From Thalassolituus maritimus (GTDB taxonomy: Bacteria; Pseudomonadota; Gammaproteobacteria; Pseudomonadales; Oceanobacteraceae), in NCBI GenBank assembly GCA_913019975.1, contig CAJWBH010000001.1:310001-374000 (forward strand): 64,000 nucleotides of DNA, given 5' to 3'. The first letter of the stretch is position 1; each line of letters begins with the position of its first letter. Under the pieces are notes generated by a model, which was given only the letters and a program-made list of their open reading frames with translations, had not been told where the DNA came from and ran no database searches. Positions 1 to 64,000 of this stretch are shown here, in pieces. The translations under genes were made by a program, and so were the position numbers.

Positions 1-25
1 GGTCAGCAGGTGAGGTGGCTTGTAA

Positions 26-577
26 TCAGAGGCCGACGAGTCTCATGAATTCTTCACGGGTCGCCTGATTAGCGCGAAAGTCACCCTTCATCACCGAGGT
101 GCGCATCATTGAGTTCTGCTTCTGTACGCCACGCATCATCATACACATGTGCTTGGCTTCAACGATGACACCTACACCACGACAGCCCGTGACTTCTTCG
201 ACGGCTTCCGCGATCTGTTTCGTCATGTTCTCCTGAATCTGAAGTCGACGTCCGAACATGTCAACAATTCGCGCGAACTTGGAGAGGCCGAGTACTTTAC
301 CGTTTGGCAGGTAACCAATATGGCATCGGCCGATAAATGGCAACATGTGGTGCTCACACAGTGAGTAAAACTCGATGCCCTCTACTACAACCATTTCGTC
401 GTTATCGCTGCTGAATACGGCACCGTTGACTACTTCATCGATTTTGGTCTCGTAACCACTGGTCAGGAACTGCATCGCTTTCGCAGCTCGTTTGGGTGTA
501 TCCAGAAGGCCTTCGCGTGAGACGTCTTCGCCTAATTCAGTTAATACATCACTGTAAAGTGATTCTAGTTTCGACAT
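26..577 (-). CDS. folE: GTP cyclohydrolase I (type IA)
   Basis: Converts GTP to 7,8-dihydroneopterin triphosphate, the first step to tetrahydrofolate (and to queuosine precursors). The 183-residue length is usual for the family. The zinc ligands are visible: Cys74 and His77 in YSLCEHH and Cys145 in KHMCMMMRG, so this is the zinc-dependent FolE rather than FolE2. It reads ATG at 577 and lies downstream of murI on the same strand, separated by an 83-bp gap that holds a clean inverted repeat. Assignment is secure from the family motifs. Confidence 0.95.
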
Positions 578-627
578 TTTGGTTCCGTCGCTTATTCAGA
601 TTTGAAGTAATAGTACTTAATTCGATG

Positions 628-661
628 AAACTTATACAGGGTTTTGTGCTTGTATAAGTTT
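628..661. repeat. 11-bp inverted repeat upstream of folE
   Basis: AAACTTATACA (628-638) is matched perfectly by TGTATAAGTTT (651-661) across a 12-nt loop. It sits between murI and folE and touches the murI stop. A T-run follows only on the plus strand, where no gene ends, so it is a poor terminator for murI; an operator or an mRNA hairpin ahead of folE are alternatives. Confidence 0.5.
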
Positions 662-1548
662 TATTGTGTTATCGGCCAGTCGAATGGCATTCGTTTTACG
701 CGCTCGCCAAGCTCAGAAAGGTAGCCAGCGACGCCATCAGGCTCATGTCTTCCGGTCCAGTGCAACCATGTATGGCTCCCGGTTTCTCCAGGCAGACCGC
801 TTTCCGCCGAAACCCTTATTTCTGAGATATTTACTGACCTTGTTGAGACTGCAGCACGGAGTATTTTATCGGTCTGGCGAGCAATTGCTTCACCTGAGTC
901 AATCCAGTGATGATCCGGCCAGAGATGTTCTAATTCGTTGCGCAGAAGTGGGTAGTGTGTACAGCCAAGTACAATGGCTTTCATGTCCGGGTATGTCTCC
1001 AGCCAGGGGCCAAGGTGGGCCTCAAGTTCTGAACTGACGTCCTCGCCGGAGATCGCACGCTCCGCGTAACTGACCAGCAGTGGGCTTCCAAAACGGTGAA
1101 CTTCGAAGCCTTCAGCGAAGTCTGATATGAGGTTGTCGGTGTATGGGCGCTTCACCGTCGCGGGAGTTGCGAGAAGACCGAATGAGGTATCAGCCGAACT
1201 CGCGCAATACCCGGCGGCGACTCTCACCGCGGGCACAACGCCCACAACTGGGATGTCGAGTACTTCACGGAGTAATGGCAGGGCTAACGTACTGGCAGTG
1301 TTGCAAGCGAGAACAAGTACCGCAGGATCGAAGCGCTCGACTGCTGCCTTGCATAATTCAGGGATTCGGCGTTCAAGGAGGCTATCACTCTGATTACCGT
1401 ACGGAAAACAGGCTGTGTCCATCAGGTAATGAAAGCGCGTTACCGGGAGTTTCTTGCGGACCTCACGAAGTATCGACAGACCACCGGCGCCAGAGTCAAA
1501 AATCAGGATGCTGTTGTCTCGGGAAACATGAGGCGTGGAGGTAACCAC
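661..1548 (-). CDS. murI: Glutamate racemase
   Basis: Interconverts L- and D-glutamate to supply D-Glu for peptidoglycan. The two catalytic cysteines are in VLACNTAST (Cys82) and LGCTHYP (Cys196), and the N-terminal FDSGAGG loop is present. At 295 residues it is normal length. The start is GTG at 1548; no strong ribosome site is seen and no better in-frame start precedes the FDSGAGG strand. It diverges from the diguanylate cyclase gene at 1608. Confidence 0.93.
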   Translation of the reverse strand: MVTSTPHVSRDNSILIFDSGAGGLSILREVRKKLPVTRFHYLMDTACFPYGNQSDSLLERRIPELCKAAVERFDPAVLVLACNTASTLALPLLREVLDIPVVGVVPAVRVAAGYCASSADTSFGLLATPATVKRPYTDNLISDFAEGFEVHRFGSPLLVSYAERAISGEDVSSELEAHLGPWLETYPDMKAIVLGCTHYPLLRNELEHLWPDHHWIDSGEAIARQTDKILRAAVSTRSVNISEIRVSAESGLPGETGSHTWLHWTGRHEPDGVAGYLSELGERVKRMPFDWPITQ

Positions 1549-1607
1549 TGAAGAGAAGTCCGCAGGTTAGTCAGTATTGCCGGCATTCTATCAAAGAAAT
1601 TTCGCTC

Positions 1608-2663
1608 ATGCCGGGCAAAAATCAGGACAGCGTCTACACTGAGTGGAACGGGAGAGGACGAACCTTGGAACTAGCGGAATTACTCGAAAACGCCCGCCGC
1701 AATGAAGCGCTGCTGCAGCGTCTACAGGCGTTTGAACTGCAATTACTGTCAGCTCAGAACTGGCAGGATTTTCTGACCTTACTTCTTGAAGCTCTGCCTT
1801 CTCAGTTTGACCTCGACGCTGTCAGTTTACGTATCTGTGACCCAGATGGAGAACTGAAAGCCTCGATGCTCCAGTCTCTCGATATCGATCAGGGAGCATT
1901 GCTTAATCAGATCGAATTCAAAGTCAGCTTACCCATAAGCAAAGCCGATGTTATCGACACACCACCACCGTGGCGTTCGGGTCTGCGTTTGCCTTTAATG
2001 CGCAGTGGCGAATACATTGGCCAGCTATGTATGTTTTCATCTCGAGAAGATCGTTTTACCGCCGGTATGGCGACCGATTTTATGCAGCATCTGGCGGCAG
2101 TGATCGCTGCTTGCCTGGTGATGGTGCGGCAGTCTGAGGCACAGGCGCTGATGGCACTGACTGATCCACTCACTGGCGCTGAAAATCGTCGGGGGTTTGA
2201 TCGTGTTTATCGGCGTGAATGGGCCAGAGGGCAGCGGCAGCATCATGTATTTGCGATGGTGCTGATGGATATCGATCACTTCAAAAAGGTCAACGATATT
2301 CACGGCCACGGCACAGGTGATCGCGTACTGAAGACGTTATGCCGGACATTGAAATCGACCATACGACCCACCGATCACATCGGACGCCTCGGCGGAGAGG
2401 AGTTCGCATTGATTCTGCCTGGTTGCCAGCCAGATCAATTAATTGCGGTGGTTTCCCGGGTTCAGGAGTCGATTCGTGAAATGTCGGTATTGAATGACTC
2501 GGGCAAGCGTGTGCCCGTGACGGCGTCGGGGGCTTTTATTGCAGTCACGCCACGTCCGCATCAGGATCTGTCAGTCGAGCAGGTGCTCGATCATCTGGAT
2601 AAGTATCTGTACAAAGCAAAAGCGGCCGGCCGGGATCGGTTCCTGCCGGCGGCATCTGCCTGA
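1608..2663 (+). CDS. Diguanylate cyclase with N-terminal DUF484/GAF-like sensor
   Basis: Makes cyclic di-GMP from GTP. Residues about 15-185 form a coiled-coil plus GAF-like module resembling DUF484 proteins; about 190-345 is the GGDEF domain. The active-site loop reads GGEEF and the inhibitory I-site RPTD sits five residues upstream, so both catalysis and product feedback look intact. No membrane segment is seen, so it is probably cytosolic. The ATG at 1608 has a weak ribosome site; a TTG at about residue 20, behind GAGAGGA, is an alternative start. It converges with the YceI gene three bases away. Confidence 0.85.
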   Translation: MPGKNQDSVYTEWNGRGRTLELAELLENARRNEALLQRLQAFELQLLSAQNWQDFLTLLLEALPSQFDLDAVSLRICDPDGELKASMLQSLDIDQGALLNQIEFKVSLPISKADVIDTPPPWRSGLRLPLMRSGEYIGQLCMFSSREDRFTAGMATDFMQHLAAVIAACLVMVRQSEAQALMALTDPLTGAENRRGFDRVYRREWARGQRQHHVFAMVLMDIDHFKKVNDIHGHGTGDRVLKTLCRTLKSTIRPTDHIGRLGGEEFALILPGCQPDQLIAVVSRVQESIREMSVLNDSGKRVPVTASGAFIAVTPRPHQDLSVEQVLDHLDKYLYKAKAAGRDRFLPAASA

Positions 2664-2666
2664 GCG

Positions 2667-3242
2667 TTACTCAGGAGCTTCGGTAAACAGTAGAGTAAAG
2701 GTCACGGGCACAGTCGTTGAAATTCGATCCAGACCTGCGACTTCGCGCAGCGCTTCGACACCTTTTGCCAGTTTAAATTCGCCAGCATTCACTAATACTG
2801 GGGATTGGGTGGTAACAATCACGTGACCGTCGGCAGCCGCAGTAGCGAGCACATCCGCTTCAATGTCTTTCTTCTCGCCGTGCAATTCGAGAGTCAGCGG
2901 TAATAAAGACGTTGCGGTTTCGCCGTTTTTAAGCGCCAGCATCATGGTTTCCGGCAGGTCGGCAGAAACTGTGGCTGTGGCATAGTCAGAGACGTTGAAA
3001 AGCATGGATTGCATGCGTTCGTTGCGGATGCCAATGCCGGTTTCAACACTGGTCAGATCAATCGCAATCTCTGCATTACCCTTATCGCTGACTGAGCCAG
3101 AAACCTGAGTAAACTCATGAACTTCGGTAATGTTGGTGTTTTTCGTACTCAGAAATTTCACTGAAGAATCCGGACTCAGTGTCCATTCAGCATAACTTAG
3201 TGGGGCGGCAAGAATTAGCAGGGTAGAAGTCAGGAGTTTCAT
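2667..3242 (-). CDS. YceI-family periplasmic lipid-binding-like protein
   Basis: A 191-residue protein with a clear signal peptide (MKLLTSTLLILAAPLSYA) followed by one YceI beta-barrel domain. The family binds isoprenoid or fatty-acyl chains in the periplasm; the ligand here is unknown. The pattern SSVKFLSTKNTNI near the N-terminus and the alternating strands through residue 185 fit the fold. The gene stands alone between a convergent diguanylate cyclase and a DUF2489 gene. Confidence 0.8.
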   Translation of the reverse strand: MKLLTSTLLILAAPLSYAEWTLSPDSSVKFLSTKNTNITEVHEFTQVSGSVSDKGNAEIAIDLTSVETGIGIRNERMQSMLFNVSDYATATVSADLPETMMLALKNGETATSLLPLTLELHGEKKDIEADVLATAAADGHVIVTTQSPVLVNAGEFKLAKGVEALREVAGLDRISTTVPVTFTLLFTEAPE

Positions 3243-3348
3243 AATTGGTTCTCGTTAACGTTTAGTCTGGACTTTGACACGAAAGCTTATGAAGGTTCAA
3301 GGCGTAGCCTGTGACCCAGGGCAAGTCAAAAGGATCATTTACTACGGA

Positions 3349-3837
3349 TTATTGAATAAGAGTAACCTGAGGAAATGAGTACGTGCTCAACCATTTCAGA
3401 TCGCGCTCAATGGTTAAGCGATTATCGTGTTCCAGAGTCAGGCGCTCTTTATCAATTTTGAACTGTTGTTTCGGCGTCAGGGCTTTGTATTCATCGAGAA
3501 TCGGCATCGAACGTGTAGCAGTATGGTGGGCGCGGAGACTTGCCAGTTCATCCATGTGCCAGACATCCGGATCGAGGCCCTTCAGCAGATACTCAAGGCG
3601 AAGTACGCCCTCGGTGATATCACACTGCTGCTGCAGAACAGAGCGACTGACGAAACGGATGTCTGAAATCAGCTCTTCCTGATGCTTGCGAAGCTGCATA
3701 GCGGCTTCTGCTTCCTCACGTTCCTGTTCTTCCTCCATTGCCTGCACTTTGCGGGTTAGACTCCACGCGTACCAGGCGAGCGGAATAATCACGAGCACGG
3801 CAAGAATGATAAGCAGGATGGAAAGGGACATGGACAC
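3349..3837 (-). CDS. DUF2489 membrane-anchored protein
   Basis: 162 residues: one N-terminal transmembrane helix (about 5-27) followed by a charged, Glu-rich coiled coil and a soluble domain containing the conserved-looking DEYKALTPKQQF and a C-terminal RDLKWLSTYSFP segment. This matches DUF2489, a gammaproteobacterial family of unknown function. The likely topology is anchor in the inner membrane with the bulk cytoplasmic. No operon partner is obvious; the sulP gene upstream is 250 bp away. Confidence 0.7.
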   Translation of the reverse strand: MSMSLSILLIILAVLVIIPLAWYAWSLTRKVQAMEEEQEREEAEAAMQLRKHQEELISDIRFVSRSVLQQQCDITEGVLRLEYLLKGLDPDVWHMDELASLRAHHTATRSMPILDEYKALTPKQQFKIDKERLTLEHDNRLTIERDLKWLSTYSFPQVTLIQ

Positions 3838-3920
3838 CTCAGGTCAGATACGTCAGTGGTGCCATGATAACCTCTGATACCGATGGGCTGAACCCCGCCT
3901 TACGCTTCCAGACGTGCAGC

Positions 3921-4112
3921 CTATGCCTGATCCAGCAGGCAGCGTTTAACGATAGAGCCCTCGCGATAGCGTACTTTGAAAACAGCACCATCGCGGTGAC
4001 TGTTGATTTCGAAGCGCCGGGTGGTTCTCCCGGCAACTGCGTCATTCTGAGTTTCCGGCTGGCACTGGGTGTTTGGTGAGGGGCTGCTTTCAGATGATGT
4101 AGTTGTCATCAC
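3921..4112 (-). CDS. Possible small protein overlapping the sulP stop
   Basis: A 63-codon frame starts with ATG inside the last codons of the SulP gene (overlap 23 bp) and reads a Ser/Thr/Pro-rich N-terminus followed by a basic segment containing FEINSHRDGAVFKVRYREG. The composition of the second half looks protein-like and the overlap would allow translational coupling, but there is no recognisable family. It may simply be the only open frame in a 250-bp gap. Confidence 0.3.
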   Translation of the reverse strand: MMTTTSSESSPSPNTQCQPETQNDAVAGRTTRRFEINSHRDGAVFKVRYREGSIVKRCLLDQA

Positions 4113-5811
4113 TGTCCTCCGTTACTGAGTGGCCGAGGGCCGTCATAGCCTCACTGATGGTAAAGAAGACTTGCCCAGGATTGATTTTCTCCGCCAGATG
4201 CGTTCGGTTCAGTTGATCCATGACTGGCCCTTTAAACTCGGCCAGATGCAGAAGGACAGAACGTTCCTGAAGGCGGCTATTCAGTAACTCCAGCGCTTCA
4301 AGGCCGCAGTAATCGATGTGATTAATTGCGGTACCGACGAGGACAACGTGTTTGATGTCTGGCCGTCGCGCGGTGCGTTCAAGAACATAATCGATCAGGT
4401 AGTCGCTATTAGCAAAATACAGGTTTTCGTCGACGCGAATCAAAGTGACGCCGGGGATGGTCTCAACGGCGTGTCGTAAAACATTACGGAATTGCTGTGT
4501 ACGCGGCAAACGGCCAATCTCTGCAATGTGAGGTTGACTGGTGCGACGCAGGTATATGACCAGGGAAACGATCACGCCCGCAATAATGCCGGATTCAGCG
4601 TCCATAACGATGACGAGAGTAAAGGTCGTCAACCAGACGATTCCATCACTGCGTTGAAAATGCCAGGCGTTGAGCCCATCGCGCCAGCGGAACAAAGGCC
4701 AGGTGGCGACAACGATTAATGCGCCCAGTGCAGCATGGGGAAGATGTTCGAACCAACTACCAGCGACAAGACATACGAGCGCCATAAAACCAAAGGTAAA
4801 TACCGCAGCCCACTGGCTGAGCGCCCCCGCTGACTGCATCACCATGCTTCGGCCAAAGCCTCCTGCCACAGGCATCGCATGACTGATAGCTGCCGCGACG
4901 TTCGCCGTTCCCAGTGCCAGCAATTCTTGATTGGGCCTGATGCGGTTTGTTTGCTCCCGAGCCATCGTATTCGAAATCGACAGGCTTTCGAGATAGATAA
5001 TCAACGCCAGAACACCGGAGGGTAGCAGTAGCGCCTGCCAGTTCAGTTCAGAAATCTGGGGCAGGGATAATGTTGGGAAACCCGAGGGAACGGCGCCTAC
5101 GGTCGCCAGTGGTGGGCTGATAACGAGCACCAGCAGAATGCCTGTGGTTACCAGTACCAGTGGCCCGGCTCGGTTTGCCAGTGTGCGCAGGGCATCGGGT
5201 AACGCAAAGCGTGTCGTGACCGCAGGAATGACTTTTTGCCAGAATATGAGCAGGGCTGCGCCTGTCAGTGCTGTGATAAGAGGCCATAACGCAATATCCC
5301 GCCAATGTTCAGCAGTAAACGCAACTGGGCTCCAGCCAGGTCCGCCTCTCGGAATATCAAGCCCTGTGAAATACTTCAGCTGACTGAGGATGATCACAAT
5401 CGCAGCAGCGCTGGTGAATCCGGAAATAACTGAATGGCTGATAAATGAAGTCCAGGAACCCAGCCCAATGGCAAAGAATATAAATAACCAAAGCCCGGTC
5501 ATGCCGGCTAGCAGAGTCGCGTAAGCTGGGTAATCTGATGCATCGGGGCTGACGACGCCCTGAAGTGAACTCAATGTCATCAGAGAAATAATGGCCACAG
5601 GCCCGACGGCCAGAGTCGGGCTTGAACCGAGCAGAGCGTAGGCGAGCAAGGGTAGCAGGGATGAAAATAGCCCCGCTTCCGGAGGCAGGCCGGCAAGAAA
5701 CGCATAAGCCACCGCTTGCGGAACCAGCATAACCGCGACGACCAGCCCGGCAATAAAATCCGGTAGCAATCCCTGGTGGGGCAGCGGGTAGAGAGTATTA
5801 CTGATCTTCAC
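4090..5811 (-). CDS. SulP-family anion transporter with STAS domain
   Basis: An inner-membrane sulfate-permease-family protein: about ten to twelve hydrophobic segments up to residue ~420, then a cytoplasmic STAS domain to the C-terminus. The early signature PQAVAYAFLAGLPPEAGL is typical of SulP. The frame is open to 5874, but that start would overlap the arsR gene by 77 bp; the GTG at 5811 gives a 14-bp overlap and begins just before the first conserved region, so I prefer it (573 residues). It is co-transcribed behind the ArsR regulator and faces a persulfide dioxygenase-like gene, so sulfite, sulfate or thiosulfate is a reasonable inferred substrate. Confidence 0.85.
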   Translation of the reverse strand: MKISNTLYPLPHQGLLPDFIAGLVVAVMLVPQAVAYAFLAGLPPEAGLFSSLLPLLAYALLGSSPTLAVGPVAIISLMTLSSLQGVVSPDASDYPAYATLLAGMTGLWLFIFFAIGLGSWTSFISHSVISGFTSAAAIVIILSQLKYFTGLDIPRGGPGWSPVAFTAEHWRDIALWPLITALTGAALLIFWQKVIPAVTTRFALPDALRTLANRAGPLVLVTTGILLVLVISPPLATVGAVPSGFPTLSLPQISELNWQALLLPSGVLALIIYLESLSISNTMAREQTNRIRPNQELLALGTANVAAAISHAMPVAGGFGRSMVMQSAGALSQWAAVFTFGFMALVCLVAGSWFEHLPHAALGALIVVATWPLFRWRDGLNAWHFQRSDGIVWLTTFTLVIVMDAESGIIAGVIVSLVIYLRRTSQPHIAEIGRLPRTQQFRNVLRHAVETIPGVTLIRVDENLYFANSDYLIDYVLERTARRPDIKHVVLVGTAINHIDYCGLEALELLNSRLQERSVLLHLAEFKGPVMDQLNRTHLAEKINPGQVFFTISEAMTALGHSVTEDSDDNYII

Positions 5812-6136
5812 TGCTGACGGGTCCGTATAAGCGGTTGAGAAGGGCAATGACATCGGCTGCACGCTGATCGCCAAGCCGATAGAACATGGACTGGGCTTCT
5901 CTGCGAGAGGTAACGAGCTGTTCGTTCCGTAGCCAGGCGAGATGCTGTGACATCGCAGACTGACTCAATGGCAGCATATTACAGAGTTCAGAAACAGATA
6001 CCTCACCGCCTCGCAGAGCACACAGAATACCAAGGCGATGTTCGTTTGCCATGGCCTTTAAGAGGCGTACAGCCGCTGCGCGGTTTGCCCTTTGATCGGG
6101 GCTACTGGCGGACTCAGGTCTGTTGGCTGGCTGCAT
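5798..6136 (-). CDS. ArsR/SmtB-family regulator, BigR/YgaV-like sulfur sensor
   Basis: A 112-residue winged-helix repressor. The helix-turn-helix LSQSAMSQHLAWLR and the wing YRLGD are clear. I chose ATG at 6136 because GAGGA lies eight bases upstream; a GTG at 6169 would add eleven residues. Context (SulP behind it, persulfide dioxygenase-like enzyme divergent) matches the BigR/SqrR/YgaV persulfide sensors. The first sensing cysteine of that group is present (Cys39 in GILCAL), but the C-terminal one, in the VYCP segment as recalled for YgaV, is Gly105 here (LYGP). A further Cys52 (SELCNML) aligns with the third cysteine of E. coli ArsR; the first two ArsR cysteines are serines. Confidence 0.88.
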   Translation of the reverse strand: MQPANRPESASSPDQRANRAAAVRLLKAMANEHRLGILCALRGGEVSVSELCNMLPLSQSAMSQHLAWLRNEQLVTSRREAQSMFYRLGDQRAADVIALLNRLYGPVSSEDQ

Positions 6137-6185
6137 TGAATTATTCCTCGGGCGTGACAGGTAATTCACTCTTTATTGCTGAATA

Positions 6186-6195
6186 AGAATATTCT
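6186..6195. promoter_or_regulatory. Candidate ArsR-family operator between divergent genes
   Basis: AGAATATTCT is a perfect 10-bp palindrome in an A/T-rich stretch of the arsR/persulfide dioxygenase intergenic region; the half ATTCT recurs at 6205-6209. Its place, about 45 bp before the dioxygenase start and 50 bp before the arsR start, suits a shared operator. Binding is inferred. Confidence 0.5.
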
Positions 6196-6239
6196 AATAT
6201 AATGATTCTATCAAGATGAGTTACTGATCGGGGGAAGGT

Positions 6240-7106
6240 ATGAGTCACACTATCCAAAGCTACATCCATGAAGACACGTCGACCTTTACGCACTTGCTGG
6301 TGGATGACGGGTCCCTGTCATGCGCCATTGTAGACCCTGTTCTGGACTACGACCCGAAATCAGGCAAGACAGATACGGGCTTTATTGATCGTATTCTCGA
6401 TGACATCGCATCCCGCGGTCTGAACCTGAAGCTGGTACTGGAAACACATGCACACGCAGACCACCTGACATCGGCCGCCTACATACGCGAAAAAACCGGG
6501 GCGAATATTGTTATTGGACAGAAGATCAAAGGTATTCAGAAGACCTTTGCCTCGATTTTTAATGAGGCTGAGGATTTCAGAGCTGATGGCTCACAGTTTG
6601 ATATTCTTCTCGGTGATGGGGCTGAGTTGATGCTGGGTGATACCCGCATTAAGAGTATGGCGACACCCGGCCACACACCTGCATGCGCGAGTTACCTGAT
6701 TGATGATACCGACGTATTTGTCGGTGATACTTTATTTATGCCTGATGTCGGTACGGCACGTTGCGACTTTCCTGGCGGTGATGCAGGAACCCTCTACGAT
6801 TCAATCCGCAAGTTGCTATCTCTAGACGACGATGTGTTATTGCATATGTGTCACGACTATCCACCCGAGTCACGCACTGAGTTACGCAGTGCTGTGACCG
6901 TCGGTGAGCAACGTCGCGATAATATTCATGTTGGCGACAAGCACAGCCGTGACGACTTTATCGCTATGCGCACTAAGCGCGACAGTGGTCTGGCGATGCC
7001 GCGTCTGATTTTTCCGTCTTTGCAGGTCAATATCCGCGCCGGTGACTTTCCAGCCCCGGAAAATAACGGAGTCAGCTACCTGAAAGTGCCTCTGAATCAG
7101 TTCTGA
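6240..7106 (+). CDS. Metallo-beta-lactamase-fold persulfide dioxygenase (ETHE1/Blh-like)
   Basis: Predicted non-heme iron enzyme oxidising glutathione persulfide to sulfite. The metal motif THAHADH (His70, His72, Asp74, His75), His145 in TPGHTPA, Asp163 in GDTLF and His205 in MCHDYPP are all in place, as is the FPGGDAGTLYDSI segment seen in ETHE1-like proteins. There is no fused rhodanese domain. The 288-residue protein has a strong ribosome site (GGGGGAAGG) before its ATG. It is divergent from the ArsR-like gene and is probably repressed by it. A glyoxalase II activity is the main alternative, but context argues for sulfur. Confidence 0.85.
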   Translation: MSHTIQSYIHEDTSTFTHLLVDDGSLSCAIVDPVLDYDPKSGKTDTGFIDRILDDIASRGLNLKLVLETHAHADHLTSAAYIREKTGANIVIGQKIKGIQKTFASIFNEAEDFRADGSQFDILLGDGAELMLGDTRIKSMATPGHTPACASYLIDDTDVFVGDTLFMPDVGTARCDFPGGDAGTLYDSIRKLLSLDDDVLLHMCHDYPPESRTELRSAVTVGEQRRDNIHVGDKHSRDDFIAMRTKRDSGLAMPRLIFPSLQVNIRAGDFPAPENNGVSYLKVPLNQF

Positions 7107-7196
7107 TACGGTTTTTCGGTCACCGGAATTGGCATTCTCTACGGCTTCCGTTAGTCTGAGGTGAACAGCAGACGCTAACGCAATAAGGAACACTTC

Positions 7197-7637
7197 ATGC
7201 TGGTGAACAACCGTTGGGTTCGTGCAGGCGGTAGCCTGAAAGAAAAGCCAATCAGTATTCAGTTCCGTGAGGACTGGCAGCTGGCAAAAGACTCGGGCCT
7301 TTATGGCTTATGCGTCCAGATCGCCTGGAACGCAGAGAGTAGGGATGAGAGCAGTGGTTTTCCTGCGACAGAAGAGCAGGCACGCATAGTGGCCTTCACT
7401 GAGCAGTTGCAAGCTCGTCTGGAACCCGAAGAAGATTCTGTCGTTGCCATGATGATCACTCACGATGGCATCAATCAGTGGATCATCTACACCCGCGATC
7501 TCGAGCAGCTTAAAAAAGGCCTGGATGCAATCCCGACCGATAATGGCCTGTACCCAATCGAGGTCGTCGCCGACGAGGACCCCGATTGGGAGACCTTCAT
7601 TCAGGTTCATGGGCGTATAACCAGCGAAGAAGCCTGA
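7197..7637 (+). CDS. DUF695-domain protein
   Basis: 146 residues, acidic, cytosolic. The C-terminal half, with TRDLEQLKKGLDAIP and the terminal EDPDWETF motif, matches DUF695, a family often annotated as ribonuclease E regulator-like but of unproven role. The ATG follows AAGGAA. It stands alone, 90 bp after the dioxygenase gene and converging on ylqF. Family call is moderate; function unknown. Confidence 0.6.
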   Translation: MLVNNRWVRAGGSLKEKPISIQFREDWQLAKDSGLYGLCVQIAWNAESRDESSGFPATEEQARIVAFTEQLQARLEPEEDSVVAMMITHDGINQWIIYTRDLEQLKKGLDAIPTDNGLYPIEVVADEDPDWETFIQVHGRITSEEA

Positions 7638-7664
7638 ACCGAACTGAGATCGGCACGACAGAGA

Positions 7665-8600
7665 TTATTCGCTGTGGTGCCGCTTTCCGCGTGACTCCTC
7701 TTTGGCTGCAGCTTCTCTGGCTGCCGCTGCCTCCGCTTTCAGACGCTCAATTTCTTCGGACTCGACCTGAATCATCGCCGGCGTTTCCATACTGATGCGT
7801 CCGATTTTACCGGCGCGTAACTCATGCAACACAATTTCTGATGCTTTGTGCAGATCAACGATACCGCCAGCGCGCAGGCAGCCGCGCTTGGCCGCAATCG
7901 TATTCAGCAATTGCTCGGCGTTTTCCGGTGTCTCTTTCAGTTTGAAACGTGCCGTCAGTTCTTTTTCATAGGCGCTACGTAGGTAATCCAGAGCGAACAT
8001 GGCAACGTCGGTGTACTCGATGGCAGTATCTTTTACTGCGCCACTGGCAGCCAGACGGTAGCCACTGAGTTCGTTCTCGAATCTGGGCCAGAGAATTCCG
8101 GGCGTGTCTGAGAGGACGATGCCGTTTTTCAGATCAATCATCTGATTTGCTTTGGTGACGGCGGGTTCATTTCCCGTACGGGCGATATAGCGCCCGGCCA
8201 GAGCATTGATGAGGGTCGACTTACCTACATTAGGAATCCCCATAATCATCACCCGTACGGCGCGGTTTTTATCCAGCTGCGCCTGACCGACTTTCTTCGC
8301 CAGCGCAATCAGCTGCTTAACCTGCTTCCGGTCTTCGGCAACCATGGGCAGAGCCTGTGTCTGGGCCTGCTCTGAGAAATGACTGACCCAGGCGCTTGTC
8401 GTGGCCGGGTCCGCGAGATCCGCTTTATTCAGCACCTTGATCGTTGGCTTGTCGCCACGCAATTCGTTGACGAGAGGGTTGGTGCTGGAGAAGGGCAGAC
8501 GAGCGTCCAGAACTTCGATGACCAGATCGATGTCTGGCATCGCCTCGCTAATTTTTTTGCGGGCTTTGTTCATGTGCCCGGGGAACCAGTTAATGGCCAT
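7665..8600 (-). CDS. ylqF: Ribosome biogenesis GTPase, circularly permuted
   Basis: The RbgA/YlqF family assists late 50S assembly. The GTPase motifs are in permuted order: G4 NKAD (about residue 58), then G1 GIPNVGKST (about 120), then G3 DTPG (about 164). The N-terminal NWFPGHMNKARK is a family signature. The last 35 residues are a charged Ala/Glu-rich helix ending in a Lys/His-rich tail. Length 311 is typical. It diverges from a small gene at 8738. Confidence 0.93.
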   Translation of the reverse strand: MAINWFPGHMNKARKKISEAMPDIDLVIEVLDARLPFSSTNPLVNELRGDKPTIKVLNKADLADPATTSAWVSHFSEQAQTQALPMVAEDRKQVKQLIALAKKVGQAQLDKNRAVRVMIMGIPNVGKSTLINALAGRYIARTGNEPAVTKANQMIDLKNGIVLSDTPGILWPRFENELSGYRLAASGAVKDTAIEYTDVAMFALDYLRSAYEKELTARFKLKETPENAEQLLNTIAAKRGCLRAGGIVDLHKASEIVLHELRAGKIGRISMETPAMIQVESEEIERLKAEAAAAREAAAKEESRGKRHHSE

Positions 8601-8737
8601 TGTGCGCTATCCCGATTGACGTTCGCTCAAGAAAGCGACACATTGTAATGCATGGCAGTGCAAGAGTAACCTTCCTCTGATTGTCATAATCAGGTGATAC
8701 AAAGCATTGCTAAGGATGATGGGATTGGAGACAACCT

Positions 8738-8929
8738 ATGGATCTTTTGCCTGTAGACATTATTGATACTGCGCGCAAACAGGGCAGACACGCGTCAGCA
8801 ACCGTTTCTGGACGTCGGCGTGAAGGGTTTTTACTTGGAAATCGCTTTGTCTTTTCGGATCAGAGTGAAGTGCTCTGGATGCAAGCGGGCCCAGGTGAAT
8901 TCCGGGAATTGAAGATCTGGCGTAAATAG
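8738..8929 (+). CDS. Small hypothetical protein (63 aa)
   Basis: A short frame with a good ribosome site (TTGGAG, nine bases before the ATG). The protein is basic and non-membrane, with a compact C-terminal half containing EGFLLGNRFVFSD and ending FRELKIWRK. No family recognised. It has its own upstream gap of 137 bp shared with ylqF, and two hairpins follow it, which together favour a real gene. Confidence 0.5.
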   Translation: MDLLPVDIIDTARKQGRHASATVSGRRREGFLLGNRFVFSDQSEVLWMQAGPGEFRELKIWRK

Positions 8930-8962
8930 CCAGCCTGGCTCGGTAAGAGTTGAGGTAACAGT

Positions 8963-9005
8963 CGGCAGATTCTGCCGTGAATTCTAGGCCGCCCAAATAG
9001 GCGGC
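8963..9005. terminator. Two hairpins between convergent genes
   Basis: CGGCAGA/TCTGCCG (8963-8977) and GCCGCC/GGCGGC (8988-9005, 6-nt loop) lie between the 63-aa gene and the convergent gene ending at 9021. Neither has a real U-run, so an intrinsic terminator role is plausible but not shown. Confidence 0.4.
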
Positions 9006-9020
9006 ACAGGTCTTTCGCGC

Positions 9021-9638
9021 TTATTCAGCGTTGGCGGTTTGCTGTTCTTCGTCGTACTCGTTTGCTGCTTCTGTCTGAGTTTCCAATGCGGCCGGTGCTT
9101 TTTCGATCGCGCTGGTTTCAGGGTAGTGAGTCGACTCTTCGTTGCTGCTGTCTTTAGCCGCAGTGTCAGGTGCTGCCGCCCGCTCTTCAGCCTGTGGCTT
9201 CGGTGTTTCCTGCTTGTTTGCCATAGAGGCTTCTTTCTCTGCCTGCTTGGCTGCCTTCTCGCGTTGCTTTTCTATCTTAGCGATCTGGCGATCCTGCTGT
9301 GTCCAATATCCGGTACGGAACTCGACATCACGCACACCGTTTTCTTCGGCGATGCTGTCTGCGATTGACTTGGCGGCATCGTCGGCATCGCGAGCCATCA
9401 GCTTACGTTCAGACGCATCAATACAGGAGAACAGATCCAGCAATGCGCTTGAGAGTACTTCCTGGGCTACATCATCACGACCTTTGCGGAACCGACGTGC
9501 GATCATGCTCAGCATGGCAAGGTCGTTCGCATCGAGGCGCAGCTTCAGCTCTGCCAGAGAGAGTTCTTTCTCGCGTTGCTCACGCTCTTCTTCGTAATAT
9601 TTTCCAATCAGGGCGTGTGTCTGTGTGGTCTCGGTCAT
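9021..9638 (-). CDS. Hypothetical acidic coiled-coil protein
   Basis: 205 residues from ATG 9638; a TTG at 9668 would add ten. Residues about 10-120 are helical and charged, including DANDLAMLSMIARRFRKGRDD, shown here only as the start of a helical core, and RTGYWTQQDRQIAKIEKQ; the C-terminal 75 residues are a low-complexity Ala/Glu/Thr-rich tail. No signal peptide or membrane segment. I do not recognise a family. The low-complexity tail suggests a flexible tether. Confidence 0.65.
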   Translation of the reverse strand: MTETTQTHALIGKYYEEEREQREKELSLAELKLRLDANDLAMLSMIARRFRKGRDDVAQEVLSSALLDLFSCIDASERKLMARDADDAAKSIADSIAEENGVRDVEFRTGYWTQQDRQIAKIEKQREKAAKQAEKEASMANKQETPKPQAEERAAAPDTAAKDSSNEESTHYPETSAIEKAPAALETQTEAANEYDEEQQTANAE

Positions 9639-9754
9639 GGTTGATGGCGTCCGTAAAGTAATTCGCAAACGCGTACTTTAGCGATAACCCTCCTTAGTGT
9701 GCAACTGCAGGATAGTCGTTTATGATAGGCCTAATCTAAGTAGTCAGGTGATGT

Positions 9755-10072
9755 ATGAGTCAGGAGCGCACAGCACAGATAATTGAGCAGAAACTGGCAA
9801 CGTTGGAGCCCCAATTTTTGCGAATAGACAACGAAAGTCATATGCACTCCGGTCCGGCGACAGACTCCCACTTCAAGGTGACTCTCGTCTCTTCTGCCTT
9901 TGATGGTGTTCGTACGGTGGCTCGTCACCAGAAAGTGTACGGCATACTCAGTGATGAGCTGGCAGGGCCTGTCCACGCGCTTTCTCTGCACCTTCATACC
10001 CCAGAAGAATGGCAGACAGACTCAACTATTCCCGATTCTCCCGCGTGCATGGGGGGCAGTAAGCATGATTGA
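9755..10072 (+). CDS. bolA: BolA-family protein
   Basis: 105 residues with the class-II KH-like BolA fold: ESHMHSGP near residue 27 followed by DSHFKVTLVSSAFDG and the final HALSLHLHTPEEW. BolA proteins bind monothiol glutaredoxins and [2Fe-2S] clusters and affect morphology and transcription. The invariant C-terminal His is in SLHLHTP. Its stop overlaps the start of the START-domain gene (8 bp), so the two are co-translated. Confidence 0.9.
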   Translation: MSQERTAQIIEQKLATLEPQFLRIDNESHMHSGPATDSHFKVTLVSSAFDGVRTVARHQKVYGILSDELAGPVHALSLHLHTPEEWQTDSTIPDSPACMGGSKHD

Positions 10073-10721
10073 TAGATTGATCGGGTTTGCGCTGGCTACT
10101 ACGGCATTGGTGTTCACATCGGTGGCTGCTGCCGGTGATTGGGAAGAAGTGGCGTACGATAAAGACGAAGATATCCGCGTATATACCCGCTACGTCGAAG
10201 GCTCCGATATGAAAGCGTTTAAAGGCGTCACAACGCTTGAAAGTACAGTAACGGCGCCGGTTGCTCTGCTACAGGATGTTAAACGCGCTCATGAGTGGGT
10301 GTTTAATTGCAAGGCAATGGACCTGATTGAAGAGATAGCACCAAATAACGCTACCTACTACACAGTGACGTCTATGCCTTGGCCTGTGAAAAACCGCGAT
10401 AACATCAGCGAATCACTGGTGACACAGGACGCCAGCTCTGGCGTTGTCACAGTGACCATTCAGGCGCGCAATGATATTTTCCCGTCAAACGATGACCATG
10501 TCCGGATTCGTGAACTGGATGCGACCTGGACGCTCGAGCCGCAGGCAGACGGCTTGTTAAAGGTGACGTACGAGGCGCATGCCGATCCTGGTGGTGGCTT
10601 ACCGTCCTGGTTGGTGAATAGCTTTGTCGTTGAAGCACCTCTGAATACCCTGCGTGATTTCCGCGAACTGGTGGTTGATGAAAAATACCAGTCGGCCTCA
10701 CGGGAATATATAACGCACTGA
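10065..10721 (+). CDS. START-domain lipid-binding-like exported protein
   Basis: 218 residues beginning at the ATG that overlaps the bolA stop; this start gives a clean signal peptide (MIDRLIGFALATTALVF... cleaved near AAAGD), whereas the longer open frame to 9900 only reads the bolA shadow. The mature part is a helix-grip START domain, with DWEEVAYDKDEDIRVYTR at its start and SMPWPVKNRD in the middle. Proteins of this kind in gammaproteobacteria are periplasmic and of unknown ligand. Confidence 0.8.
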   Translation: MIDRLIGFALATTALVFTSVAAAGDWEEVAYDKDEDIRVYTRYVEGSDMKAFKGVTTLESTVTAPVALLQDVKRAHEWVFNCKAMDLIEEIAPNNATYYTVTSMPWPVKNRDNISESLVTQDASSGVVTVTIQARNDIFPSNDDHVRIRELDATWTLEPQADGLLKVTYEAHADPGGGLPSWLVNSFVVEAPLNTLRDFRELVVDEKYQSASREYITH

Positions 10722-10742
10722 TTTAAAAAGGCTTTTTTAGAT

Positions 10743-10760
10743 TTGTAATATTGCTGTCAT
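10743..10760 (+). promoter_or_regulatory. Candidate Pho box for the pstS-like gene
   Basis: TTGTAAT-ATTG-CTGTCAT: two 7-bp direct repeats spaced by 4 bp, the second identical to the PhoB half-site CTGTCAT and the first differing at two positions. A TACTCT -10-like element lies ten bases downstream (10771-10776), the usual geometry when the Pho box replaces the -35. Confidence 0.5.
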
Positions 10761-10806
10761 AAAAGTCAGGTACTCTCCGACGCTGGTGAATAGAGTAGTA
10801 CCTACT

Positions 10807-12177
10807 ATGCGCATTTTCGTAATTGTCACAGCACTGTTGTTATCTTTCGCGGGCCTGCCGTCTCTGGCACAGCAGCCGGAGTCGCTTTTCAGCGATATTT
10901 CCTCTGGGCGTTATCAGCATCTTTTTCGTATTGATGGCTCCAACACCATTGGTGCAGAGCTTGGTCCTGCTTTAGCTGAAGCCTGGCTGACCAGTCACGG
11001 TGCCAGCCAGTTATCCCGCGTTCCTATGGCGGAGAATGAGACCCGTATTACAGGCTACCTTGATAGTGTTGGTTCTCACGTGATTATCGATATCGCCGCC
11101 CACGGTTCAGGCACCGGGTTTAAAGCCCTGTCTAAGGGGCTGACCGACATTGCCGCCGCGTCTCGTCCGGTAAAAGCCAGCGAAGCGGCGATGATACCAA
11201 CGGCGGACCTGACCAGTGTTGAAAGTGAACATATTGTTGGCATCGACGGTCTGGCCATCATCGTTGATCCCTCAAACCCGCTTAATGCGTTGAGCGTGGA
11301 CGCTCTCCGCAATATTTTCTCAGGTCAGGTCGCTAACTGGAAAGAGGTTGGTGGTCCGGACATGCCAGTCAGTATCTTTGCACGTGATGACAAGTCAGGT
11401 ACCTGGGATAGCTTCCGTCATATGGTATTAGGTAAGACTCCACTGGCTGAGACTGCTGAGCGCTTTGAATCGAATAACGACCTTTCTGATCGGGTTAGCG
11501 GCGTTCGCGGCGCGATCGGATTTGTCGGCCTCCCCGCGGTGCGTCAATCGAAGCTGCTGTCGGTATCGGTGGGAGATGTAGCAGCGCTGGCGCCAGATCG
11601 CCTGACGGTTGCGACTGAGGATTATGCCTTGTCCCGTCGTTTATACATGTACACCGCGGGTACATCAGATAACCCCTACGCACGAGACTTCCTGCGTTTT
11701 GTCGCGACCGAGGGGCAGGAGCAGGTGGCTGCGACAGGCTTTATTTCACAGGATGTTTCTGCAGTTCGCCCAGAGAATACTGCCAGCTTGCCTTCAGAAA
11801 TACGTCAGCGGGTTGAAGGCGCCTATCGCCTGAGTGTTAATTTCCGCTTCAAGGACGGTTCCGCCCGGCTGGATAACAAAGCCCAGCGTGACGTAGAACG
11901 CCTTGTGAAGTACCTGAGTAACAATCCAGATGCTGATGTAATGCTGTTCGGTTACGCGTCTGAAAGCGACGACCTGAATCGTGCTCACCTGTTGTCCAAG
12001 CATCGGGCCATGGCGGTCAGTCGGGCATTGAAGCAGGAGGCGCTCTATCCGGATGAGATTGATGGATTTGGTGCGGAGGCACCACTGGCGCGCATAGAAG
12101 GAAACGATGGCCGTCAGAAGAACAGTCGGGTGGAAGTCTGGATTCGCCCACCGCATTCAATCGCCGAAGCGCTGTAA
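10807..12177 (+). CDS. PstS-like phosphate-binding protein fused to OmpA C-terminal domain
   Basis: 456 residues. A signal peptide (MRIFVIVTALLLSFAG...) precedes a PBP-like domain (about 25-310) with RIDGSNTIGAELGP and the substrate-loop-like GSGTGFKAL and DDKSGTWDSF; residues about 340-450 form an OmpA/MotB peptidoglycan-binding domain with NFRFKDGSARLD, LFGYASESDD and NSRVEVWI. It would tether a phosphate-binding module to the cell wall. I chose ATG 10807 over the GTG at 10786 because it starts the signal peptide directly. The candidate Pho box upstream suggests induction by phosphate starvation. No pstCAB genes are adjacent. Confidence 0.82.
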   Translation: MRIFVIVTALLLSFAGLPSLAQQPESLFSDISSGRYQHLFRIDGSNTIGAELGPALAEAWLTSHGASQLSRVPMAENETRITGYLDSVGSHVIIDIAAHGSGTGFKALSKGLTDIAAASRPVKASEAAMIPTADLTSVESEHIVGIDGLAIIVDPSNPLNALSVDALRNIFSGQVANWKEVGGPDMPVSIFARDDKSGTWDSFRHMVLGKTPLAETAERFESNNDLSDRVSGVRGAIGFVGLPAVRQSKLLSVSVGDVAALAPDRLTVATEDYALSRRLYMYTAGTSDNPYARDFLRFVATEGQEQVAATGFISQDVSAVRPENTASLPSEIRQRVEGAYRLSVNFRFKDGSARLDNKAQRDVERLVKYLSNNPDADVMLFGYASESDDLNRAHLLSKHRAMAVSRALKQEALYPDEIDGFGAEAPLARIEGNDGRQKNSRVEVWIRPPHSIAEAL

Positions 12178-12213
12178 CGCGCTTCGCGATTGGCCGGACG
12201 TCGCTCTGATAGA

Positions 12214-12798
12214 TCAGGCGGCGCCGTGCATCATCAGATAAAGTTCGACGACTGCCGCAGGAATGTTGGCGCACATACGGTCGGACAGGTCAGCATCTTC
12301 ATCGATATCCGCCATTTCTGGCTCATCCATAAACAGCCCTGATGCATACATGATCGGGAACAGGTGCTGAGCCACGATTTCCTCACGGTCGGCATACCAG
12401 GCTTCTTCGTTAAGCAGAACGGCTGACATAAAGCCCATTGCCCAGCTTTCGAGTGGTGGTTCGTTTTCATCGTCGATCAATGTCAGATCCGTAGGGACGG
12501 GAAAGTCCTGACCGGAATCCAGCCACGCCTGTATCTCTTTCGACAGCTGGCTCATCAGGGTATCAACTTCCTGACGTTCCGCTTTCGAGAAACCGGGTTG
12601 TGCTTCAAACGCACAATCCCATAGGGTTTGTTGGTCCATGCCAGAGGCACCCGAAGGGCCCGTCAGAAGGCCGGTAATGAAACCGTGTACAGCGAAGAAA
12701 TCAAAGCTATCGTTGCGCTCTGCTTCGTCTTCAAGCAGAGTGCCGAGTCGTTCGAGTTCTTCTTCGGTAAGGGTTGGGATACTATTCAGATCAGTCAT
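12214..12798 (-). CDS. UPF0149 (YgfB/YecA) family protein
   Basis: 194 residues, strongly acidic, all-helical. FDFFAVHGFITGLLTGP near residue 33 and the SWAMGFMSAV helix are typical of UPF0149. The C-terminal SEC-C zinc motif of YecA is absent, so it is the short form. Family function is unresolved. It diverges from the YgjP-like gene with a 47-bp gap, likely sharing a promoter region. Confidence 0.8.
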   Translation of the reverse strand: MTDLNSIPTLTEEELERLGTLLEDEAERNDSFDFFAVHGFITGLLTGPSGASGMDQQTLWDCAFEAQPGFSKAERQEVDTLMSQLSKEIQAWLDSGQDFPVPTDLTLIDDENEPPLESWAMGFMSAVLLNEEAWYADREEIVAQHLFPIMYASGLFMDEPEMADIDEDADLSDRMCANIPAAVVELYLMMHGAA

Positions 12799-12845
12799 AT
12801 ATTCAGAAATCAGATTAACTTAATTCGGGCAATCGTATCAGGCTT

Positions 12846-13550
12846 ATGAGACAGCGGAAATCCTACCGGCAGGAATTATGGTTAGATGTCGCCGGAGAAC
12901 AGGTAAAAGTACTGCTGAGTGCGTCCGTCCGGAAGTCGATTCGCCTGCAAGTGAACTCAGAAGGTGACGTTGATATCCGAGTGCCGGTCGGTACTCCCAA
13001 GAGCGATGTACTGACCTTTGTTCGTCGACATGAGAGCTGGCTGAGTGAGCGCCGCGAGGCGGTGAGAGAGCGCGATCGTAAGCGCGCCGCATCGGTAACT
13101 CTTTATGGCCGTGAACTGCCCATTATGGAAAGTGCGCTGGGTGAATTTCTGGTCACTGATCAGCAAGTATGGATGCCACTGGAGTGGTCGCAGGAGAAAC
13201 GCGATAAGGCACTCGATAAATGGCAGCGAGAAGAAGCACGCCTCTGTTTCACGCGTTTAATCGAACAATGGTGGCCACGTTTCACCAAACCCGGCCGTGA
13301 GCGTCCCGTATTGCGCGTAAAGCGGATGCGTACGCGCTGGGGCAGTCTCTCTAAGAAGGGTTACATCAACCTGAATCTGGCTCTTCTGTCGCTGCCTGAG
13401 GATCTTATTGAGCTGGTGGTTGTTCACGAACTTTGTCATCTCGAACATTTCGATCATGGTCCGGGGTTTAAAGCTTGTATGACATCTTGCTTACCGGACT
13501 GGCGTGCGCGCGACAAGCGAATCAATCAGGCGGGTCTGATGCTGCTTTAA
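12846..13550 (+). CDS. YgjP-like zinc metallopeptidase (DUF45)
   Basis: 234 residues. The C-terminal zinc site reads HELCHLEHFDHGPGF: HExxH plus a third His, as in YgjP/WLM and SprT-like proteins. RMRTRWGSLSKKGYINLN is the preceding family signature. No export signal, so cytosolic. Substrate unknown. The stop codon lies inside a 26-bp perfect palindrome. Confidence 0.85.
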   Translation: MRQRKSYRQELWLDVAGEQVKVLLSASVRKSIRLQVNSEGDVDIRVPVGTPKSDVLTFVRRHESWLSERREAVRERDRKRAASVTLYGRELPIMESALGEFLVTDQQVWMPLEWSQEKRDKALDKWQREEARLCFTRLIEQWWPRFTKPGRERPVLRVKRMRTRWGSLSKKGYINLNLALLSLPEDLIELVVVHELCHLEHFDHGPGFKACMTSCLPDWRARDKRINQAGLMLL

Positions 13551-13561
13551 AGCAGCATCAG
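13536..13561. repeat. 26-bp perfect palindrome across a stop codon
   Basis: CTGATGCTGCTTT/AAAGCAGCATCAG is a perfect palindrome with no loop, containing the TAA of the YgjP-like gene, 21 bp before the convergent deacetylase stop. It could fold as a hairpin in either transcript but has no U-run. Confidence 0.6.
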
Positions 13562-13581
13562 GTCACCTGCAATACGCTCTC

Positions 13582-14622
13582 TTATCGATTACTGACGTCT
13601 GTGTTCACCCACAACTGCGAATACCAGTAGAAACGGCCAGGTTGGCTCAGACTGGGAGCAGTGCAGTTATAGCGGCCCCGGCCAGCAGTGATGGCGTTCG
13701 GTTGCTGCATCTCCACGGTCATGATTTTACCTTCGACAGACGTTTCTATATCCAACTCTCCAGCGCCGGCGGCATAGCATTGCAGTTGCGCGGGCTTGAA
13801 GTCGTCCACATCAATGGTCAGGGTGAGTTCTGGTGGGTTATTTTCCAGTACGGGGTCTCGCACCTGATCGGCTGAAATCGAAAACGGCAGGCTCATAAGC
13901 TTGGTCGCAAGAGTGTCTGTGTTGGCATACACCCCAGAGGCCGGGAACCGCGCTATGACCTGCGGATGAGCGCTCTGACCAACGGCGCCGCTCTGTTGAC
14001 CGAAAGCAATGTAACCATGATCTTCCAGCCATTCGGCCATCTCCAGTGTGTACTCGCCGTAGGGGTAGGCAAACATACGGGTTGATGATCCGGTCTCTGC
14101 CTTAATACGTGCTTCCGCTTGTTTGATTTCGTTTTCCCACCAGTCTTCGGCATCCTGACCTTCAGGGGTTTCCAGTAAGTAGGGGTGGCTGCGTGTATGG
14201 TTGGCAATGACAGCTCCACCGTCTTTAATCTCGCGAAGCTGATCCCAGGTCATCATGTCGGCGTATTTCTTATCCACCGGGTCAGTACTGGTGAACATAG
14301 TAAATGACCAGCCGCGTTTCTTAAGTTCTGGCCAGGCATTCTCGTAGACTGACAGATACGCATCGTCGAACGTAATTGCGACGGCACGCTCGGGTAAGGG
14401 CTCACCGGTCATGATCGACTGCAGCGCTTCTTCGAGGTTCACCACGGTCATGTTCTTTTCTTCCAGCAAGGTCATATGTTCGCGGAAGACCTCGGGTGTC
14501 ACACTGGTAATGGCCGGGGTCGAAGCATTGACGTGGTGGTACTGCAGGATCACCAGTGCGTTTGCCAGGCCCGGAAACAGGGCGCTCATAATGAATACAG
14601 CAAAGATCAATCGGTGCGTCAT
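13582..14622 (-). CDS. Exported polysaccharide deacetylase
   Basis: 346 residues with a signal peptide (cleavage near ANALV). The NodB-type domain (about 30-250) shows the metal Asp pair in ITFDDAY, the HxxxH pair in NHTRSHP and the downstream FAYPYGEY motif. It starts with VILQYHHV, as in PgaB-like deacetylases. About 95 extra C-terminal residues form a beta-rich module with two cysteines that I do not recognise. It probably trims N-acetyl groups from an envelope or matrix polysaccharide; no pga genes are nearby. Confidence 0.85.
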   Translation of the reverse strand: MTHRLIFAVFIMSALFPGLANALVILQYHHVNASTPAITSVTPEVFREHMTLLEEKNMTVVNLEEALQSIMTGEPLPERAVAITFDDAYLSVYENAWPELKKRGWSFTMFTSTDPVDKKYADMMTWDQLREIKDGGAVIANHTRSHPYLLETPEGQDAEDWWENEIKQAEARIKAETGSSTRMFAYPYGEYTLEMAEWLEDHGYIAFGQQSGAVGQSAHPQVIARFPASGVYANTDTLATKLMSLPFSISADQVRDPVLENNPPELTLTIDVDDFKPAQLQCYAAGAGELDIETSVEGKIMTVEMQQPNAITAGRGRYNCTAPSLSQPGRFYWYSQLWVNTDVSNR

Positions 14623-14675
14623 ATAGTCCTCAGAGTTGGCTCTCTATTCGTAATAGCTTCTATCGTGGTCAGCTG

Positions 14676-15263
14676 TTAGCCGTGCCGATAGCGTAATCGT
14701 TGATAGGCGGAGCTGACTTTGCGGAACGCCTCTGCGTCGCCGCCTTTGTCTGGATGATGCTGACTCGCCAGCCGTCGGTATTGCTGTCGGATGGTACTGA
14801 GATCTACCGGAGGCGTCAGCTCCAGCATAGCCAGATCATCGTCGTAATGTTCTGGTATGACCATGCGCTGCCAGAAATCGTTCAACAGGGCGTCGACGCT
14901 GGCCTGATCTGTATCCAGATTGTTCAGATCGAGATAATACTCAGCGAGTGCATCGTGTTGGTCGGGCAGGTCGCTCCCGCTGTCGGTTTTTAAAGGAACG
15001 AGTCCTATATCCAGTGCACTGATCTGAAGGTAACCCCGCGCATCCTCAAGCCAACGATTTCGCAATCGATACAGGGCATGCATGACGATGAAGTTAGCCC
15101 GGAACAGAGTCATAGAATCGCTCAGGGCATCTTCACGAAATATGCCTTGCTCTGGGGCCTGTAACCACCGGATCAGTTCGTATTCCGGGCACCGGTGTCC
15201 GTCGGCAAGGTAAGTCGCTAACAGGTCGGTGACCAGATTGAGAGTGTCTTCTTCCATGCACAC
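14676..15263 (-). CDS. DnaJ-related co-chaperone-like protein
   Basis: 195 residues: an N-terminal DNA-J-related domain (about 1-125) and a C-terminal truncated J domain with the HPD motif in ASQHHPDKGGDAEAF. HPD is required to stimulate DnaK ATPase, so activity is plausible. No Gly/Phe or zinc region. It sits between the deacetylase and a small membrane-protein gene on the same strand. Confidence 0.82.
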   Translation of the reverse strand: MCMEEDTLNLVTDLLATYLADGHRCPEYELIRWLQAPEQGIFREDALSDSMTLFRANFIVMHALYRLRNRWLEDARGYLQISALDIGLVPLKTDSGSDLPDQHDALAEYYLDLNNLDTDQASVDALLNDFWQRMVIPEHYDDDLAMLELTPPVDLSTIRQQYRRLASQHHPDKGGDAEAFRKVSSAYQRLRYRHG

Positions 15264-15285
15264 AAGGTAGCACAGAGCGGAGCCG

Positions 15286-15555
15286 TCAGCTTCGTCTATC
15301 GGGGTCCGTTTCTTCGATCACGCGTCGGACAAAGCCGGGAAGGCGTGGACTGATGTGATTCAGACGCCTTGAGGTCACCGGATAACGACATCGCAGACGC
15401 TTCAGGTAACGCGACAGAGCGGGGATTGCTGGAACGAGCAGCGAAACGCCAAGGATGATCATCAGTAAACCAACGGGTACAGGCAATGGCAGAACGAGTA
15501 GCCCGGCAACGATCAGAAGGACGCCGCCGACAAGAGTTACACTGCGTCGGATCAT
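15286..15555 (-). CDS. Small PGPGW-like membrane protein
   Basis: 89 residues: two closely spaced hydrophobic helices (about 6-25 and 28-46) with LPLPVPVGLLMIILGVSLL between and within them, then a basic cytoplasmic tail. The arrangement resembles the PGPGW family of putative transmembrane proteins. Function unknown. It starts 80 bp from the divergent greB. Confidence 0.6.
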   Translation of the reverse strand: MIRRSVTLVGGVLLIVAGLLVLPLPVPVGLLMIILGVSLLVPAIPALSRYLKRLRCRYPVTSRRLNHISPRLPGFVRRVIEETDPDRRS

Positions 15556-15635
15556 TAGTTATGCTTTAGAAAAGCCTCAAAGGGCGCGTGCAAGTAGTGT
15601 GTGCGCTCAAACTACTGACCAGATGTTGCAATACG

Positions 15636-16172
15636 ATGACCGAAAATAAAAAGCCGCTGCCGCGCCGGGCACACCTGATTACACCGGGCGGGCTGAAAGC
15701 TCTTGAAGACGAGCACGATTTTTTATGGCGCCGCGAACGCCCGAAGGTAACCCAGGAGGTCTCTGACGCAGCTAAGCTCGGAGACCGCTCCGAGAACGCG
15801 GAATATATTTACGGTAAAAAGCGCCTGAGACAGATTGATAGTCGTCTCAGGTTTCTCGGCAAGCGCATTGAGGCAGTCACCGTAGTCGACCGCCCGCCCA
15901 CAGATCTGGATAAGGTTTTCTTCGGTGCCTGGATCGAACTGGAAGACGAAGAGGGCGAGATCCTGCGTTACCGTATCGTTGGCGAAGATGAGATCGACTT
16001 GCCGCATGGTTATATCAGCGTCGATGCGCCGCTGGCCCGTGGCGTAATCGGTAAGTTCGTTGATGATGAGGTGACGGTGCGCCTACCGAAAGGTGAGGCG
16101 ACGTACTTTATTGCCAGCGTACGGTACGAGCGACCTGACTGGGATAAGCGGCCCACACCCGAGTTCTCGTAA
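15636..16172 (+). CDS. greB: Transcript cleavage factor GreB
   Basis: Rescues backtracked RNA polymerase. From ATG 15636 it is 178 residues; the longer GTG-initiated frame to 15588 adds an unrelated, cysteine-rich leader and is unlikely. The N-terminal coiled coil carries the acidic tip LGDRSENAEY and a GreB-like KKRLRQIDSRL; the C-terminal FKBP-like domain ends with the RYERPDW region. GreB is preferred over GreA from the basic patch and LWRRERPKVT. Confidence 0.9.
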   Translation: MTENKKPLPRRAHLITPGGLKALEDEHDFLWRRERPKVTQEVSDAAKLGDRSENAEYIYGKKRLRQIDSRLRFLGKRIEAVTVVDRPPTDLDKVFFGAWIELEDEEGEILRYRIVGEDEIDLPHGYISVDAPLARGVIGKFVDDEVTVRLPKGEATYFIASVRYERPDWDKRPTPEFS

Positions 16173-16236
16173 GTGATCCCCGTACGGGAATATGACGCAC
16201 GGGCAGGTATGAACTAATCTTGAGCAAAGGAGGTGC

Positions 16237-16728
16237 ATGATGATGCAACGATGGCTGCTTACGCTGCTCGCTATACCGGCCCTGGCTCTGGCCGATAATC
16301 ACGCGGCTCACGGTTCAGGTTCGAACTCAGACGCTAAAGATGCGCTGTCAGAAGCCTATGTAATGCCGGTCTGGGTCGATGCAGTGACTCAGGTTTGCCC
16401 GTGGAAATCGGAAGATGCTGAAGGGTATATCCGTCTGATTCGGAAGAAGAACGACGATGGTAGTCACGGGCTGTTCGTACAATGGATACGGAAAGGAATT
16501 GCGGGTGCCCCGACCTCGGCGGTATCAACGTTGGCCGTAGAGCCGCTTGAAAAAGACTATCTGGTCAGAATTGAAATGCCGCAGCCGACCCTGGCGCGGG
16601 ATGCTTGTCGCCTCAAGGCGATGGCGGAAGATATGATGAATGAGCGACGTTACGAATTCGACCTGCTGCTCCGGGGGCCTGGCGACATGCAGGTCAATAT
16701 TACGCGTATGCTTGGCGGCGGAGTCTGA
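16237..16728 (+). CDS. Exported hypothetical protein
   Basis: About 163 residues with a signal peptide ending ALALADNH. An excellent ribosome site (AAAGGAGGTG) precedes three consecutive ATGs at 16237, 16240 and 16243; spacing favours the second or third. The mature protein has two cysteines (VCPWKSE and DACRLK) that could form a disulfide. No family recognised. It converges on ttcA. Confidence 0.7.
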   Translation: MMMQRWLLTLLAIPALALADNHAAHGSGSNSDAKDALSEAYVMPVWVDAVTQVCPWKSEDAEGYIRLIRKKNDDGSHGLFVQWIRKGIAGAPTSAVSTLAVEPLEKDYLVRIEMPQPTLARDACRLKAMAEDMMNERRYEFDLLLRGPGDMQVNITRMLGGGV

Positions 16729-16733
16729 GCGGG

Positions 16734-17696
16734 TCAGTCGTCCGACGCCAGAAGGTCAATGCGGGTACCCAGGTGGCTCTTATCCTGTTCGTCCTGCAGA
16801 CCTTCGAAGTTCCACAGTTCGCGATCGCCCAGCTGTGATGGCGCAACGTTACAGACAGCGGCAAAGATGTTTTCACTGCGTCCTGGTTGTTCTTTCTCCC
16901 ACTGAGCCAGCATTCCTTTGATGTTCTGACGCTGCAGGTTCTCTTGAGAACCGCACAGATTGCAGGGAATGATCGGGAATTCTTTCTCGATGGCAAACTT
17001 CTCAATGTCTTTTTCTTTGCAATACGCCAGAGGACGAATGAGAACGTGCTTTTTGTCGTCGCTGAGCAGCTTGGGCGGCATGGCCTTGAGCTTGCCGCCG
17101 TGGAACATATTCAGAAATAGAGTTTCGATGATGTCGTCACGGTGATGACCCAATGCAATCTTGTTGGCGCCAATCGATTCTGCATAGCCATACAGAGTAC
17201 CGCGGCGCAGGCGTGAGCATAGCCCGCAGGTGGTTTTTCCTTCAGGGATGATCTCTTTAACGACGCTGTAGGTGTCTTTCTCGATGATATGGTAGGGCAC
17301 GCCCACCTGTTCAAGGTAAGCCGGTAGGATATGCTCAGGGAAGCCTGGCTGTTTCTGATCCATATTGACGGCGATCAGCTCGAAGTTGACGGGCGCGCTC
17401 TTTTGCAGGCTCATCAGAATTTCCAGCATGGTGTAAGAGTCTTTGCCACCCGACAGACACACCATGATTTTGTCACCGTCTTCAATCATCCGGTAATCTT
17501 CGATGGCTTTGCCGACGTTACGACGAAGGCGCTTCTGGAGCTTGTTGAATTCGGTTCTGGATTTGCGTTCAGCTTGATTGGCTGCAGCTTCAGTAGCTTC
17601 TGCAGATAGCTCAGCGGCCGCTGGATCGAAGATCTCAGGCTGATAGCCTTCTTCAGGTTGTGAAACAGCAGATTCAGACACGTTCAATTCAGACAT
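16734..17696 (-). CDS. ttcA: tRNA 2-thiocytidine biosynthesis protein TtcA
   Basis: Thiolates C32 of certain tRNAs using an iron-sulfur cluster. The PP-loop SGGKDSYTM and the two CxxC pairs (CGLC and CNLC) are intact, as is LGHHRDD. About 50 N-terminal residues before the core are acidic and Ala-rich, an extension relative to the minimal protein. ATG 17696 behind GGGGTG is preferred over ATG 17708. Confidence 0.94.
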
Positions 17697-17752
17697 ACAA
17701 CACCCCATGCGTAGGGTGCGCTTTATATCAGAATGCGGTGCTTATATAAACA

Positions 17753-18247
17753 TCAGGCCACAGCGTCACTGGATTCAACCAGTTCTTCATAGCGTTGCAC
17801 GAAGTCCTGTACGCTCAGGTCGTCACGGGTGTGATAACAGTTTTTCCAGAGCGTTGCCAGATGCACCACACTGGCGCCACGGGGCAGGGTGAACTGAGGG
17901 TGGCGAACGTAGGCGAGCCAGGTAACAGCGGTCGCATAGGCGAGGTTTGTTGTTAGTTCAGCGTGCGGGTTCTCCAGGAATTCCCGTTGGCTGGCAATGC
18001 CTCGCACTTTACTGGCCAGTTCTGGCCGATCTGCAAGATAGTCATCCCAGATATGCCGGTGCGTCAGGCCATGCAGCCGGTAAATACCCGAGGTGCGTTG
18101 CCCCTCTGTTTTCAGGAATGAGCCCAGCTCAGACTCAATGGCTGCAGTACCCAGCAGTAAAAGCTCTGCGTCGGCACTGTTAGCGTCCAGTTTCTGCAGT
18201 GTTGGACGAATAACGTACGTCCGGAAATCATCAGCATCTATACCCAT
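17753..18247 (-). CDS. Phage-like hypothetical protein, possible transglycosylase-like fold
   Basis: 164 residues from ATG 18247, which has GGAG eight bases upstream; a longer frame adds sixteen doubtful residues. The opening DFRTYVIRPTL and the motif LLLGTAAIESELG, followed by SGIYRLHGLTHRHIWDDYL, resemble short phage proteins with an ESxLG-type catalytic Glu as in lytic transglycosylases. That reading is tentative. It is a lone gene beside ttcA with no other phage genes. Confidence 0.6.
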   Translation of the reverse strand: MGIDADDFRTYVIRPTLQKLDANSADAELLLLGTAAIESELGSFLKTEGQRTSGIYRLHGLTHRHIWDDYLADRPELASKVRGIASQREFLENPHAELTTNLAYATAVTWLAYVRHPQFTLPRGASVVHLATLWKNCYHTRDDLSVQDFVQRYEELVESSDAVA

Positions 18248-18443
18248 CAGAAACTCCAGAGGGTGTAATTTTGGCAGTCTCAATATCAGGAGCAATAAGC
18301 GTACCTGAATAACTGCCGGTACAGGCAGCGCCTGTTATCAGATGTTTACTCAATAGTACTGCCCAGTACGTGAAGCATAGTGATGCAGGTCTCAGGGGGA
18401 AGCAAATATTTGCGCACTGTGACCAATGTCTGATATAGCGAGC

Positions 18444-18475
18444 GAAAAGAGGATGAGCACGGTCCGTGTGCTCAT
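18444..18475 (-). terminator. Candidate terminator after fnr
   Basis: Stem ATGAGCAC (18453-18460) with GTGCTCAT (18468-18475), then a modest T-rich stretch on the minus strand (CTCTTTTCG). It follows the fnr stop by about 26 bp. The rest of the 250-bp gap to the next gene shows nothing else I can name. Confidence 0.5.
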
Positions 18476-18501
18476 TAGGATGCTAAAAGCCAAAATTTAA
18501 A

Positions 18502-19266
18502 TCAGCTTTCTGCCTGATGCAGACACTCATCGTTGGCGCGTGTCAGGCCCGCGAGATCATACAGGGTGTCGCTGTCTTTCAGGATAATCTCTTTGCCCTG
18601 TGTTTCGATCAGTTCATTTTTCTGGAAGCGTGTGAACACTCGGCTGATGGTTTCTACCGCCAGGCCCAGGTAGTTACTGATGTCGACACGTGACATTGGC
18701 AGGCGGAAGTGAGTCGCTGAGAAACCACGACGCTGATAACGTTGCGAAATATCTAGTAGGAAAGAGGCAACACGTTCTTCTGCATTCTTCTTGCTGAGAA
18801 GCAGCATCATGTTCTGATCGTGCCGGATTTCAGTGCCCATGGTGGTCATCAGCTGACGACGCAAATCAGGTAGCTCATCCGCCAGTTGTTCAAGCTGCTG
18901 CAACGGAATTTCACATACTGTTGTGGTTTCGAGGGCTTTTGCCGTCAGCGGATACGTGCCTGCGTTGTAGCCAGACAATCCGATCAGCTCGCTGGCCAGG
19001 TGAAAACCTGTGATCTGCTCTTCGCCGTTACTTGCCAGGGTGTAGGTCTTCAGTGCACCCGTACGAACCGCGAATACAGACTGAAATTCTGTACCTTGCT
19101 GAAACAGCAGTTGGCCTTTCTGGATCGGGCGACCACGACGGATGATGTCGTCCAGACGTTCCATATCGCTTTCAGTCAGGGAAAGTGGCAGACACAGAGC
19201 ATTCAGTGAGCAGGTCTGACAATGAGGCTGTGCTCCACGCATAGGAGCATTAACTGACGTTTTCAT
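18502..19266 (-). CDS. fnr: Oxygen-responsive regulator Fnr/Anr
   Basis: 254 residues from ATG 19266 (a TTG two codons upstream is less likely). The [4Fe-4S] ligands are Cys16, Cys19 and Cys25 plus Cys118, with exactly the spacing of E. coli FNR (20, 23, 29, 122). The cNMP-like beta roll is followed by a Crp-type helix-turn-helix, SRVDISNYLGLAVETISRVF. It ends the ccoHIS-tauE row and probably controls the cbb3 genes beside it, as in related organisms. Confidence 0.93.
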   Translation of the reverse strand: MKTSVNAPMRGAQPHCQTCSLNALCLPLSLTESDMERLDDIIRRGRPIQKGQLLFQQGTEFQSVFAVRTGALKTYTLASNGEEQITGFHLASELIGLSGYNAGTYPLTAKALETTTVCEIPLQQLEQLADELPDLRRQLMTTMGTEIRHDQNMMLLLSKKNAEERVASFLLDISQRYQRRGFSATHFRLPMSRVDISNYLGLAVETISRVFTRFQKNELIETQGKEIILKDSDTLYDLAGLTRANDECLHQAES

Positions 19267-19294
19267 AGGCAAGAACGATCTCTAATACTTTAGA

Positions 19295-19972
19295 TCAAGC
19301 GGCTGCGAACATGGCTGGTTGCCACACGGAGGCCAAAGTCCAGCAACCATAACCGATCAATAATAGGCCCGCAATATTTCGCGCCCACTGATGCCGAATA
19401 ATATTCATCACGGATGCCGAGGCCAGCCCAGCGGATAAAATAGCGGGAAAGGTTCCGAGACCAAAAACAAACATGGTCAGGGCGCCCATCGCAGGCTGAC
19501 CGTTAGCTGCTACCCAGCTCAGGGTGCTGTATATGAGCCCACACGGCAACCATCCCCACAACATGCCGAGAAGCCACTGGCTGGCTGGGTCTGAACGGCC
19601 CAGTCGTTTCTGGGCGTGGGGTTGAATTCTGCGCCAGAACAGTTGGCCAATTTGCTCAATGCGGGTGAGCCACAGTGCCCAGCGCGCGACGTAGAGACCC
19701 ATTAATATGAGCATAACGCCTGCGATTGAACGTAGTGTGATCATCAGAGCTTCGTGCAGGCTCGACAGCCAAAGTCCGAGACTGCCAACAATCAGGCCTG
19801 CAAGGGTATAGCTGGTAATGCGGCCAAAATTGAACAGCAGTGAAGCCCGGACTCTGTGCTGGGTGTCCAGCTGTCCTGCTGCCGCGGCAACTCCACCACA
19901 CATAACCAGGCAGTGGCTAGCACCAAATAAGCCAAGTAGCAGGGCGGTAAGGAGGGATAAGGGTTCAGTCAT
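19295..19972 (-). CDS. TauE/SafE-like membrane protein of the cbb3 cluster
   Basis: 225 residues, six or so transmembrane helices, starting at an ATG that overlaps the ccoS stop by 8 bp; the longer frame to 20029 only reads ccoS DNA. FGASHCLVMCGG near the N-terminus is the hallmark of the sulfite-exporter-like/DsbD-like proteins found between ccoS and fnr. The Cys pair suggests metal or thiol handling in oxidase assembly; the substrate is unproven. Confidence 0.85.
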   Translation of the reverse strand: MTEPLSLLTALLLGLFGASHCLVMCGGVAAAAGQLDTQHRVRASLLFNFGRITSYTLAGLIVGSLGLWLSSLHEALMITLRSIAGVMLILMGLYVARWALWLTRIEQIGQLFWRRIQPHAQKRLGRSDPASQWLLGMLWGWLPCGLIYSTLSWVAANGQPAMGALTMFVFGLGTFPAILSAGLASASVMNIIRHQWARNIAGLLLIGYGCWTLASVWQPAMFAAA

Positions 19973-20198
19973 TCTTGGATTTTTTGGGTTCGCCGTCTGA
20001 CTCTGAATCCGCGTCTGAATTGGTCTCAACGCTATCTTCGCGGCGCTCGTTCAGGTACTCATCATCATCGAACAGAATCTTGTGCGCGGGCGAATCCAGG
20101 TCATCAAACTGGCCGCCTTTCACAGCCCAGAAAAAGATGGCAACTGCAATGGCGAGCAGGGCAATCGACAGGGGAACCAGTACGTAAATAATATCCAT
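19965..20198 (-). CDS. ccoS: cbb3 oxidase maturation protein CcoS
   Basis: 77 residues: one N-terminal transmembrane helix followed by FFWAVKGGQFDDLDSPAHKIL, the CcoS signature (quoted in part), and an acidic tail. Needed for cofactor insertion into the oxidase. It lies 2 bp after ccoI and overlaps the TauE-like gene. Confidence 0.92.
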   Translation of the reverse strand: MDIIYVLVPLSIALLAIAVAIFFWAVKGGQFDDLDSPAHKILFDDDEYLNERREDSVETNSDADSESDGEPKKSKND

Positions 20199-20200
20199 GG

Positions 20201-22642
20201 TCAGCTCTCAGCAGTAAGTGCAGGTGGGCGACGGGTCAGTCGCAGAGCATTCAGAACGACAAGTAGTGAGCTGAATGACATGCCAATGGCCGCGGCCCAG
20301 GGCGGAACCAGACCGGCCGCCGCAAGTGGTAACGCGATCAGGTTGTATAGTAACGCCCAACCGATGTTCTGACGAATGACATTGCGGGTTTTATGGGAGA
20401 CTGATAACGCATCAGCAATGACTTCAAGGCGGCCATTGGTCAGTAGGGTATCTGCGTTGGTTTTCGCAAGATCTGTAGCTTCATTCACGGCCAGCGAGAC
20501 ATCCGCGCCCGCAAGTACCGGAACATCATTAATACCATCTCCTACCATAAGAACAGTATCGCCCTTTTGTTGCCACTCGCGCACGATGGCAAGCTTATCT
20601 TCCGGGCTGAGGCCATTGCGGACATCGGTAATGCCGAGTTCATCAGCAACGAGGGTCGCAGATCGAGACGGGTCGCCGGTGAGCAGGGCGACTTCAATAC
20701 CACGGGCTTTCAGTGTCTCGACCAACGGAGACGCACTGCGGCGTACTGTGTCATTGAGGAGAAACCAGGCCAACGGCTGATTATCATCGGCAAGCAATAA
20801 CCACTGCCCTGATGCGCTCTCGGGCGGCAGAATTCCCTCCGGCCAGACGAAATCCGGGCGACCAAAACGGAATCTGTAGCCATTAACCTGACCACTGACG
20901 CCCTGACTCGGGTGGTGCTGAATATCTTCGGTAGGTAGCACCGGGTAGTGGCGAAACGCCTTAGCAATCGGGTGGCTGGCATGTTGTTCAAGCGATGCGA
21001 CTACTGAGGCCAGAGTATCCTGATCCAGCTCCATCTTGTTGTCTGTACCGCCCGCAACAGGGCGGATTTCTGTCAGAGTCAGGTGCCCTAGCGTCAGGGT
21101 GCCGGTTTTGTCGAACACTACACGGTTCACTGACTGCAGAGTTTCCAGAACATGGCCTTTACTGATTAATAAGCCGCGTTCGCGCAGCGCCGTTGTTGCC
21201 GCTGTCAGAGTGGTTGGTGTAGCAAGTGACAGGGCACATGGGCAGGTAACGACGAGAACAGAGAGAGCGATAAAGAAGGCATGGTCGTTGCCCTGAAACA
21301 TCCAGTAGCTGAACACCGACGCGGAGATAATCAGAACCGCGGCAACGAACCGACTGGCAATGCTGTCGGCAATAAGAGCGACTTTGGGCTTTTCCTGTTG
21401 CGCGCGATCCATCAGGCGAACGATGGTCGATAGCTGCGCATCGGCGCCGGTGGCCGTAACTTCCATCACGAGTGGGCTTTCGACGTTCATGGTGCCGCCG
21501 ATCAGTGTGTCACCGGCTTGCTTGTTCAGTGGCATGTATTCGCCCGTCAGTGCCGATTCATCGACGGTGCTCTGTCCTTCAATCACAACGCCATCCGCAG
21601 GGACTGGGTACCCGGGTTTCAATAACAAACGGTCGCCGGTTGAAATGTCACCTGCGGCGATGATTTCTTCACCGTCCTGCGTTTGTTTCAGCGCTACATT
21701 CGGCAGAAGTGTCATCAGATTGTTGCCCGCTTTGCCCATTCGATGGCGGGCGCGCATTTCCAGAAAACGCCCAAGCAGCAGCAGGAAAGTGAACATACAG
21801 ACGGAGTCAAAATAAACTTCGATGCCCTGGTTGAACGTGCTCCAGATACTGGCGCAGAAAGCGAGAATAATTGCCAGTGACACAGGTACATCCATGGTCA
21901 GATGGCGTGTCTTCAAATCGCGTATTGCCGCATCAAAGAACGGTCGGGCGCTGTATAACACGACCGGTAAGGTCAGAATCATCGAAGCGAAGCGCATAAA
22001 GACTTCGTACTGTTCGGCCATGCCGGCATACAGGGGCACCGCAAGCATCATTACCTGCATCATGCCGATACCGGCGACAGCGAGGCGCCGGATCGCTTTC
22101 TTGCCCTCGCGCTCGCGCTGCGCGTCGTCTTCTGTTGATGAAAACGGCGCGGCTTTGTAGCCGAGGCGGTAGATGGCTTCGAATATCTGGGAGAGCGCTA
22201 TGTCGGTGTTATTCCACGCGACGACGAGGCGGTGGTTCGAGAGATTCAGCGTCGCCCGTTCGACGCCCTTCAGTTGATTAATTCTGTGCTCAATCAACCA
22301 GGCACAGGCGGCACAACTGATTCCGTCGATAATCAGTGTCGCTTCTTTCTCCTCTCCCTGCGTCGCAACAAACTGCTTCTGCAAGGCTTCGCTGTCATAC
22401 AGACTGAGAGACTCGCGAGCGGTCAGGACCTCGTCGTCTTCGTTCGCAGGCGATATCTGTGGAAGTTCTGTGCGGTGACGGTAGTAATCTTTGAGACCAG
22501 AAGCAACGATGGTTTCGGCCACGGCTTTGCAGCCTGGGCAGCACATGGGTTCTTCTTTGCCATCGATGATGGCCGTCCACTGCTGGCCTGCTTTCAGCGG
22601 TTCACCGCAGTGAAAGCAGGGCGTACGGAGGGTTTGCGTCAT
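20201..22642 (-). CDS. ccoI: Copper-exporting P1B ATPase CcoI
   Basis: 813 residues. Supplies copper for cbb3 oxidase assembly. N-terminal cysteine pairs CFHCGEP and CCPGC, a heavy-metal domain with GISCAACAW, the transmembrane CPCALSLATP motif, the phosphorylated Asp in DKTGTLT and the VGDGINDVP hinge are all present. The Cys-rich N-terminus is typical of CcoI/FixI rather than CopA. The stop overlaps nothing, but its start overlaps the ccoH stop (ATGA). Confidence 0.94.
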   Translation of the reverse strand: MTQTLRTPCFHCGEPLKAGQQWTAIIDGKEEPMCCPGCKAVAETIVASGLKDYYRHRTELPQISPANEDDEVLTARESLSLYDSEALQKQFVATQGEEKEATLIIDGISCAACAWLIEHRINQLKGVERATLNLSNHRLVVAWNNTDIALSQIFEAIYRLGYKAAPFSSTEDDAQREREGKKAIRRLAVAGIGMMQVMMLAVPLYAGMAEQYEVFMRFASMILTLPVVLYSARPFFDAAIRDLKTRHLTMDVPVSLAIILAFCASIWSTFNQGIEVYFDSVCMFTFLLLLGRFLEMRARHRMGKAGNNLMTLLPNVALKQTQDGEEIIAAGDISTGDRLLLKPGYPVPADGVVIEGQSTVDESALTGEYMPLNKQAGDTLIGGTMNVESPLVMEVTATGADAQLSTIVRLMDRAQQEKPKVALIADSIASRFVAAVLIISASVFSYWMFQGNDHAFFIALSVLVVTCPCALSLATPTTLTAATTALRERGLLISKGHVLETLQSVNRVVFDKTGTLTLGHLTLTEIRPVAGGTDNKMELDQDTLASVVASLEQHASHPIAKAFRHYPVLPTEDIQHHPSQGVSGQVNGYRFRFGRPDFVWPEGILPPESASGQWLLLADDNQPLAWFLLNDTVRRSASPLVETLKARGIEVALLTGDPSRSATLVADELGITDVRNGLSPEDKLAIVREWQQKGDTVLMVGDGINDVPVLAGADVSLAVNEATDLAKTNADTLLTNGRLEVIADALSVSHKTRNVIRQNIGWALLYNLIALPLAAAGLVPPWAAAIGMSFSSLLVVLNALRLTRRPPALTAES

Positions 22643-23133
22643 TGAGTGACTGTCTGAATCTTCTTACCGTTTTCGATGACTGTACGCGCTGTAACGCGCC
22701 ACTCCTGATCCGGGCTCGTCAGCCAGATAACGCGCTTCTGCGGCAGCTCCAGCTCATTGGCGGCAACGTACTGACCACCCGGAGTACGCTGCAGAAACAG
22801 AGTAAGGTCACGATCTTCTAGTGTCGGGTGAATCAACTGAAGCTGCAGAGAGCCAGGGTCTTCATCGGCAATGGAGGTCGCGTTTACGATGATTTCGTCT
22901 TCGGTGAAGGTCAGGTCTGCCTGAACATTGAGGCGGCGGGCGCCCTCATGAAACCGCAGATCCTGCGTATAGCTCATGCCGTCCTTGTAGTAACTGTTGC
23001 TCACGAGCGAGTCTTTGGTGTCGAGTGCGAGTGACAACATGATGAAGCCCCATACTACAGCGGCGAGCGGTACGCCGATGACAAGCAGCATCATGGGTTC
23101 TTTGTACCAAGGGGTCGTCTTTTCGCTAGTCAT
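22639..23133 (-). CDS. ccoH: cbb3 oxidase assembly protein CcoH/FixH
   Basis: 164 residues from ATG 23133; the TTG-initiated longer frame runs through a terminator. One N-terminal transmembrane helix (about 15-37) with PWYKEPMML before it, then a periplasmic FixH domain containing NSYYKDG. It overlaps ccoI by 4 bp and probably forms a complex with it. Confidence 0.9.
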   Translation of the reverse strand: MTSEKTTPWYKEPMMLLVIGVPLAAVVWGFIMLSLALDTKDSLVSNSYYKDGMSYTQDLRFHEGARRLNVQADLTFTEDEIIVNATSIADEDPGSLQLQLIHPTLEDRDLTLFLQRTPGGQYVAANELELPQKRVIWLTSPDQEWRVTARTVIENGKKIQTVTQ

Positions 23134-23149
23134 GCAAGGTATCCAGGGG

Positions 23150-23188
23150 AAAAATGAAAAATCGCCCAAGTGTAACTACTTGGGCGAT
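23150..23188 (-). terminator. Intrinsic terminator between ccoG and ccoH
   Basis: A perfect 10-bp stem, ATCGCCCAAG (23161-23170) with CTTGGGCGAT (23179-23188), 8-nt loop, followed on the minus strand by TTTTTCATTTTTC. It separates ccoG from ccoHIS transcripts, so the downstream genes need read-through or a promoter close to ccoH. Confidence 0.85.
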
Positions 23189-23227
23189 AGGGCTCCAGTG
23201 CTACTGTGTCAGGAAGTTATATGACGT

Positions 23228-24667
23228 TCAGATCGCTCTTGGTGCGATAAAACGGCTTTCTTCCCGGGTCACTTCTTCACCGGTATCTTTGTTGACGATG
23301 ACGAACTCAATGTCTGTTTTACTGGCCGAGGTTTTCACCTCATCCGGGTCGATTTCAAGGTTGATGGTGGTCTCTTTCAGCTCATTAACGCTGAGTTGAT
23401 ACTCAGTGTCGCCAAGCAGTCTGATTCCATCAAGACCATCGACGCTCAGGACATAGGTGTGCTCCTCCTGAGACATATTCATCATCTTCAGGGTATAGGC
23501 ATTCTGAATCGTATCATTCACCGTGACCTGATAGAGGCGACCACGGTCGCGCTCGATATCCAGCTCAAACGGTGTGCGGTCGAGGATGGCATAGCCCAGG
23601 CCACCCATCATCAGAACCATGGCACCGGCGTAGCCAAACAGGCGAGGGCGAAGAATATGGGTTTTCTTGCCTTCAAGCTCGTTCTCTGTGGTGTAGCGGA
23701 TCAGACCTCTAGGCTTATCGAGCTTTTCCATGATGTCATCACAGGCGTCGATACAAAGCGCACAGCCAATGCACTGGTATTGCAGGCCATCGCGGATATC
23801 AATGCCGGTTGGACATACCTGAACACACATTGAGCAGTCGACACAGTCGCCGAGTTGTTGTGTGTCGCCATCTGCTTTCGCTTTTTTGCTGCGTTTGCCA
23901 CGAGGTTCGCCACGGTTGTAATCGTAAGATACGGCGAGGGTGTCGTTATCGTACATAACCGACTGGAAGCGGGCGTATGGGCACATATAGATGCAGACCT
24001 GCTCGCGCATCCAGCCAGCGTTCAGGTAAGTAGCAACCGTAAAGAAACCGATCCAGAAGATGGCCCAGGCACCGACGTCTCCAAAGGTGAAAATATCGAC
24101 AACCAGCTCGCGAATCGGAGTGAAGTAACCAACGAAGGTGACACCCGTCCAAAAAGCAACAATGAGCCAGGCGATGTGCTTAATGCCCTTTTTACGCAGT
24201 TTCTCTGCCGACATCGGCGCTTTATCCAGCTTCATTCGCTGGTTGCGGGTACCTTCAGCGCGTTCTTCGATCCACATAAAAATAAACGACCACGCCGACT
24301 GCGGGCAGGTGTAGCCGCACCAGATCCGCCCCGCAAAATTGGTAATCGTAAACAGACCGAAAGCACAGATGATCAGCGCCCAGGACAGCAGCATGAAATC
24401 CTGAGGCCAGAAAGTGACGTTGAATATATGGAACTGACGTGCCGGAAGATCAAACAGCACCGCCTGACGGTCACCGATATTGATCCAGGCCGTACCAAAG
24501 TAACCTAACATCAATGCCCACAGAGACCAGGTACGCAGCTTCTGAAAGAAGCCTTCAACTTCGCGGACGTAGATCTTTTCGCGCTTTTGGTACAGGTTGA
24601 CGGTGTCTGAGGCTTTGTCAGATTTTTTGCTGGGTGGGGTGACGTCTTTGACCGGGATTTTACTCAT
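23228..24667 (-). CDS. ccoG: cbb3 maturation ferredoxin-like protein CcoG (FixG/RdxA)
   Basis: 479 residues. Five or so transmembrane helices in the first half with GYTCPQSAW, then two [4Fe-4S] clusters in CVDCSMCVQVCP and CIGCALCIDACD, then a transmembrane helix and an Ig-like periplasmic C-terminal domain. CcoG reduces copper(II) during oxidase assembly. It has its own promoter candidate and is flanked on both sides by terminators. Confidence 0.94.
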   Translation of the reverse strand: MSKIPVKDVTPPSKKSDKASDTVNLYQKREKIYVREVEGFFQKLRTWSLWALMLGYFGTAWINIGDRQAVLFDLPARQFHIFNVTFWPQDFMLLSWALIICAFGLFTITNFAGRIWCGYTCPQSAWSFIFMWIEERAEGTRNQRMKLDKAPMSAEKLRKKGIKHIAWLIVAFWTGVTFVGYFTPIRELVVDIFTFGDVGAWAIFWIGFFTVATYLNAGWMREQVCIYMCPYARFQSVMYDNDTLAVSYDYNRGEPRGKRSKKAKADGDTQQLGDCVDCSMCVQVCPTGIDIRDGLQYQCIGCALCIDACDDIMEKLDKPRGLIRYTTENELEGKKTHILRPRLFGYAGAMVLMMGGLGYAILDRTPFELDIERDRGRLYQVTVNDTIQNAYTLKMMNMSQEEHTYVLSVDGLDGIRLLGDTEYQLSVNELKETTINLEIDPDEVKTSASKTDIEFVIVNKDTGEEVTREESRFIAPRAI

Positions 24668-24713
24668 AACTACTGATCACCTTGTCTTTAGAAAACTCTT
24701 ATATAACGAGTTG

Positions 24714-24719
24714 ATTATA
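24714..24719 (-). promoter_or_regulatory. Candidate -10 element for ccoG
   Basis: On the minus strand a consensus TATAAT lies about 47 bp before the ccoG ATG and just after the ccoP terminator. The matching -35 (TCCCGA) is poor, so an activator may be needed. A 6-bp inverted repeat ATATAA/TTATAT surrounds it. Confidence 0.4.
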
Positions 24720-24743
24720 TAGTTTTTGGTCGTTGGTCGGGAT

Positions 24744-24772
24744 AAAAAAAGCGGCCCGTGGGCCGCTTTTTC
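24744..24772 (-). terminator. Terminator after ccoNOQP
   Basis: GCGGCCC (24751-24757) and GGGCCGC (24760-24766) form a tight stem extended by A/T pairs, with a T7 run on the minus strand; the plus strand also ends in T5, so it would work both ways. It closes the ccoNOQP transcript about 50 bp after ccoP. Confidence 0.9.
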
Positions 24773-24818
24773 TTGTTTCCTTGCTCTAGCTCAAGAGGGG
24801 AGCGGAGCCCCCGCTTGA

Positions 24819-25733
24819 TTACTTGTCTTGCGACAGAGAGTAGACGTACGCAGACAGAACGTGAACTTTCTCTTCGCCGAGGATCTCAGCCTGAGCTGGC
24901 ATTCTGCCGGCACGACCGTAGCGGAGAGTAGTCTCGATCTGCTTGGTAGAACCACCATAGAGCCAGATTTCATCAGTCAGGTTAGGTGCACCAACGAGTT
25001 GGTTACCTTTACCGTCTGCACCGTGACAAGCAACACACAGCATGTCGTACTGTGGCTTGGCTTTCGCAGCAGCGTCTGCATCGTGCTCAAGACCTGACAG
25101 GCTACGGACGTACTGAGCCATGTCTTTGGTGCCTTGCTCACCCAGAGCGGCTTCCCATGCAGGCATCGCCGCCTGACGACCATACATAATGGTCTGTTTG
25201 ATCTGAGCTGGCTCGCCACCGTACAGCCAATCGTGGTCTGTCAGGTTAGGGAAGCCCTGTGCACCCATAGCGTTAGAGCCGTGGCATACCGCGCAGTAAC
25301 TCTTGAACAGGCGACCACCGGTCTGCATCGCTTCTTCGTTCTGAGCAAGCTCAGCGATTGGCGTAGCAAGGTAGCCAGCATACAGAGGAGCGATCTTCTC
25401 ATCGAACGCCTGAACTTCGGCTTTCCACTGGTTGGTCTGTGTCCAGGTAACGTCTTCGCCGTCAACTTTAACGGTACCGAAACCGTCGAAGTTAGCCAGG
25501 CCATAGATACCGATGTAACCGAAACCGAATACGATGGTTGCCCAGAACATACCTACCCACCAACGTGGCAGTGGGTTGTCCAGTTCTTCGATACCGTCGT
25601 ATGAGTGGCCGGTAGTTTCGTCTGTTTCTTCTTTCTTCTGACCTTTACTGGTGTAAACGATCAGGATACCGCAGGCAATCATGGACCCGATGACAATCGC
25701 CTGGACCCAGAAACTCCAAAATGAGCTCAACAT
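24819..25733 (-). CDS. ccoP: cbb3 oxidase diheme cytochrome c subunit CcoP
   Basis: 304 residues. Two transmembrane segments (about 8-28 and 59-80) then two cytochrome c domains with CAVCH (147-151) and CVACH (233-237). Passes electrons from soluble cytochromes to CcoO/CcoN. Two N-terminal membrane helices are typical of the longer CcoP type. It is 2 bp after ccoQ. Confidence 0.95.
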   Translation of the reverse strand: MLSSFWSFWVQAIVIGSMIACGILIVYTSKGQKKEETDETTGHSYDGIEELDNPLPRWWVGMFWATIVFGFGYIGIYGLANFDGFGTVKVDGEDVTWTQTNQWKAEVQAFDEKIAPLYAGYLATPIAELAQNEEAMQTGGRLFKSYCAVCHGSNAMGAQGFPNLTDHDWLYGGEPAQIKQTIMYGRQAAMPAWEAALGEQGTKDMAQYVRSLSGLEHDADAAAKAKPQYDMLCVACHGADGKGNQLVGAPNLTDEIWLYGGSTKQIETTLRYGRAGRMPAQAEILGEEKVHVLSAYVYSLSQDK

Positions 25734-25735
25734 AA

Positions 25736-25912
25736 TTATTTACTCCGATCTTTATCGTCGTCCGCGGGCATTTCTGTGTTATCCCGGAAAGGGATATCGC
25801 CGTCATCCTTGAAGCGCTGCTTACGGCTGGAACCGTAAGCCCACCAGATGATGCCCATGAAAGCGATCAGAGCGAATACTGATCCAAGGCCGCGAACGTC
25901 GTTAATATCCAT
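25736..25912 (-). CDS. ccoQ: cbb3 oxidase small subunit CcoQ
   Basis: 58 residues from ATG 25912; a longer upstream frame only reads ccoO. One transmembrane helix (about 8-26, VFALIAFMGIIWWAYG) and an acidic tail. Stabilises the CcoNOP core. It starts 4 bp after the ccoO stop. Confidence 0.9.
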   Translation of the reverse strand: MDINDVRGLGSVFALIAFMGIIWWAYGSSRKQRFKDDGDIPFRDNTEMPADDDKDRSK

Positions 25913-25916
25913 AGGG

Positions 25917-26522
25917 TTACCGTTTAGTGACGACTGTGCCCAGCTGCTGCAGGTAAGCAACCAGAGCTTCGATTTCGGTGACACCGTCAACCGCGTCTTT
26001 TGCACCTTCAATGTCTTCGTCTGTGTACGGTACGCCGACCATACGCAGAGCTTTCAGCTTGTTAGGTGTATCACGACCGTCAACCTTGTCTTCAAACAGC
26101 CATGGGTAAGATGGCATTACAGACTCAGGTACAACGTCACGCGGGTTGTACAGGTGTGCACGGTGCCACTCATCAGAGTAACGACCACCCACACGGGCCA
26201 GATCAGGACCAGTACGCTTAGAACCCCACAGGAATGGGTGCTCGTAAACGTGTTCACCTGAGGTAGACGGAGGACCATAACGCTCAGTTTCCGCGCGGAA
26301 CGGACGAACCATCTGGGTGTGACATACCGCGCAACCTTCACGCATGTAGATGTCACGACCTTCAACCTGAAGTGCAGTCAGCGGCTTCAGGCCTTCAGCA
26401 GGTTGTTGAGTGTTCTTATCAAAGAAGAGTGGAACAATCTCAGCGAGCCCCGCCCAGCTCAGAGCGATAACAATCATTACCACCATGAGTGGTAAGTTCT
26501 TTTCAATAGTTTCGTGCTTCAT
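25917..26522 (-). CDS. ccoO: cbb3 oxidase monoheme cytochrome c subunit CcoO
   Basis: 201 residues. One N-terminal transmembrane helix, then a cytochrome c domain with CAVCH (64-68) and the conserved QMVRPFRAE after it; the distal Met is in [10 protein letters not shown]. Length is normal. It follows ccoN by 12 bp. Confidence 0.95.
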
Positions 26523-26534
26523 TTACCAAACTCC

Positions 26535-27962
26535 TTAAGCGTGTGCCGCAACCGCAGCTTCTTTCTTAGCTTCGCGGGTGGTCATGAACACGTTGAACAG
26601 CATGATCAGCATACCGGTCAGGAAGAATGCACCGCCCAGTACACGAACCACATAACCGCCGTGAGAAGCTTCTACAGATTCAACGAAGGAGTAGGTCAGA
26701 GAACCGTCTTCGTTCACTGCACGCCACATCAGACCCTGCATAATGCCGTTCACCCACATTGCTGCGATGTACAGAACAGTACCGATAGTCGCCAGCCAGA
26801 AGTGAACATTGATCAGGCCGATAGAGTACATCTGACCCGCTTTACGGCCGAACATGATAGGAATCAGGTGGTACAGAGCGCCGATAGACACCATAGCAAC
26901 CCAACCCAGAGCGCCTGAGTGTACGTGGCCGATAGTCCAGTCAGTGTTGTGAGACAGTGCGTTAACAGTCTTGATAGACATCATCGGGCCTTCGAAGGTA
27001 GACATACCGTAGAAAGACAGAGATACAACCAGGAAGCGCAGGATAGGGTCAGTACGCAGTTTGTGCCAAGCACCTGACAGAGTCATCATACCGTTGATCA
27101 TACCGCCCCATGATGGCGCCAGCAGGATCAGAGACATAACCATACCTGAAGTCTGAGCCCAGTCTGGCAGAGCAGAATAGTGCAGGTGGTGAGCACCAGC
27201 CCAAACGTAGATAGAAATCAGTGCCCAGAAGTGAACGATCGACAGACGGTAAGAGTAAACCGGACGACCCGCCTGCTTAGGCACGAAGTAGTACATGATA
27301 CCGAGGAAGCCAGCAGTCAGGAAGAAACCTACCGCATTGTGGCCCCACCACCATTGGATCATGGCGTCTACGGTACCCGCCCATACAGAGTAAGACTTGG
27401 TCAGCGACACAGGCACTGCCAGGTTGTTACCCACATACAGGATAGCGATCATGATCATGAAGGCAGCGAAGAACCAGTTAGCAACGTAGATGTGGCTTTC
27501 TTTACGGATAGCCAGCGTGCCCAGGAAGTTCACTACGTAGGCAACCCAGACCAGAGTCACCAGAATGTCGATTGGCCATTCCAGTTCTGCGTACTCTTTA
27601 GTAGAGGTCAGACCCATCGGCAGAGTGATGGCCGCTGCAACGATCACTGCCTGCCAGCCCCAGAAGGTGAAGCTTGCCAGAGTGTCTGAGAACAGACGGG
27701 TACGACATGTGCGCTGAACAATGTAATAGGAGGTTGCGAACAGAGCGCAGCCGCCGAAGGCGAAAATCACCGCATTGGTGTGAAGAGGACGCAGACGTCC
27801 GAAAGAGAACCAAGGGGTATCGAAGTTCAGTTGAGGCCATGCCAGCTGAGCAGCGATGAGTACACCGACTGCCATGCCAACAACACCCCAGACAACAGTC
27901 ATGATGGCAAACTGTCTTACCACCTTGTAGTTGTATTCTGGATGGTCAAATGCTGTGCTCAT
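26535..27962 (-). CDS. ccoN: cbb3 oxidase catalytic subunit CcoN
   Basis: 475 residues with twelve membrane helices. The heme/copper ligand region [13 protein letters not shown] and HHLHYS, and [14 protein letters not shown] near residue 53, identify the heme-copper oxidase core with the active site for oxygen reduction. First gene of the ccoNOQP operon; a single ccoNOQP copy is visible in the window. Confidence 0.96.
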
Positions 27963-28383
27963 GATCAGATTCCATTAAACAGCGAGGGTTAGAGGGTTAA
28001 AAAATCGGCGCAATTATCGTCGCTGGCCTCCCCATTTGCAAATAATCCATGTAAAAAAAGTGCCATAAATACAGCGGCTTAGGGCAGTTTTTACACGAAT
28101 GATAATCAAATGAGAATCAATCGTATTGACGTTTGGTTGAAAATCTGACAGCTCTACGTGCCTCGCCAGGACATATAACCCAGACTCAACCTGCGCATAC
28201 TCCAATTTTACCGCACCTTTGCAGCCCAATTGCAGCCCCTGCATGGTATTACTGTCGTAAACAGGAGTATTGACCCAGCTCAAGCCTTGACGCAGAACGT
28301 CCCAGAGCCAGAATACGCGCAACCAGAACCACAAATAACGAAACTCTTGAGGTGTAAGCTAAAGAGTAGAAGAGGAGCACCAG
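27963..28383. promoter_or_regulatory. ccoN upstream region with Fur-like repeat
   Basis: A 421-bp gap between divergent ccoN and the hydrolase gene. At 28099-28122 it holds TGATAATCAAATGAGAATCA, with repeated GATAAT/GAGAAT and ATCAA units resembling a degenerate Fur box; ATCAA/TTGAT halves of an FNR site occur but I find no TTGAT-N4-ATCAA pair. A 106-codon minus frame here (28014-28334) does not look coding. No other feature is visible. Confidence 0.35.
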
Positions 28384-29034
28384 ATGGCCAGTGAACAGAC
28401 TCAGGAAATACTCGACTCCATTATTGTCGATGGGAAAGAGAGCCAGCCAACACTGATCCTGGCGCACGGCGCAGGTGCAGATTTATCAAGCGAATTCATG
28501 ACTGACATGGCCGGAAAGATCGCCGCGCATGGTGTTCGGGTGATGCGGTTTAACTTCCCGTACATGATTAAGCGCATACAAGACGGCAAGAAACGACCAC
28601 CAGACCGCGCACCAAAACTCATTGATGCTTACGCAGAACTTGTTGAAGAGCTGGATACTCCATGCGTCATTGGCGGTAAAAGCATGGGGGGGCGTATCGC
28701 CAGTATGCTTGCTAACGGAAGTGATGTGCCTACACAGGTGCAAGGCTGCGTCGCACTGGGTTATCCATTCCACCCGCCAGGAAAACCGGACAACCTGAGA
28801 ACAGAACACCTTTTAGCACTCAAAACACCGACGCTCATTGCGCAGGGCACACGCGATGCGATGGGAACAAAAGAAGAAGTATCGGGTTACGGGTTAGATA
28901 AAACACTCGAACTGGTCTGGCTCGAAGACGGAAACCACGACCTGAAACCAAGAAAGGCATCCGGTTATACCCATGATGCCCACCTTCAAGCAACCGCAAA
29001 ACACGTCGCCGACTTTGTAAAACGCTGCCTTTAG
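28384..29034 (+). CDS. Alpha/beta hydrolase of the KANL3/Tex30-like family
   Basis: 216 residues. The nucleophile elbow is GGKSMGGR (Ser near residue 100), the acid lies in AQGTRDAMG and the catalytic His in DGNHDLKP; the oxyanion region LAHGAGADLSSEFM is typical of the family. It is a small cytosolic serine hydrolase with unknown substrate. A good ribosome site (AGAGGAG) precedes ATG. It is divergent from ccoN. Confidence 0.82.
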   Translation: MASEQTQEILDSIIVDGKESQPTLILAHGAGADLSSEFMTDMAGKIAAHGVRVMRFNFPYMIKRIQDGKKRPPDRAPKLIDAYAELVEELDTPCVIGGKSMGGRIASMLANGSDVPTQVQGCVALGYPFHPPGKPDNLRTEHLLALKTPTLIAQGTRDAMGTKEEVSGYGLDKTLELVWLEDGNHDLKPRKASGYTHDAHLQATAKHVADFVKRCL

Positions 29035-29036
29035 GA

Positions 29037-29051
29037 GGGGATCACATCCCC
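29037..29051. terminator. Short GC hairpin after the hydrolase gene
   Basis: GGGGAT/ATCCCC with a 3-nt loop begins 3 bp after the stop codon. No U-run follows; a REP-like element begins 30 bp downstream. Confidence 0.35.
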
Positions 29052-29080
29052 GACCTGTGCGTGAGCCGGTCGGTGTTGGT

Positions 29081-29114
29081 TGTGGGAGCGAATCAGCCGA
29101 AGGCTATTCGCGAA
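29081..29114 (+). repeat. REP-like element, copy 1
   Basis: 34 bp: constant TGTGGGAG, then hairpin arms GCGAAT-C-AGCC / GGCT-ATTCGC, then CGAA. Same layout and same orientation as the three copies at 30520-30653, and similar to Pseudomonas REP sequences. Confidence 0.75.
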
Positions 29115-29135
29115 CGAACCCCATACTTCTGCACA

Positions 29136-29417
29136 TCACGCCGTAAGAATTGTGATCTTCTCCTGCGTTTCCAGAATCGGCTGAATCGACGCAATCACAC
29201 TGGCACGCTCTGGCGACTTAGCCCAGGCCTGCCAGGCTTCAACACTCGTCCAGTTAGTGATGATCATCCGACGGTTCTCTTTCTTCACATCTTTATAGCT
29301 GGCACCTGACACATAGCCCGGCGCTTCGAGAATCGCACGCAAGGTGTTCTTAACCGCAGCTTCATATGTCGTTTCCATATCTGCGGCAATCTCACGCTCG
29401 ATAATCACTTTAATCAT
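29136..29417 (-). CDS. Antibiotic-biosynthesis-monooxygenase-like (ABM) protein
   Basis: 93 residues from ATG 29417. Ferredoxin-like fold of the ABM dimeric alpha-beta barrel group, with APGYVSGASYKD, ITNWTSVEAWQAWAKSPE and a final strand. Such small proteins act on quinones, heme or aldehydes, or have no known activity. The longer open frame to 29639 reads the WYL gene in reverse and is not used. It is divergent from the WYL regulator (about 100 bp). Confidence 0.8.
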   Translation of the reverse strand: MIKVIIEREIAADMETTYEAAVKNTLRAILEAPGYVSGASYKDVKKENRRMIITNWTSVEAWQAWAKSPERASVIASIQPILETQEKITILTA

Positions 29418-29518
29418 TGCAGGGGCTTCCTTCTGATGTTTCTCAATATCAAGTAAGGTATGGGCCGAGGGTGTGTATTGCAACCACGAAAACCCAAAAA
29501 GCGGAACAAAGAACCAAT

Positions 29519-30481
29519 ATGGCCAACAGCGACCTGATTCAGCGACTTCACCGCCTGTTCTCTGAACAGACAACGGGCCTAAACACCATGATGCTCGCCG
29601 CAGAAACCGGCGTTGGCCCGGCCGAGCTACAAAGTGCATTGCAACAACTTAAAAGCGACTACAACGCACCGCTGGAATACGACACCGACAGCCGCACCTA
29701 CCGCTATCGTAAAACCCAGGAGCAAAGCTTCGAACTGCCGGGCCTGCAACTTACCGCGACCGAACTTCGTGGCTTGGCCATCGTCCTTAACATACTTAAT
29801 GACCTGAACCCCGGGCAGGGCAGCGGCGAACTGAACCGCATCCATGAGCAGGTCTCGCGGCTTACAGAAGAGCGCGGTGTTGACCTTAGCGAACTGACAC
29901 AGCGCATCCGCATCCTCAGTGCCCCGCGCCGTCCGGTAAACCAGAACATCTACCAACAAGTCAGTGACGCACTGTTTGCGCGAAAACAACTGCACATCCA
30001 TTACGTTGCCAGTGACCAGAGCCTGAGCGAGCGTAACGTCAGCCCACAAACGCTGGTTTACTACCGAGACCACTGGTACCTCGACGCCTGGTGCCACAAA
30101 CGCCAGCAGCTACGCACTTTTATGCTCAGCCGCATTAACAGCGCTTACCAAACCAGCGAAAGTGCAAAAGAGTTTGAACAGAGCGAACTCAACGACCACT
30201 TCCATAATAGCTATGGCATCTTCTCTGGCGGCGAACAGCACATAGCTGAACTCATCTTTATGCCCGGAGCCGCCCACCTCGTTGCGCAACAGCAATGGCA
30301 CCCCGATGCCAAAGGCCAGTGGAAAGGCGACGAATACCACCTCAGCTTGCCGTACAACGACCAGCGTGAACTACTGAGAGACATGCTCTCTTATGCCCCC
30401 AACGTCATCATCACAGCTCCCGAAGACCTCAAATCAGCGTACCGAAAACGCCTTCAGGAAGCCCTCAACCGTAACCTATAA
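29519..30481 (+). CDS. WYL-domain transcriptional regulator
   Basis: 320 residues from ATG 29519; the preceding 34 codons are non-conserved leader. A winged helix-turn-helix at about 1-60, then a WYL domain (about 140-220) with IHYVASD and YYRDHWYLDAWCH, and a C-terminal WCX-like extension. WYL regulators bind ligands such as nucleic acids and often sit near defence islands, as here. Probably regulates the divergent ABM gene or the island to its right (inference). Confidence 0.85.
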   Translation: MANSDLIQRLHRLFSEQTTGLNTMMLAAETGVGPAELQSALQQLKSDYNAPLEYDTDSRTYRYRKTQEQSFELPGLQLTATELRGLAIVLNILNDLNPGQGSGELNRIHEQVSRLTEERGVDLSELTQRIRILSAPRRPVNQNIYQQVSDALFARKQLHIHYVASDQSLSERNVSPQTLVYYRDHWYLDAWCHKRQQLRTFMLSRINSAYQTSESAKEFEQSELNDHFHNSYGIFSGGEQHIAELIFMPGAAHLVAQQQWHPDAKGQWKGDEYHLSLPYNDQRELLRDMLSYAPNVIITAPEDLKSAYRKRLQEALNRNL

Positions 30482-30519
30482 TCCGGATTACATGGTGGAT
30501 ACTGCATTCTTATATTGAT

Positions 30520-30544
30520 TGTAGGAGGGAAGCTTCTTCCCGAA
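30520..30544 (+). repeat. REP-like element, copy 2
   Basis: 25 bp: TGTAGGAG, hairpin arms GGGAAG / CTTCCC, then CGAA. The shortest of the four copies, 39 bp after the WYL stop. Confidence 0.6.
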
Positions 30545-30564
30545 CCATGTTTGATATCCGATTC

Positions 30565-30604
30565 TGTAGGAGCGCTTCAGCCAGCTTGCCTGGCTATGCG
30601 CGAA
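30565..30604 (+). repeat. REP-like element, copy 3
   Basis: 40 bp: TGTAGGAG, stem AGCCAG / CTGGCT with a 5-nt loop inside a GCG...CGC clamp, then CGAA. Confidence 0.7.
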
Positions 30605-30619
30605 GGTCACTATGCCGAT

Positions 30620-30653
30620 TGTGGGAGTGAATCAGCCGAAGGCTATTCGCGAA
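30620..30653 (+). repeat. REP-like element, copy 4
   Basis: 34 bp, differing from copy 1 at one position (TGTGGGAGT instead of TGTGGGAGC). The three neighbouring copies fill most of the 226-bp gap before the LysM gene. Confidence 0.75.
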
Positions 30654-30707
30654 AATACCCATGTAAGGTATAGTTTGGCCAAACTTATCGAACAAAAGGA
30701 TTTGTAA

Positions 30708-31691
30708 GTGTCCGTAGCGCAGCAACCAATTCAATATCTCGAATACCGGGTAAAACCGGGCGATACACTTTCATTTATCCTTTCTCAGTTTTACGACGTT
30801 GGTTTTGGTTCCAGCGAATATAAACGACGTGCCGCGGGTATCATGGAACTAAACCCTCACATCTCGAACCCTGATCGAATAACCGCTGGAGATTTACTTG
30901 TTCTGGAAGCGTCTACTGGGTCGCAGATGTGTCTTGCTCCTCAAGGGAGCCAGCCAAAACTGTTTAAAGCTCCCGCTCCACAGATTTTAAGTTCAGTCCC
31001 TCGTGACAGTGATTCAGATTTTTATGCTTTGAGCTGGTTGGCAAGTAACGCGAATTACTTGACCCTCCCTGGGAGTGTGGCACTTGGAGGTCAAGGTAAC
31101 TTGCTGAGTGGTGGTAACTTAGGCCTGATCGACAAAGTCAGTGAGCTTTATGCTGACTATAAATCCGGAAAACTTACAAAGAACCAGTATGACTATCAGC
31201 GCAGGCTGACCCTTGATCAGTTTCGCAAAAACATCGGCCCATTTGAGAAATTACTTTACGGCGAGAAAACTCCTCATGAGGTAGTTCGTATCGCCCGAGG
31301 CGGCGGAGTTCCCGCAACTGCGAATATTACAGCGAACACGCAGCAGCTGAAGAAGCTTGCGGCGATGGCGAAACATGGCGGGATCGTACTGACAGGCGTT
31401 GGTGTGGCTGCTTCTTGTGTTCAGATAGCGGATGCGGATAGCAGTAAAAAGAAGAATGAGATATTTATTGAAACTCTTGCAAGCACGACCATCGGTGCCG
31501 CGGGAAGTTATGCTGTAGGTTTGTTTTTGATATCAAATCCAGTGGGGTGGGGGACAGCTATTGTCTTGGCTGCAGGTACAGTTGCAGCGGGTTACTTAGC
31601 TGGGAAAGGCGCAAGAGCAGCTTATGATCTTACAGGGGCAAAGGTAGATTTTGTCTCGGGCACAGGGGTTGGTTCGATATGTCGCAGGTGA
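30708..31691 (+). CDS. LysM protein with hydrophobic C-terminus, effector-like
   Basis: 327 residues, GTG start behind AAAAGGA. No signal peptide. A LysM domain fills about 11-66 (YRVKPGDTLSFILSQFY ... LNPHISNPDRITAGDLLVL). After a linker and a charged helical segment, residues about 225-305 hold two or three hydrophobic, glycine-rich helices (GIVLTGVGVAAS; GAAGSYAVGLFLI; GTAIVLAAGTVAAGYLAGKG). A peptidoglycan-binding head and membrane-inserting tail, with an overlapping membrane-protein gene, looks like a contact-delivered pore-forming toxin with its immunity protein. No secretion genes are visible here, so this is inference. Confidence 0.7.
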   Translation: MSVAQQPIQYLEYRVKPGDTLSFILSQFYDVGFGSSEYKRRAAGIMELNPHISNPDRITAGDLLVLEASTGSQMCLAPQGSQPKLFKAPAPQILSSVPRDSDSDFYALSWLASNANYLTLPGSVALGGQGNLLSGGNLGLIDKVSELYADYKSGKLTKNQYDYQRRLTLDQFRKNIGPFEKLLYGEKTPHEVVRIARGGGVPATANITANTQQLKKLAAMAKHGGIVLTGVGVAASCVQIADADSSKKKNEIFIETLASTTIGAAGSYAVGLFLISNPVGWGTAIVLAAGTVAAGYLAGKGARAAYDLTGAKVDFVSGTGVGSICRR

Positions 31692-32074
31692 TGATGGAGC
31701 AAGCTTTCCTTCTTATGATGTACTCGTTTGCAGCATTCTGGATATGGACAATGATATCGGTCGGCTTCCTGCTAGCTACGCCGAAGGCCTTTCTGGAAAA
31801 ATACTTTTGCCCGCCATATTTTCGCTCGGCAGAAGTCATCATTTTTTCAGCTTTTCCTTCAAACTTGATCCGTAACGTAATGTTTATTCGTTTGATTGCT
31901 TCGCCGTCATCCGGGAAAGTGCGTGGCCTGAGCGAAGCATATCGAGACGTTCCCTCGTGGCTAATAGCCTATGCCAAATTTCTGTACATCAGTCTTATCC
32001 TGGTACTGATCTGGATGTTTGGCATGTTGGCCTTTTGGGGCTGCTATATTGCATACGACCATTGGCTTGCCTGA
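31679..32074 (+). CDS. Small membrane protein, putative immunity partner
   Basis: 131 residues with about three transmembrane helices (about 9-32, 55-72 and 92-127) and a short polar loop. The gene overlaps the LysM gene by 13 bp, so both are made together. An integral membrane protein paired with a hydrophobic toxin-like protein is the usual form of immunity to pore formers. No family recognised. Confidence 0.6.
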   Translation: MSQVMMEQAFLLMMYSFAAFWIWTMISVGFLLATPKAFLEKYFCPPYFRSAEVIIFSAFPSNLIRNVMFIRLIASPSSGKVRGLSEAYRDVPSWLIAYAKFLYISLILVLIWMFGMLAFWGCYIAYDHWLA

Positions 32075-32113
32075 CGACTACATGCAAACCCTGGAAAACA
32101 CGCGTCAATTGTC

Positions 32114-32133
32114 ACTTCCGCGAGCAGGGAAGT
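32114..32133. promoter_or_regulatory. Inverted repeat upstream of mrr
   Basis: ACTTCC and GGAAGT are separated by 8 bp, starting 56 bp before the mrr-like ATG. It could be an operator; a TTGTCA lies just upstream. Weak evidence. Confidence 0.3.
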
Positions 32134-32169
32134 CTGATACCATGACCTCAAAGAAGATGAGGACACGGA

Positions 32170-33096
32170 ATGCCAATCCCAGATTATCAAACCCTGATGC
32201 GCCCTGTGTTAGTTACGCTCGATTCCTGCGGCGATATGTCATTGCGCCAGCTTGTCGACTTGTTGAGTGACCAATACCAGCTCACCGATGAAGAACGCCG
32301 CCGCATGACCCCCAGCAAACGCAGCCCGCTGATGTACAACCGCGTTGCCTGGGCGACCACCTATCTACGAAAAGCAGGCCTCATAGAAAGCCCAACCAGA
32401 GGGATGAACAACATCACCTCTCGCGGAAAACAGGCACTGATCCAGACTGACACACCCATTGATCGTAAATACCTTATGCAGTTTGAGCAGTTTCAAGACT
32501 TCCAATCTGTAAATCGATCCGATGATGCTGGCCCGCAGAACGAACTGAACTCAGTACAAGTGCAACCAGAAGCTCTCGATCCCACCGAGCGCCTGGAAGA
32601 AGCTCACCAGGAACTGCAAGCAACACTAGCCGATGATCTACTCGCACAAGTAAAACGCCAGACACCCGAGTTCTTCGAAAAGCTCGTCGTCGAGCTCATG
32701 CTCGCCATGGGATATGGCGGCTGGAGCGAGAAAGCAGGGCAGGCGACCCAATACACCAACGATGGCGGCGTCGATGGCGTCATCAACGAAGACCCATTAG
32801 GCCTCGATACCATCTACCTGCAAGCCAAACGCTACACCGAGAACTCTGTCGGTCGCCCTGACATACAGGCCTTTGTCGGAGCGTTAGAAATGAAGCGTGC
32901 CAGAAAGGGCGTATTCATCACCACAAGCCGCTTCAGCCGTGATGCCATTGAATACGTCAATATGATCGAAAAGCGGGTAGTGCTGATTGATGGCGTGCAG
33001 CTGGCCGAGTTGATGATCCGCCACAATCTGGGCGTTACCGTTAAAGAAACCTATCAGGTAAAATCGCTGGATTCAGATTACTTTGCTGAAGGCTGA
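32170..33096 (+). CDS. mrr: Mrr-type restriction endonuclease
   Basis: 308 residues. N-terminal Mrr winged-helix (about 1-105) with YNRVAWATTYLRKAGLIE, a linker, then a PD-(D/E)xK nuclease at about 160-290: TNDGGVDGVI supplies the Asp, and TIYLQAKRY the Gln-x-Lys. Mrr cleaves methylated DNA and can be triggered by foreign methylases. It precedes hsdM by 150 bp on the same strand, an arrangement also seen in the E. coli immigration control region (mrr-hsd). Confidence 0.9.
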   Translation: MPIPDYQTLMRPVLVTLDSCGDMSLRQLVDLLSDQYQLTDEERRRMTPSKRSPLMYNRVAWATTYLRKAGLIESPTRGMNNITSRGKQALIQTDTPIDRKYLMQFEQFQDFQSVNRSDDAGPQNELNSVQVQPEALDPTERLEEAHQELQATLADDLLAQVKRQTPEFFEKLVVELMLAMGYGGWSEKAGQATQYTNDGGVDGVINEDPLGLDTIYLQAKRYTENSVGRPDIQAFVGALEMKRARKGVFITTSRFSRDAIEYVNMIEKRVVLIDGVQLAELMIRHNLGVTVKETYQVKSLDSDYFAEG

Positions 33097-33125
33097 TCGC
33101 CGACAGCTGGCGAACGACAAGCCAC

Positions 33126-33178
33126 AGATAAGTAAAACCAGAAAGATGAGCCGATGATAAGCAAAACCAGATAGGTAA
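33126..33178 (+). repeat. Two imperfect direct repeats in the mrr-hsdM gap
   Basis: GATAAGTAAAACCAG and GATAAGCAAAACCAG, each extended to 24 bp, repeat with a 29-bp period (33126-33149 and 33155-33178). They fall in the 148-bp gap that must contain any hsdM promoter. Confidence 0.5.
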
Positions 33179-33244
33179 GTTCGTAACGCTTATCATCCAA
33201 GAACACAGAAAATAGCAAACAGATAACAGAAATCAGGAAACCTA

Positions 33245-34831
33245 ATGACAAGTTCCCAAACCAACTCAAGTCAGCAACGCGCCGCCCTGCAACGCCAGAT
33301 CTGGGCGATTGCCAATGATGTACGAGGCTCAGTGGATGGTTGGGACTTCAAGCAGTACGTACTGGGCACCCTGTTTTATCGCTTTATCAGCGAAAACTTT
33401 GCTGCCTACATTGAGGCCGGTGACGAAAGCATTCACTACGCCGAACTGCCCGACAGCGTCATCACCCCAGAGATCAAAGAAGACGCCATCAAAACCAAGG
33501 GTTACTTCATCTACCCCAGTCAATTGTTTGAAAACGTAGCGAAAAATGCCAACAACAATGAAAGCCTGAACACCGATTTAGCAACGATCTTCAGTGCTAT
33601 CGAAGCCTCAGGTTTTGGTTATCCGTCAGAGCAGGACATCAAAGGCCTGTTCGCTGACTTCGATACCACCAGCAACCGCCTCGGTAATACCGTCAAAGAC
33701 AAAAACCTGCGCTTAGCCGCCGTACTTAAGGGCGTTGCCGGGCTGAACTTCCATGGTGAATCGGGCGGGAAATTTGAAGATAACCACATCGACCTGTTCG
33801 GTGACGCCTACGAGTTTCTGATCTCTAACTACGCCGCGAATGCCGGTAAATCCGGTGGCGAGTTCTTTACTCCGCAGCATGTGTCCAAGCTCATCGCCAT
33901 GCTCGCGGTTCACGGCAAGGACAGCATCAACAAGATATTCGACCCCGCCTGTGGTTCGGGCTCACTGCTCATGCAAGCCAGAAAACACATCGACGTGCAC
34001 AAGATTGAAGAGGGTTACTTCGGCCAGGAGCTGAACCACACCACCTACAACCTGGCGCGTATGAATATGTTTCTGCACAACATTAACTACGACAAATTCA
34101 ATATCCAGCTGGGCAACACGCTGACCGAACCCCACTTCGGTGACGACAAACCCTTCGACGCCATCGTTTCTAACCCGCCGTACTCCGTAAAATGGATTGG
34201 CAGCGACGACCCGACCCTGATCAATGACGACCGCTTTGCCCCCGCCGGTGTGCTAGCGCCCAAATCCAAAGCCGACTTTGCTTTTGTGCTGCACGCGCTC
34301 AGTTACTTGTCGGGCAAGGGCAGGGCGGCGATTGTCTGCTTCCCCGGTATTTTTTATCGTGGCGGTGCTGAGCAGAAAATCCGCAAATATCTGGTCGATA
34401 ACAACAACGTTGAGACGGTCATTTCACTGGCCCCTAATCTGTTCTACGGCACCACCATCGCCGTCAATATTCTTGTGCTGGCGAAAAACAAACCCAACAC
34501 CGATATCCAGTTCATTGACGCAAGTAACCTGTTTAAAAAAGAAACCAACAACAACATCCTCACCGACGACCATATCCAGAAGATCATGGCAGTGTTCGCG
34601 AGCAAAGAGAACATCGACCACTTTGCCCGCTCCGTGCCTGTGGAGGAGGTGGCCGAAAACGACTACAACCTGTCGGTCAGCTCCTATGTGGAAGCCGAAG
34701 ACACCCGCGAGGTGGTGGACATCACACAGCTGAATGCCGAACTGAAAACCACGGTAGCGAAGATCACTCAGCTGCGCAGCGAGATTGATGCGATAGTGGC
34801 GCAAATCGAAGGTGAAGGAACTGAGGCATGA
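33245..34831 (+). CDS. hsdM: Type I DNA methyltransferase subunit HsdM (type IC-like)
   Basis: 528 residues. An N-terminal helical domain ([21 protein letters not shown], start of it) then an N6-adenine methylase core with motif [12 protein letters not shown] (about 232) and motif IV NPPYS (about 310). Length matches the type IC subunits such as EcoR124I. Modifies the host sites and, with HsdS and HsdR, forms the restriction complex. Its stop overlaps hsdS (ATGA). Confidence 0.95.
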
Positions 34832-36096
34832 GTCAGCCGGATATGTCAGGGTATATGGAAAAGCTACTGGATGGGGTTGAGGTTGAGTGGAAAGCTTTAG
34901 GAGAAGTGTGCGACTTCAAAAATGGATTCGCGTTTAAGAGTAGCCTGTTTAAAGAAGCTGGCTTACCGATTGTTAGAATTACTAATGTGGATGGAAAAAA
35001 TATTTCCTTAGCCGATGTAAAGTATTTTGATCCGTCGGACTATAAGGAAAATACAGCGTCTTATGAAGTTAGCAAAGGCGATATTTTGATTGCCATGTCT
35101 GGAGCGACGACTGGGAAAATTGGCTTTTACGCTCATGAAAATCCCGCCTACCTGAATCAACGAGTAGGAAAATTTTTACCCAAACCGAAAATTCTCAACA
35201 ATCGATATTTATATCACTATCTTCTTTCGAAAGTTGAGCAGATTTATGTAGTTGCGGGCGGCGGTGCGCAGCCCAATCTTAGTTCAAATGCACTAATGGC
35301 AAAGATTAAAATCCCCATCCCCTGCCCAGACAGCCCTGAAAAATCCCTCGAAATTCAGGCCGAAATCGTCCGTATTCTGGACGCATTTACCGCCATGACC
35401 GCCGAGCTGACCGCCGAGCTTAACCTGCGCAAGCAACAATACAACTACTATCGTGATCAGTTGTTGAGGTTTGAAGAAGGGGAAGTGGGGTGGAAGAATC
35501 TAGAAGATGTTGCTTCATTTAGGCGTGGCTCATTCCCCCAGCCCTATGGAAATAGTGAATGGTATGACGGAGAAGGCTGCATGCCCTTCGTTCAGGTTGC
35601 GGATGTTGCTGATTTTGGCTTTCGGCTTCACCAAAAGACGAAGCAGCAGATTTCAAGGCTTGCACAGCCTAAAAGTGTATTCGTTGAAAAAGATACTGTT
35701 ATTGTTTCGCTACAAGGTACGATTGGGCGTGTTGCCATTACTCAATATGACTGTTACGTGGATAGAACCCTTGCAATATTCACTAATTACAAAGTAGACA
35801 TAAATAAGAAATATTTTGCTCATCAACTAAAAGCCAAATTCGATCTGGAAAAAGAGTTTGCCAGAGGAAGTACGTTGAAAACTATCACAAAGGAGGAGTT
35901 TTCAAAGTTCCAGATACCTATTCCACCTATTGAAGAACAGAATCGCATTGTCTCACTGTTGGATAAGTTCGATGTTTTGACCCATTCAATCAAGGAAGGC
36001 CTCCCCCGCGAAATCGAACTGCGTCAGAAGCAATACGAGTATTACCGCGATCTGCTGCTGAGCTTCCCAAGGCCGAAAGAAGAGGCTGTGGCATGA
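34828..36096 (+). CDS. hsdS: Type I specificity subunit HsdS with two TAEL repeats
   Basis: 422 residues: two target-recognition domains (about 18-170 and 215-375), each followed by a conserved helical spacer. The spacers repeat each other: [14 protein letters not shown] and [14 protein letters not shown]. The central spacer begins TAELTAEL (residues 191-198), the element whose copy number sets the gap in the split recognition sequence of EcoR124-type enzymes. Two copies would predict a 6-bp gap. The recognition domains are visibly more A/T-rich than their flanks, consistent with domain swapping. Confidence 0.95.
35398..35421 (+). repeat. 12-bp tandem encoding TAEL x2 in hsdS
   Basis: ACCGCCGAGCTG followed directly by ACCGCCGAGCTT. 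The two units differ only in the last base. An in-frame tandem like this can gain or lose a unit by slippage or unequal crossing-over. Confidence 0.9.
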
Positions 36097-36097
36097 T

Positions 36098-37225
36098 ATG
36101 AGTAAGACACTGGATGATATCGCCTTAGAGATTTACGAGAATAGTAAAAAAGTAAAGCTTATCTATGCTTTCAACGGTAATGGGAAAACGCGCCTCTCCC
36201 GTGCCTTCAAAGAGCTGATCGCTCCGAAAAGTACCGATGATGAAAGCGTAGGCGTTGCAGATGTATCTCCAAGAAGTATTCTCTACTACAACGCTTTTAC
36301 AGAAGATTTGTTCTATTGGGATAACGACCTCGACAACGATGTTGCGCCAAGGTTGAGGATACAGCCAAATTCCTTTACTGAATGGGTGTTAGTGGACCAA
36401 GGACAAGACAGGAATATCGTTACCAATTTTCAGCGCTACGCCAACCAGAAATTAACGCCACACTTTAGTGAGGATTTTTCTGAAGTAACGTTCTCGATGG
36501 AGCGGGGGGATGATGAGAGCTCAGGCTATCTGAAAATCTCTAAAGGCGAAGAAAGTAATTTCATCTGGAGTGTGTTCCAGACCGTGATCGATCAGGTTAT
36601 AAGTATCCGTAATGTTGCAGAAGCAGACGAGCGAGAAACCGACCAATTTGATCAGTTGGAATATATCTTTATTGATGATCCAGTGAGCTCTCTGGATGAA
36701 AATCACTTGATTGAGCTTGCGGTCACCCTGGCAGAGCTTATTAAGTCAAGTGAATCAGACCAACTTAAGTTTATCATCACAACGCATAATCCATTGTTCT
36801 ATAACGTTCTGCATAATGAGCTTAAAAGTAAGGCATGTTATTTATTAGAGCGTTATGAAGATGGGACTTTTGATCTGATTGAGAAGCAGGGTGATTCCAA
36901 TAAGAGCTTCTCTTACCATCTTCATCTGAAACTCACTCTTGAAAAGGCCATCGCAGATAATTCTATACAGAAGTACCACTTTACACTGTTGCGTAACCTT
37001 TATGAGAAGACGGCTAATTTTTTGGGCTATGACAGGTGGTCGGATCTTCTAGATACCGTTCCTGGTGATAAGTCGGGGTACTTAAACCGTATTATTCAAT
37101 TCAGTAGTCATCGTACATTGTCGAATGAGGAGGTTCTGCAGCCCACAGAGCCTGAGAAACAGATGGTCAGATTATTGCTGGAGAACCTGAATAACTACGG
37201 ATTTTTACAGCAGGAGGCTCCATGA
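36098..37225 (+). CDS. prrC: PrrC-like anticodon nuclease guarding the type I system
   Basis: 375 residues (E. coli PrrC is 396). An ABC-type ATPase fills about 1-265: Walker A NGNGKT (26-31), signature SKGEE (149-152 region), Walker B YIFIDD with D-loop SSLD (190-200), and the H-loop ITTHN. The C-terminal 85 residues contain Arg299-X3-Glu303 (LLRNLYEKT) and His338 (FSSHRT), matching the R320/E324/H356 triad of PrrC in both order and spacing. It starts 1 bp after hsdS and overlaps hsdR by 4 bp, giving hsdM-hsdS-prrC-hsdR, the exact prr order. PrrC is held silent by the restriction enzyme and cuts a tRNA anticodon loop when a phage inhibits it. The tRNA target here is unknown. Confidence 0.75.
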
Positions 37226-40200
37226 CCGAATACAAAACCATCGCCGAATCCAATAACTTTATTGTCTTGGACCGATACAACAAAGACTGGGGCGTGGCGG
37301 AGAGCTATCAGAGCGAAGGCGATCTGGAACGTGAGCTGATTCGGGATCTGGTGAGTCAGGGTTATGAGTATCTGCCGGGCTTAAACAACCCCATTGCCAT
37401 GCTGGCCAATGTGCGTGAACAGTTGCAACGCCTGAACAATGTTGAGTTTCAGGAAGGTGAATGGCAGCGCTTTGTTGAGACCTATCTCGATAAACCCAGT
37501 GACAATGTCGTTGATAAGACCCGCAAGATTCACGATGACTATATTCACGATTTTGTCTTTGATGATGGGCGTATCAAGAACGTCTACCTCGTCGACAAAA
37601 AACAGATTGCCCGTAACAAAGTTCAGGTGATTAAGCAGTTTGAACAGTCGGGTAGTCATGCCAACCGCTATGATGTCACTATTCTGGTGAATGGTTTACC
37701 GCTGGTGCAGATCGAGCTGAAAAAGCGCGGCGTTGCCATTCGTGAGGCGTTTAATCAGGTTCACCGTTACAGTAAAGAGAGCTTTAACAGCGAGCATTCA
37801 CTGTACAAATATCTGCAGTTGTTCGTGATCTCTAACGGCACTGATACGCGATATTTTGCCAACACCACGAAGCGCAACAAAAACAGCTTTGACTTCACCA
37901 TGAACTGGGCGAAGGCCGACAACACCCTGATTAAAGACTTGAAAGACTTCACCGCGACCTTCCTGCAGAAGCACACGTTAGTCAATGTGCTGCTACAATA
38001 CTCGGTGTTTGATGTCAGCGATACCTTGCTGGTTATGCGCCCATACCAGATTGCCGCGACTGAGCGCATTTTGTGGAAGATCAAATGTGCGTACGAATCA
38101 AAAAACTGGACCGGCCCTAAAGAAGGCATGATGCCAGAGAATGGCGGCTATATCTGGCACACCACAGGTTCGGGTAAAACCTTAACCAGCTTTAAAGCAG
38201 CGCGGCTGGCTACGGAGCTGGAGTTTATTGATAAGGTGTTCTTCGTCGTTGACCGGAAAGATCTGGATTACCAGACCATGAAGGAGTATCAGCGCTTTTC
38301 GCCAGACAGTGTGAACGGCTCTGACAGCACGGCGGGTTTAAAACAGAACCTGAGTAAAGACGACAACAAGATCATCGTCACCACCATTCAGAAGCTCAAC
38401 AACCTGATGAAGAGCGAAGGTGACCTGCCGGTGTACAACCAGCAGGTAGTGTTTATCTTTGATGAATGCCATCGCAGCCAGTTCGGTGAAGCCCAGAAAA
38501 ACCTGAAGAAGAAGTTCAAGCGTTTCTACCAGTTTGGTTTTACCGGCACGCCGATCTTTGCTGGCAAAAATGCATTGGGCGATCAGGACACCCAAAGCGT
38601 ATTCGGGCGTGAGCTGCATTCGTATGTGATCACTGATGCCATACGCGATGAGAAAGTCCTCAAGTTCAAGGTCGATTACAACGACGTACGCCCACAATTC
38701 AAACAGCTTGAAACTGAACAGGACGAGAAGAAGCTGAGTGCGTTAGAGGACAAGCAGGCGTTACTGCACCCGGAACGTATTCGTGAAATTTCGCAGTATA
38801 TTCTCAATAACTTCCGCCAGAAAACACACCGCATGAAAGCGGGAGGAGCAGGCTTTAACGCCATGTTTGCGGTCAGTAGTGTGGATGCCGCCAAACTGTA
38901 TTACGAGACGCTTAACCAGCTTCAGAATGAGCCTTCTTATAAAGACAGAAGTAAACCGCTCAAGATCGCCACTATATTCTCGTTTGCCGCCAACGAAGAG
39001 CAGGACGCGATAGGCGATATTGTGGATGAGAGTTTCGATGTGTCAGCAATGAACTCCAGTGCCAAGGAGTTTTTGACTAAAGCCATCGCTGACTATAACG
39101 CCTTCTTCTGCTCGAACTACAGCGTCGATAGCAAGGGTTTTCAGAATTATTACCGTGATCTGGCGAAGCGGGTAAAGAGCAAAGAAGTCGACCTGTTGAT
39201 TGTGGTGGGGATGTTCCTCACCGGCTTTGATGCGCCGACCCTCAATACCTTGTTTGTTGATAAGAATCTGCGTTATCACGGCCTGATGCAGGCGTACTCG
39301 CGCACTAACCGTATTTATGATGCCACTAAGACCTTTGGCAATATCGTTACCTTCCGTGATTTAGAGCAGGCTACGGTCGATGCCATTACCCTGTTTGGTG
39401 ATAAAAACACCAGAAACGTGGTTCTGGAGAAGAGCTATAAGGAATACCTCGAAGGCTTCACTGATGTGGTTACCGGTGAGGCGAAGCGTGGCTTTATGAC
39501 GGTAGTCAGTGAGCTGGAGCAGCGCTTCCCTGATCCGGCAAATATTGACAAAGAGTCTGACAAAAAAGCCTTTGCCAAACTCTTCGGTGAGTATCTGCGA
39601 GTTGAAAATATCCTGCAGAACTACGATGAATTCGCCAGCCTGAAAGCCTTGCAGAACATCGACATGAGCGATCCGGATGCGGTTGAGGCCTTCAAAACTG
39701 AGCATTATCTGGACGATGACAAGCTCGCCGAACTGCAGAGTATTCGTCTGCCCGCGGACCGTAAAATTCAGGATTATCGTTCAAGTTACAACGATATCCG
39801 CGACTGGCAGCGGCGCCAGAAATCGGCAGAAGTACAAGAGAAATCTACCATCGACTGGGATGATGTAGTATTTGAGGTCGACCTGCTTAAATCGCAGGAG
39901 ATAAACCTCGACTACATTCTTGAGCTGATCTTCGAACACAACAAGAAGAACAAGAGTAAGTCTGACCTCGTGGACGAAGTTCGCCGAGTGATCCGAGGCA
40001 GCCTCGGCAACCGCGCCAAAGAGAGTCTGGTGGTCGATTTCATCAACCAGACAGATCTGGATGAGATCGGCGATAAGGCCACCGTCATCGATACCTTCTT
40101 TGCCTTTGCGCAAGCCGAACAGCAGCGCGAAGCTGAAGAGCTGATTGAAACCGAGAACCTCAACGCCGAAGAGGCTCGCCGCTACATCATCAGCTCGCTT

Positions 40201-40365
40201 AAGCGCGAGTACGCCAGCGACGCGGGCACAGAGCTGAACTCTGTTCTGCCTAAGATGAGCCCGTTAAACCCGCAGTACCACACCAAAAAGCAGACGGTGT
40301 TCCAGAAGATCGCTGCGTTCGTTGAGAAGTTTAAAGGGGTAGGTGGGAGTATCAGTAAAGACTGA
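37222..40365 (+). CDS. hsdR: Type I restriction subunit HsdR
   Basis: 1047 residues, as in type IC enzymes. The N-terminal PD-(D/E)xK nuclease shows [10 protein letters not shown] then IELKKRG (about 150-172); the SF2 translocase has TGSGKTLTS (about 315), DECHRSQFG (about 413) and the later [10 protein letters not shown] and QAYSRTNR motifs; the C-terminal helical domain binds HsdM. ATG overlaps the upstream stop and follows CAGGAGG. All catalytic motifs look intact, so the system is probably active. Confidence 0.96.
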
Positions 40366-40476
40366 TGTAGCAACCAAGTGTGATTCAGTACGAGTAGCTG
40401 TTAAAGTAACATGCGTGTTGCAAGGCTGGGAAGGAACCCAAGGTCAGTTTATAATTTGACCAATCCAGGAGGACAT

Positions 40477-41616
40477 ATGACTCAGGCCATGATTAACCCC
40501 GAAATGCTTAGCTGGGCGCGTGAACGCGCAGGCTTTGCCGTGCCTGAATTCGCGAGAAAGATGGGCAAAACGCCCGAATGGCTGCAGGAATGGGAGTCCG
40601 GTTCTCGTCCGCTGACGTTCCATCAGGCTACCCAATACGCCGAAAAAGCCTACATCCCGCTCGGATACCTGTTTCTCAGGCAGCCACCTGAAGAAACGTT
40701 GCCAATTCCCGATCTGCGAACCATCGAAAACGGCGAAGTACGCCGTCCCAGTGCTGAACTTCTGGACGTAGTGAAGCAAATGCAGGAAAGACAGGAGTGG
40801 TACAAGGATTACCTGTTTGAGAACGGCGGCGAAGAGTGCCGGGTCGTTGGGCGTTGTAAGGGGAGCGACAGCGTCGATGTTATTGTTGCCGACATGCGCC
40901 AGACCATGGCCATACCTCCACACCCTACGCGCGGCACTTGGGAAGATTATTATCGTGGTTTGGTGAAGCAGGTTGAGTCTCTGGGAATTCTGGTTATGCG
41001 CTTACCACACCTTGGTAGCCATCATCGGCGTTTTAAGGTTGAAGAATTTCGTGGCTTCGCGATGGTCGACAAAATTGCTCCCCTCATTTTTGTAAATCAT
41101 GCCGACGCGCCGGGAGCGCGACTATTTACTCTTATCCATGAGCTTTGCCATGTCTGGCTTGGTGAATCTGGGGTGTCTGACGGCGATGCGAATACGCATA
41201 ATCGTATTGAAGTACTGTGCAACGCTGTTGCAGCGGAATTTTTGGTTCCCGAAGAAGAGTTCAGGCAGATCTGGGATCGGGAAGTGGAATACTGGCAAGA
41301 AAACCTGAAGCCACTCGAAGCCCACTTTCACGTCAGCACCTGGGCATTGGCGCGACGAGCGATGACGCTGGGGTTTATTACTAAACCTGATTACCTGAAA
41401 TACATTGCGGCAGAGAAAAAAGCACATGAAGACCGCGAGCGCGAAGGTGGCGGTGGAGGCTATTACAAGAATCAGAAATCCTGGCTGAGTGATCGCTTTA
41501 GCTTTGCTGTTTCTTCTCAGGCATTAAATGGACAGATTATGCTTAGAGAGGCTGGGCATTTATTGGGAGTGAACCCTGCTAATCTTATTAAGTTTGCAAA
41601 GGAGATCGGTGTTTGA
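40477..41616 (+). CDS. XRE-ImmA/IrrE metalloprotease regulator, antitoxin-like
   Basis: 379 residues from ATG 40477, which has a consensus AGGAGG; the longer frame adds 22 doubtful residues. A helix-turn-helix of the XRE type (about 8-65, FARKMGKTPEWLQEWESG) is followed by an IrrE/ImmA zinc peptidase domain with HELCH (221-225). A Gly-rich stretch (GGGGG) separates a C-terminal helix. The pair with the DUF4411 gene downstream is a recurring toxin-antitoxin-like arrangement. It begins 110 bp after hsdR. Confidence 0.85.
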   Translation: MTQAMINPEMLSWARERAGFAVPEFARKMGKTPEWLQEWESGSRPLTFHQATQYAEKAYIPLGYLFLRQPPEETLPIPDLRTIENGEVRRPSAELLDVVKQMQERQEWYKDYLFENGGEECRVVGRCKGSDSVDVIVADMRQTMAIPPHPTRGTWEDYYRGLVKQVESLGILVMRLPHLGSHHRRFKVEEFRGFAMVDKIAPLIFVNHADAPGARLFTLIHELCHVWLGESGVSDGDANTHNRIEVLCNAVAAEFLVPEEEFRQIWDREVEYWQENLKPLEAHFHVSTWALARRAMTLGFITKPDYLKYIAAEKKAHEDREREGGGGGYYKNQKSWLSDRFSFAVSSQALNGQIMLREAGHLLGVNPANLIKFAKEIGV

Positions 41617-42107
41617 AGTATTTAATGGATGCAAATACTTATATTGAAGCAAAGAACAAATATTATGGAATGGACTTCTGCCCCGGTTACTGGGATTGGC
41701 TCATTGATCAGTTCGCCATGGGTAATGTGGCCAGTATTGACTTTGTTGGTAAAGAGCTTGAGAAAGGCAATGATAAACTTAGGGAATGGTGTCGCTCTCA
41801 TCGGGATCATTTCATTGAGTCAAACGACCTCGATACTCAGGCGGAGTATTATGAAGTCGTCAACTTTGTGATGGGCGGGAAGTATAACCCCGGTAATCGT
41901 GATGGTTTTCTCAAAGGGGCTGACCCTTGGTTGATTGCCAAGTCCAAATCAATCGGGGCTGTTTTAGTGACACATGAGGCAAGAAAGGCACCGGCAGATA
42001 CCAAAAAAGTAAAGATACCGAATATCTGCGATGCATTAGGTGTGCAGTGTATCTCGACATTTGAGCTGCTTCGTACTTTGGAAGCGCGGTTTTGCAAATC
42101 TACATGA
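41613..42107 (+). CDS. DUF4411 PIN-like nuclease, toxin-like
   Basis: 164 residues. Begins at TTG overlapping the upstream stop (TTGA) with GGAG eight bases ahead; ATG 41625 is the alternative. LMDANTYIEAKN supplies the first PIN acidic residue, GADPWLIAKSK the second region, and VTHEARK follows, as in DUF4411. PIN domains are metal-dependent RNases. With the XRE-ImmA partner it probably forms a toxin-antitoxin module (inference). Confidence 0.82.
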   Translation: MKYLMDANTYIEAKNKYYGMDFCPGYWDWLIDQFAMGNVASIDFVGKELEKGNDKLREWCRSHRDHFIESNDLDTQAEYYEVVNFVMGGKYNPGNRDGFLKGADPWLIAKSKSIGAVLVTHEARKAPADTKKVKIPNICDALGVQCISTFELLRTLEARFCKST

Positions 42108-42244
42108 TTGAATATCTGGTAATAGATTAAGCAACCTGTGCGAAAAGAGCATCTATAAAATCAGTTTATTATCAACGCCCCTCAACAATGTGGTCGGTAT
42201 TGGGTACGGTATAGTTTATCAATCAGAGGGTTATTTGTTAAAAC

Positions 42245-42787
42245 ATGGCAACCTATAGGATCGAAGCAGACGTTTCTGAGTGCCAGTCAATCGTATTCGA
42301 TATTGACGATTACCTTGATGTGCTCGACCCTTCTATCGGCGAGAAACAGGCAATGTTTCTTCCCATGGTTAATCTTTCTGTCGCAGAAGGCTGGTCGCCG
42401 ATTGAACTGTCGTATTTTCAGAATGAAGGCACCGTAGATCTTGCTGATGTAAGTCTCTGGAAGTCGGGCCTTTTGCTGATGAACCAGAAAGGCTATGACG
42501 CTTTGCACGATGTGCTTACTGCTAATGGTGAGTTCTTGACTTGTGAACTACATGGGAAGACTGCTTTTATCTTTAACTGTCTTGAGTTGAAGCCAGAAAA
42601 TGGCGCAAAGGTAAGTTACAAAGAAAAAAACGGGTGGAAGCAGTCTGTTGACGCAATTGAATTTCCCGACGGTTGGAATGAGCCGCTTTTTAAGTTTAAG
42701 AATGAGCTGACGTTTAACTTGTATGGTTCTGAAGCATTTAAAGTTGCTTACGACTCAAATGAGCTGAAGGGGCTGTGCTTTCACTAG
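42245..42787 (+). CDS. Unrecognised acidic protein, immunity-like
   Basis: 180 residues, cytosolic, no membrane segment. It contains aromatic-rich beta strands (MNQKGYDALHDVL; ELTFNLYGSEAFKVAYDS) in an order reminiscent of DUF1629/Imm11-type immunity proteins, but the match is from impression only. It stands alone with 137 bp upstream and no toxin next to it. A short hairpin (CTAGTT/AACTAG, 42784-42799) overlaps its stop codon. Confidence 0.6.
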   Translation: MATYRIEADVSECQSIVFDIDDYLDVLDPSIGEKQAMFLPMVNLSVAEGWSPIELSYFQNEGTVDLADVSLWKSGLLLMNQKGYDALHDVLTANGEFLTCELHGKTAFIFNCLELKPENGAKVSYKEKNGWKQSVDAIEFPDGWNEPLFKFKNELTFNLYGSEAFKVAYDSNELKGLCFH

Positions 42788-42892
42788 TTTCGTAACTAGG
42801 CCACTTCATCAGGCTCTTTTCCGGCCACTCTTGGCCACGTCCTAACACCCGTTCTACTCTTTATTCATCCTTCACAATAATTTTGGCTGAGT

Positions 42893-43441
42893 ATGATTAA
42901 TAAGAAACTAGTAGTAACGGGTTGCTTTGCACTTTCATTTGTAGCGCACGCAGAGCGGCCAGTCGTCGAGCATGGTTTGATCGCGGGTGCATCTGTTCAG
43001 GTGGGTAGCTATGAAGAAGACGGTGCGGATAGCGTATCTCCTATTGGTGGGCTGCTTTCTCTTGAGAAGCCTTTGACTGATAACTTCAGCTTGAGAGCGG
43101 ATTACGCCTTTGGCCTGGAGGCTGATTCTACTGAGGTAGGTACAACCGAAGTCGATGTCTCTTTGGGTAATATGTTCTCGGGGTTTGCCAAGGTTCAGAC
43201 CAGTGACATCGCTGGTTTCCGGCTTTATGGCTTGCTGGGGGTGAGTAAGGCGGAATTCAGGGCCGAAGTCGTCGATACGGAAGGCGAAACCACTGATGGC
43301 GATACTGACCTGTCGTATGGCTTGGGAGTGACTGCAGGTATTAAGCCGGGCCTTACAGTGAATGGTGAATTCGTTTCTTATCTTTCTGAAGACGACTATT
43401 CCTATTCTGGTTTTAACTTCGGGCTTTCAAAGCTTTTCTGA
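42893..43441 (+). CDS. Outer-membrane beta-barrel protein
   Basis: 182 residues with a signal peptide (cleavage near AHAER). The mature part alternates polar and hydrophobic strands and ends in the outer-membrane sorting signal NFGLSKLF with terminal Phe. Size fits an eight-stranded OmpX/OmpA-type barrel. It marks the return to core-like sequence right of the island. Confidence 0.75.
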   Translation: MINKKLVVTGCFALSFVAHAERPVVEHGLIAGASVQVGSYEEDGADSVSPIGGLLSLEKPLTDNFSLRADYAFGLEADSTEVGTTEVDVSLGNMFSGFAKVQTSDIAGFRLYGLLGVSKAEFRAEVVDTEGETTDGDTDLSYGLGVTAGIKPGLTVNGEFVSYLSEDDYSYSGFNFGLSKLF

Positions 43442-43480
43442 CCTCCTTACAATGACACCATCATTTACGAGGAGCACAGC

Positions 43481-43861
43481 ATGGCCAAGGGTTTTGAAGT
43501 TACGGGAATCATCCACACCATCGGTGAGACGCAGTCGTTCGGTCAGAACGGGTTCACTAAGCGTGAGTTTGTGGTCAAACTGACCGGTGAAGGCGAGAAG
43601 GAAGAGTACCCGAACTACGTGGCGCTTGAGCTTATTAAAGATAAGTGTGCTCTGATGGACAGCTACCAGCCAGGCGATGAGATTAAGGTTCAGTTTAATC
43701 TGAACGGTCGCCTCTGGAATGCGCCGGGTAAGCCTGAGAAGTGCTTCACCAGTTTGCAGGCGTGGCGGGTTGAGCGCATGGATGATGTGCCGCAGTTTGC
43801 TCAGCAGCAGCCGGCACCATCTCAGGCGTACAATGATTTTGATGACGATGTGCCGTTCTAA
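43481..43861 (+). CDS. DUF3127 protein with SSB-like acidic tip
   Basis: 126 residues. An OB-fold-like DUF3127 domain (about 1-105; FEVTGIIHTIGETQSFG, KREFVVKLTG) is followed by a Gln/Pro-rich linker and ends DFDDDVPF. This tip is nearly identical to the protein-docking end of single-stranded-DNA-binding protein (DFDDDIPF in E. coli). A ribosome site (ACGAGGAG) precedes the ATG and a strong terminator follows. A role in ssDNA metabolism is inferred. Confidence 0.85.
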   Translation: MAKGFEVTGIIHTIGETQSFGQNGFTKREFVVKLTGEGEKEEYPNYVALELIKDKCALMDSYQPGDEIKVQFNLNGRLWNAPGKPEKCFTSLQAWRVERMDDVPQFAQQQPAPSQAYNDFDDDVPF

Positions 43862-43881
43862 GTGGGCAGTCTGAATTAATG

Positions 43882-43906
43882 AAGGCGCGGTGATCGCGCC
43901 TTTTTT
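43882..43906 (+). terminator. Intrinsic terminator after the DUF3127 gene
   Basis: AAGGCGCG (43882-43889), 5-nt loop, CGCGCCTT (43895-43902) and a T6 run. It lies 20 bp after the stop codon. Confidence 0.9.
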
Positions 43907-43931
43907 GTGGATCGGATTCAGGAGAGTGCTA

Positions 43932-44627
43932 ATGCGTGTGTTGATTGCCGGATCATCGGGGGCCATTGCCGAAGCTGTCGCCAAGCGAATGCGTGAGGAG
44001 GGGGATCATGTATTTACCTTGAGCCGGTCGGGTGAGCCTTCGGCGACGCACTGTGTTGCCGATCTGACCAAGCCATCTTCCGTCGAGCAGATAAAAGCAT
44101 TCGTTGAGAAGTGTGGGCCTCTGGACGCGGTGTTCTGTGGCACTGGCTTGCTGCATGGTGGCTGGAATATGCCCGAGAAGTCGCTGTCACAGCTGTCGAT
44201 GGATTGGCTGCAGCAGAATATGCTGGTCAACGTTCAGACGCATATTCATCTCGCTCAAGCCGTTGCGTCGCTTGTAAAACGCTCTTCCCCAATTAAGTGG
44301 GTCTCTCTTTCGGCAATGGTTGGCAGTCTGGAAGACAACGGCCTGGGTGGCTGGTATAGCTACCGTATGAGTAAGGCCGCGCTGAATATGTTTATTCGGA
44401 ATTTGTCGATTGAGTGGTCGCGGAAGGCGCCAGGCAGTGTGGTTGTGGCCCAGCATCCGGGCACTACGGATTCACGTTTGTCAGAGCCGTTTCAGGCTGG
44501 GATTGCCGAGGGCAAGTTGTATACACGCGAGCAAACCGCTGAGCGCCTGGTCAATGTTATGAGAGAGCTGACGCCCGAACAGAACGGGCGTTTGTTGCAT
44601 TGGGATGGAAGTGTGATTCCTTTTTGA
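43932..44627 (+). CDS. Short-chain dehydrogenase/reductase
   Basis: 231 residues from ATG 43932 (CAGGAGAG upstream); the longer frame starts inside the terminator. Rossmann motif LIAGSSGAIAEAVA, catalytic Ser in VSLSAMVGS and YxxxK in YSYRMSK. The NNAG motif is replaced by CGTGLLH. Resembles csgA/YgfF-like SDRs of unknown substrate. It converges on the fabY gene with 1 bp between stops. Confidence 0.85.
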   Translation: MRVLIAGSSGAIAEAVAKRMREEGDHVFTLSRSGEPSATHCVADLTKPSSVEQIKAFVEKCGPLDAVFCGTGLLHGGWNMPEKSLSQLSMDWLQQNMLVNVQTHIHLAQAVASLVKRSSPIKWVSLSAMVGSLEDNGLGGWYSYRMSKAALNMFIRNLSIEWSRKAPGSVVVAQHPGTTDSRLSEPFQAGIAEGKLYTREQTAERLVNVMRELTPEQNGRLLHWDGSVIPF

Positions 44628-44628
44628 T

Positions 44629-46470
44629 CTAAAACCTCACTCCTTCAGTCCACCCCGGTAATTTCATTCCTTCCGCACTCAATTCAATATCATCCGGCTC
44701 CGGCTGGGCTTCTTTATCGCGGTAGGGCAGTGGTAAGTTCTCTTTCGCAACAGCGCTCAGGTACTGCTGCTGACTCTCCCGGATCTTCTCATTTCTTGCT
44801 ATGTAGCTGTGCCATTCGGCTTCGGTGACGAGTGTTTTCAGGTGTTCACGGCTTGCTTGCCCGCTCAGCACCCAGGCGCTGGCGTTATTGCCTCCAAAGC
44901 CTTTGCTGTTAATAAAACAGACCGGGATATCTTCGGCTGAAACCTTGGTGTGCCTCAGCGGAATTGTCAGTTGTGACTGCTGCACGTCGGGGGCTATTTC
45001 GCTTGCTGTGGTAATGCCGGGCAGGACACCGTAGTTCCATGAGCCCAGAGTCATTAACAGCTGGTCGGCGGACGCCGCAGAGATGGAGTGCCCTAAATGG
45101 GCTTTCACCGCGCATACAGGCCACTTGCTGATGCCGAATTCTTTGGCAAGCCGGTTAAACATGTCTGATTCGGTAGTACGGTTTTGTGGAGTGCTGCTGC
45201 CGTGAGCCTGCACAAAGCTCTTCTGTAGGGCATCGTCTCCCAGTGCGGTTTTACTCAGGGTACGTTTTGCGCTGGCCATGGCTTTTCCCATGGTGATGTA
45301 GTTGCCAATGCCCGGTGCCGAGATAGAGCGTTTATAGCCATCTGCGTGGATAAATACGTCGCCAATACTCCCGAGTATATTCAGCCCAAGCTCAAGCGCT
45401 GTATCCCGACTGGTAAGCACGAAACACTGAGCCGACTCTGCCAGGGTGAAGCCAACGTTTTGAGCGAAGGGTCTGGAAGCACGGCGAAATTCAGGTTGTT
45501 GATTGTTGCTCAGACCTTCAAGTTTTTGCAGGCGCTCTTCGGTAGCGAGTGCTCCCATCGCATTAAAGCCTTCAACAATGCCCGGGATGAGCGGCGCTTC
45601 GCTGTTACCTGTGAGGACAAGCTTACGGCGCCCGCTGCGGATATCATCAAGTGCCATACGCAGGTTGTAGAGGAAGCTGGCACAGGCGCCGTTGTTGCTT
45701 CCAGTGGCTCCAGCGTTGCCAAGCAGGTAAGCGTTGATAAAGTCGGCGGGCATGGTGGATATGCCCATTGGTAACTGGCGGGATGTGTTGCGCTGGCCCA
45801 TCAAGGGGGCGCACAACATGCCGCCGAACCCCTGCATATCAAGCTGACCCGCCGTCGAGCCCATATAGACGGCAATATCATCAGGGCGGAGGTGCTCTTT
45901 AATCTCATCGGCACTCATGCCCAGGTTGCCCAGAGCGTCTGCTGCAGCGTAGAGCGCCAGTTGTAACCCGCGAGGGTGATGTTTCGAGTTGTAGAGGCTG
46001 GCCACGTCAAATCCGGTCGGGATCTGACCGGCGCTTTGCACATCGCAGCGCTTGTAGGTCTCCCGATAGAGTTTGTTGGTTGCAGCTTCATCTCTTGAAG
46101 TTATACCGTTATCTATGTTCGATTCTTTCGCTTGAGCTACGTCTCCCTCCTGAATCTCGTTGAAAATCATGGCGTCCGGATTCCAGCCACGCAGGTCAGG
46201 GCAGTCTTTGTCCCAGGCACGGACGAGGGAGTTATTGAGAACCTCGTGAGGAGGTTGGTCAGTCAGGTTGGCCAACTCATTCTGCAGTTCTGTTTGCTGA
46301 ACTGGAGAGAGTGCATCGTAAATAATCCGTCGATACGCCTGATGCCCGGAGGCGCGCCCTGCGGCATTGATACCGCCGAACGCGGCAATCACTACATCGG
46401 TGATTTCAGGGGAGTAGGTTGAATCTGACAAAGTGGCCTCCGGGGTATCATCAAGCTGTGTTTTGGGCAT
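44629..46470 (-). CDS. fabY: FabY-like beta-ketoacyl-ACP synthase
   Basis: 613 residues, much longer than FabB/FabF and close to P. aeruginosa FabY, which starts fatty-acid synthesis from acetyl-CoA or octanoyl primers in place of FabH. The Cys-His-His set is in NNGACASFLYN, HGSSTPQNRTTESD and VKAHLGHSIS. ATG 46470 is preferred to the GTG at 46488. No fabH is visible. Divergent from an AraC-type regulator. Confidence 0.75.
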   Translation of the reverse strand: MPKTQLDDTPEATLSDSTYSPEITDVVIAAFGGINAAGRASGHQAYRRIIYDALSPVQQTELQNELANLTDQPPHEVLNNSLVRAWDKDCPDLRGWNPDAMIFNEIQEGDVAQAKESNIDNGITSRDEAATNKLYRETYKRCDVQSAGQIPTGFDVASLYNSKHHPRGLQLALYAAADALGNLGMSADEIKEHLRPDDIAVYMGSTAGQLDMQGFGGMLCAPLMGQRNTSRQLPMGISTMPADFINAYLLGNAGATGSNNGACASFLYNLRMALDDIRSGRRKLVLTGNSEAPLIPGIVEGFNAMGALATEERLQKLEGLSNNQQPEFRRASRPFAQNVGFTLAESAQCFVLTSRDTALELGLNILGSIGDVFIHADGYKRSISAPGIGNYITMGKAMASAKRTLSKTALGDDALQKSFVQAHGSSTPQNRTTESDMFNRLAKEFGISKWPVCAVKAHLGHSISAASADQLLMTLGSWNYGVLPGITTASEIAPDVQQSQLTIPLRHTKVSAEDIPVCFINSKGFGGNNASAWVLSGQASREHLKTLVTEAEWHSYIARNEKIRESQQQYLSAVAKENLPLPYRDKEAQPEPDDIELSAEGMKLPGWTEGVRF

Positions 46471-46579
46471 TCGCCCGAGTGTGCCCACACAGTGTGCTCC
46501 GGATTCAGTTGTTCGGAATAGAATAAAAAGGCCGTATAGTGGTATAAAAAAGACATATTCAAGGTGTCAGGAGGTATTC

Positions 46580-47584
46580 TTGCTAAATCGATCTGACTTT
46601 CATATCAGCGTTCTGCAGCTTGATCAGATGCTCTTATCGAGTCTGGCAATGCCACTTGAAATGCTCCATGCGGCGGTAAGCTACCATCGAACCAGAAGCC
46701 GTTCGCGATTGAGTCTGAATGTCGAATCAGTGTCCGTTACTGAGAATTGTCAGCCAATCGGTGGGCTCGAGATCGTTAGTGGAACGCCTTTGGCGGATGT
46801 AGGTAAGACCGATCTGGTGATCGTGCCTGCCATGTGGCGTAATCCATTACGAAAGTTAGATTCATCAGATCCTGTCTGTGAATGGCTCAGACACCGTTAT
46901 TCCGAGGGTGCGTCTGTCATGAGTATCGGCACAGGGGCCTGGCTTCTGGCGAAGGCGGGGCTGCTTAATGGTCAGGCTGCGACCACCCATTGGCATGCTC
47001 TGAATGATTTTGAGCACGATTTTCCGGATGTTAGCCTGCAGCGCGATCACCTACTGACGCAGGCAGGGCGTATTTATTGCGCCGCCAGTATTAACTCAGG
47101 CGCTGACCTGATGATTCATCTGATCGGTACATTGTTTACCAGCGAAGTCGCAGCCTACGTTGAGCGACAGTTCTCTCCGGAAGCGCGAATGTCCTTTGAT
47201 AAGAGGGTGTTTACTGAAGGAGCCCCACAGCACGCTGATGAAGCCATAGCACTAGCACAGAGTTGGTTGCACCAGCACTGGCAGGAGGCTCTGTCGATGG
47301 ATCGGGTTTCTGAGATTGCCGGTTTGAGCCCCCGACAGCTAAGCCGTCGCTTCAAGAAGGTGACCGGCGAGTCTCCAGGTCAGTATCTGCAGCACCTCAA
47401 GTGTCGGTTTGGTAAGGAGTGGCTTAAGAACAGTGACCTCTCGATAGCCGAGATTGCTCAGATGTGCGGATTCAGTGATGCCAGTCACTTCGGGCGCATC
47501 TTTCGTCGTTGGCAGGGAGTGGCGCCATGTGACTACCGACGTGCAGTCCGGGCCAAGCTATTCAGCGTGAACAGTCAGTTTTAG
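46580..47584 (+). CDS. GlxA-type AraC-family regulator
   Basis: 334 residues. DJ-1/PfpI-like ligand domain (about 8-190, with VIVPAMW and MSIGTGAWLLAKAGLL) and a C-terminal double helix-turn-helix (about 235-330) with LSIAEIAQMCGFSDASHFGR. The start is TTG at 46580, five bases after AGGAGGT; the open frame to 46433 crosses the fabY promoter region. It lies divergent from fabY with a 109-bp gap and may regulate it. Confidence 0.85.
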   Translation: MLNRSDFHISVLQLDQMLLSSLAMPLEMLHAAVSYHRTRSRSRLSLNVESVSVTENCQPIGGLEIVSGTPLADVGKTDLVIVPAMWRNPLRKLDSSDPVCEWLRHRYSEGASVMSIGTGAWLLAKAGLLNGQAATTHWHALNDFEHDFPDVSLQRDHLLTQAGRIYCAASINSGADLMIHLIGTLFTSEVAAYVERQFSPEARMSFDKRVFTEGAPQHADEAIALAQSWLHQHWQEALSMDRVSEIAGLSPRQLSRRFKKVTGESPGQYLQHLKCRFGKEWLKNSDLSIAEIAQMCGFSDASHFGRIFRRWQGVAPCDYRRAVRAKLFSVNSQF

Positions 47585-47744
47585 TAAAAGAGATTAATTT
47601 TCACTTCCAGGAACAAAAGTCTGGCTGGTAATGTCTGACCAGAGGTTAAATTGGTCATTGAGGCCATTACTCTTTAATAAGAACAAAATTCGACTAACCT
47701 GATGTTACAGGGGCTATGCGGCGCGAGAAGCGCGGGAGCAGGCA

Positions 47745-49565
47745 ATGGCGGTAACGGAACAGAGGGATTTGACGGGGCTGAAGTCCGGGGCGTTCGACGC
47801 CTTGTTGAGCTCCGAGGATATGGGGATAGCGATACTTGATAGCGGGCTACGCTATCTGGAGCTGAACTCCCTTCTGGCGAGATTTAACGGTGTATCTGTC
47901 GAAGATCATGTCGGCAGAACTGTCTCTGAGGTCCTGCCAAAGCTGGGCCCCCTGATTATTCCCATCCTGAAAGAAGTTATCGAAACCGGTGAGCCTGCAC
48001 GGAACCTGGAAATTGCTGGTGAGACGCCCAGCGTAGTCGGGCAGGACTCTTTTTGGGAAGCATCGTATCTTCCGATTTTTTCTTCGCCGGGTCAGGTTGC
48101 TGGAATTCTGGTTATGGCGGTTAACCGGACGCTCGAGTATGAACTCAAACGCACTCGGGAAGAAGCTCACGAGCTTCAGCGACGTATTCTCGACAGCCTG
48201 TTTACCTTTGTCAGTATTCTCTCTCCAGACGGCCTCCTTATCGATGCTAACCGAGCACCGTTAGAGGCTGCGGGCATTGATCTCGCCGATGTCATCGGCA
48301 AGCGTTTCTGGGACTGCATCTGGTGGAATTACTCACCAAAAATTCAGATGCAACTGCGCTCAGCTGTTATCCGTGCAGGTGCGGGTGAGACTGTTCGTTA
48401 TGATGTGCCTATCCGTACGGTGGGTGATACCCGCATTACTATCGATTTTATGGTTTCGCCGCTGCTTGGCGCGGATGGCGAAGTCACTCACCTCGTCGCC
48501 TCGGCAAACGACGTATCTGAACGAAAAAGTCGGGAAACTGAATTATCGCTCAGTGAAAAACGCTTCCGCCGCGTGTTTGATTCTACCGCTGATGGTCTGG
48601 TGATGATCAATGAGTACGGGGAAATCATGCTGGCCAACCCAAGCATGGCCAGCATGTTTGGTTATTCGCTATCCGAACTTTACTCCTGCTCAATCGAAGA
48701 TCTTATCCCTGCACACCTCCGTGATAAGCATCGAAAGGAGCGCTCGCGTTACCAAGAAAGTCCAGTCCCACGTGCCATGGCAGCTATGCGTGAATTAATG
48801 GCATGCCGACGCGACGGTTCTGAATTTCCAGTTGAAGTTGCACTGACGCCTTTGCAGTTCCCTGAAGGGACTCGGGTTCTCGCAACAGTGGTCGATATTT
48901 CGATTCAGAAGCAGATCCAGGCGAGTCTTATCAAAGCTTTGAAAGAAAAGACGTCTCTCCTTAACGAAGTTCATCACCGGGTAAAAAATAATCTTCAGGT
49001 GGTTTCAAGTTTATTGAGCCTTCAGGCGCGCAGTGTACCCGAAGAGCTTGTAGACGCATTTCTTGAAAGCCAGGGGCGCGTGAAGGCAATGGCTCTGATG
49101 CACCAGCAGCTTTACGAGCATAAAACGTACGAGAGTATTGGCGCTGCAAAATACAGCAGCGAGTTAGTTACGCTTATTACGCGCAGTCATACGATGACCA
49201 GCAGTCAGAATATCAAAACCGTCCTTGTACCTCCCGAACGGGAAGTCTTCCTGACGATGGATCAGGCACTGCCTTTCGGTTTATTGCTTAATGAGCTCGT
49301 AACAAACTCCATAAAACATGCATTTACTGATCAGGATGTCGGTGAGATACGTATTTCAATGTCACAAGATGGTGATATGAATATTGTGGTCGTTGAGGAC
49401 AACGGAAAGGGAGTCGAGGAAGGGGTGGAACTCGGCGAAACAACTTCGCTTGGATTCCAGCTCATTCCCGGATTAGTCGAGCAGCTGGACGGAGAAATAG
49501 TGTTGATAAGAAATCAAGGAACTCGCTATGAAATACGCTTTCGCAAGCAGGAGACAGAGGAATGA
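47745..49565 (+). CDS. PAS-sensor histidine kinase, HisKA_2 type
   Basis: 606 residues, cytosolic (no membrane helix). Three PAS domains (about 15-130, 145-265 and 275-395) are followed by a HisKA_2 phospho-acceptor LLNEVHHRVKNNLQV and an HATPase domain with LLNELVTNSIKHAF and VVEDNGKGVE. HisKA_2 kinases usually pair with a receiver and answer light or redox signals. Its stop overlaps the receiver-GGDEF-EAL gene by 4 bp. Confidence 0.9.
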   Translation: MAVTEQRDLTGLKSGAFDALLSSEDMGIAILDSGLRYLELNSLLARFNGVSVEDHVGRTVSEVLPKLGPLIIPILKEVIETGEPARNLEIAGETPSVVGQDSFWEASYLPIFSSPGQVAGILVMAVNRTLEYELKRTREEAHELQRRILDSLFTFVSILSPDGLLIDANRAPLEAAGIDLADVIGKRFWDCIWWNYSPKIQMQLRSAVIRAGAGETVRYDVPIRTVGDTRITIDFMVSPLLGADGEVTHLVASANDVSERKSRETELSLSEKRFRRVFDSTADGLVMINEYGEIMLANPSMASMFGYSLSELYSCSIEDLIPAHLRDKHRKERSRYQESPVPRAMAAMRELMACRRDGSEFPVEVALTPLQFPEGTRVLATVVDISIQKQIQASLIKALKEKTSLLNEVHHRVKNNLQVVSSLLSLQARSVPEELVDAFLESQGRVKAMALMHQQLYEHKTYESIGAAKYSSELVTLITRSHTMTSSQNIKTVLVPPEREVFLTMDQALPFGLLLNELVTNSIKHAFTDQDVGEIRISMSQDGDMNIVVVEDNGKGVEEGVELGETTSLGFQLIPGLVEQLDGEIVLIRNQGTRYEIRFRKQETEE

Positions 49566-51970
49566 GTGGCGAAAAGATTCTGATCACGGAAGATGAGCGG
49601 ATCACTGCGCTGGACCTGAAGATGACACTGGAAAAACTGGGTTATCTGGTGGTTGGTAGTGTTGCTTCTGGGGAGGAGTCAATTGAGTTTGCACGCCGGT
49701 TGAAGCCTGACCTGGTTCTTATGGATATTCATTTGAAAACAGCCATGATGGGTACAGAAGCCGCCCAACTGATTTCAAAAGAATTGGATATTCCTGTTAT
49801 TTTCCTGAGCGCATACTCGGACAGATCGGTAATTCGTGAAGCTGGGCAGTCGACTCCTTATGGCTATCTGATAAAGCCTTATGATGCGCGTGAGATCGAC
49901 GCATCCATTCAGGTGGCACTGGCAAAACATGAGGTTGATGATGAGATAAAAAAGAGTGACATGAAACTGAAGCTGGCACTTGAAGCCGCCAATATGTCCG
50001 CTTGGGAGTGGGAGCCAGAAGACAGACGTTGTCTGGCGGCGGCTGAGCAACCAGAAACGACGAATTTCGCAAGCACGATTGACGATATTATCAGTCGCGT
50101 ACATCCCGATGACAGAGACTTGCTTGTTTCTTCTCTTAACAGCACTGGCCAGCTCTCACAGCAGGTTCGTTTGTTATACAAGGACACTGACGACTATCAT
50201 AGTGTCGATTTGTTTGCGGCTGTCGTAACAGATAAAGAAGACCAACGTAAGGTTGTTGGTATTGCTCGCGATGTTGAGAAAGAGGCGCGCGAGCGGGAGG
50301 AGCTTCGCCAGGCCAGAGTCGTCTTTGAATCTATCTCTGAAGCGATTCTGATAACCGATTCTGAGAGAAAAGTGATCTCTGCTAATCCTGCCTTGGAAAT
50401 TATCACTGGATTCACCATTGATGAAGTCAAGGGACGTGATCCGGATGAATTTCTTCACGCTCGTCGTCATAAAGATCATTTTTCTCCCAAACTGCTTGAG
50501 CAGGGTAATCATTTCTGGAGTGGCGAGGTAGCCTGCAATACCAGATCTGGTGAACGCTTCCCAGCTTGGGAACATATCTCGGGTGTTTTTGATGATGACG
50601 GTATCGTTACGAATTATGTATTCACAATTTCAGATATTGGTGAACTTCGTCGGGCTGAAAAAAACCTGCAGAGAATGGCGTTTCTTGATTCTCTGACCGG
50701 GGTCGGAAATCGCGTTCATCTTGAACGCACGTTGAGCGAATGTCTGCACGCGCAGCAAAAATCAGCAGAACCTGTGGCTGTTCTTTATATCGATCTAGAC
50801 GGATTTAAGCTTGTAAATGACACCTTGGGGCATGCTGAAGGTGATCGGTTATTGCAGATTATTGCAGAGCGATTTGTCAGCTCGGTAAGAGAAGACGATA
50901 CAGTTACTCGCGTTGGTGGAGACGAATTCGTCATTGTAGCACCGCACTTCAGCGACCATGAAGGGCTGCGCGTAATGGCGAATAAATTGCTTAGGGCGGT
51001 AGCTGCACCCATCACATTATCCCGTGAAGTAGTCGAAGTTTCTGCCAGTATTGGTATTGCCATCTCAGGCGGAGAGTTGATTAGCCATGAAGATGTCATT
51101 ACGGCTGCAGACACTGCCCTTATGCATGCTAAGGGCGCGGGGAAAAGCTGCTTTAAGTTTTATGATTTGGAGCTGGCAATGGTTTCGGTTGAGCGAAACC
51201 GCATCGAACGCAATATTAAAGGTGCGCTGAACAGTAACGAAATCTGTGTTGAGTTTCAGCCACTCGTCGATGTCGTTAATAACCGTGTTTATGGCGCAGA
51301 GGCGTTATGCCGTTGGTATAGTCATGACCTCGGCATGATCCCCCCTGAGCGATTTATTCCGATAGCAGAGCAAAGCAATGTGATTCTCGAGGTAGGTAAA
51401 AAAGTCTTAGTAGAGAGCTTTACCCAACTGAACCACTGGAGATCACAGGGGCTGACCGAGCTTGTTGTATCGGTCAATGTGTCTGCTCGCCAGTTATCTG
51501 ATAAGAATTTCCCGGCTATTATCAGCTATCTTTTAAACGAACATGATGTTCCGGCGGATAGAGTTGAACTGGAAGTTACGGAAACCGCGATTCAGAATAA
51601 TAAGCACGCTAAACAGCAGCTTGACCAGTTGCGTGCTTTAGGAATACGCCTGGCCATTGATGACTTCGGAACAGGGTATTCATCATTAAGCCGTCTGAAA
51701 TCCTTGCCTTTCGATCGCGTAAAAATCGATCGAAGCTTCGTTATGGATTTGCCCAACAGTGAAAGTGACATTGAGATCTGCAAAGCTATCTTTGCGCTTT
51801 GCGGCGTTCTCGGCATGAACGTGACGGCCGAAGGTATTGAGAATGAAAATCAGCTAAATACCCTTCGCCAGATGGGCTGTGGCTGTGGTCAGGGCTTCTT
51901 GTTTGGCCGCTCTATGGCTTCTCAGCGATTCGTAGAATGGGTGAAAGGTTTTGAATTAAATAACGGCTGA
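49562..51970 (+). CDS. Receiver-PAS-GGDEF-EAL response regulator
   Basis: 802 residues. Receiver (about 3-120, phospho-Asp in LVLMDIHL), two PAS-like segments (about 135-250 and 255-370), GGDEF (about 385-530; GGDEF intact, I-site REDD five residues ahead) and EAL (about 545-800; EAL, ELEVTET and DDFGTGYSS present). Both synthesis and breakdown of c-di-GMP look possible, so phosphorylation may switch the balance. It is co-translated with the upstream kinase. Confidence 0.92.
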   Translation: MSGEKILITEDERITALDLKMTLEKLGYLVVGSVASGEESIEFARRLKPDLVLMDIHLKTAMMGTEAAQLISKELDIPVIFLSAYSDRSVIREAGQSTPYGYLIKPYDAREIDASIQVALAKHEVDDEIKKSDMKLKLALEAANMSAWEWEPEDRRCLAAAEQPETTNFASTIDDIISRVHPDDRDLLVSSLNSTGQLSQQVRLLYKDTDDYHSVDLFAAVVTDKEDQRKVVGIARDVEKEAREREELRQARVVFESISEAILITDSERKVISANPALEIITGFTIDEVKGRDPDEFLHARRHKDHFSPKLLEQGNHFWSGEVACNTRSGERFPAWEHISGVFDDDGIVTNYVFTISDIGELRRAEKNLQRMAFLDSLTGVGNRVHLERTLSECLHAQQKSAEPVAVLYIDLDGFKLVNDTLGHAEGDRLLQIIAERFVSSVREDDTVTRVGGDEFVIVAPHFSDHEGLRVMANKLLRAVAAPITLSREVVEVSASIGIAISGGELISHEDVITAADTALMHAKGAGKSCFKFYDLELAMVSVERNRIERNIKGALNSNEICVEFQPLVDVVNNRVYGAEALCRWYSHDLGMIPPERFIPIAEQSNVILEVGKKVLVESFTQLNHWRSQGLTELVVSVNVSARQLSDKNFPAIISYLLNEHDVPADRVELEVTETAIQNNKHAKQQLDQLRALGIRLAIDDFGTGYSSLSRLKSLPFDRVKIDRSFVMDLPNSESDIEICKAIFALCGVLGMNVTAEGIENENQLNTLRQMGCGCGQGFLFGRSMASQRFVEWVKGFELNNG

Positions 51971-52045
51971 ACTATCGGTTGTCTGGCGCTAGAATAAATA
52001 AAACCTCTGAACATACAGAGGGCGTTGACAACCGGAGCAGTGAGA

Positions 52046-52939
52046 ATGAACCCACATCAGGCCGGCCTGTTTGAAGAGCCGGGTCGCAGTAGTCAGTATC
52101 TGGAATATCAATTTCGCTCGGCAGCTGATGCCGATTTGCGCCAAGCTCTTTCTCGGGCACTAAAGCCTGTTGATGGTGCGCGTATCATGGTCGCATTCAA
52201 TCAGGCCTCCTGGAAGCGCTTAGGCCCAGGCTGGACACCCTCAGGACTATGTGACTTTACGGCGCAGTATTCCTCCAAAGGGCACGTTATGCCAGCGTCG
52301 CAGCGCGACATGTTCATCTGGGTTGTCGGCGAAGATCGCGGTGACGTAATGAATGCCGTAGTTCAAGTTACCGAGGCTCTGTCCGACGTCGCAGATCTGG
52401 AGCTCGATCTGGATGGGTACAAAACCCGTGATGCACGAATTCTTACTGGCTTCGTTGATGGTACCGGAAACCCCGGAACGGCAGAGAAAAAGCGTGCGGC
52501 AGCGCTTATTCCTGAAGGGGAGCTGGGAGCAGGTGGATCGTTTGTCCTCGGACAGAAATGGACACACAGATTGCAGGAATTTCTGAGTCTGAGTGTAAAT
52601 GCCCAGGAAAACGTTATTGGCCGCACCAAAGAGACGAATATCGAACTCGAAGGAACGGCGCTGCCGCCTGAATCGCATGTCGGGCGCACTGACATTGACG
52701 TCGACGACGTACCGATGAAAATGTATCGCCGTGGTACGCCTTACGGTGGTGGAGAGGACAAGGGGCTTTATTTCCTCGCGTTTGCCTGCGACATGGATCG
52801 CTTTGTGAGCGTGATCGATAGCATGCTGGGTAAGGACGACGGAATCACAGATGCCATGATGGATTTCAGTGACGCATTGACCGGTTCATACTGGTTTATG
52901 CCGTCGCAGGTGGATCTGGATACAATGTTGGCGGGGTGA
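52046..52939 (+). CDS. DyP-type heme peroxidase
   Basis: 297 residues from ATG 52046 (GGAG eight bases upstream); a TTG seven codons earlier is less likely. Family motif GFVDGTGNPG, the proximal heme His in PPESHVGRTD and YRRGTPYGGGEDKGL are present. No Tat or Sec signal, so cytosolic; could be carried by an encapsulin, but none is adjacent. It converges on rimO. Confidence 0.9.
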   Translation: MNPHQAGLFEEPGRSSQYLEYQFRSAADADLRQALSRALKPVDGARIMVAFNQASWKRLGPGWTPSGLCDFTAQYSSKGHVMPASQRDMFIWVVGEDRGDVMNAVVQVTEALSDVADLELDLDGYKTRDARILTGFVDGTGNPGTAEKKRAAALIPEGELGAGGSFVLGQKWTHRLQEFLSLSVNAQENVIGRTKETNIELEGTALPPESHVGRTDIDVDDVPMKMYRRGTPYGGGEDKGLYFLAFACDMDRFVSVIDSMLGKDDGITDAMMDFSDALTGSYWFMPSQVDLDTMLAG

Positions 52940-52976
52940 CCGCCGATAGCCAGCTTGTCTGGCTAACGGCGACCCC
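52933..52976. terminator. Long hairpin between convergent dyp and rimO
   Basis: GGGGT...ACCCC, CGCCG/CGGCG and AGCCAG/CTGGCT stack into one imperfect stem with a 5-nt loop, overlapping the peroxidase stop. No U-run. The apical stem matches that of REP-like copy 3 at 30565 (AGCCAGCTTG-CTGGCT, one loop change). Confidence 0.5.
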
Positions 52977-52984
52977 GGAGGGTA

Positions 52985-54361
52985 TCAACCGTTAACCGGG
53001 GTTCCCCACAGGTCATATTCGTCGGAATGCTCGATATCAACCTCAAGGAAATCCCCCGGCTGGCAATCGAAGAACTCGTTCAGGTAAACCATGCCGTCGA
53101 TGTTGGGCGCGTCGGCGATTGAGCGGCCAATCGCACCTTCGTCATCGACTTCATCAATAAGCACAGTCATGCGGGTACCGACTCTTCGGGCCAGCTTACG
53201 CGTGCTGATTTCCTGCGCTTTTTCCATAAAGCGGTCATGACGCTCCTGCTGAATGTCTTCTGGCACATGGTCAGGCAGGTCGTTCGCTTTCGCGCCCTCG
53301 ACGGGGCTGTACTTGAAACAACCAACACGATCGAGTTCTGCTTCTTCGAGCCAGTCGAGGAGCATCTGGAAGTCTTCTTCGGTTTCACCGGGGAAGCCGA
53401 CAACGAAGGTCGAGCGCAGCACAAGCTCCGGGCAGATTTCGCGCCACTTCTTGATACGCGCCAGTGTGTTTTCGGCGTGCGCAGGGCGTTTCATCAGTTT
53501 CAGAATACGCGGACTTGCGTGCTGGAACGGGATATCCAGATACGGAAGTATCTTTCCGTCCGCCATCAGCGGAATCACGTCGTCTACGTGCGGGTAAGGG
53601 TAAACATAATGCAGGCGTACCCAAACTCCCATCTTGCCGAGCTCTTCACAGAGGTCGAGCATCTTGGTTTTTACCGGCTTGCCATCCCAGAAGCCCGTGC
53701 GGTACTTCAGGTCGACACCGTACGCGGAGGTGTCCTGAGAGATCACGAGTAGCTCTTTGGTGCCTGCATTGACGAGGCGTTTCGCTTCTTCCAGTACATC
53801 GCCGATAGGACGACTGACATGCTTCCCGCGCATATCCGGGATGATGCAGAAGGTGCAGCTGTGGTTACAGCCTTCTGAGATCTTCAGGTAAGAGTAGTGG
53901 CGAGGTGTCAGCTTCACACCTTGGGGCGGAACCAGATCCGTAAACGGATTATGTTCGGTTTGCTTAGGTGACCATTCATGAACTGCGGTCATGACCTCTT
54001 CGTAGGCTTGTGGGCCTGTTACTGCGAGAACACCGGGGTTCTTTTCTTTGATCAGCTCAGCATCGGCGCCTTTACCCATACAGCCAGTCACAATCACACG
54101 ACCGTTTTCGTTCATGGCTTCATTGATGGCGTCGAGAGATTCCTGTTTGGCAGCATCGATAAAACCACAAGTGTTTACGACAACGACATCTGCGTTGTTG
54201 TACTGGTTTACTACGTCATAGCCGTCAAGCTTGAGTTGGGTCAGGATGCGTTCGGAGTCCACCAGGGCTTTCGGGCAGCCGAGAGACACGAATCCTACTT
54301 TGCCGCTGCCTGGAATTGCATCGCCTTCACCGACACTTGGATTTGAGGGGTGGTCTGTCAT
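52985..54361 (-). CDS. rimO: Ribosomal protein S12 methylthiotransferase RimO
   Basis: 458 residues. MTTase N-terminal domain with [11 protein letters not shown], radical-SAM [11 protein letters not shown], and a C-terminal TRAM domain. Adds a methylthio group to Asp88 of S12. SLGCPK and the absence of the MiaB-specific pattern point to RimO. Length and motifs are normal. Confidence 0.95.
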
Positions 54362-54414
54362 GGTGTGTACCTTCGCCGCCGGGGTAATTATCTCAGGGCG
54401 GCGATTGTACCTGA

Positions 54415-55338
54415 TTAGTGAGGGGCTTTGGAGGCTGTCACTATGTCTTCCGGGTGAGCCAGTTCAGTACAGTTGCGGCCGTTTTCTTTTGCCCGGTAAA
54501 GGGCATCATCGGCTCGCTTGAGAAGATCGTTGAAATTCTCATCATGATCCGACAGTTCTGCCGCGCCAATGCTTACGGTAACAGGGATAGAGGAGGGCAT
54601 GAGCTCGGATATCTGGTGGCGCATTACCTCGGCTTTGTAGTGTGCCTGATTCAGCGAGCAGGGTTCCATCAGTACGATAAACTCTTCACCGCCAAACCGT
54701 GCAACCGTGTCTTCGGTGCGGCATTGCTGCTCAAGCAGGGTCGCTACCTGTTCCAGAATCTGATCACCCACAATGTGCCCGTGCGTATCGTTGATCTTTT
54801 TGAAGTGATCAAGATCGATGATCAAGGTCGTCATGGGAGTGCTGTGGCGTCGGGCCCGGGCAAGCCGCTGATCGACCATTTCCAGCATGTAGTGACGGTT
54901 GTACAGCCCGGTGAGCTGATCGTGCATCGCCAGTTGCAGCAGTCGATCCTGTTGGCGCTTAAGTGTCACGTGCGTATCAACGCGGGCCGAGAGAATGACC
55001 GGGCGTATCGGCTTGGTGATGTAATCCACGGCGCCGATGCGAAGGCCCATTTCTTCGTCTTCGATATTGTCCCGGCCGGTAACAAATATGATGGGGATAT
55101 CGCGCGTTTCGCTCATGTCTTTGAGCTCACGGCAGGTTTCGTAGCCTGAGATGCCTGGCATTTCAATGTCGAGCAGAATCAGGTCAGGCTTGTGCCTGAG
55201 CGCCATATCGAGACATTGTTGTCCGCTTGTTGCTGTCTTTACGCGGTAACGCTCCTGAAGTACCGCGGCCATGACGCGGATATTCGACGCAGAATCGTCA
55301 ACGAGTAAGACAGTCGATAGCGGCATTTCATTAGGCAT
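54415..55338 (-). CDS. Receiver-GGDEF diguanylate cyclase
   Basis: 307 residues from ATG 55338, which overlaps the hybrid kinase stop by 8 bp; ATG 55353 is possible. Receiver (about 8-125, Asp in LILLDIEMP) and GGDEF (about 145-300, GGEEF with I-site RTED). PleD/WspR-like layout. It is translationally coupled to the giant kinase and is its probable output. Confidence 0.92.
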
Positions 55339-58300
55339 TCTTATTGCTCTCATTTATCTGCTGAAGCAGTGATTTAATCCTAGCCTGAGCTTTTGCGTTT
55401 TCAAATGCCGTGATCTCGTGCGCAAGCTGCCCCAGTTCTGCCTCGTAATAGGCATTCCCAAGGGGTTTAAGCATGAATTCAAGACTCTTCTGACTAATGT
55501 AGTCGTTTTGTTCTAAAGCGTGATTTATTGCAACCAGTCGTTCTTTCAGGCCAATGAGCGGTGTAGGGGCTTTGCTATTCTGGTCGCTTTCCAACAGTTC
55601 TGTCAGGCGCGCGGTTTCTTCATGCAGCTCGTCGAGAAGGTTTTCTGCGGTGCTGGTTTTACCGGTGCGGATATCCTGATCCAGGCGCGAGGCGACTTTC
55701 TGTATGGCCACCAGGCCCAGGTTTCCTGCGACGCCTTTCAGGTTGTGAGCAACCTCTCTGAGGGCATCAAAACGCCCGCCATCAAGCAGTTGAGTCATCT
55801 CCGACAAGCGCACGGGCTGTTCACTACGGAACATATCAATAAGCTGGTTGAGCAGCTTCTCGTTACCTACCACACGCTTAAGGGCCTGCTGACGATCCCA
55901 GATTGTTTCGCCAACCTGAGGCTGACTTTTCAATACAACAGCTTGTTCGCCGACCGCGGCATCATTATTGGCGTCGTCTGCCAGTAGCCATCGCTCAAGC
56001 ATTGAGGTCAGCAAGCCGGGATCAACTGGCTTTGCGAGGTAGTCGTTCATTCCCGATGCCAGACACCTTTCTTTATCGCCAGTCATGGCGTGCGCTGTCA
56101 TGGCTATTACGGGGGTACTCTGGTGCTGGTCACCTGCGCGGCCGTGTCTGAGTGCCCGCGTTGCCTGATATCCGTCCATTACTGGCATTTGGCAATCCAT
56201 AAGAATGAGATCGAAAGGAGTTTCTTCAGAGCTGATTTTCTGAATTGCTTCTTCACCGTTTTCTGTGATGACTACCTTGATACCGAGCGCTGTCAGCATT
56301 TCTTCCGCGACCAGCTGATTAACCCGATTGTCTTCCACAAGCAGGACGCGTTTATCCCGGAATGTCGGTTTGCTGGTGCGAGTGCTTGTATCTCCCGCCT
56401 GACCAAACTCTTTACGCGTGTGGAAGTACTCCACCAGATTGAGGACGTTCAGCGGTTTTAATACATGACCGTGAAGTCGGCCGGACTCGAGTACCCGTTC
56501 TGACTGGCGGAAGCTCACTGGTACCATTAGTACTCTGAGTGCTGTATCCATGGCAGGTAGCTGAGCTAATGCTTCAGAACTGTCTCTCCAGTCTTCACCG
56601 GGAATATTGCTGCTCAAAATGAGAAGGTCGACGCTGTCTGGGTCGCCTATCAATATTTCGGAGGCGTCCGCGGTGGACCCGACGGCGTCGACGCGAGCGC
56701 CCAGGGCTTCAAGGTTCCGGCGGGTTACCTCACGCGATTTTGGGTTGTTAATAATGGCCAGTACACGAGTGCCATTGAGGCCGGGAAGCGGGGTAGCATC
56801 TGGGGCAATATCGAGCTGGATCGTGGCGGTAAATGCGCTGCCCACCGTTGGGGTACTTTCTACTGAAACCGAACCATTCATCCGTTCGCACAGGTTTTTC
56901 ACGATGGCCAAGCCAAGGCCGCTACCACCAAACTCTCGCGTCGTTGAAGAATCGACCTGGTTAAACGCATTGAAAAGGTTCACCCGTTTGGTTTCATGAA
57001 TACCGATGCCGGTATCTTTCACCGTGATCGATAGTTGCCACTTGTCATCGATTAGTATTTGCTCGAGCGATACAGTTACTTCTCCTTCATTGGTGAACTT
57101 AATCGCATTGCTTAACAGGTTAACAAGTATCTGGCGAACCCGGCCGGGGTCTCCGACAACGGTATTGGTGTGTAGCCGGGAGGTGTCGACCAGAAGTTCG
57201 ACGGCTTTTGTCTCTGCCTGGCTGGCAAGCGACTCTGTTGCAGCTGTCAGTACGCTGTTGAGTTCGAACTCGATGGATTCAAGTTCAAGCTTATTTGCTT
57301 CGATTTTCGAGAAGTCGAGTATGTCGTTAATCAGTGCAAGCAGAGACTGCGCACTGTTTTGCGCAATACGTATCCGGTTTAGCTGATCGTCTGTGAGTGG
57401 CGTGTCTTTCAGCAGGTTGAGCATTCCCAACACGCCGTTCATAGGCGTGCGGATTTCATGGCTCATGGTCGCAAGGAAGTCACTTTTCGTTCGTGCGGCA
57501 CTTTCTGCTTCCCGCTTCGCAGCTAACAAAGCAAGTTCATTCTCTTTCTGCTGAGTCACATCGCTGGTCATGCCAACGACCCGGGATCCCTGGGTATGGT
57601 CATCGGACAGTATCACAGCGGCGGTTCGAACATGACGCTCTTTCCCGTCGGCACGAACGATTCTGAACTCATAATCGAATGGCTTCGTATGCTCGATGGC
57701 GTCTTTGAGTCGGGTCACTACCCAGTCGTGGTCATCTGGGTGAATGAAGGACTCCCACTCTTTAATGCTGGGAGGTGTGACCTCAGGAGCGATGCCGTAC
57801 AGCTCGCGCATACCTGCGTCCCAGGCCATCTCGCCGGTGATCAGGTTGTGCTCCCAGATACAGATGCCCGCAGACTCAGTCGCCAGCTGGATTCTCTGGT
57901 GACTGATGTTGATCTCGGTCTGTGCGAGTTTGTTTTCGGTGATGTCGAGGTGCGTGCCGATCATGCGCAGAGGCTGACCCTCATCGTCCCATTCAACGAC
58001 ACGTCCGGTGTCATGAACCCAGATCCAGTGACCGTCTTTGTGTCTCATCCGGGCTTCGCATTCATAGCGATCCAGTTTGCCTTCCCAGTGCTGCGTCAGA
58101 AGTTCACCTGACCGTTCAAGGTCATCCGGGTGGCAAGCTTCCAGCCAGGTGTCGATTGAGACCGGTGAAAGCTCATCGAGAGTGTACCCAATAATGTTGG
58201 CCCAGCGTTCACTGAAAGAGGTTTCTCCGGTTTTGACGTTCCAGTCCCAGAAGCCAACGGCCGTCGATTCAATCATTAGCTGATTACGCTGAGCCTCCTC

Positions 58301-59572
58301 GCGTTTCTCGGTTTCCTGTTCCCGTTCTTCAGTGATGTCCTGGAACGATCCGAACAGGCGGGTGCAGGTACCGTCGACCATGACGGGAGTACCCAGTGCG
58401 CGGGCCCAGATTCTTCGACCTTTCGCTGTTTTCAGTGGTAACTCGAGATCCCAGCTCTTACCTTTTTCAATAGCGCTCGCGATTGCTTCGCGGAGACGCT
58501 CTTTCGCTTCATCGCCATCGTAAAAGTCGATGCCGTTATCAACCGTGGGTATAAAATCATCCTCGACTTCGTGGATAAGGCGGGTGACTGGGGTCCAGTA
58601 GAGGTTTTCCGTTGTGAGGTCGAGTTCCCAGCCACCAATACGAGCTTGCTTACTGACGGCATCCAGTAAAAGACGGTCCCGCTCCAGTTCATTATCGGTT
58701 TCTTCGCGAGCAAGCTCGTCGCCGATCCACTTCGCAAATAATTGAATCAGCTCAATCTCGCCGGTGCTGAAAGCGCGTGATCGCGGCTCCGGGCCCGAGA
58801 AATTAATTGTGCCGTACACCTGATCTTTGAGAAACAGGGGGGCGGCGAGATACGACTCAAGACCAAAATTGGCGTAAGCAGGGTGATGCTGGGTTTCGCT
58901 ATCGCCCACATGGTGGTGCGCGACCGCATGACAACCAGCGATAGTTTCAGAACAGTAGGTATTGCCTAGTTCAAAGTTGTCACCGGGCTTAAGTGCGTTT
59001 TCAGGGTTGAGGGTGAAGCGCACTGTATATTGTTCATCAACGATGTGGCTGATGATGCCAATGGGCAGATTAAATATCTCGCAGCCCAGGCGAAGGATTC
59101 GCTCAGCTTTAGTGTCTATGGTTGCCTGGCGGTCAGAAGTAATTTCATGCAAACGGCGCATGGCGTCCAGAGTGCGGTGCTGGTCTGTGACGTCGGTGCG
59201 CAGGGCCACGTAACCCGTAATCTCACCTGCTTCATCGCGTTGGGTAGAAATGGTCGTTTCTACCCAGTAGAGCTCACCGGTCTTACGACGATTGCAGATT
59301 TCTCCACGCCAGATGTCGTTATCGGCGAGTGTGTCGAACATTTCTTCGAAAAATTGTCTGCTGTGATGACCGGAGTTCACCATGTGATGAGTGCGGCCAA
59401 TTAACTCTTCGCGTTCGTAGCCACTGATGTCGCAGAACAGGTCATTAACGTATTGAATGCGGCCTTCCTTGTCTGTGATGGCAACGATCGCGTGTTGATC
59501 CAATGCGTATTTCTGCAGTAACCAGTGATCTCCCGGTAGTGTATCGGGGACGCTGGGAGTGGGGTGAGGCAT
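55331..59572 (-). CDS. Multi-PAS hybrid histidine kinase with two receivers and Hpt
   Basis: 1413 residues from ATG 59572, behind GGAG; a TTG at 59608 would add twelve. No membrane helix. Order: PAS (about 20-130), GAF (about 140-285), three more PAS (to about 675), HisKA FLATMSHEIRTPMNG, HATPase with DTGIGIH and GGSGLGL, receiver 1 (degenerate: LLILSSNIPG has no phospho-Asp), receiver 2 (LILMDCQMP, intact), and Hpt with AHNLKGVAGNLG. A full phosphorelay in one chain, likely feeding the adjacent receiver-GGDEF protein. Confidence 0.93.
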   Translation of the reverse strand: MPHPTPSVPDTLPGDHWLLQKYALDQHAIVAITDKEGRIQYVNDLFCDISGYEREELIGRTHHMVNSGHHSRQFFEEMFDTLADNDIWRGEICNRRKTGELYWVETTISTQRDEAGEITGYVALRTDVTDQHRTLDAMRRLHEITSDRQATIDTKAERILRLGCEIFNLPIGIISHIVDEQYTVRFTLNPENALKPGDNFELGNTYCSETIAGCHAVAHHHVGDSETQHHPAYANFGLESYLAAPLFLKDQVYGTINFSGPEPRSRAFSTGEIELIQLFAKWIGDELAREETDNELERDRLLLDAVSKQARIGGWELDLTTENLYWTPVTRLIHEVEDDFIPTVDNGIDFYDGDEAKERLREAIASAIEKGKSWDLELPLKTAKGRRIWARALGTPVMVDGTCTRLFGSFQDITEEREQETEKREEAQRNQLMIESTAVGFWDWNVKTGETSFSERWANIIGYTLDELSPVSIDTWLEACHPDDLERSGELLTQHWEGKLDRYECEARMRHKDGHWIWVHDTGRVVEWDDEGQPLRMIGTHLDITENKLAQTEINISHQRIQLATESAGICIWEHNLITGEMAWDAGMRELYGIAPEVTPPSIKEWESFIHPDDHDWVVTRLKDAIEHTKPFDYEFRIVRADGKERHVRTAAVILSDDHTQGSRVVGMTSDVTQQKENELALLAAKREAESAARTKSDFLATMSHEIRTPMNGVLGMLNLLKDTPLTDDQLNRIRIAQNSAQSLLALINDILDFSKIEANKLELESIEFELNSVLTAATESLASQAETKAVELLVDTSRLHTNTVVGDPGRVRQILVNLLSNAIKFTNEGEVTVSLEQILIDDKWQLSITVKDTGIGIHETKRVNLFNAFNQVDSSTTREFGGSGLGLAIVKNLCERMNGSVSVESTPTVGSAFTATIQLDIAPDATPLPGLNGTRVLAIINNPKSREVTRRNLEALGARVDAVGSTADASEILIGDPDSVDLLILSSNIPGEDWRDSSEALAQLPAMDTALRVLMVPVSFRQSERVLESGRLHGHVLKPLNVLNLVEYFHTRKEFGQAGDTSTRTSKPTFRDKRVLLVEDNRVNQLVAEEMLTALGIKVVITENGEEAIQKISSEETPFDLILMDCQMPVMDGYQATRALRHGRAGDQHQSTPVIAMTAHAMTGDKERCLASGMNDYLAKPVDPGLLTSMLERWLLADDANNDAAVGEQAVVLKSQPQVGETIWDRQQALKRVVGNEKLLNQLIDMFRSEQPVRLSEMTQLLDGGRFDALREVAHNLKGVAGNLGLVAIQKVASRLDQDIRTGKTSTAENLLDELHEETARLTELLESDQNSKAPTPLIGLKERLVAINHALEQNDYISQKSLEFMLKPLGNAYYEAELGQLAHEITAFENAKAQARIKSLLQQINESNKNA

Positions 59573-59685
59573 GTCTGCTCCGTGGTAGAAAGTATAATCC
59601 GCTTTCAAGTATAGTCAGTTCACAGGTAAGCGCAGGGCGAATCCAGGCCTTTTCGCCAACATTTCTGATAACAAGGAGTCTTAAT

Positions 59686-60219
59686 ATGCGTGGTAGTTTG
59701 CTGCTGGTTGGTATGGTCGTGGTTTCGGCTGTTCTGCCGGTGCACGCGGGGAAAGTGTATGTCTGTAAATCAGCAGCGGGCGAGACCCTGTTCTCACAGA
59801 CGCCATGCCCGTCAGAATACTCGGTGAAGGAAGAACGCCAGGTCGATACCAGTAAGCCATCGAGGGGTGCTTCTGAAGCAGAGTTGCAAGGGATGGCTGA
59901 TGAGCTTTCCCGCAGTAATGACAAAATTCGTGTGCAGCGTGACCTGAAAAATGCGAAGAAGAAGCTTAGCGACCTGCAACAGGAACGTGAGCGCATGATC
60001 AAAGAAAAATCCGAGCTGGCGAAGTCCATTGCGGGGCCAAATGCCCGCAACCGCGCTCAAGCCATTGTTGATGAGATGAAAACTGGTGCAGACCGCTATA
60101 ATGAGCAGATACGCCAGCAACGAGAGAATATCTCCGGACTCGAAAAACGCTTGTCGGAAATTAACCAGGCGTCTGACTCCGCCAAGCAGGAGCTTGACCG
60201 CTCGCAAATGGCGATCTGA
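59686..60219 (+). CDS. DUF4124 exported coiled-coil protein
   Basis: 177 residues from ATG 59686 (AAGGAG upstream); the long upstream frame is leader. Signal peptide ends near VHAGK, then a short DUF4124 domain with VYVCKSAAGETLFSQTPCP (two Cys), then a long charged coiled coil (about 70-175). Periplasmic, function unknown. 4 bp before the glycosyltransferase gene. Confidence 0.8.
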   Translation: MRGSLLLVGMVVVSAVLPVHAGKVYVCKSAAGETLFSQTPCPSEYSVKEERQVDTSKPSRGASEAELQGMADELSRSNDKIRVQRDLKNAKKKLSDLQQERERMIKEKSELAKSIAGPNARNRAQAIVDEMKTGADRYNEQIRQQRENISGLEKRLSEINQASDSAKQELDRSQMAI

Positions 60220-60223
60220 GTAA

Positions 60224-61357
60224 ATGCCCGAGCGTCCTCTGGTCTGGCTGCTGTCAGCATATCGTTCCGAAAGTCACGCCAGTTGGGTTAACTGGCTCTC
60301 GAATCAGCAGGACTGCCCGGTGCGGCTTCGAATCTTCGAACTTCCTGGCCGCTACTTCCGCTGGCGTATCCGGGGTAACCCTTTGTCGTGGATGGCAGAA
60401 TTTCGGGACGCACTCCAGCAAGAGCAGCCCCATCATATTCTCGCAACATCCATGGTGGATATTGCCACCATCAAAGGGCTGCATCCTGAACTGGCTGATA
60501 TTCCCGTTACTCTCTATTTTCATGAGAATCAGTTTGCTTACCCGGTGGGTGACCGCCAGCACTCGTCGATTGACCCTCAGATGGTTCAGTTATACGGGGC
60601 TCTGACATCGGAACGTTGTTTGTTTAACTCGCGTTTTAATCTTGAGTCCATGCTGGAGGGAGTTACAGAGCTTCTGCGTAAATTACCTGACGCCACTCCC
60701 GACCATGTTGTTGATGAGTTACGAGCGAAGAGTTCGGTTTTACCTGTCGCTGTCGAGACAGTAAATACTGATACGATTCCAGCGCAAACAGGCACGATGC
60801 CGATGATTCTCTGGAATCACCGCTGGGAATACGACAAGCGTCCGGATCGATTCGAAGCAGTGCTTGATATGTTAGCTAATCGCGGCGTAGATTTTCAGTT
60901 GGCGTTGTTGGGGCCGCGACCTGAGAAGGTGCCGGGCGAACTGTCTGCAATACGTGAGAAGCACGCCGCACGGATTGTTGCCGATGGTATGGTCCCGCGG
61001 GCTGAGTATGAAACCTTATTAAAGCGTGCTCGGGTTGTGATCAGCACAGCGGATCATGAGTTTCAGGGGCTATCGATGATTGAAGCCGTGAGTGCTGGCG
61101 CAACGCCTGTAGTCCCTGACGCGTTATGCTATCGCGAACAATACCCAGGCCGCTTTCGATATACGCCCGGTAATATTGAAGAAGCCGCTGATCGAGTGAG
61201 CGACGCACTTCAGCACAGTAGCCCGGTGGATATTTCTCGTTGGACCGCGAGTCACACGGGCGAACTATGGCGTAATTTAATGATTTACTTCAGTCTGCCT
61301 GTAGGGGCTATTGAAGACACGAATGGAACAGCAGCATGGGATTTTTACACTGGCTGA
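60224..61357 (+). CDS. tRNA-queuosine mannosyltransferase-like glycosyltransferase
   Basis: 377 residues. N-terminal DUF3524 domain (WLLSAYRSESHASW, LYFHENQFAYP) and C-terminal GT4-type domain with LWNHRWEYDKRP and HEFQGLSMIEAVSAG. This is the architecture of GTDC1, the enzyme that mannosylates queuosine in animal tRNA-Asp. What bacterial homologues do is less clear; tRNA or another glycan are both possible. It overlaps the CPBP gene by 22 bp. Confidence 0.8.
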   Translation: MPERPLVWLLSAYRSESHASWVNWLSNQQDCPVRLRIFELPGRYFRWRIRGNPLSWMAEFRDALQQEQPHHILATSMVDIATIKGLHPELADIPVTLYFHENQFAYPVGDRQHSSIDPQMVQLYGALTSERCLFNSRFNLESMLEGVTELLRKLPDATPDHVVDELRAKSSVLPVAVETVNTDTIPAQTGTMPMILWNHRWEYDKRPDRFEAVLDMLANRGVDFQLALLGPRPEKVPGELSAIREKHAARIVADGMVPRAEYETLLKRARVVISTADHEFQGLSMIEAVSAGATPVVPDALCYREQYPGRFRYTPGNIEEAADRVSDALQHSSPVDISRWTASHTGELWRNLMIYFSLPVGAIEDTNGTAAWDFYTG

Positions 61358-62172
61358 CGCCAGGGTTTCTTTTCAGCCAACTCAATGCAATTGATGAAGA
61401 GCGTAAACCGGCCAGTTTATCGCCTGCGGAAGAAGCGAAAGAGCGTATACGTGTCTGGCAGATTATCGGTATTGCCTGTGTGTGTCTGCTTCTGGTGCAT
61501 TACGGAAAATACAGCAGTAACCTGACCGCGCTGGTGAAGTGGTTTTCCGAAGTGATGTCTGATCCCTCGATATATCGTGACTATCATCGTTACGAATACC
61601 GCGAATTACTGGGATATATCTGGTGGGGCAGCATAAACCTGCTTGGATTCCTCATTATTCCAATGCTGGCCATACGGTGGTGGTTCAAAGATTCACTGAG
61701 TGAGTATGGCTGGCAGTGGGGCAGTGTCCATCACCACTGGCGTGGCTATGTTTTGTTAGCATCGCCGATTCTTGTGTTTGCAATTATCGCCAGTTTTGGT
61801 GATGACTTTTCAAAGCATTATCCCTTTTATAATCAAGCCCATCGAAGCTGGTTTGACTTGCTGAGCTGGGAGGTTATTTATGTCCTTCAGTTTATTGCCG
61901 TTGAATTCTTTTTTCGCGGATATCTGGTAAATGGCCTGAAACGCCAGTTTGGTAGTCTGTCGATTGCGGTGATGTGTTTGCCGTACCTGATGCTGCACTT
62001 CCCGAAGCTATGGCCGGAGTCCTTCGGCGCGATTCTGTTCGGCTTTTTTCTCGGTGTACTTGCTCTTATGTCACGGTCGATTTGGGGTGGTGTTCTGGTG
62101 CATGTGTCTATCGCATTGATGATGGATGTAGCAGCCCTTCTGCAAACCAAAGGGCTACCCCAGCAGTGGTAG
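61336..62172 (+). CDS. CPBP-family membrane protein (Abi-like)
   Basis: 278 residues with about seven transmembrane segments. The catalytic-type motif reads VEFFFRGY, lacking the first Glu of EExxxR, followed by LPYLMLHFP and a final GVLVHVSIA. Family members are intramembrane proteases; with the altered motif activity is uncertain. Its start overlaps the glycosyltransferase stop. Confidence 0.75.
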   Translation: MGFLHWLTPGFLFSQLNAIDEERKPASLSPAEEAKERIRVWQIIGIACVCLLLVHYGKYSSNLTALVKWFSEVMSDPSIYRDYHRYEYRELLGYIWWGSINLLGFLIIPMLAIRWWFKDSLSEYGWQWGSVHHHWRGYVLLASPILVFAIIASFGDDFSKHYPFYNQAHRSWFDLLSWEVIYVLQFIAVEFFFRGYLVNGLKRQFGSLSIAVMCLPYLMLHFPKLWPESFGAILFGFFLGVLALMSRSIWGGVLVHVSIALMMDVAALLQTKGLPQQW

Positions 62173-62179
62173 AAAGACC

Positions 62180-62193
62180 GGCGCTTCAGCGCC
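62180..62193. terminator. Hairpin at convergent stops
   Basis: GGCGCT/AGCGCC with a 2-nt loop spans the gap between the CPBP and RimK-like stops. On the minus strand it is followed by GGTCTTTCT. Weak terminator candidate. Confidence 0.35.
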
Positions 62194-63661
62194 CGTTAAT
62201 GTCATCCAACCTTGCCAGAAATGTCTGCATGATTTTCTGATAAAGTGCCGTACCTTCATGAAGGTCTTCAACGCCTTTGTCTATGCTTGGGTTGTCGTTG
62301 ACCTCAATGACAACGACCCGATCACCGCTGGATTTCAGGTCAACCCCATAAAACCCATCTCCCATACAGCGCGCTGCTTTTAATGCGGTTTTGATGACTT
62401 TTTTAGGCACATCATTAATAGCAAAGGCATCAGCATTCCCAGAACTGTTCGATTTTGATCGGGCACTGTGGTTGTAAATCTGCCAATGACTTTTGGCCAT
62501 AAAATACCGGCAGGCATAGATGGCTTCACCATTCAGAACACCAATACGCCAGTCGTACTCGGTTGGCATAAATTTCTGCAGTAAGAGCAAGGCAGAGCGT
62601 TGACCAAGGCGACTGATACACTCTTGTAGCTCCTCCCGTGTTTTTGCTTTTTCTACACCAATTGAGAAGGCGCCGTCTGGTACTTTCACGATGATCGGAA
62701 GTTCCAGCTCTTCGATGAGGTGATCGATGTTATAGTCTTGCTGAGTCATCAATAGCCGCGTTTCTGGTGTGTCTACCTGATGCAGTTGCAAGCACTCGTG
62801 GAGGTAGACTTTGTTAGAGCAGCGCATAATGTCGCGAGGGCTGTCGATAACGACGAGCCCAGCATTTTCAGCCTGTTGTGCAATGCGATACGTGTGATGA
62901 TCGACGTTTGTCGTTTCACGGATAAAGAGTGCATCGTATTCTGCAATTCTATGGGCTTCTTTCCATGTGATCAGCTCAACGTTTAAACCAATGTCTTTAC
63001 CGGCTTTTTCAAATGCAGTTAATGCGCCTTTATTGGAGGGCGGCAGTTGCTCCTCTGGGTTGACCAGAATCGCCAGATCATATTTATAACGCTTGTTGAT
63101 GCGTTTAAGCCGCCATATTTTCGAGCTGAACGTGTCCAGAGACTCTGCAAACCGGGTCTGATCGCTTTCGTTGAGCTCGTTGATTGCAACGACGTTTAAC
63201 GAGGCGATGATCCACAGGTTTTCGTGCACGCGTTGAAGCTTGGCATCGAATACAGGGAAGGCAAATGTCTCGAACAGTTTGCGGGCAACTGGCTTCAGAG
63301 AAGCGTTCTCTGTTTGTCCGAAATACACGCGTAGGTGCACAAGGTCTGCGTTATTTTTGCCTGAGCGTCGGTCAGCTTCGAGAATGCGGCTGGTTTTCGT
63401 CGGAAGCGGCTGCCCCTGCTCGAAATTGTTTAGTTCACGAATGGCACGAACGCCGGGGAACACCTGGCCGCCGCGCGCCTCAGCGAGAAGCGAGCCGTAG
63501 TATCCCGTACTCAGATAAGAGTAATCCGAGCATAGGTTGATAACATAGCCGCGAGCCTCGGTCTGCCCAGCCAGAAAGTCGCCAATGGTGATGACCTGAC
63601 GGGTTGGGTAGTAGGGCTGCCAGTCACTGAGCTGGTCAACGAGTACGAGCAGTGGCTTCAT
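62186..63661 (-). CDS. RimK-like ATP-grasp ligase with RLAN domain
   Basis: 491 residues. N-terminal RLAN domain (about 1-160; GYVINLCSDYSYLSTGYYGSL, start of it) typical of RimK-family proteins next to GNAT/C39 genes, then an ATP-grasp domain (about 280-490) with VKVPDGAFSIGVEKA, GVDLKSSGDRVVVIEVNDNPS. ATP-grasp enzymes join amino acids to a carboxylate; the substrate is unknown. Divergent from the GNAT gene at the window edge. Confidence 0.88.
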   Translation of the reverse strand: MKPLLVLVDQLSDWQPYYPTRQVITIGDFLAGQTEARGYVINLCSDYSYLSTGYYGSLLAEARGGQVFPGVRAIRELNNFEQGQPLPTKTSRILEADRRSGKNNADLVHLRVYFGQTENASLKPVARKLFETFAFPVFDAKLQRVHENLWIIASLNVVAINELNESDQTRFAESLDTFSSKIWRLKRINKRYKYDLAILVNPEEQLPPSNKGALTAFEKAGKDIGLNVELITWKEAHRIAEYDALFIRETTNVDHHTYRIAQQAENAGLVVIDSPRDIMRCSNKVYLHECLQLHQVDTPETRLLMTQQDYNIDHLIEELELPIIVKVPDGAFSIGVEKAKTREELQECISRLGQRSALLLLQKFMPTEYDWRIGVLNGEAIYACRYFMAKSHWQIYNHSARSKSNSSGNADAFAINDVPKKVIKTALKAARCMGDGFYGVDLKSSGDRVVVIEVNDNPSIDKGVEDLHEGTALYQKIMQTFLARLDDINGR

Positions 63662-63850
63662 GTATTGGTGACTCTTTGTGTATTAGAAAATGAAAAACTG
63701 AGCCAGATGATAGTTCTCGCTGGCGCATCACAACATCAAGTTTTTCTTCTCGTCTGGAGTGATATTTCTCGTGAGCACAGCCGTAGCGATTCGCTGTGTT
63801 CAGTTCTACTATGCGCCTTCAGATTGCTGTTTCATTTTTAGGTTCAGTAT

Positions 63851-64000
63851 ATGACGTTTCGTTTAGCCACATCGGCAGATGTTCCCGCGTTATCGGCTAT
63901 TGAAGAGGAGGCTTTCCCGGGCGACCGGCTGACGCCTCGTCGTTTTCGCCATTTCATTCGTTCCAGCCACTCTGAATTATGGGTACATGAAGACGAAAAG
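63851..64000 (+). CDS. GNAT acetyltransferase, partial at window edge
   Basis: Only the first 50 codons are in the window. TFRLATSADVPALSAIEEEAFPGDRL is the start of a GNAT fold (shown only as its first strand and helix). In related bacteria the gene divergent from a RLAN-type RimK is a GNAT/peptidase C39 fusion, so that is the likely whole, but the C39 part is outside. Confidence 0.7.
   Translation, partial: MTFRLATSADVPALSAIEEEAFPGDRLTPRRFRHFIRSSHSELWVHEDEK

Follow-up and report, generated by a model that had tools for sequence, protein, structure and literature searches.

A predicted prr-type locus with a PrrC anticodon nuclease in Thalassolituus maritimus

The genes hsdM-hsdS-prrC-hsdR of Thalassolituus maritimus very probably make up a prr-type guard locus, in which a type IC restriction-modification (R-M) enzyme would keep the anticodon nuclease PrrC silent and a block of that enzyme would free PrrC to cut tRNA-Lys(UUU). 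If so, it is an unexceptional but clear case of restriction backed by a tRNA-cutting fail-safe. It lies in a stretch of 64,000 nucleotides that was analysed as a whole and is called the window here. A sequence-only reading had placed an operon of hsdM, hsdS, a third gene and hsdR at 33245-40365; the open frames were found at exactly those positions, all four on the plus strand (Table 1). The gene order is, as that reading had it, the order of the E. coli prr locus as described in PMC3014915. Besides gene order, the locus has the tight junctions between prrC and its neighbours, the ABC motifs, the triad and the position of Asp287 in common with E. coli PrrC and EcoprrI (prrABCD).

Table 1. Genes of the predicted prr-type locus and sequence features of PrrC, with positions in the window
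Feature	Position	Strand	Description
hsdM (prrA-like)	33245..34831	+	528 aa, N6-adenine methylase; TIGR00497 654.7 bits, PF02384 4.5e-122, NPPY at residue 310
hsdS (prrB-like)	34828..36096	+	422 aa, specificity subunit, two target-recognition stretches; PF01420 twice, PADLOC Specificity_I 413.9 bits
prrC	36098..37225	+	375 aa, ABC-ATPase and C-terminal anticodon-nuclease (HEPN-type) domain; PADLOC PrrC 9.4e-141, 64.9% identical to the 396-aa anticodon nuclease of E. coli
hsdR (prrD-like)	37222..40365	+	1047 aa, type IC-like motor/nuclease subunit; TIGR00348 669.1 bits, EcoR124_C PF12008 2.3e-69, GSGKT at 316, DECH at 414
Walker A, FNGNGKT, residues 25-31	36170..36190	+	F25, N26, G29, K30 and T31 invariant in 44 rows
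ABC signature region SKGEE, residues 148-152	36539..36553	+	S148 and E151 invariant in 44 rows
Walker B / D-loop, residues 189-200	36662..36697	+	D200 aligned with E. coli D222
tRNA-Lys recognition stretch, residues 263-274	36884..36919	+	D266 aligned with E. coli Asp287
Triad residues R299 and E303	36992..37006	+	R and E in 89/89 rows
R331-X6-H338, triad His and HEPN-type R-X4-6-H motif	37088..37111	+	H in 89/89 rows, R331 in 85/89

The R-M genes look intact, judging from the NPPY motif of HsdM and the GSGKT and DECH motifs of HsdR. HsdR carries the C-terminal domain of EcoR124, which points to a type IC enzyme, and prrC is located between hsdS and hsdR of this operon. Since HsdS is just 37% identical to the HsdS of the E. 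coli locus L082, the recognition sequence of the T. maritimus enzyme probably differs from that of E. coli.

Judged by homology, the 375-aa product of the third gene is PrrC, a well preserved member of the known EcoprrI/PrrC guard kind. The PADLOC PrrC model PDLC02360 matches residues 3-373 with 467.1 bits, and residues 1-373 align with a 396-aa E. coli homologue annotated as anticodon nuclease, which itself scores 489.5 bits. Between the C-terminal domains of the two proteins the identity is 69%, with R, E and H aligned. We equate the E. coli homologue with the original PrrC, which we take to be 396 aa long, by length, triad numbering, annotation and locus, not by accession. Its R, E and H stand at exactly 320, 324 and 356, and the published catalytic triad of PrrC is R320/E324/H356 (PMC2610378). 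The sequence-only reading had named R299, E303 and H338 as this triad; the residue numbers are correct in the translation, and the three residues align column for column with those of the E. coli protein. It had based the link to PrrC on spacing and context. The identity holds and is settled by full-length homology, to the PADLOC model and to the E. coli protein, whereas the spacing taken alone is weak evidence: when the last 111 residues were shuffled 20,000 times, a pattern R-X3-E-X31-52-H arose by chance in 12.7% of cases. The ABC ATPase core, also claimed there, is seen in motif residues that are invariant in an alignment of 44 rows.

Relative to the E. coli 396-aa homologue, the T. maritimus PrrC lacks a 16-residue insert after residue 17 and 3 residues near residue 98, and has 3 additional residues in the interval from E303 to H338; there are other small indels besides. 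A longer form of PrrC (433-439 aa), found in the E. coli loci L084 and L085 with PADLOC PrrC scores of 438.8 and 429.4 bits, has the same place in the operon and the same triad. It is 48% identical to the T. maritimus protein (blastp), from which it differs by additional segments and by divergence in the C-terminal domain. PrrC170 of Klebsiella quasipneumoniae, found with DefenseFinder, likewise lies within a type I R-M locus (PMC11555353). In that report PrrC170 acts with its R-M locus against T1 and T7, depletes tRNA-Lys and is 35% identical to EcoPrrC; we liken it to the T. maritimus PrrC by description.

Conservation of the C-terminal residues was counted in an alignment of 89 proteins, made up of the T. 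maritimus PrrC, the best 80 of 511 relatives in a collection scan, and the proteins of four E. coli and four same-family loci; locus L108, which is the same place as L086, supplies that row. Among these nearer relatives, to which the counts apply, the three triad columns are invariant, the column of E. coli D222 holds D in all 89 rows and that of Asp287 holds D in 87 of them. Asp287 of E. coli PrrC is reported to be in contact with the wobble base of tRNA-Lys (PMC3014915). The distance from the triad E to the H is 35 in the T. maritimus protein and 32 in E. coli; across 87 rows, with the T. maritimus protein included and L086 unscored, it is 32 in 75 and 35 in 7. R-X4-6-H is a motif of HEPN RNases, and PrrC has been placed in the HEPN superfamily (PMC3710099); residues R331-X6-H338 conform to the motif. 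The PADLOC model of the HEPN protein ApeA matched residues 267-338 weakly and not significantly (E 0.0046). A sequence search of solved structures gave no significant match among the three listed up to E 10, and no solved PrrC was found; the best was an antiviral protein of entry 9hxn (E 0.085, residues 269-338). The ApeA and 9hxn matches, though not significant, fall in the same stretch and fit the HEPN placement.

Pfam gives only AAA_13 above cut-off for the protein (57.4 bits), a family that carries no PrrC name and is uninformative on PrrC, and NCBIfam gives nothing specific. Such a result would also suit a nuclease of the RloC type, or some other defence ATPase of AAA_13, merely located in the hsd operon, and the sequence-only reading had itself allowed for a C-terminus from a different AAA_13 family; the C-terminus matches PrrC. 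The PADLOC scores argue against this, with the PrrC model ahead of every other by more than 400 bits; the other AAA_13-type models (PDC-S06) reach at most 48.2 bits and their best stretches end by residue 267. RloC has an ABC ATPase and an R-X3-E...H triad, as does the T. maritimus protein, and is set apart by its description in PMC2610378, where it carries a CXXC zinc hook in a coiled-coil insert, is rarely linked to R-M genes and has a spacing of X36-52 between E and H. The T. maritimus protein, in contrast, has 375 aa, lies within an R-M operon, shows the ABC ATPase motifs without a zinc-hook insert and has a spacing of X34; it contains a single cysteine, so there is no CXXC hook. We rejected RloC and the other AAA_13 families on the PADLOC scores and regard them as extremely unlikely. 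Only slightly more credit, which still leaves it very unlikely, is due to the idea that prrC is a decayed, non-functional copy kept by its linkage to hsd. This idea has no positive support; a fragmentary prrC match occurs in one other genome (L123), whereas the T. maritimus prrC is an open frame joined to its neighbours as tightly as in E. coli, and every motif residue examined is retained.

The host encodes at least two tRNA-Lys(UUU) genes (anticodon TTT; L091 and L092), found in a similarity search with the E. coli gene as query. The two are identical to each other and have the anticodon loop of E. coli. Four positions differ from the E. coli sequence, two of them in the pair closing the anticodon loop, which is G31-C39 in the host and A31-T39 in E. 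coli. A stable anticodon stem is reported to be inhibitory to E. coli PrrC (PMC3014915), and because of the G31-C39 pair the host tRNA-Lys could be a poorer PrrC substrate than that of E. coli. The change at 31/39 would be in line with a PrrC of the same family whose tRNA target has shifted while its C-terminal domain diversified, and so would the comparison with the longer form, from which the T. maritimus protein diverges most in the C-terminal third (43-46% identity, against 59-65% elsewhere). A shifted target is nevertheless unlikely: residues 263-274 show one difference only from residues 284-295 of E. coli PrrC, and a PrrC reported to be just 35% identical to EcoPrrC still depletes tRNA-Lys (PMC11555353).

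As a probable prr-type guard locus directed at tRNA-Lys(UUU), the T. maritimus genes should, by descent, work as E. coli prr does. In E. coli, PrrC is kept latent by its association with EcoprrI, and HsdR is precipitated by PrrC antiserum (PMC3014915). According to the same paper, type Ic enzymes, EcoR124I among them, are inhibited by Stp, which together with GTP, dTTP and unmodified DNA also activates PrrC. We suggest the following course for T. maritimus. HsdM, HsdS and HsdR, going by their family matches, would form a type IC R-M enzyme, on which PrrC would sit silenced as in E. coli. A phage inhibitor, for example an Stp-like peptide, would block the enzyme on unmodified DNA, and the ABC-type NTPase of PrrC would then change state. 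The C-terminal RNase domain would cut tRNA-Lys(UUU) next to the wobble base by means of R299, E303 and H338, and translation would stop in the infected cell, presumably to the benefit of the population. The latency, the trigger, the tRNA cutting and its site, and the population benefit are here inferred for the T. maritimus PrrC from E. coli.

A prr locus is found at the same site in a genome of the same genus (G030, locus L105). By blastp, HsdM, HsdR and the proteins of a neighbouring M78/DUF4411 gene pair are 96.2%, 96.6%, 96.1% and 95.6% identical between the two, respectively, whereas HsdS is 37.0% and PrrC 47.9% identical (45% and 57% over gap-free aligned columns). At the DNA level, identity is 90.6% up to 34907 and, resuming within the final codons of prrC, 93.2% from 37209; between 34908 and 37208 only a central stretch of hsdS, 35309-35497, stays close (92%). 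The segment 34908-37208 appears as a replacement of hsdS and prrC between genomes whose HsdM and HsdR are 96-97% identical.

Across 2701 locus pairs, from 74 loci with all four proteins, the Spearman correlation of identities is 0.55 for HsdM-HsdR, 0.27 for HsdR-PrrC, 0.26 for HsdR-HsdS and 0.16 for PrrC-HsdS; the pairs depend on one another, and the choice of most loci for similarity in PrrC restricts the span of PrrC identities and makes the PrrC correlations lower. In the 40 pairs whose HsdRs are most alike (92-99% identity), PrrC is 85-100% identical in 15 and 57-72% in 25, with none between. Close HsdR goes with distant PrrC in L009/L073 (HsdR 98, PrrC 64), L009/L106 (97, 58) and the E. 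coli pair L083/L084 (93, 57), and with close PrrC in L073/L074 (99, 100) and L009/L019 (95, 95). Many close HsdRs do retain a close PrrC, and because no PrrC identities fall between the two classes the gap looks like replacement, not steady drift. It is possible, if somewhat short of probable, that PrrC diversifies as an exchangeable cassette while the type IC chassis that carries it is conserved, as though phages select new versions of PrrC in the way they select new HsdS specificities. Near-identical HsdM and HsdR would then accept PrrCs that are about half identical, with the change concentrated in the tRNA-cutting third. Were this true, the docking of PrrC to HsdR should rest on a few surface residues common to the PrrC forms. 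The T. maritimus and G030 loci amount to a natural swap experiment, which limits the places at which PrrC can contact its silencing partner, and their comparison makes diversification of PrrC against phages testable. No title among those listed in literature searches reports exchange of PrrC on a fixed chassis.

We also sampled loci by HsdR, taking 19 loci from the 23 other genomes with an HsdR match; G122 and G049 (51-52% identity) and the partial G468 and G547 were left out, and the partial G611 and G668 were kept. A full or nearly full prrC match is present in 9 of the 19 loci and a fragment in 1; 7 are without a match, and the sequence of the other 2 is too short for a call. In E. coli, hsdR is matched over at least 80% of its length in 1232 of 5426 genomes, and prrC by blastn in at least 20 genomes, 6 of them over at least 80%, a search that detects the longer form poorly. 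Residues 1-95 of the HsdR of the prrC-linked E. coli locus L082 are 59-65% identical to those of eight prrC-less E. coli HsdRs, and residues 301-1040 are 89-100% identical. The N-terminus of HsdR was considered as a marker of prrC linkage or docking and rejected: L084, a locus with the longer PrrC, has an N-terminus of the prrC-less type, 90-97% identical to seven of the eight and 77% to L118. Furthermore, the HsdR N-termini of seven prrC-less loci of other genomes show median identities of 54-68% to those linked to prrC, which among themselves reach a median of only 68%. Compared with L111-L118, hsdR of L082 and L083 is a mosaic, in which the 5' end (codons 1 to about 90) is divergent and the remainder nearly identical. 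We read this mosaic as a putative recombination joint inside hsdR.

The arrangement with hsdM and hsdS upstream and hsdR downstream of prrC is found in 77 of 86 loci. Of the other nine, 5 are without hsdM, 2 without hsdR, 1 has hsdR only and L086 is unscored; in the 8 incomplete loci the sequence ends less than 1.5 kb from prrC on the missing side. The gap between prrC and hsdR exceeds 100 bp in 26 of the 83 loci with a downstream hsdR. Nine of these were inspected; in eight the gap contains an open frame, 281-411 codons long, and in L021 there is none. By eye, the frames resemble RhuM (L016, L022 and L070), YhcG (L010 and L080), Fic (L036), BRO-N (L011) and an AAA ATPase (L001). Neighbours of the RhuM and Fic/Doc kinds have been described for this group (PMC3710099). 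No extra gene lies between prrC and hsdR in the T. maritimus locus.

Within the family of the host, prrC was matched in 4 of 44 genomes, its own included. The region from about 30.5 to 43.5 kb of the window is a variable site, since its two flanks nearly adjoin, about 1 kb or less apart, in the same-genus genomes G028 and G029. Directly upstream of hsdM is a gene for an Mrr-type (type IV) restriction protein (32170-33096), 83.2% identical to the one at the same place in L105. Downstream of hsdR, a gene for an HTH and M78-peptidase protein overlaps a DUF4411 gene (40411-42107), a pair resembling a toxin-antitoxin system. The pair is probably independent of prr, because a stretch 68% identical to it is found elsewhere in G028. 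At 30708-32074 lie a gene for a LysM-domain protein and, after it, a small gene with no Pfam match, with a 30% identical relative on the other strand in L105; the two may encode a secreted effector and a partner protein. Short REP-like repeats at 29080-29125 and 30564-30662, close to the island's left edge, have many near-identical copies in this genome and in others of the genus.
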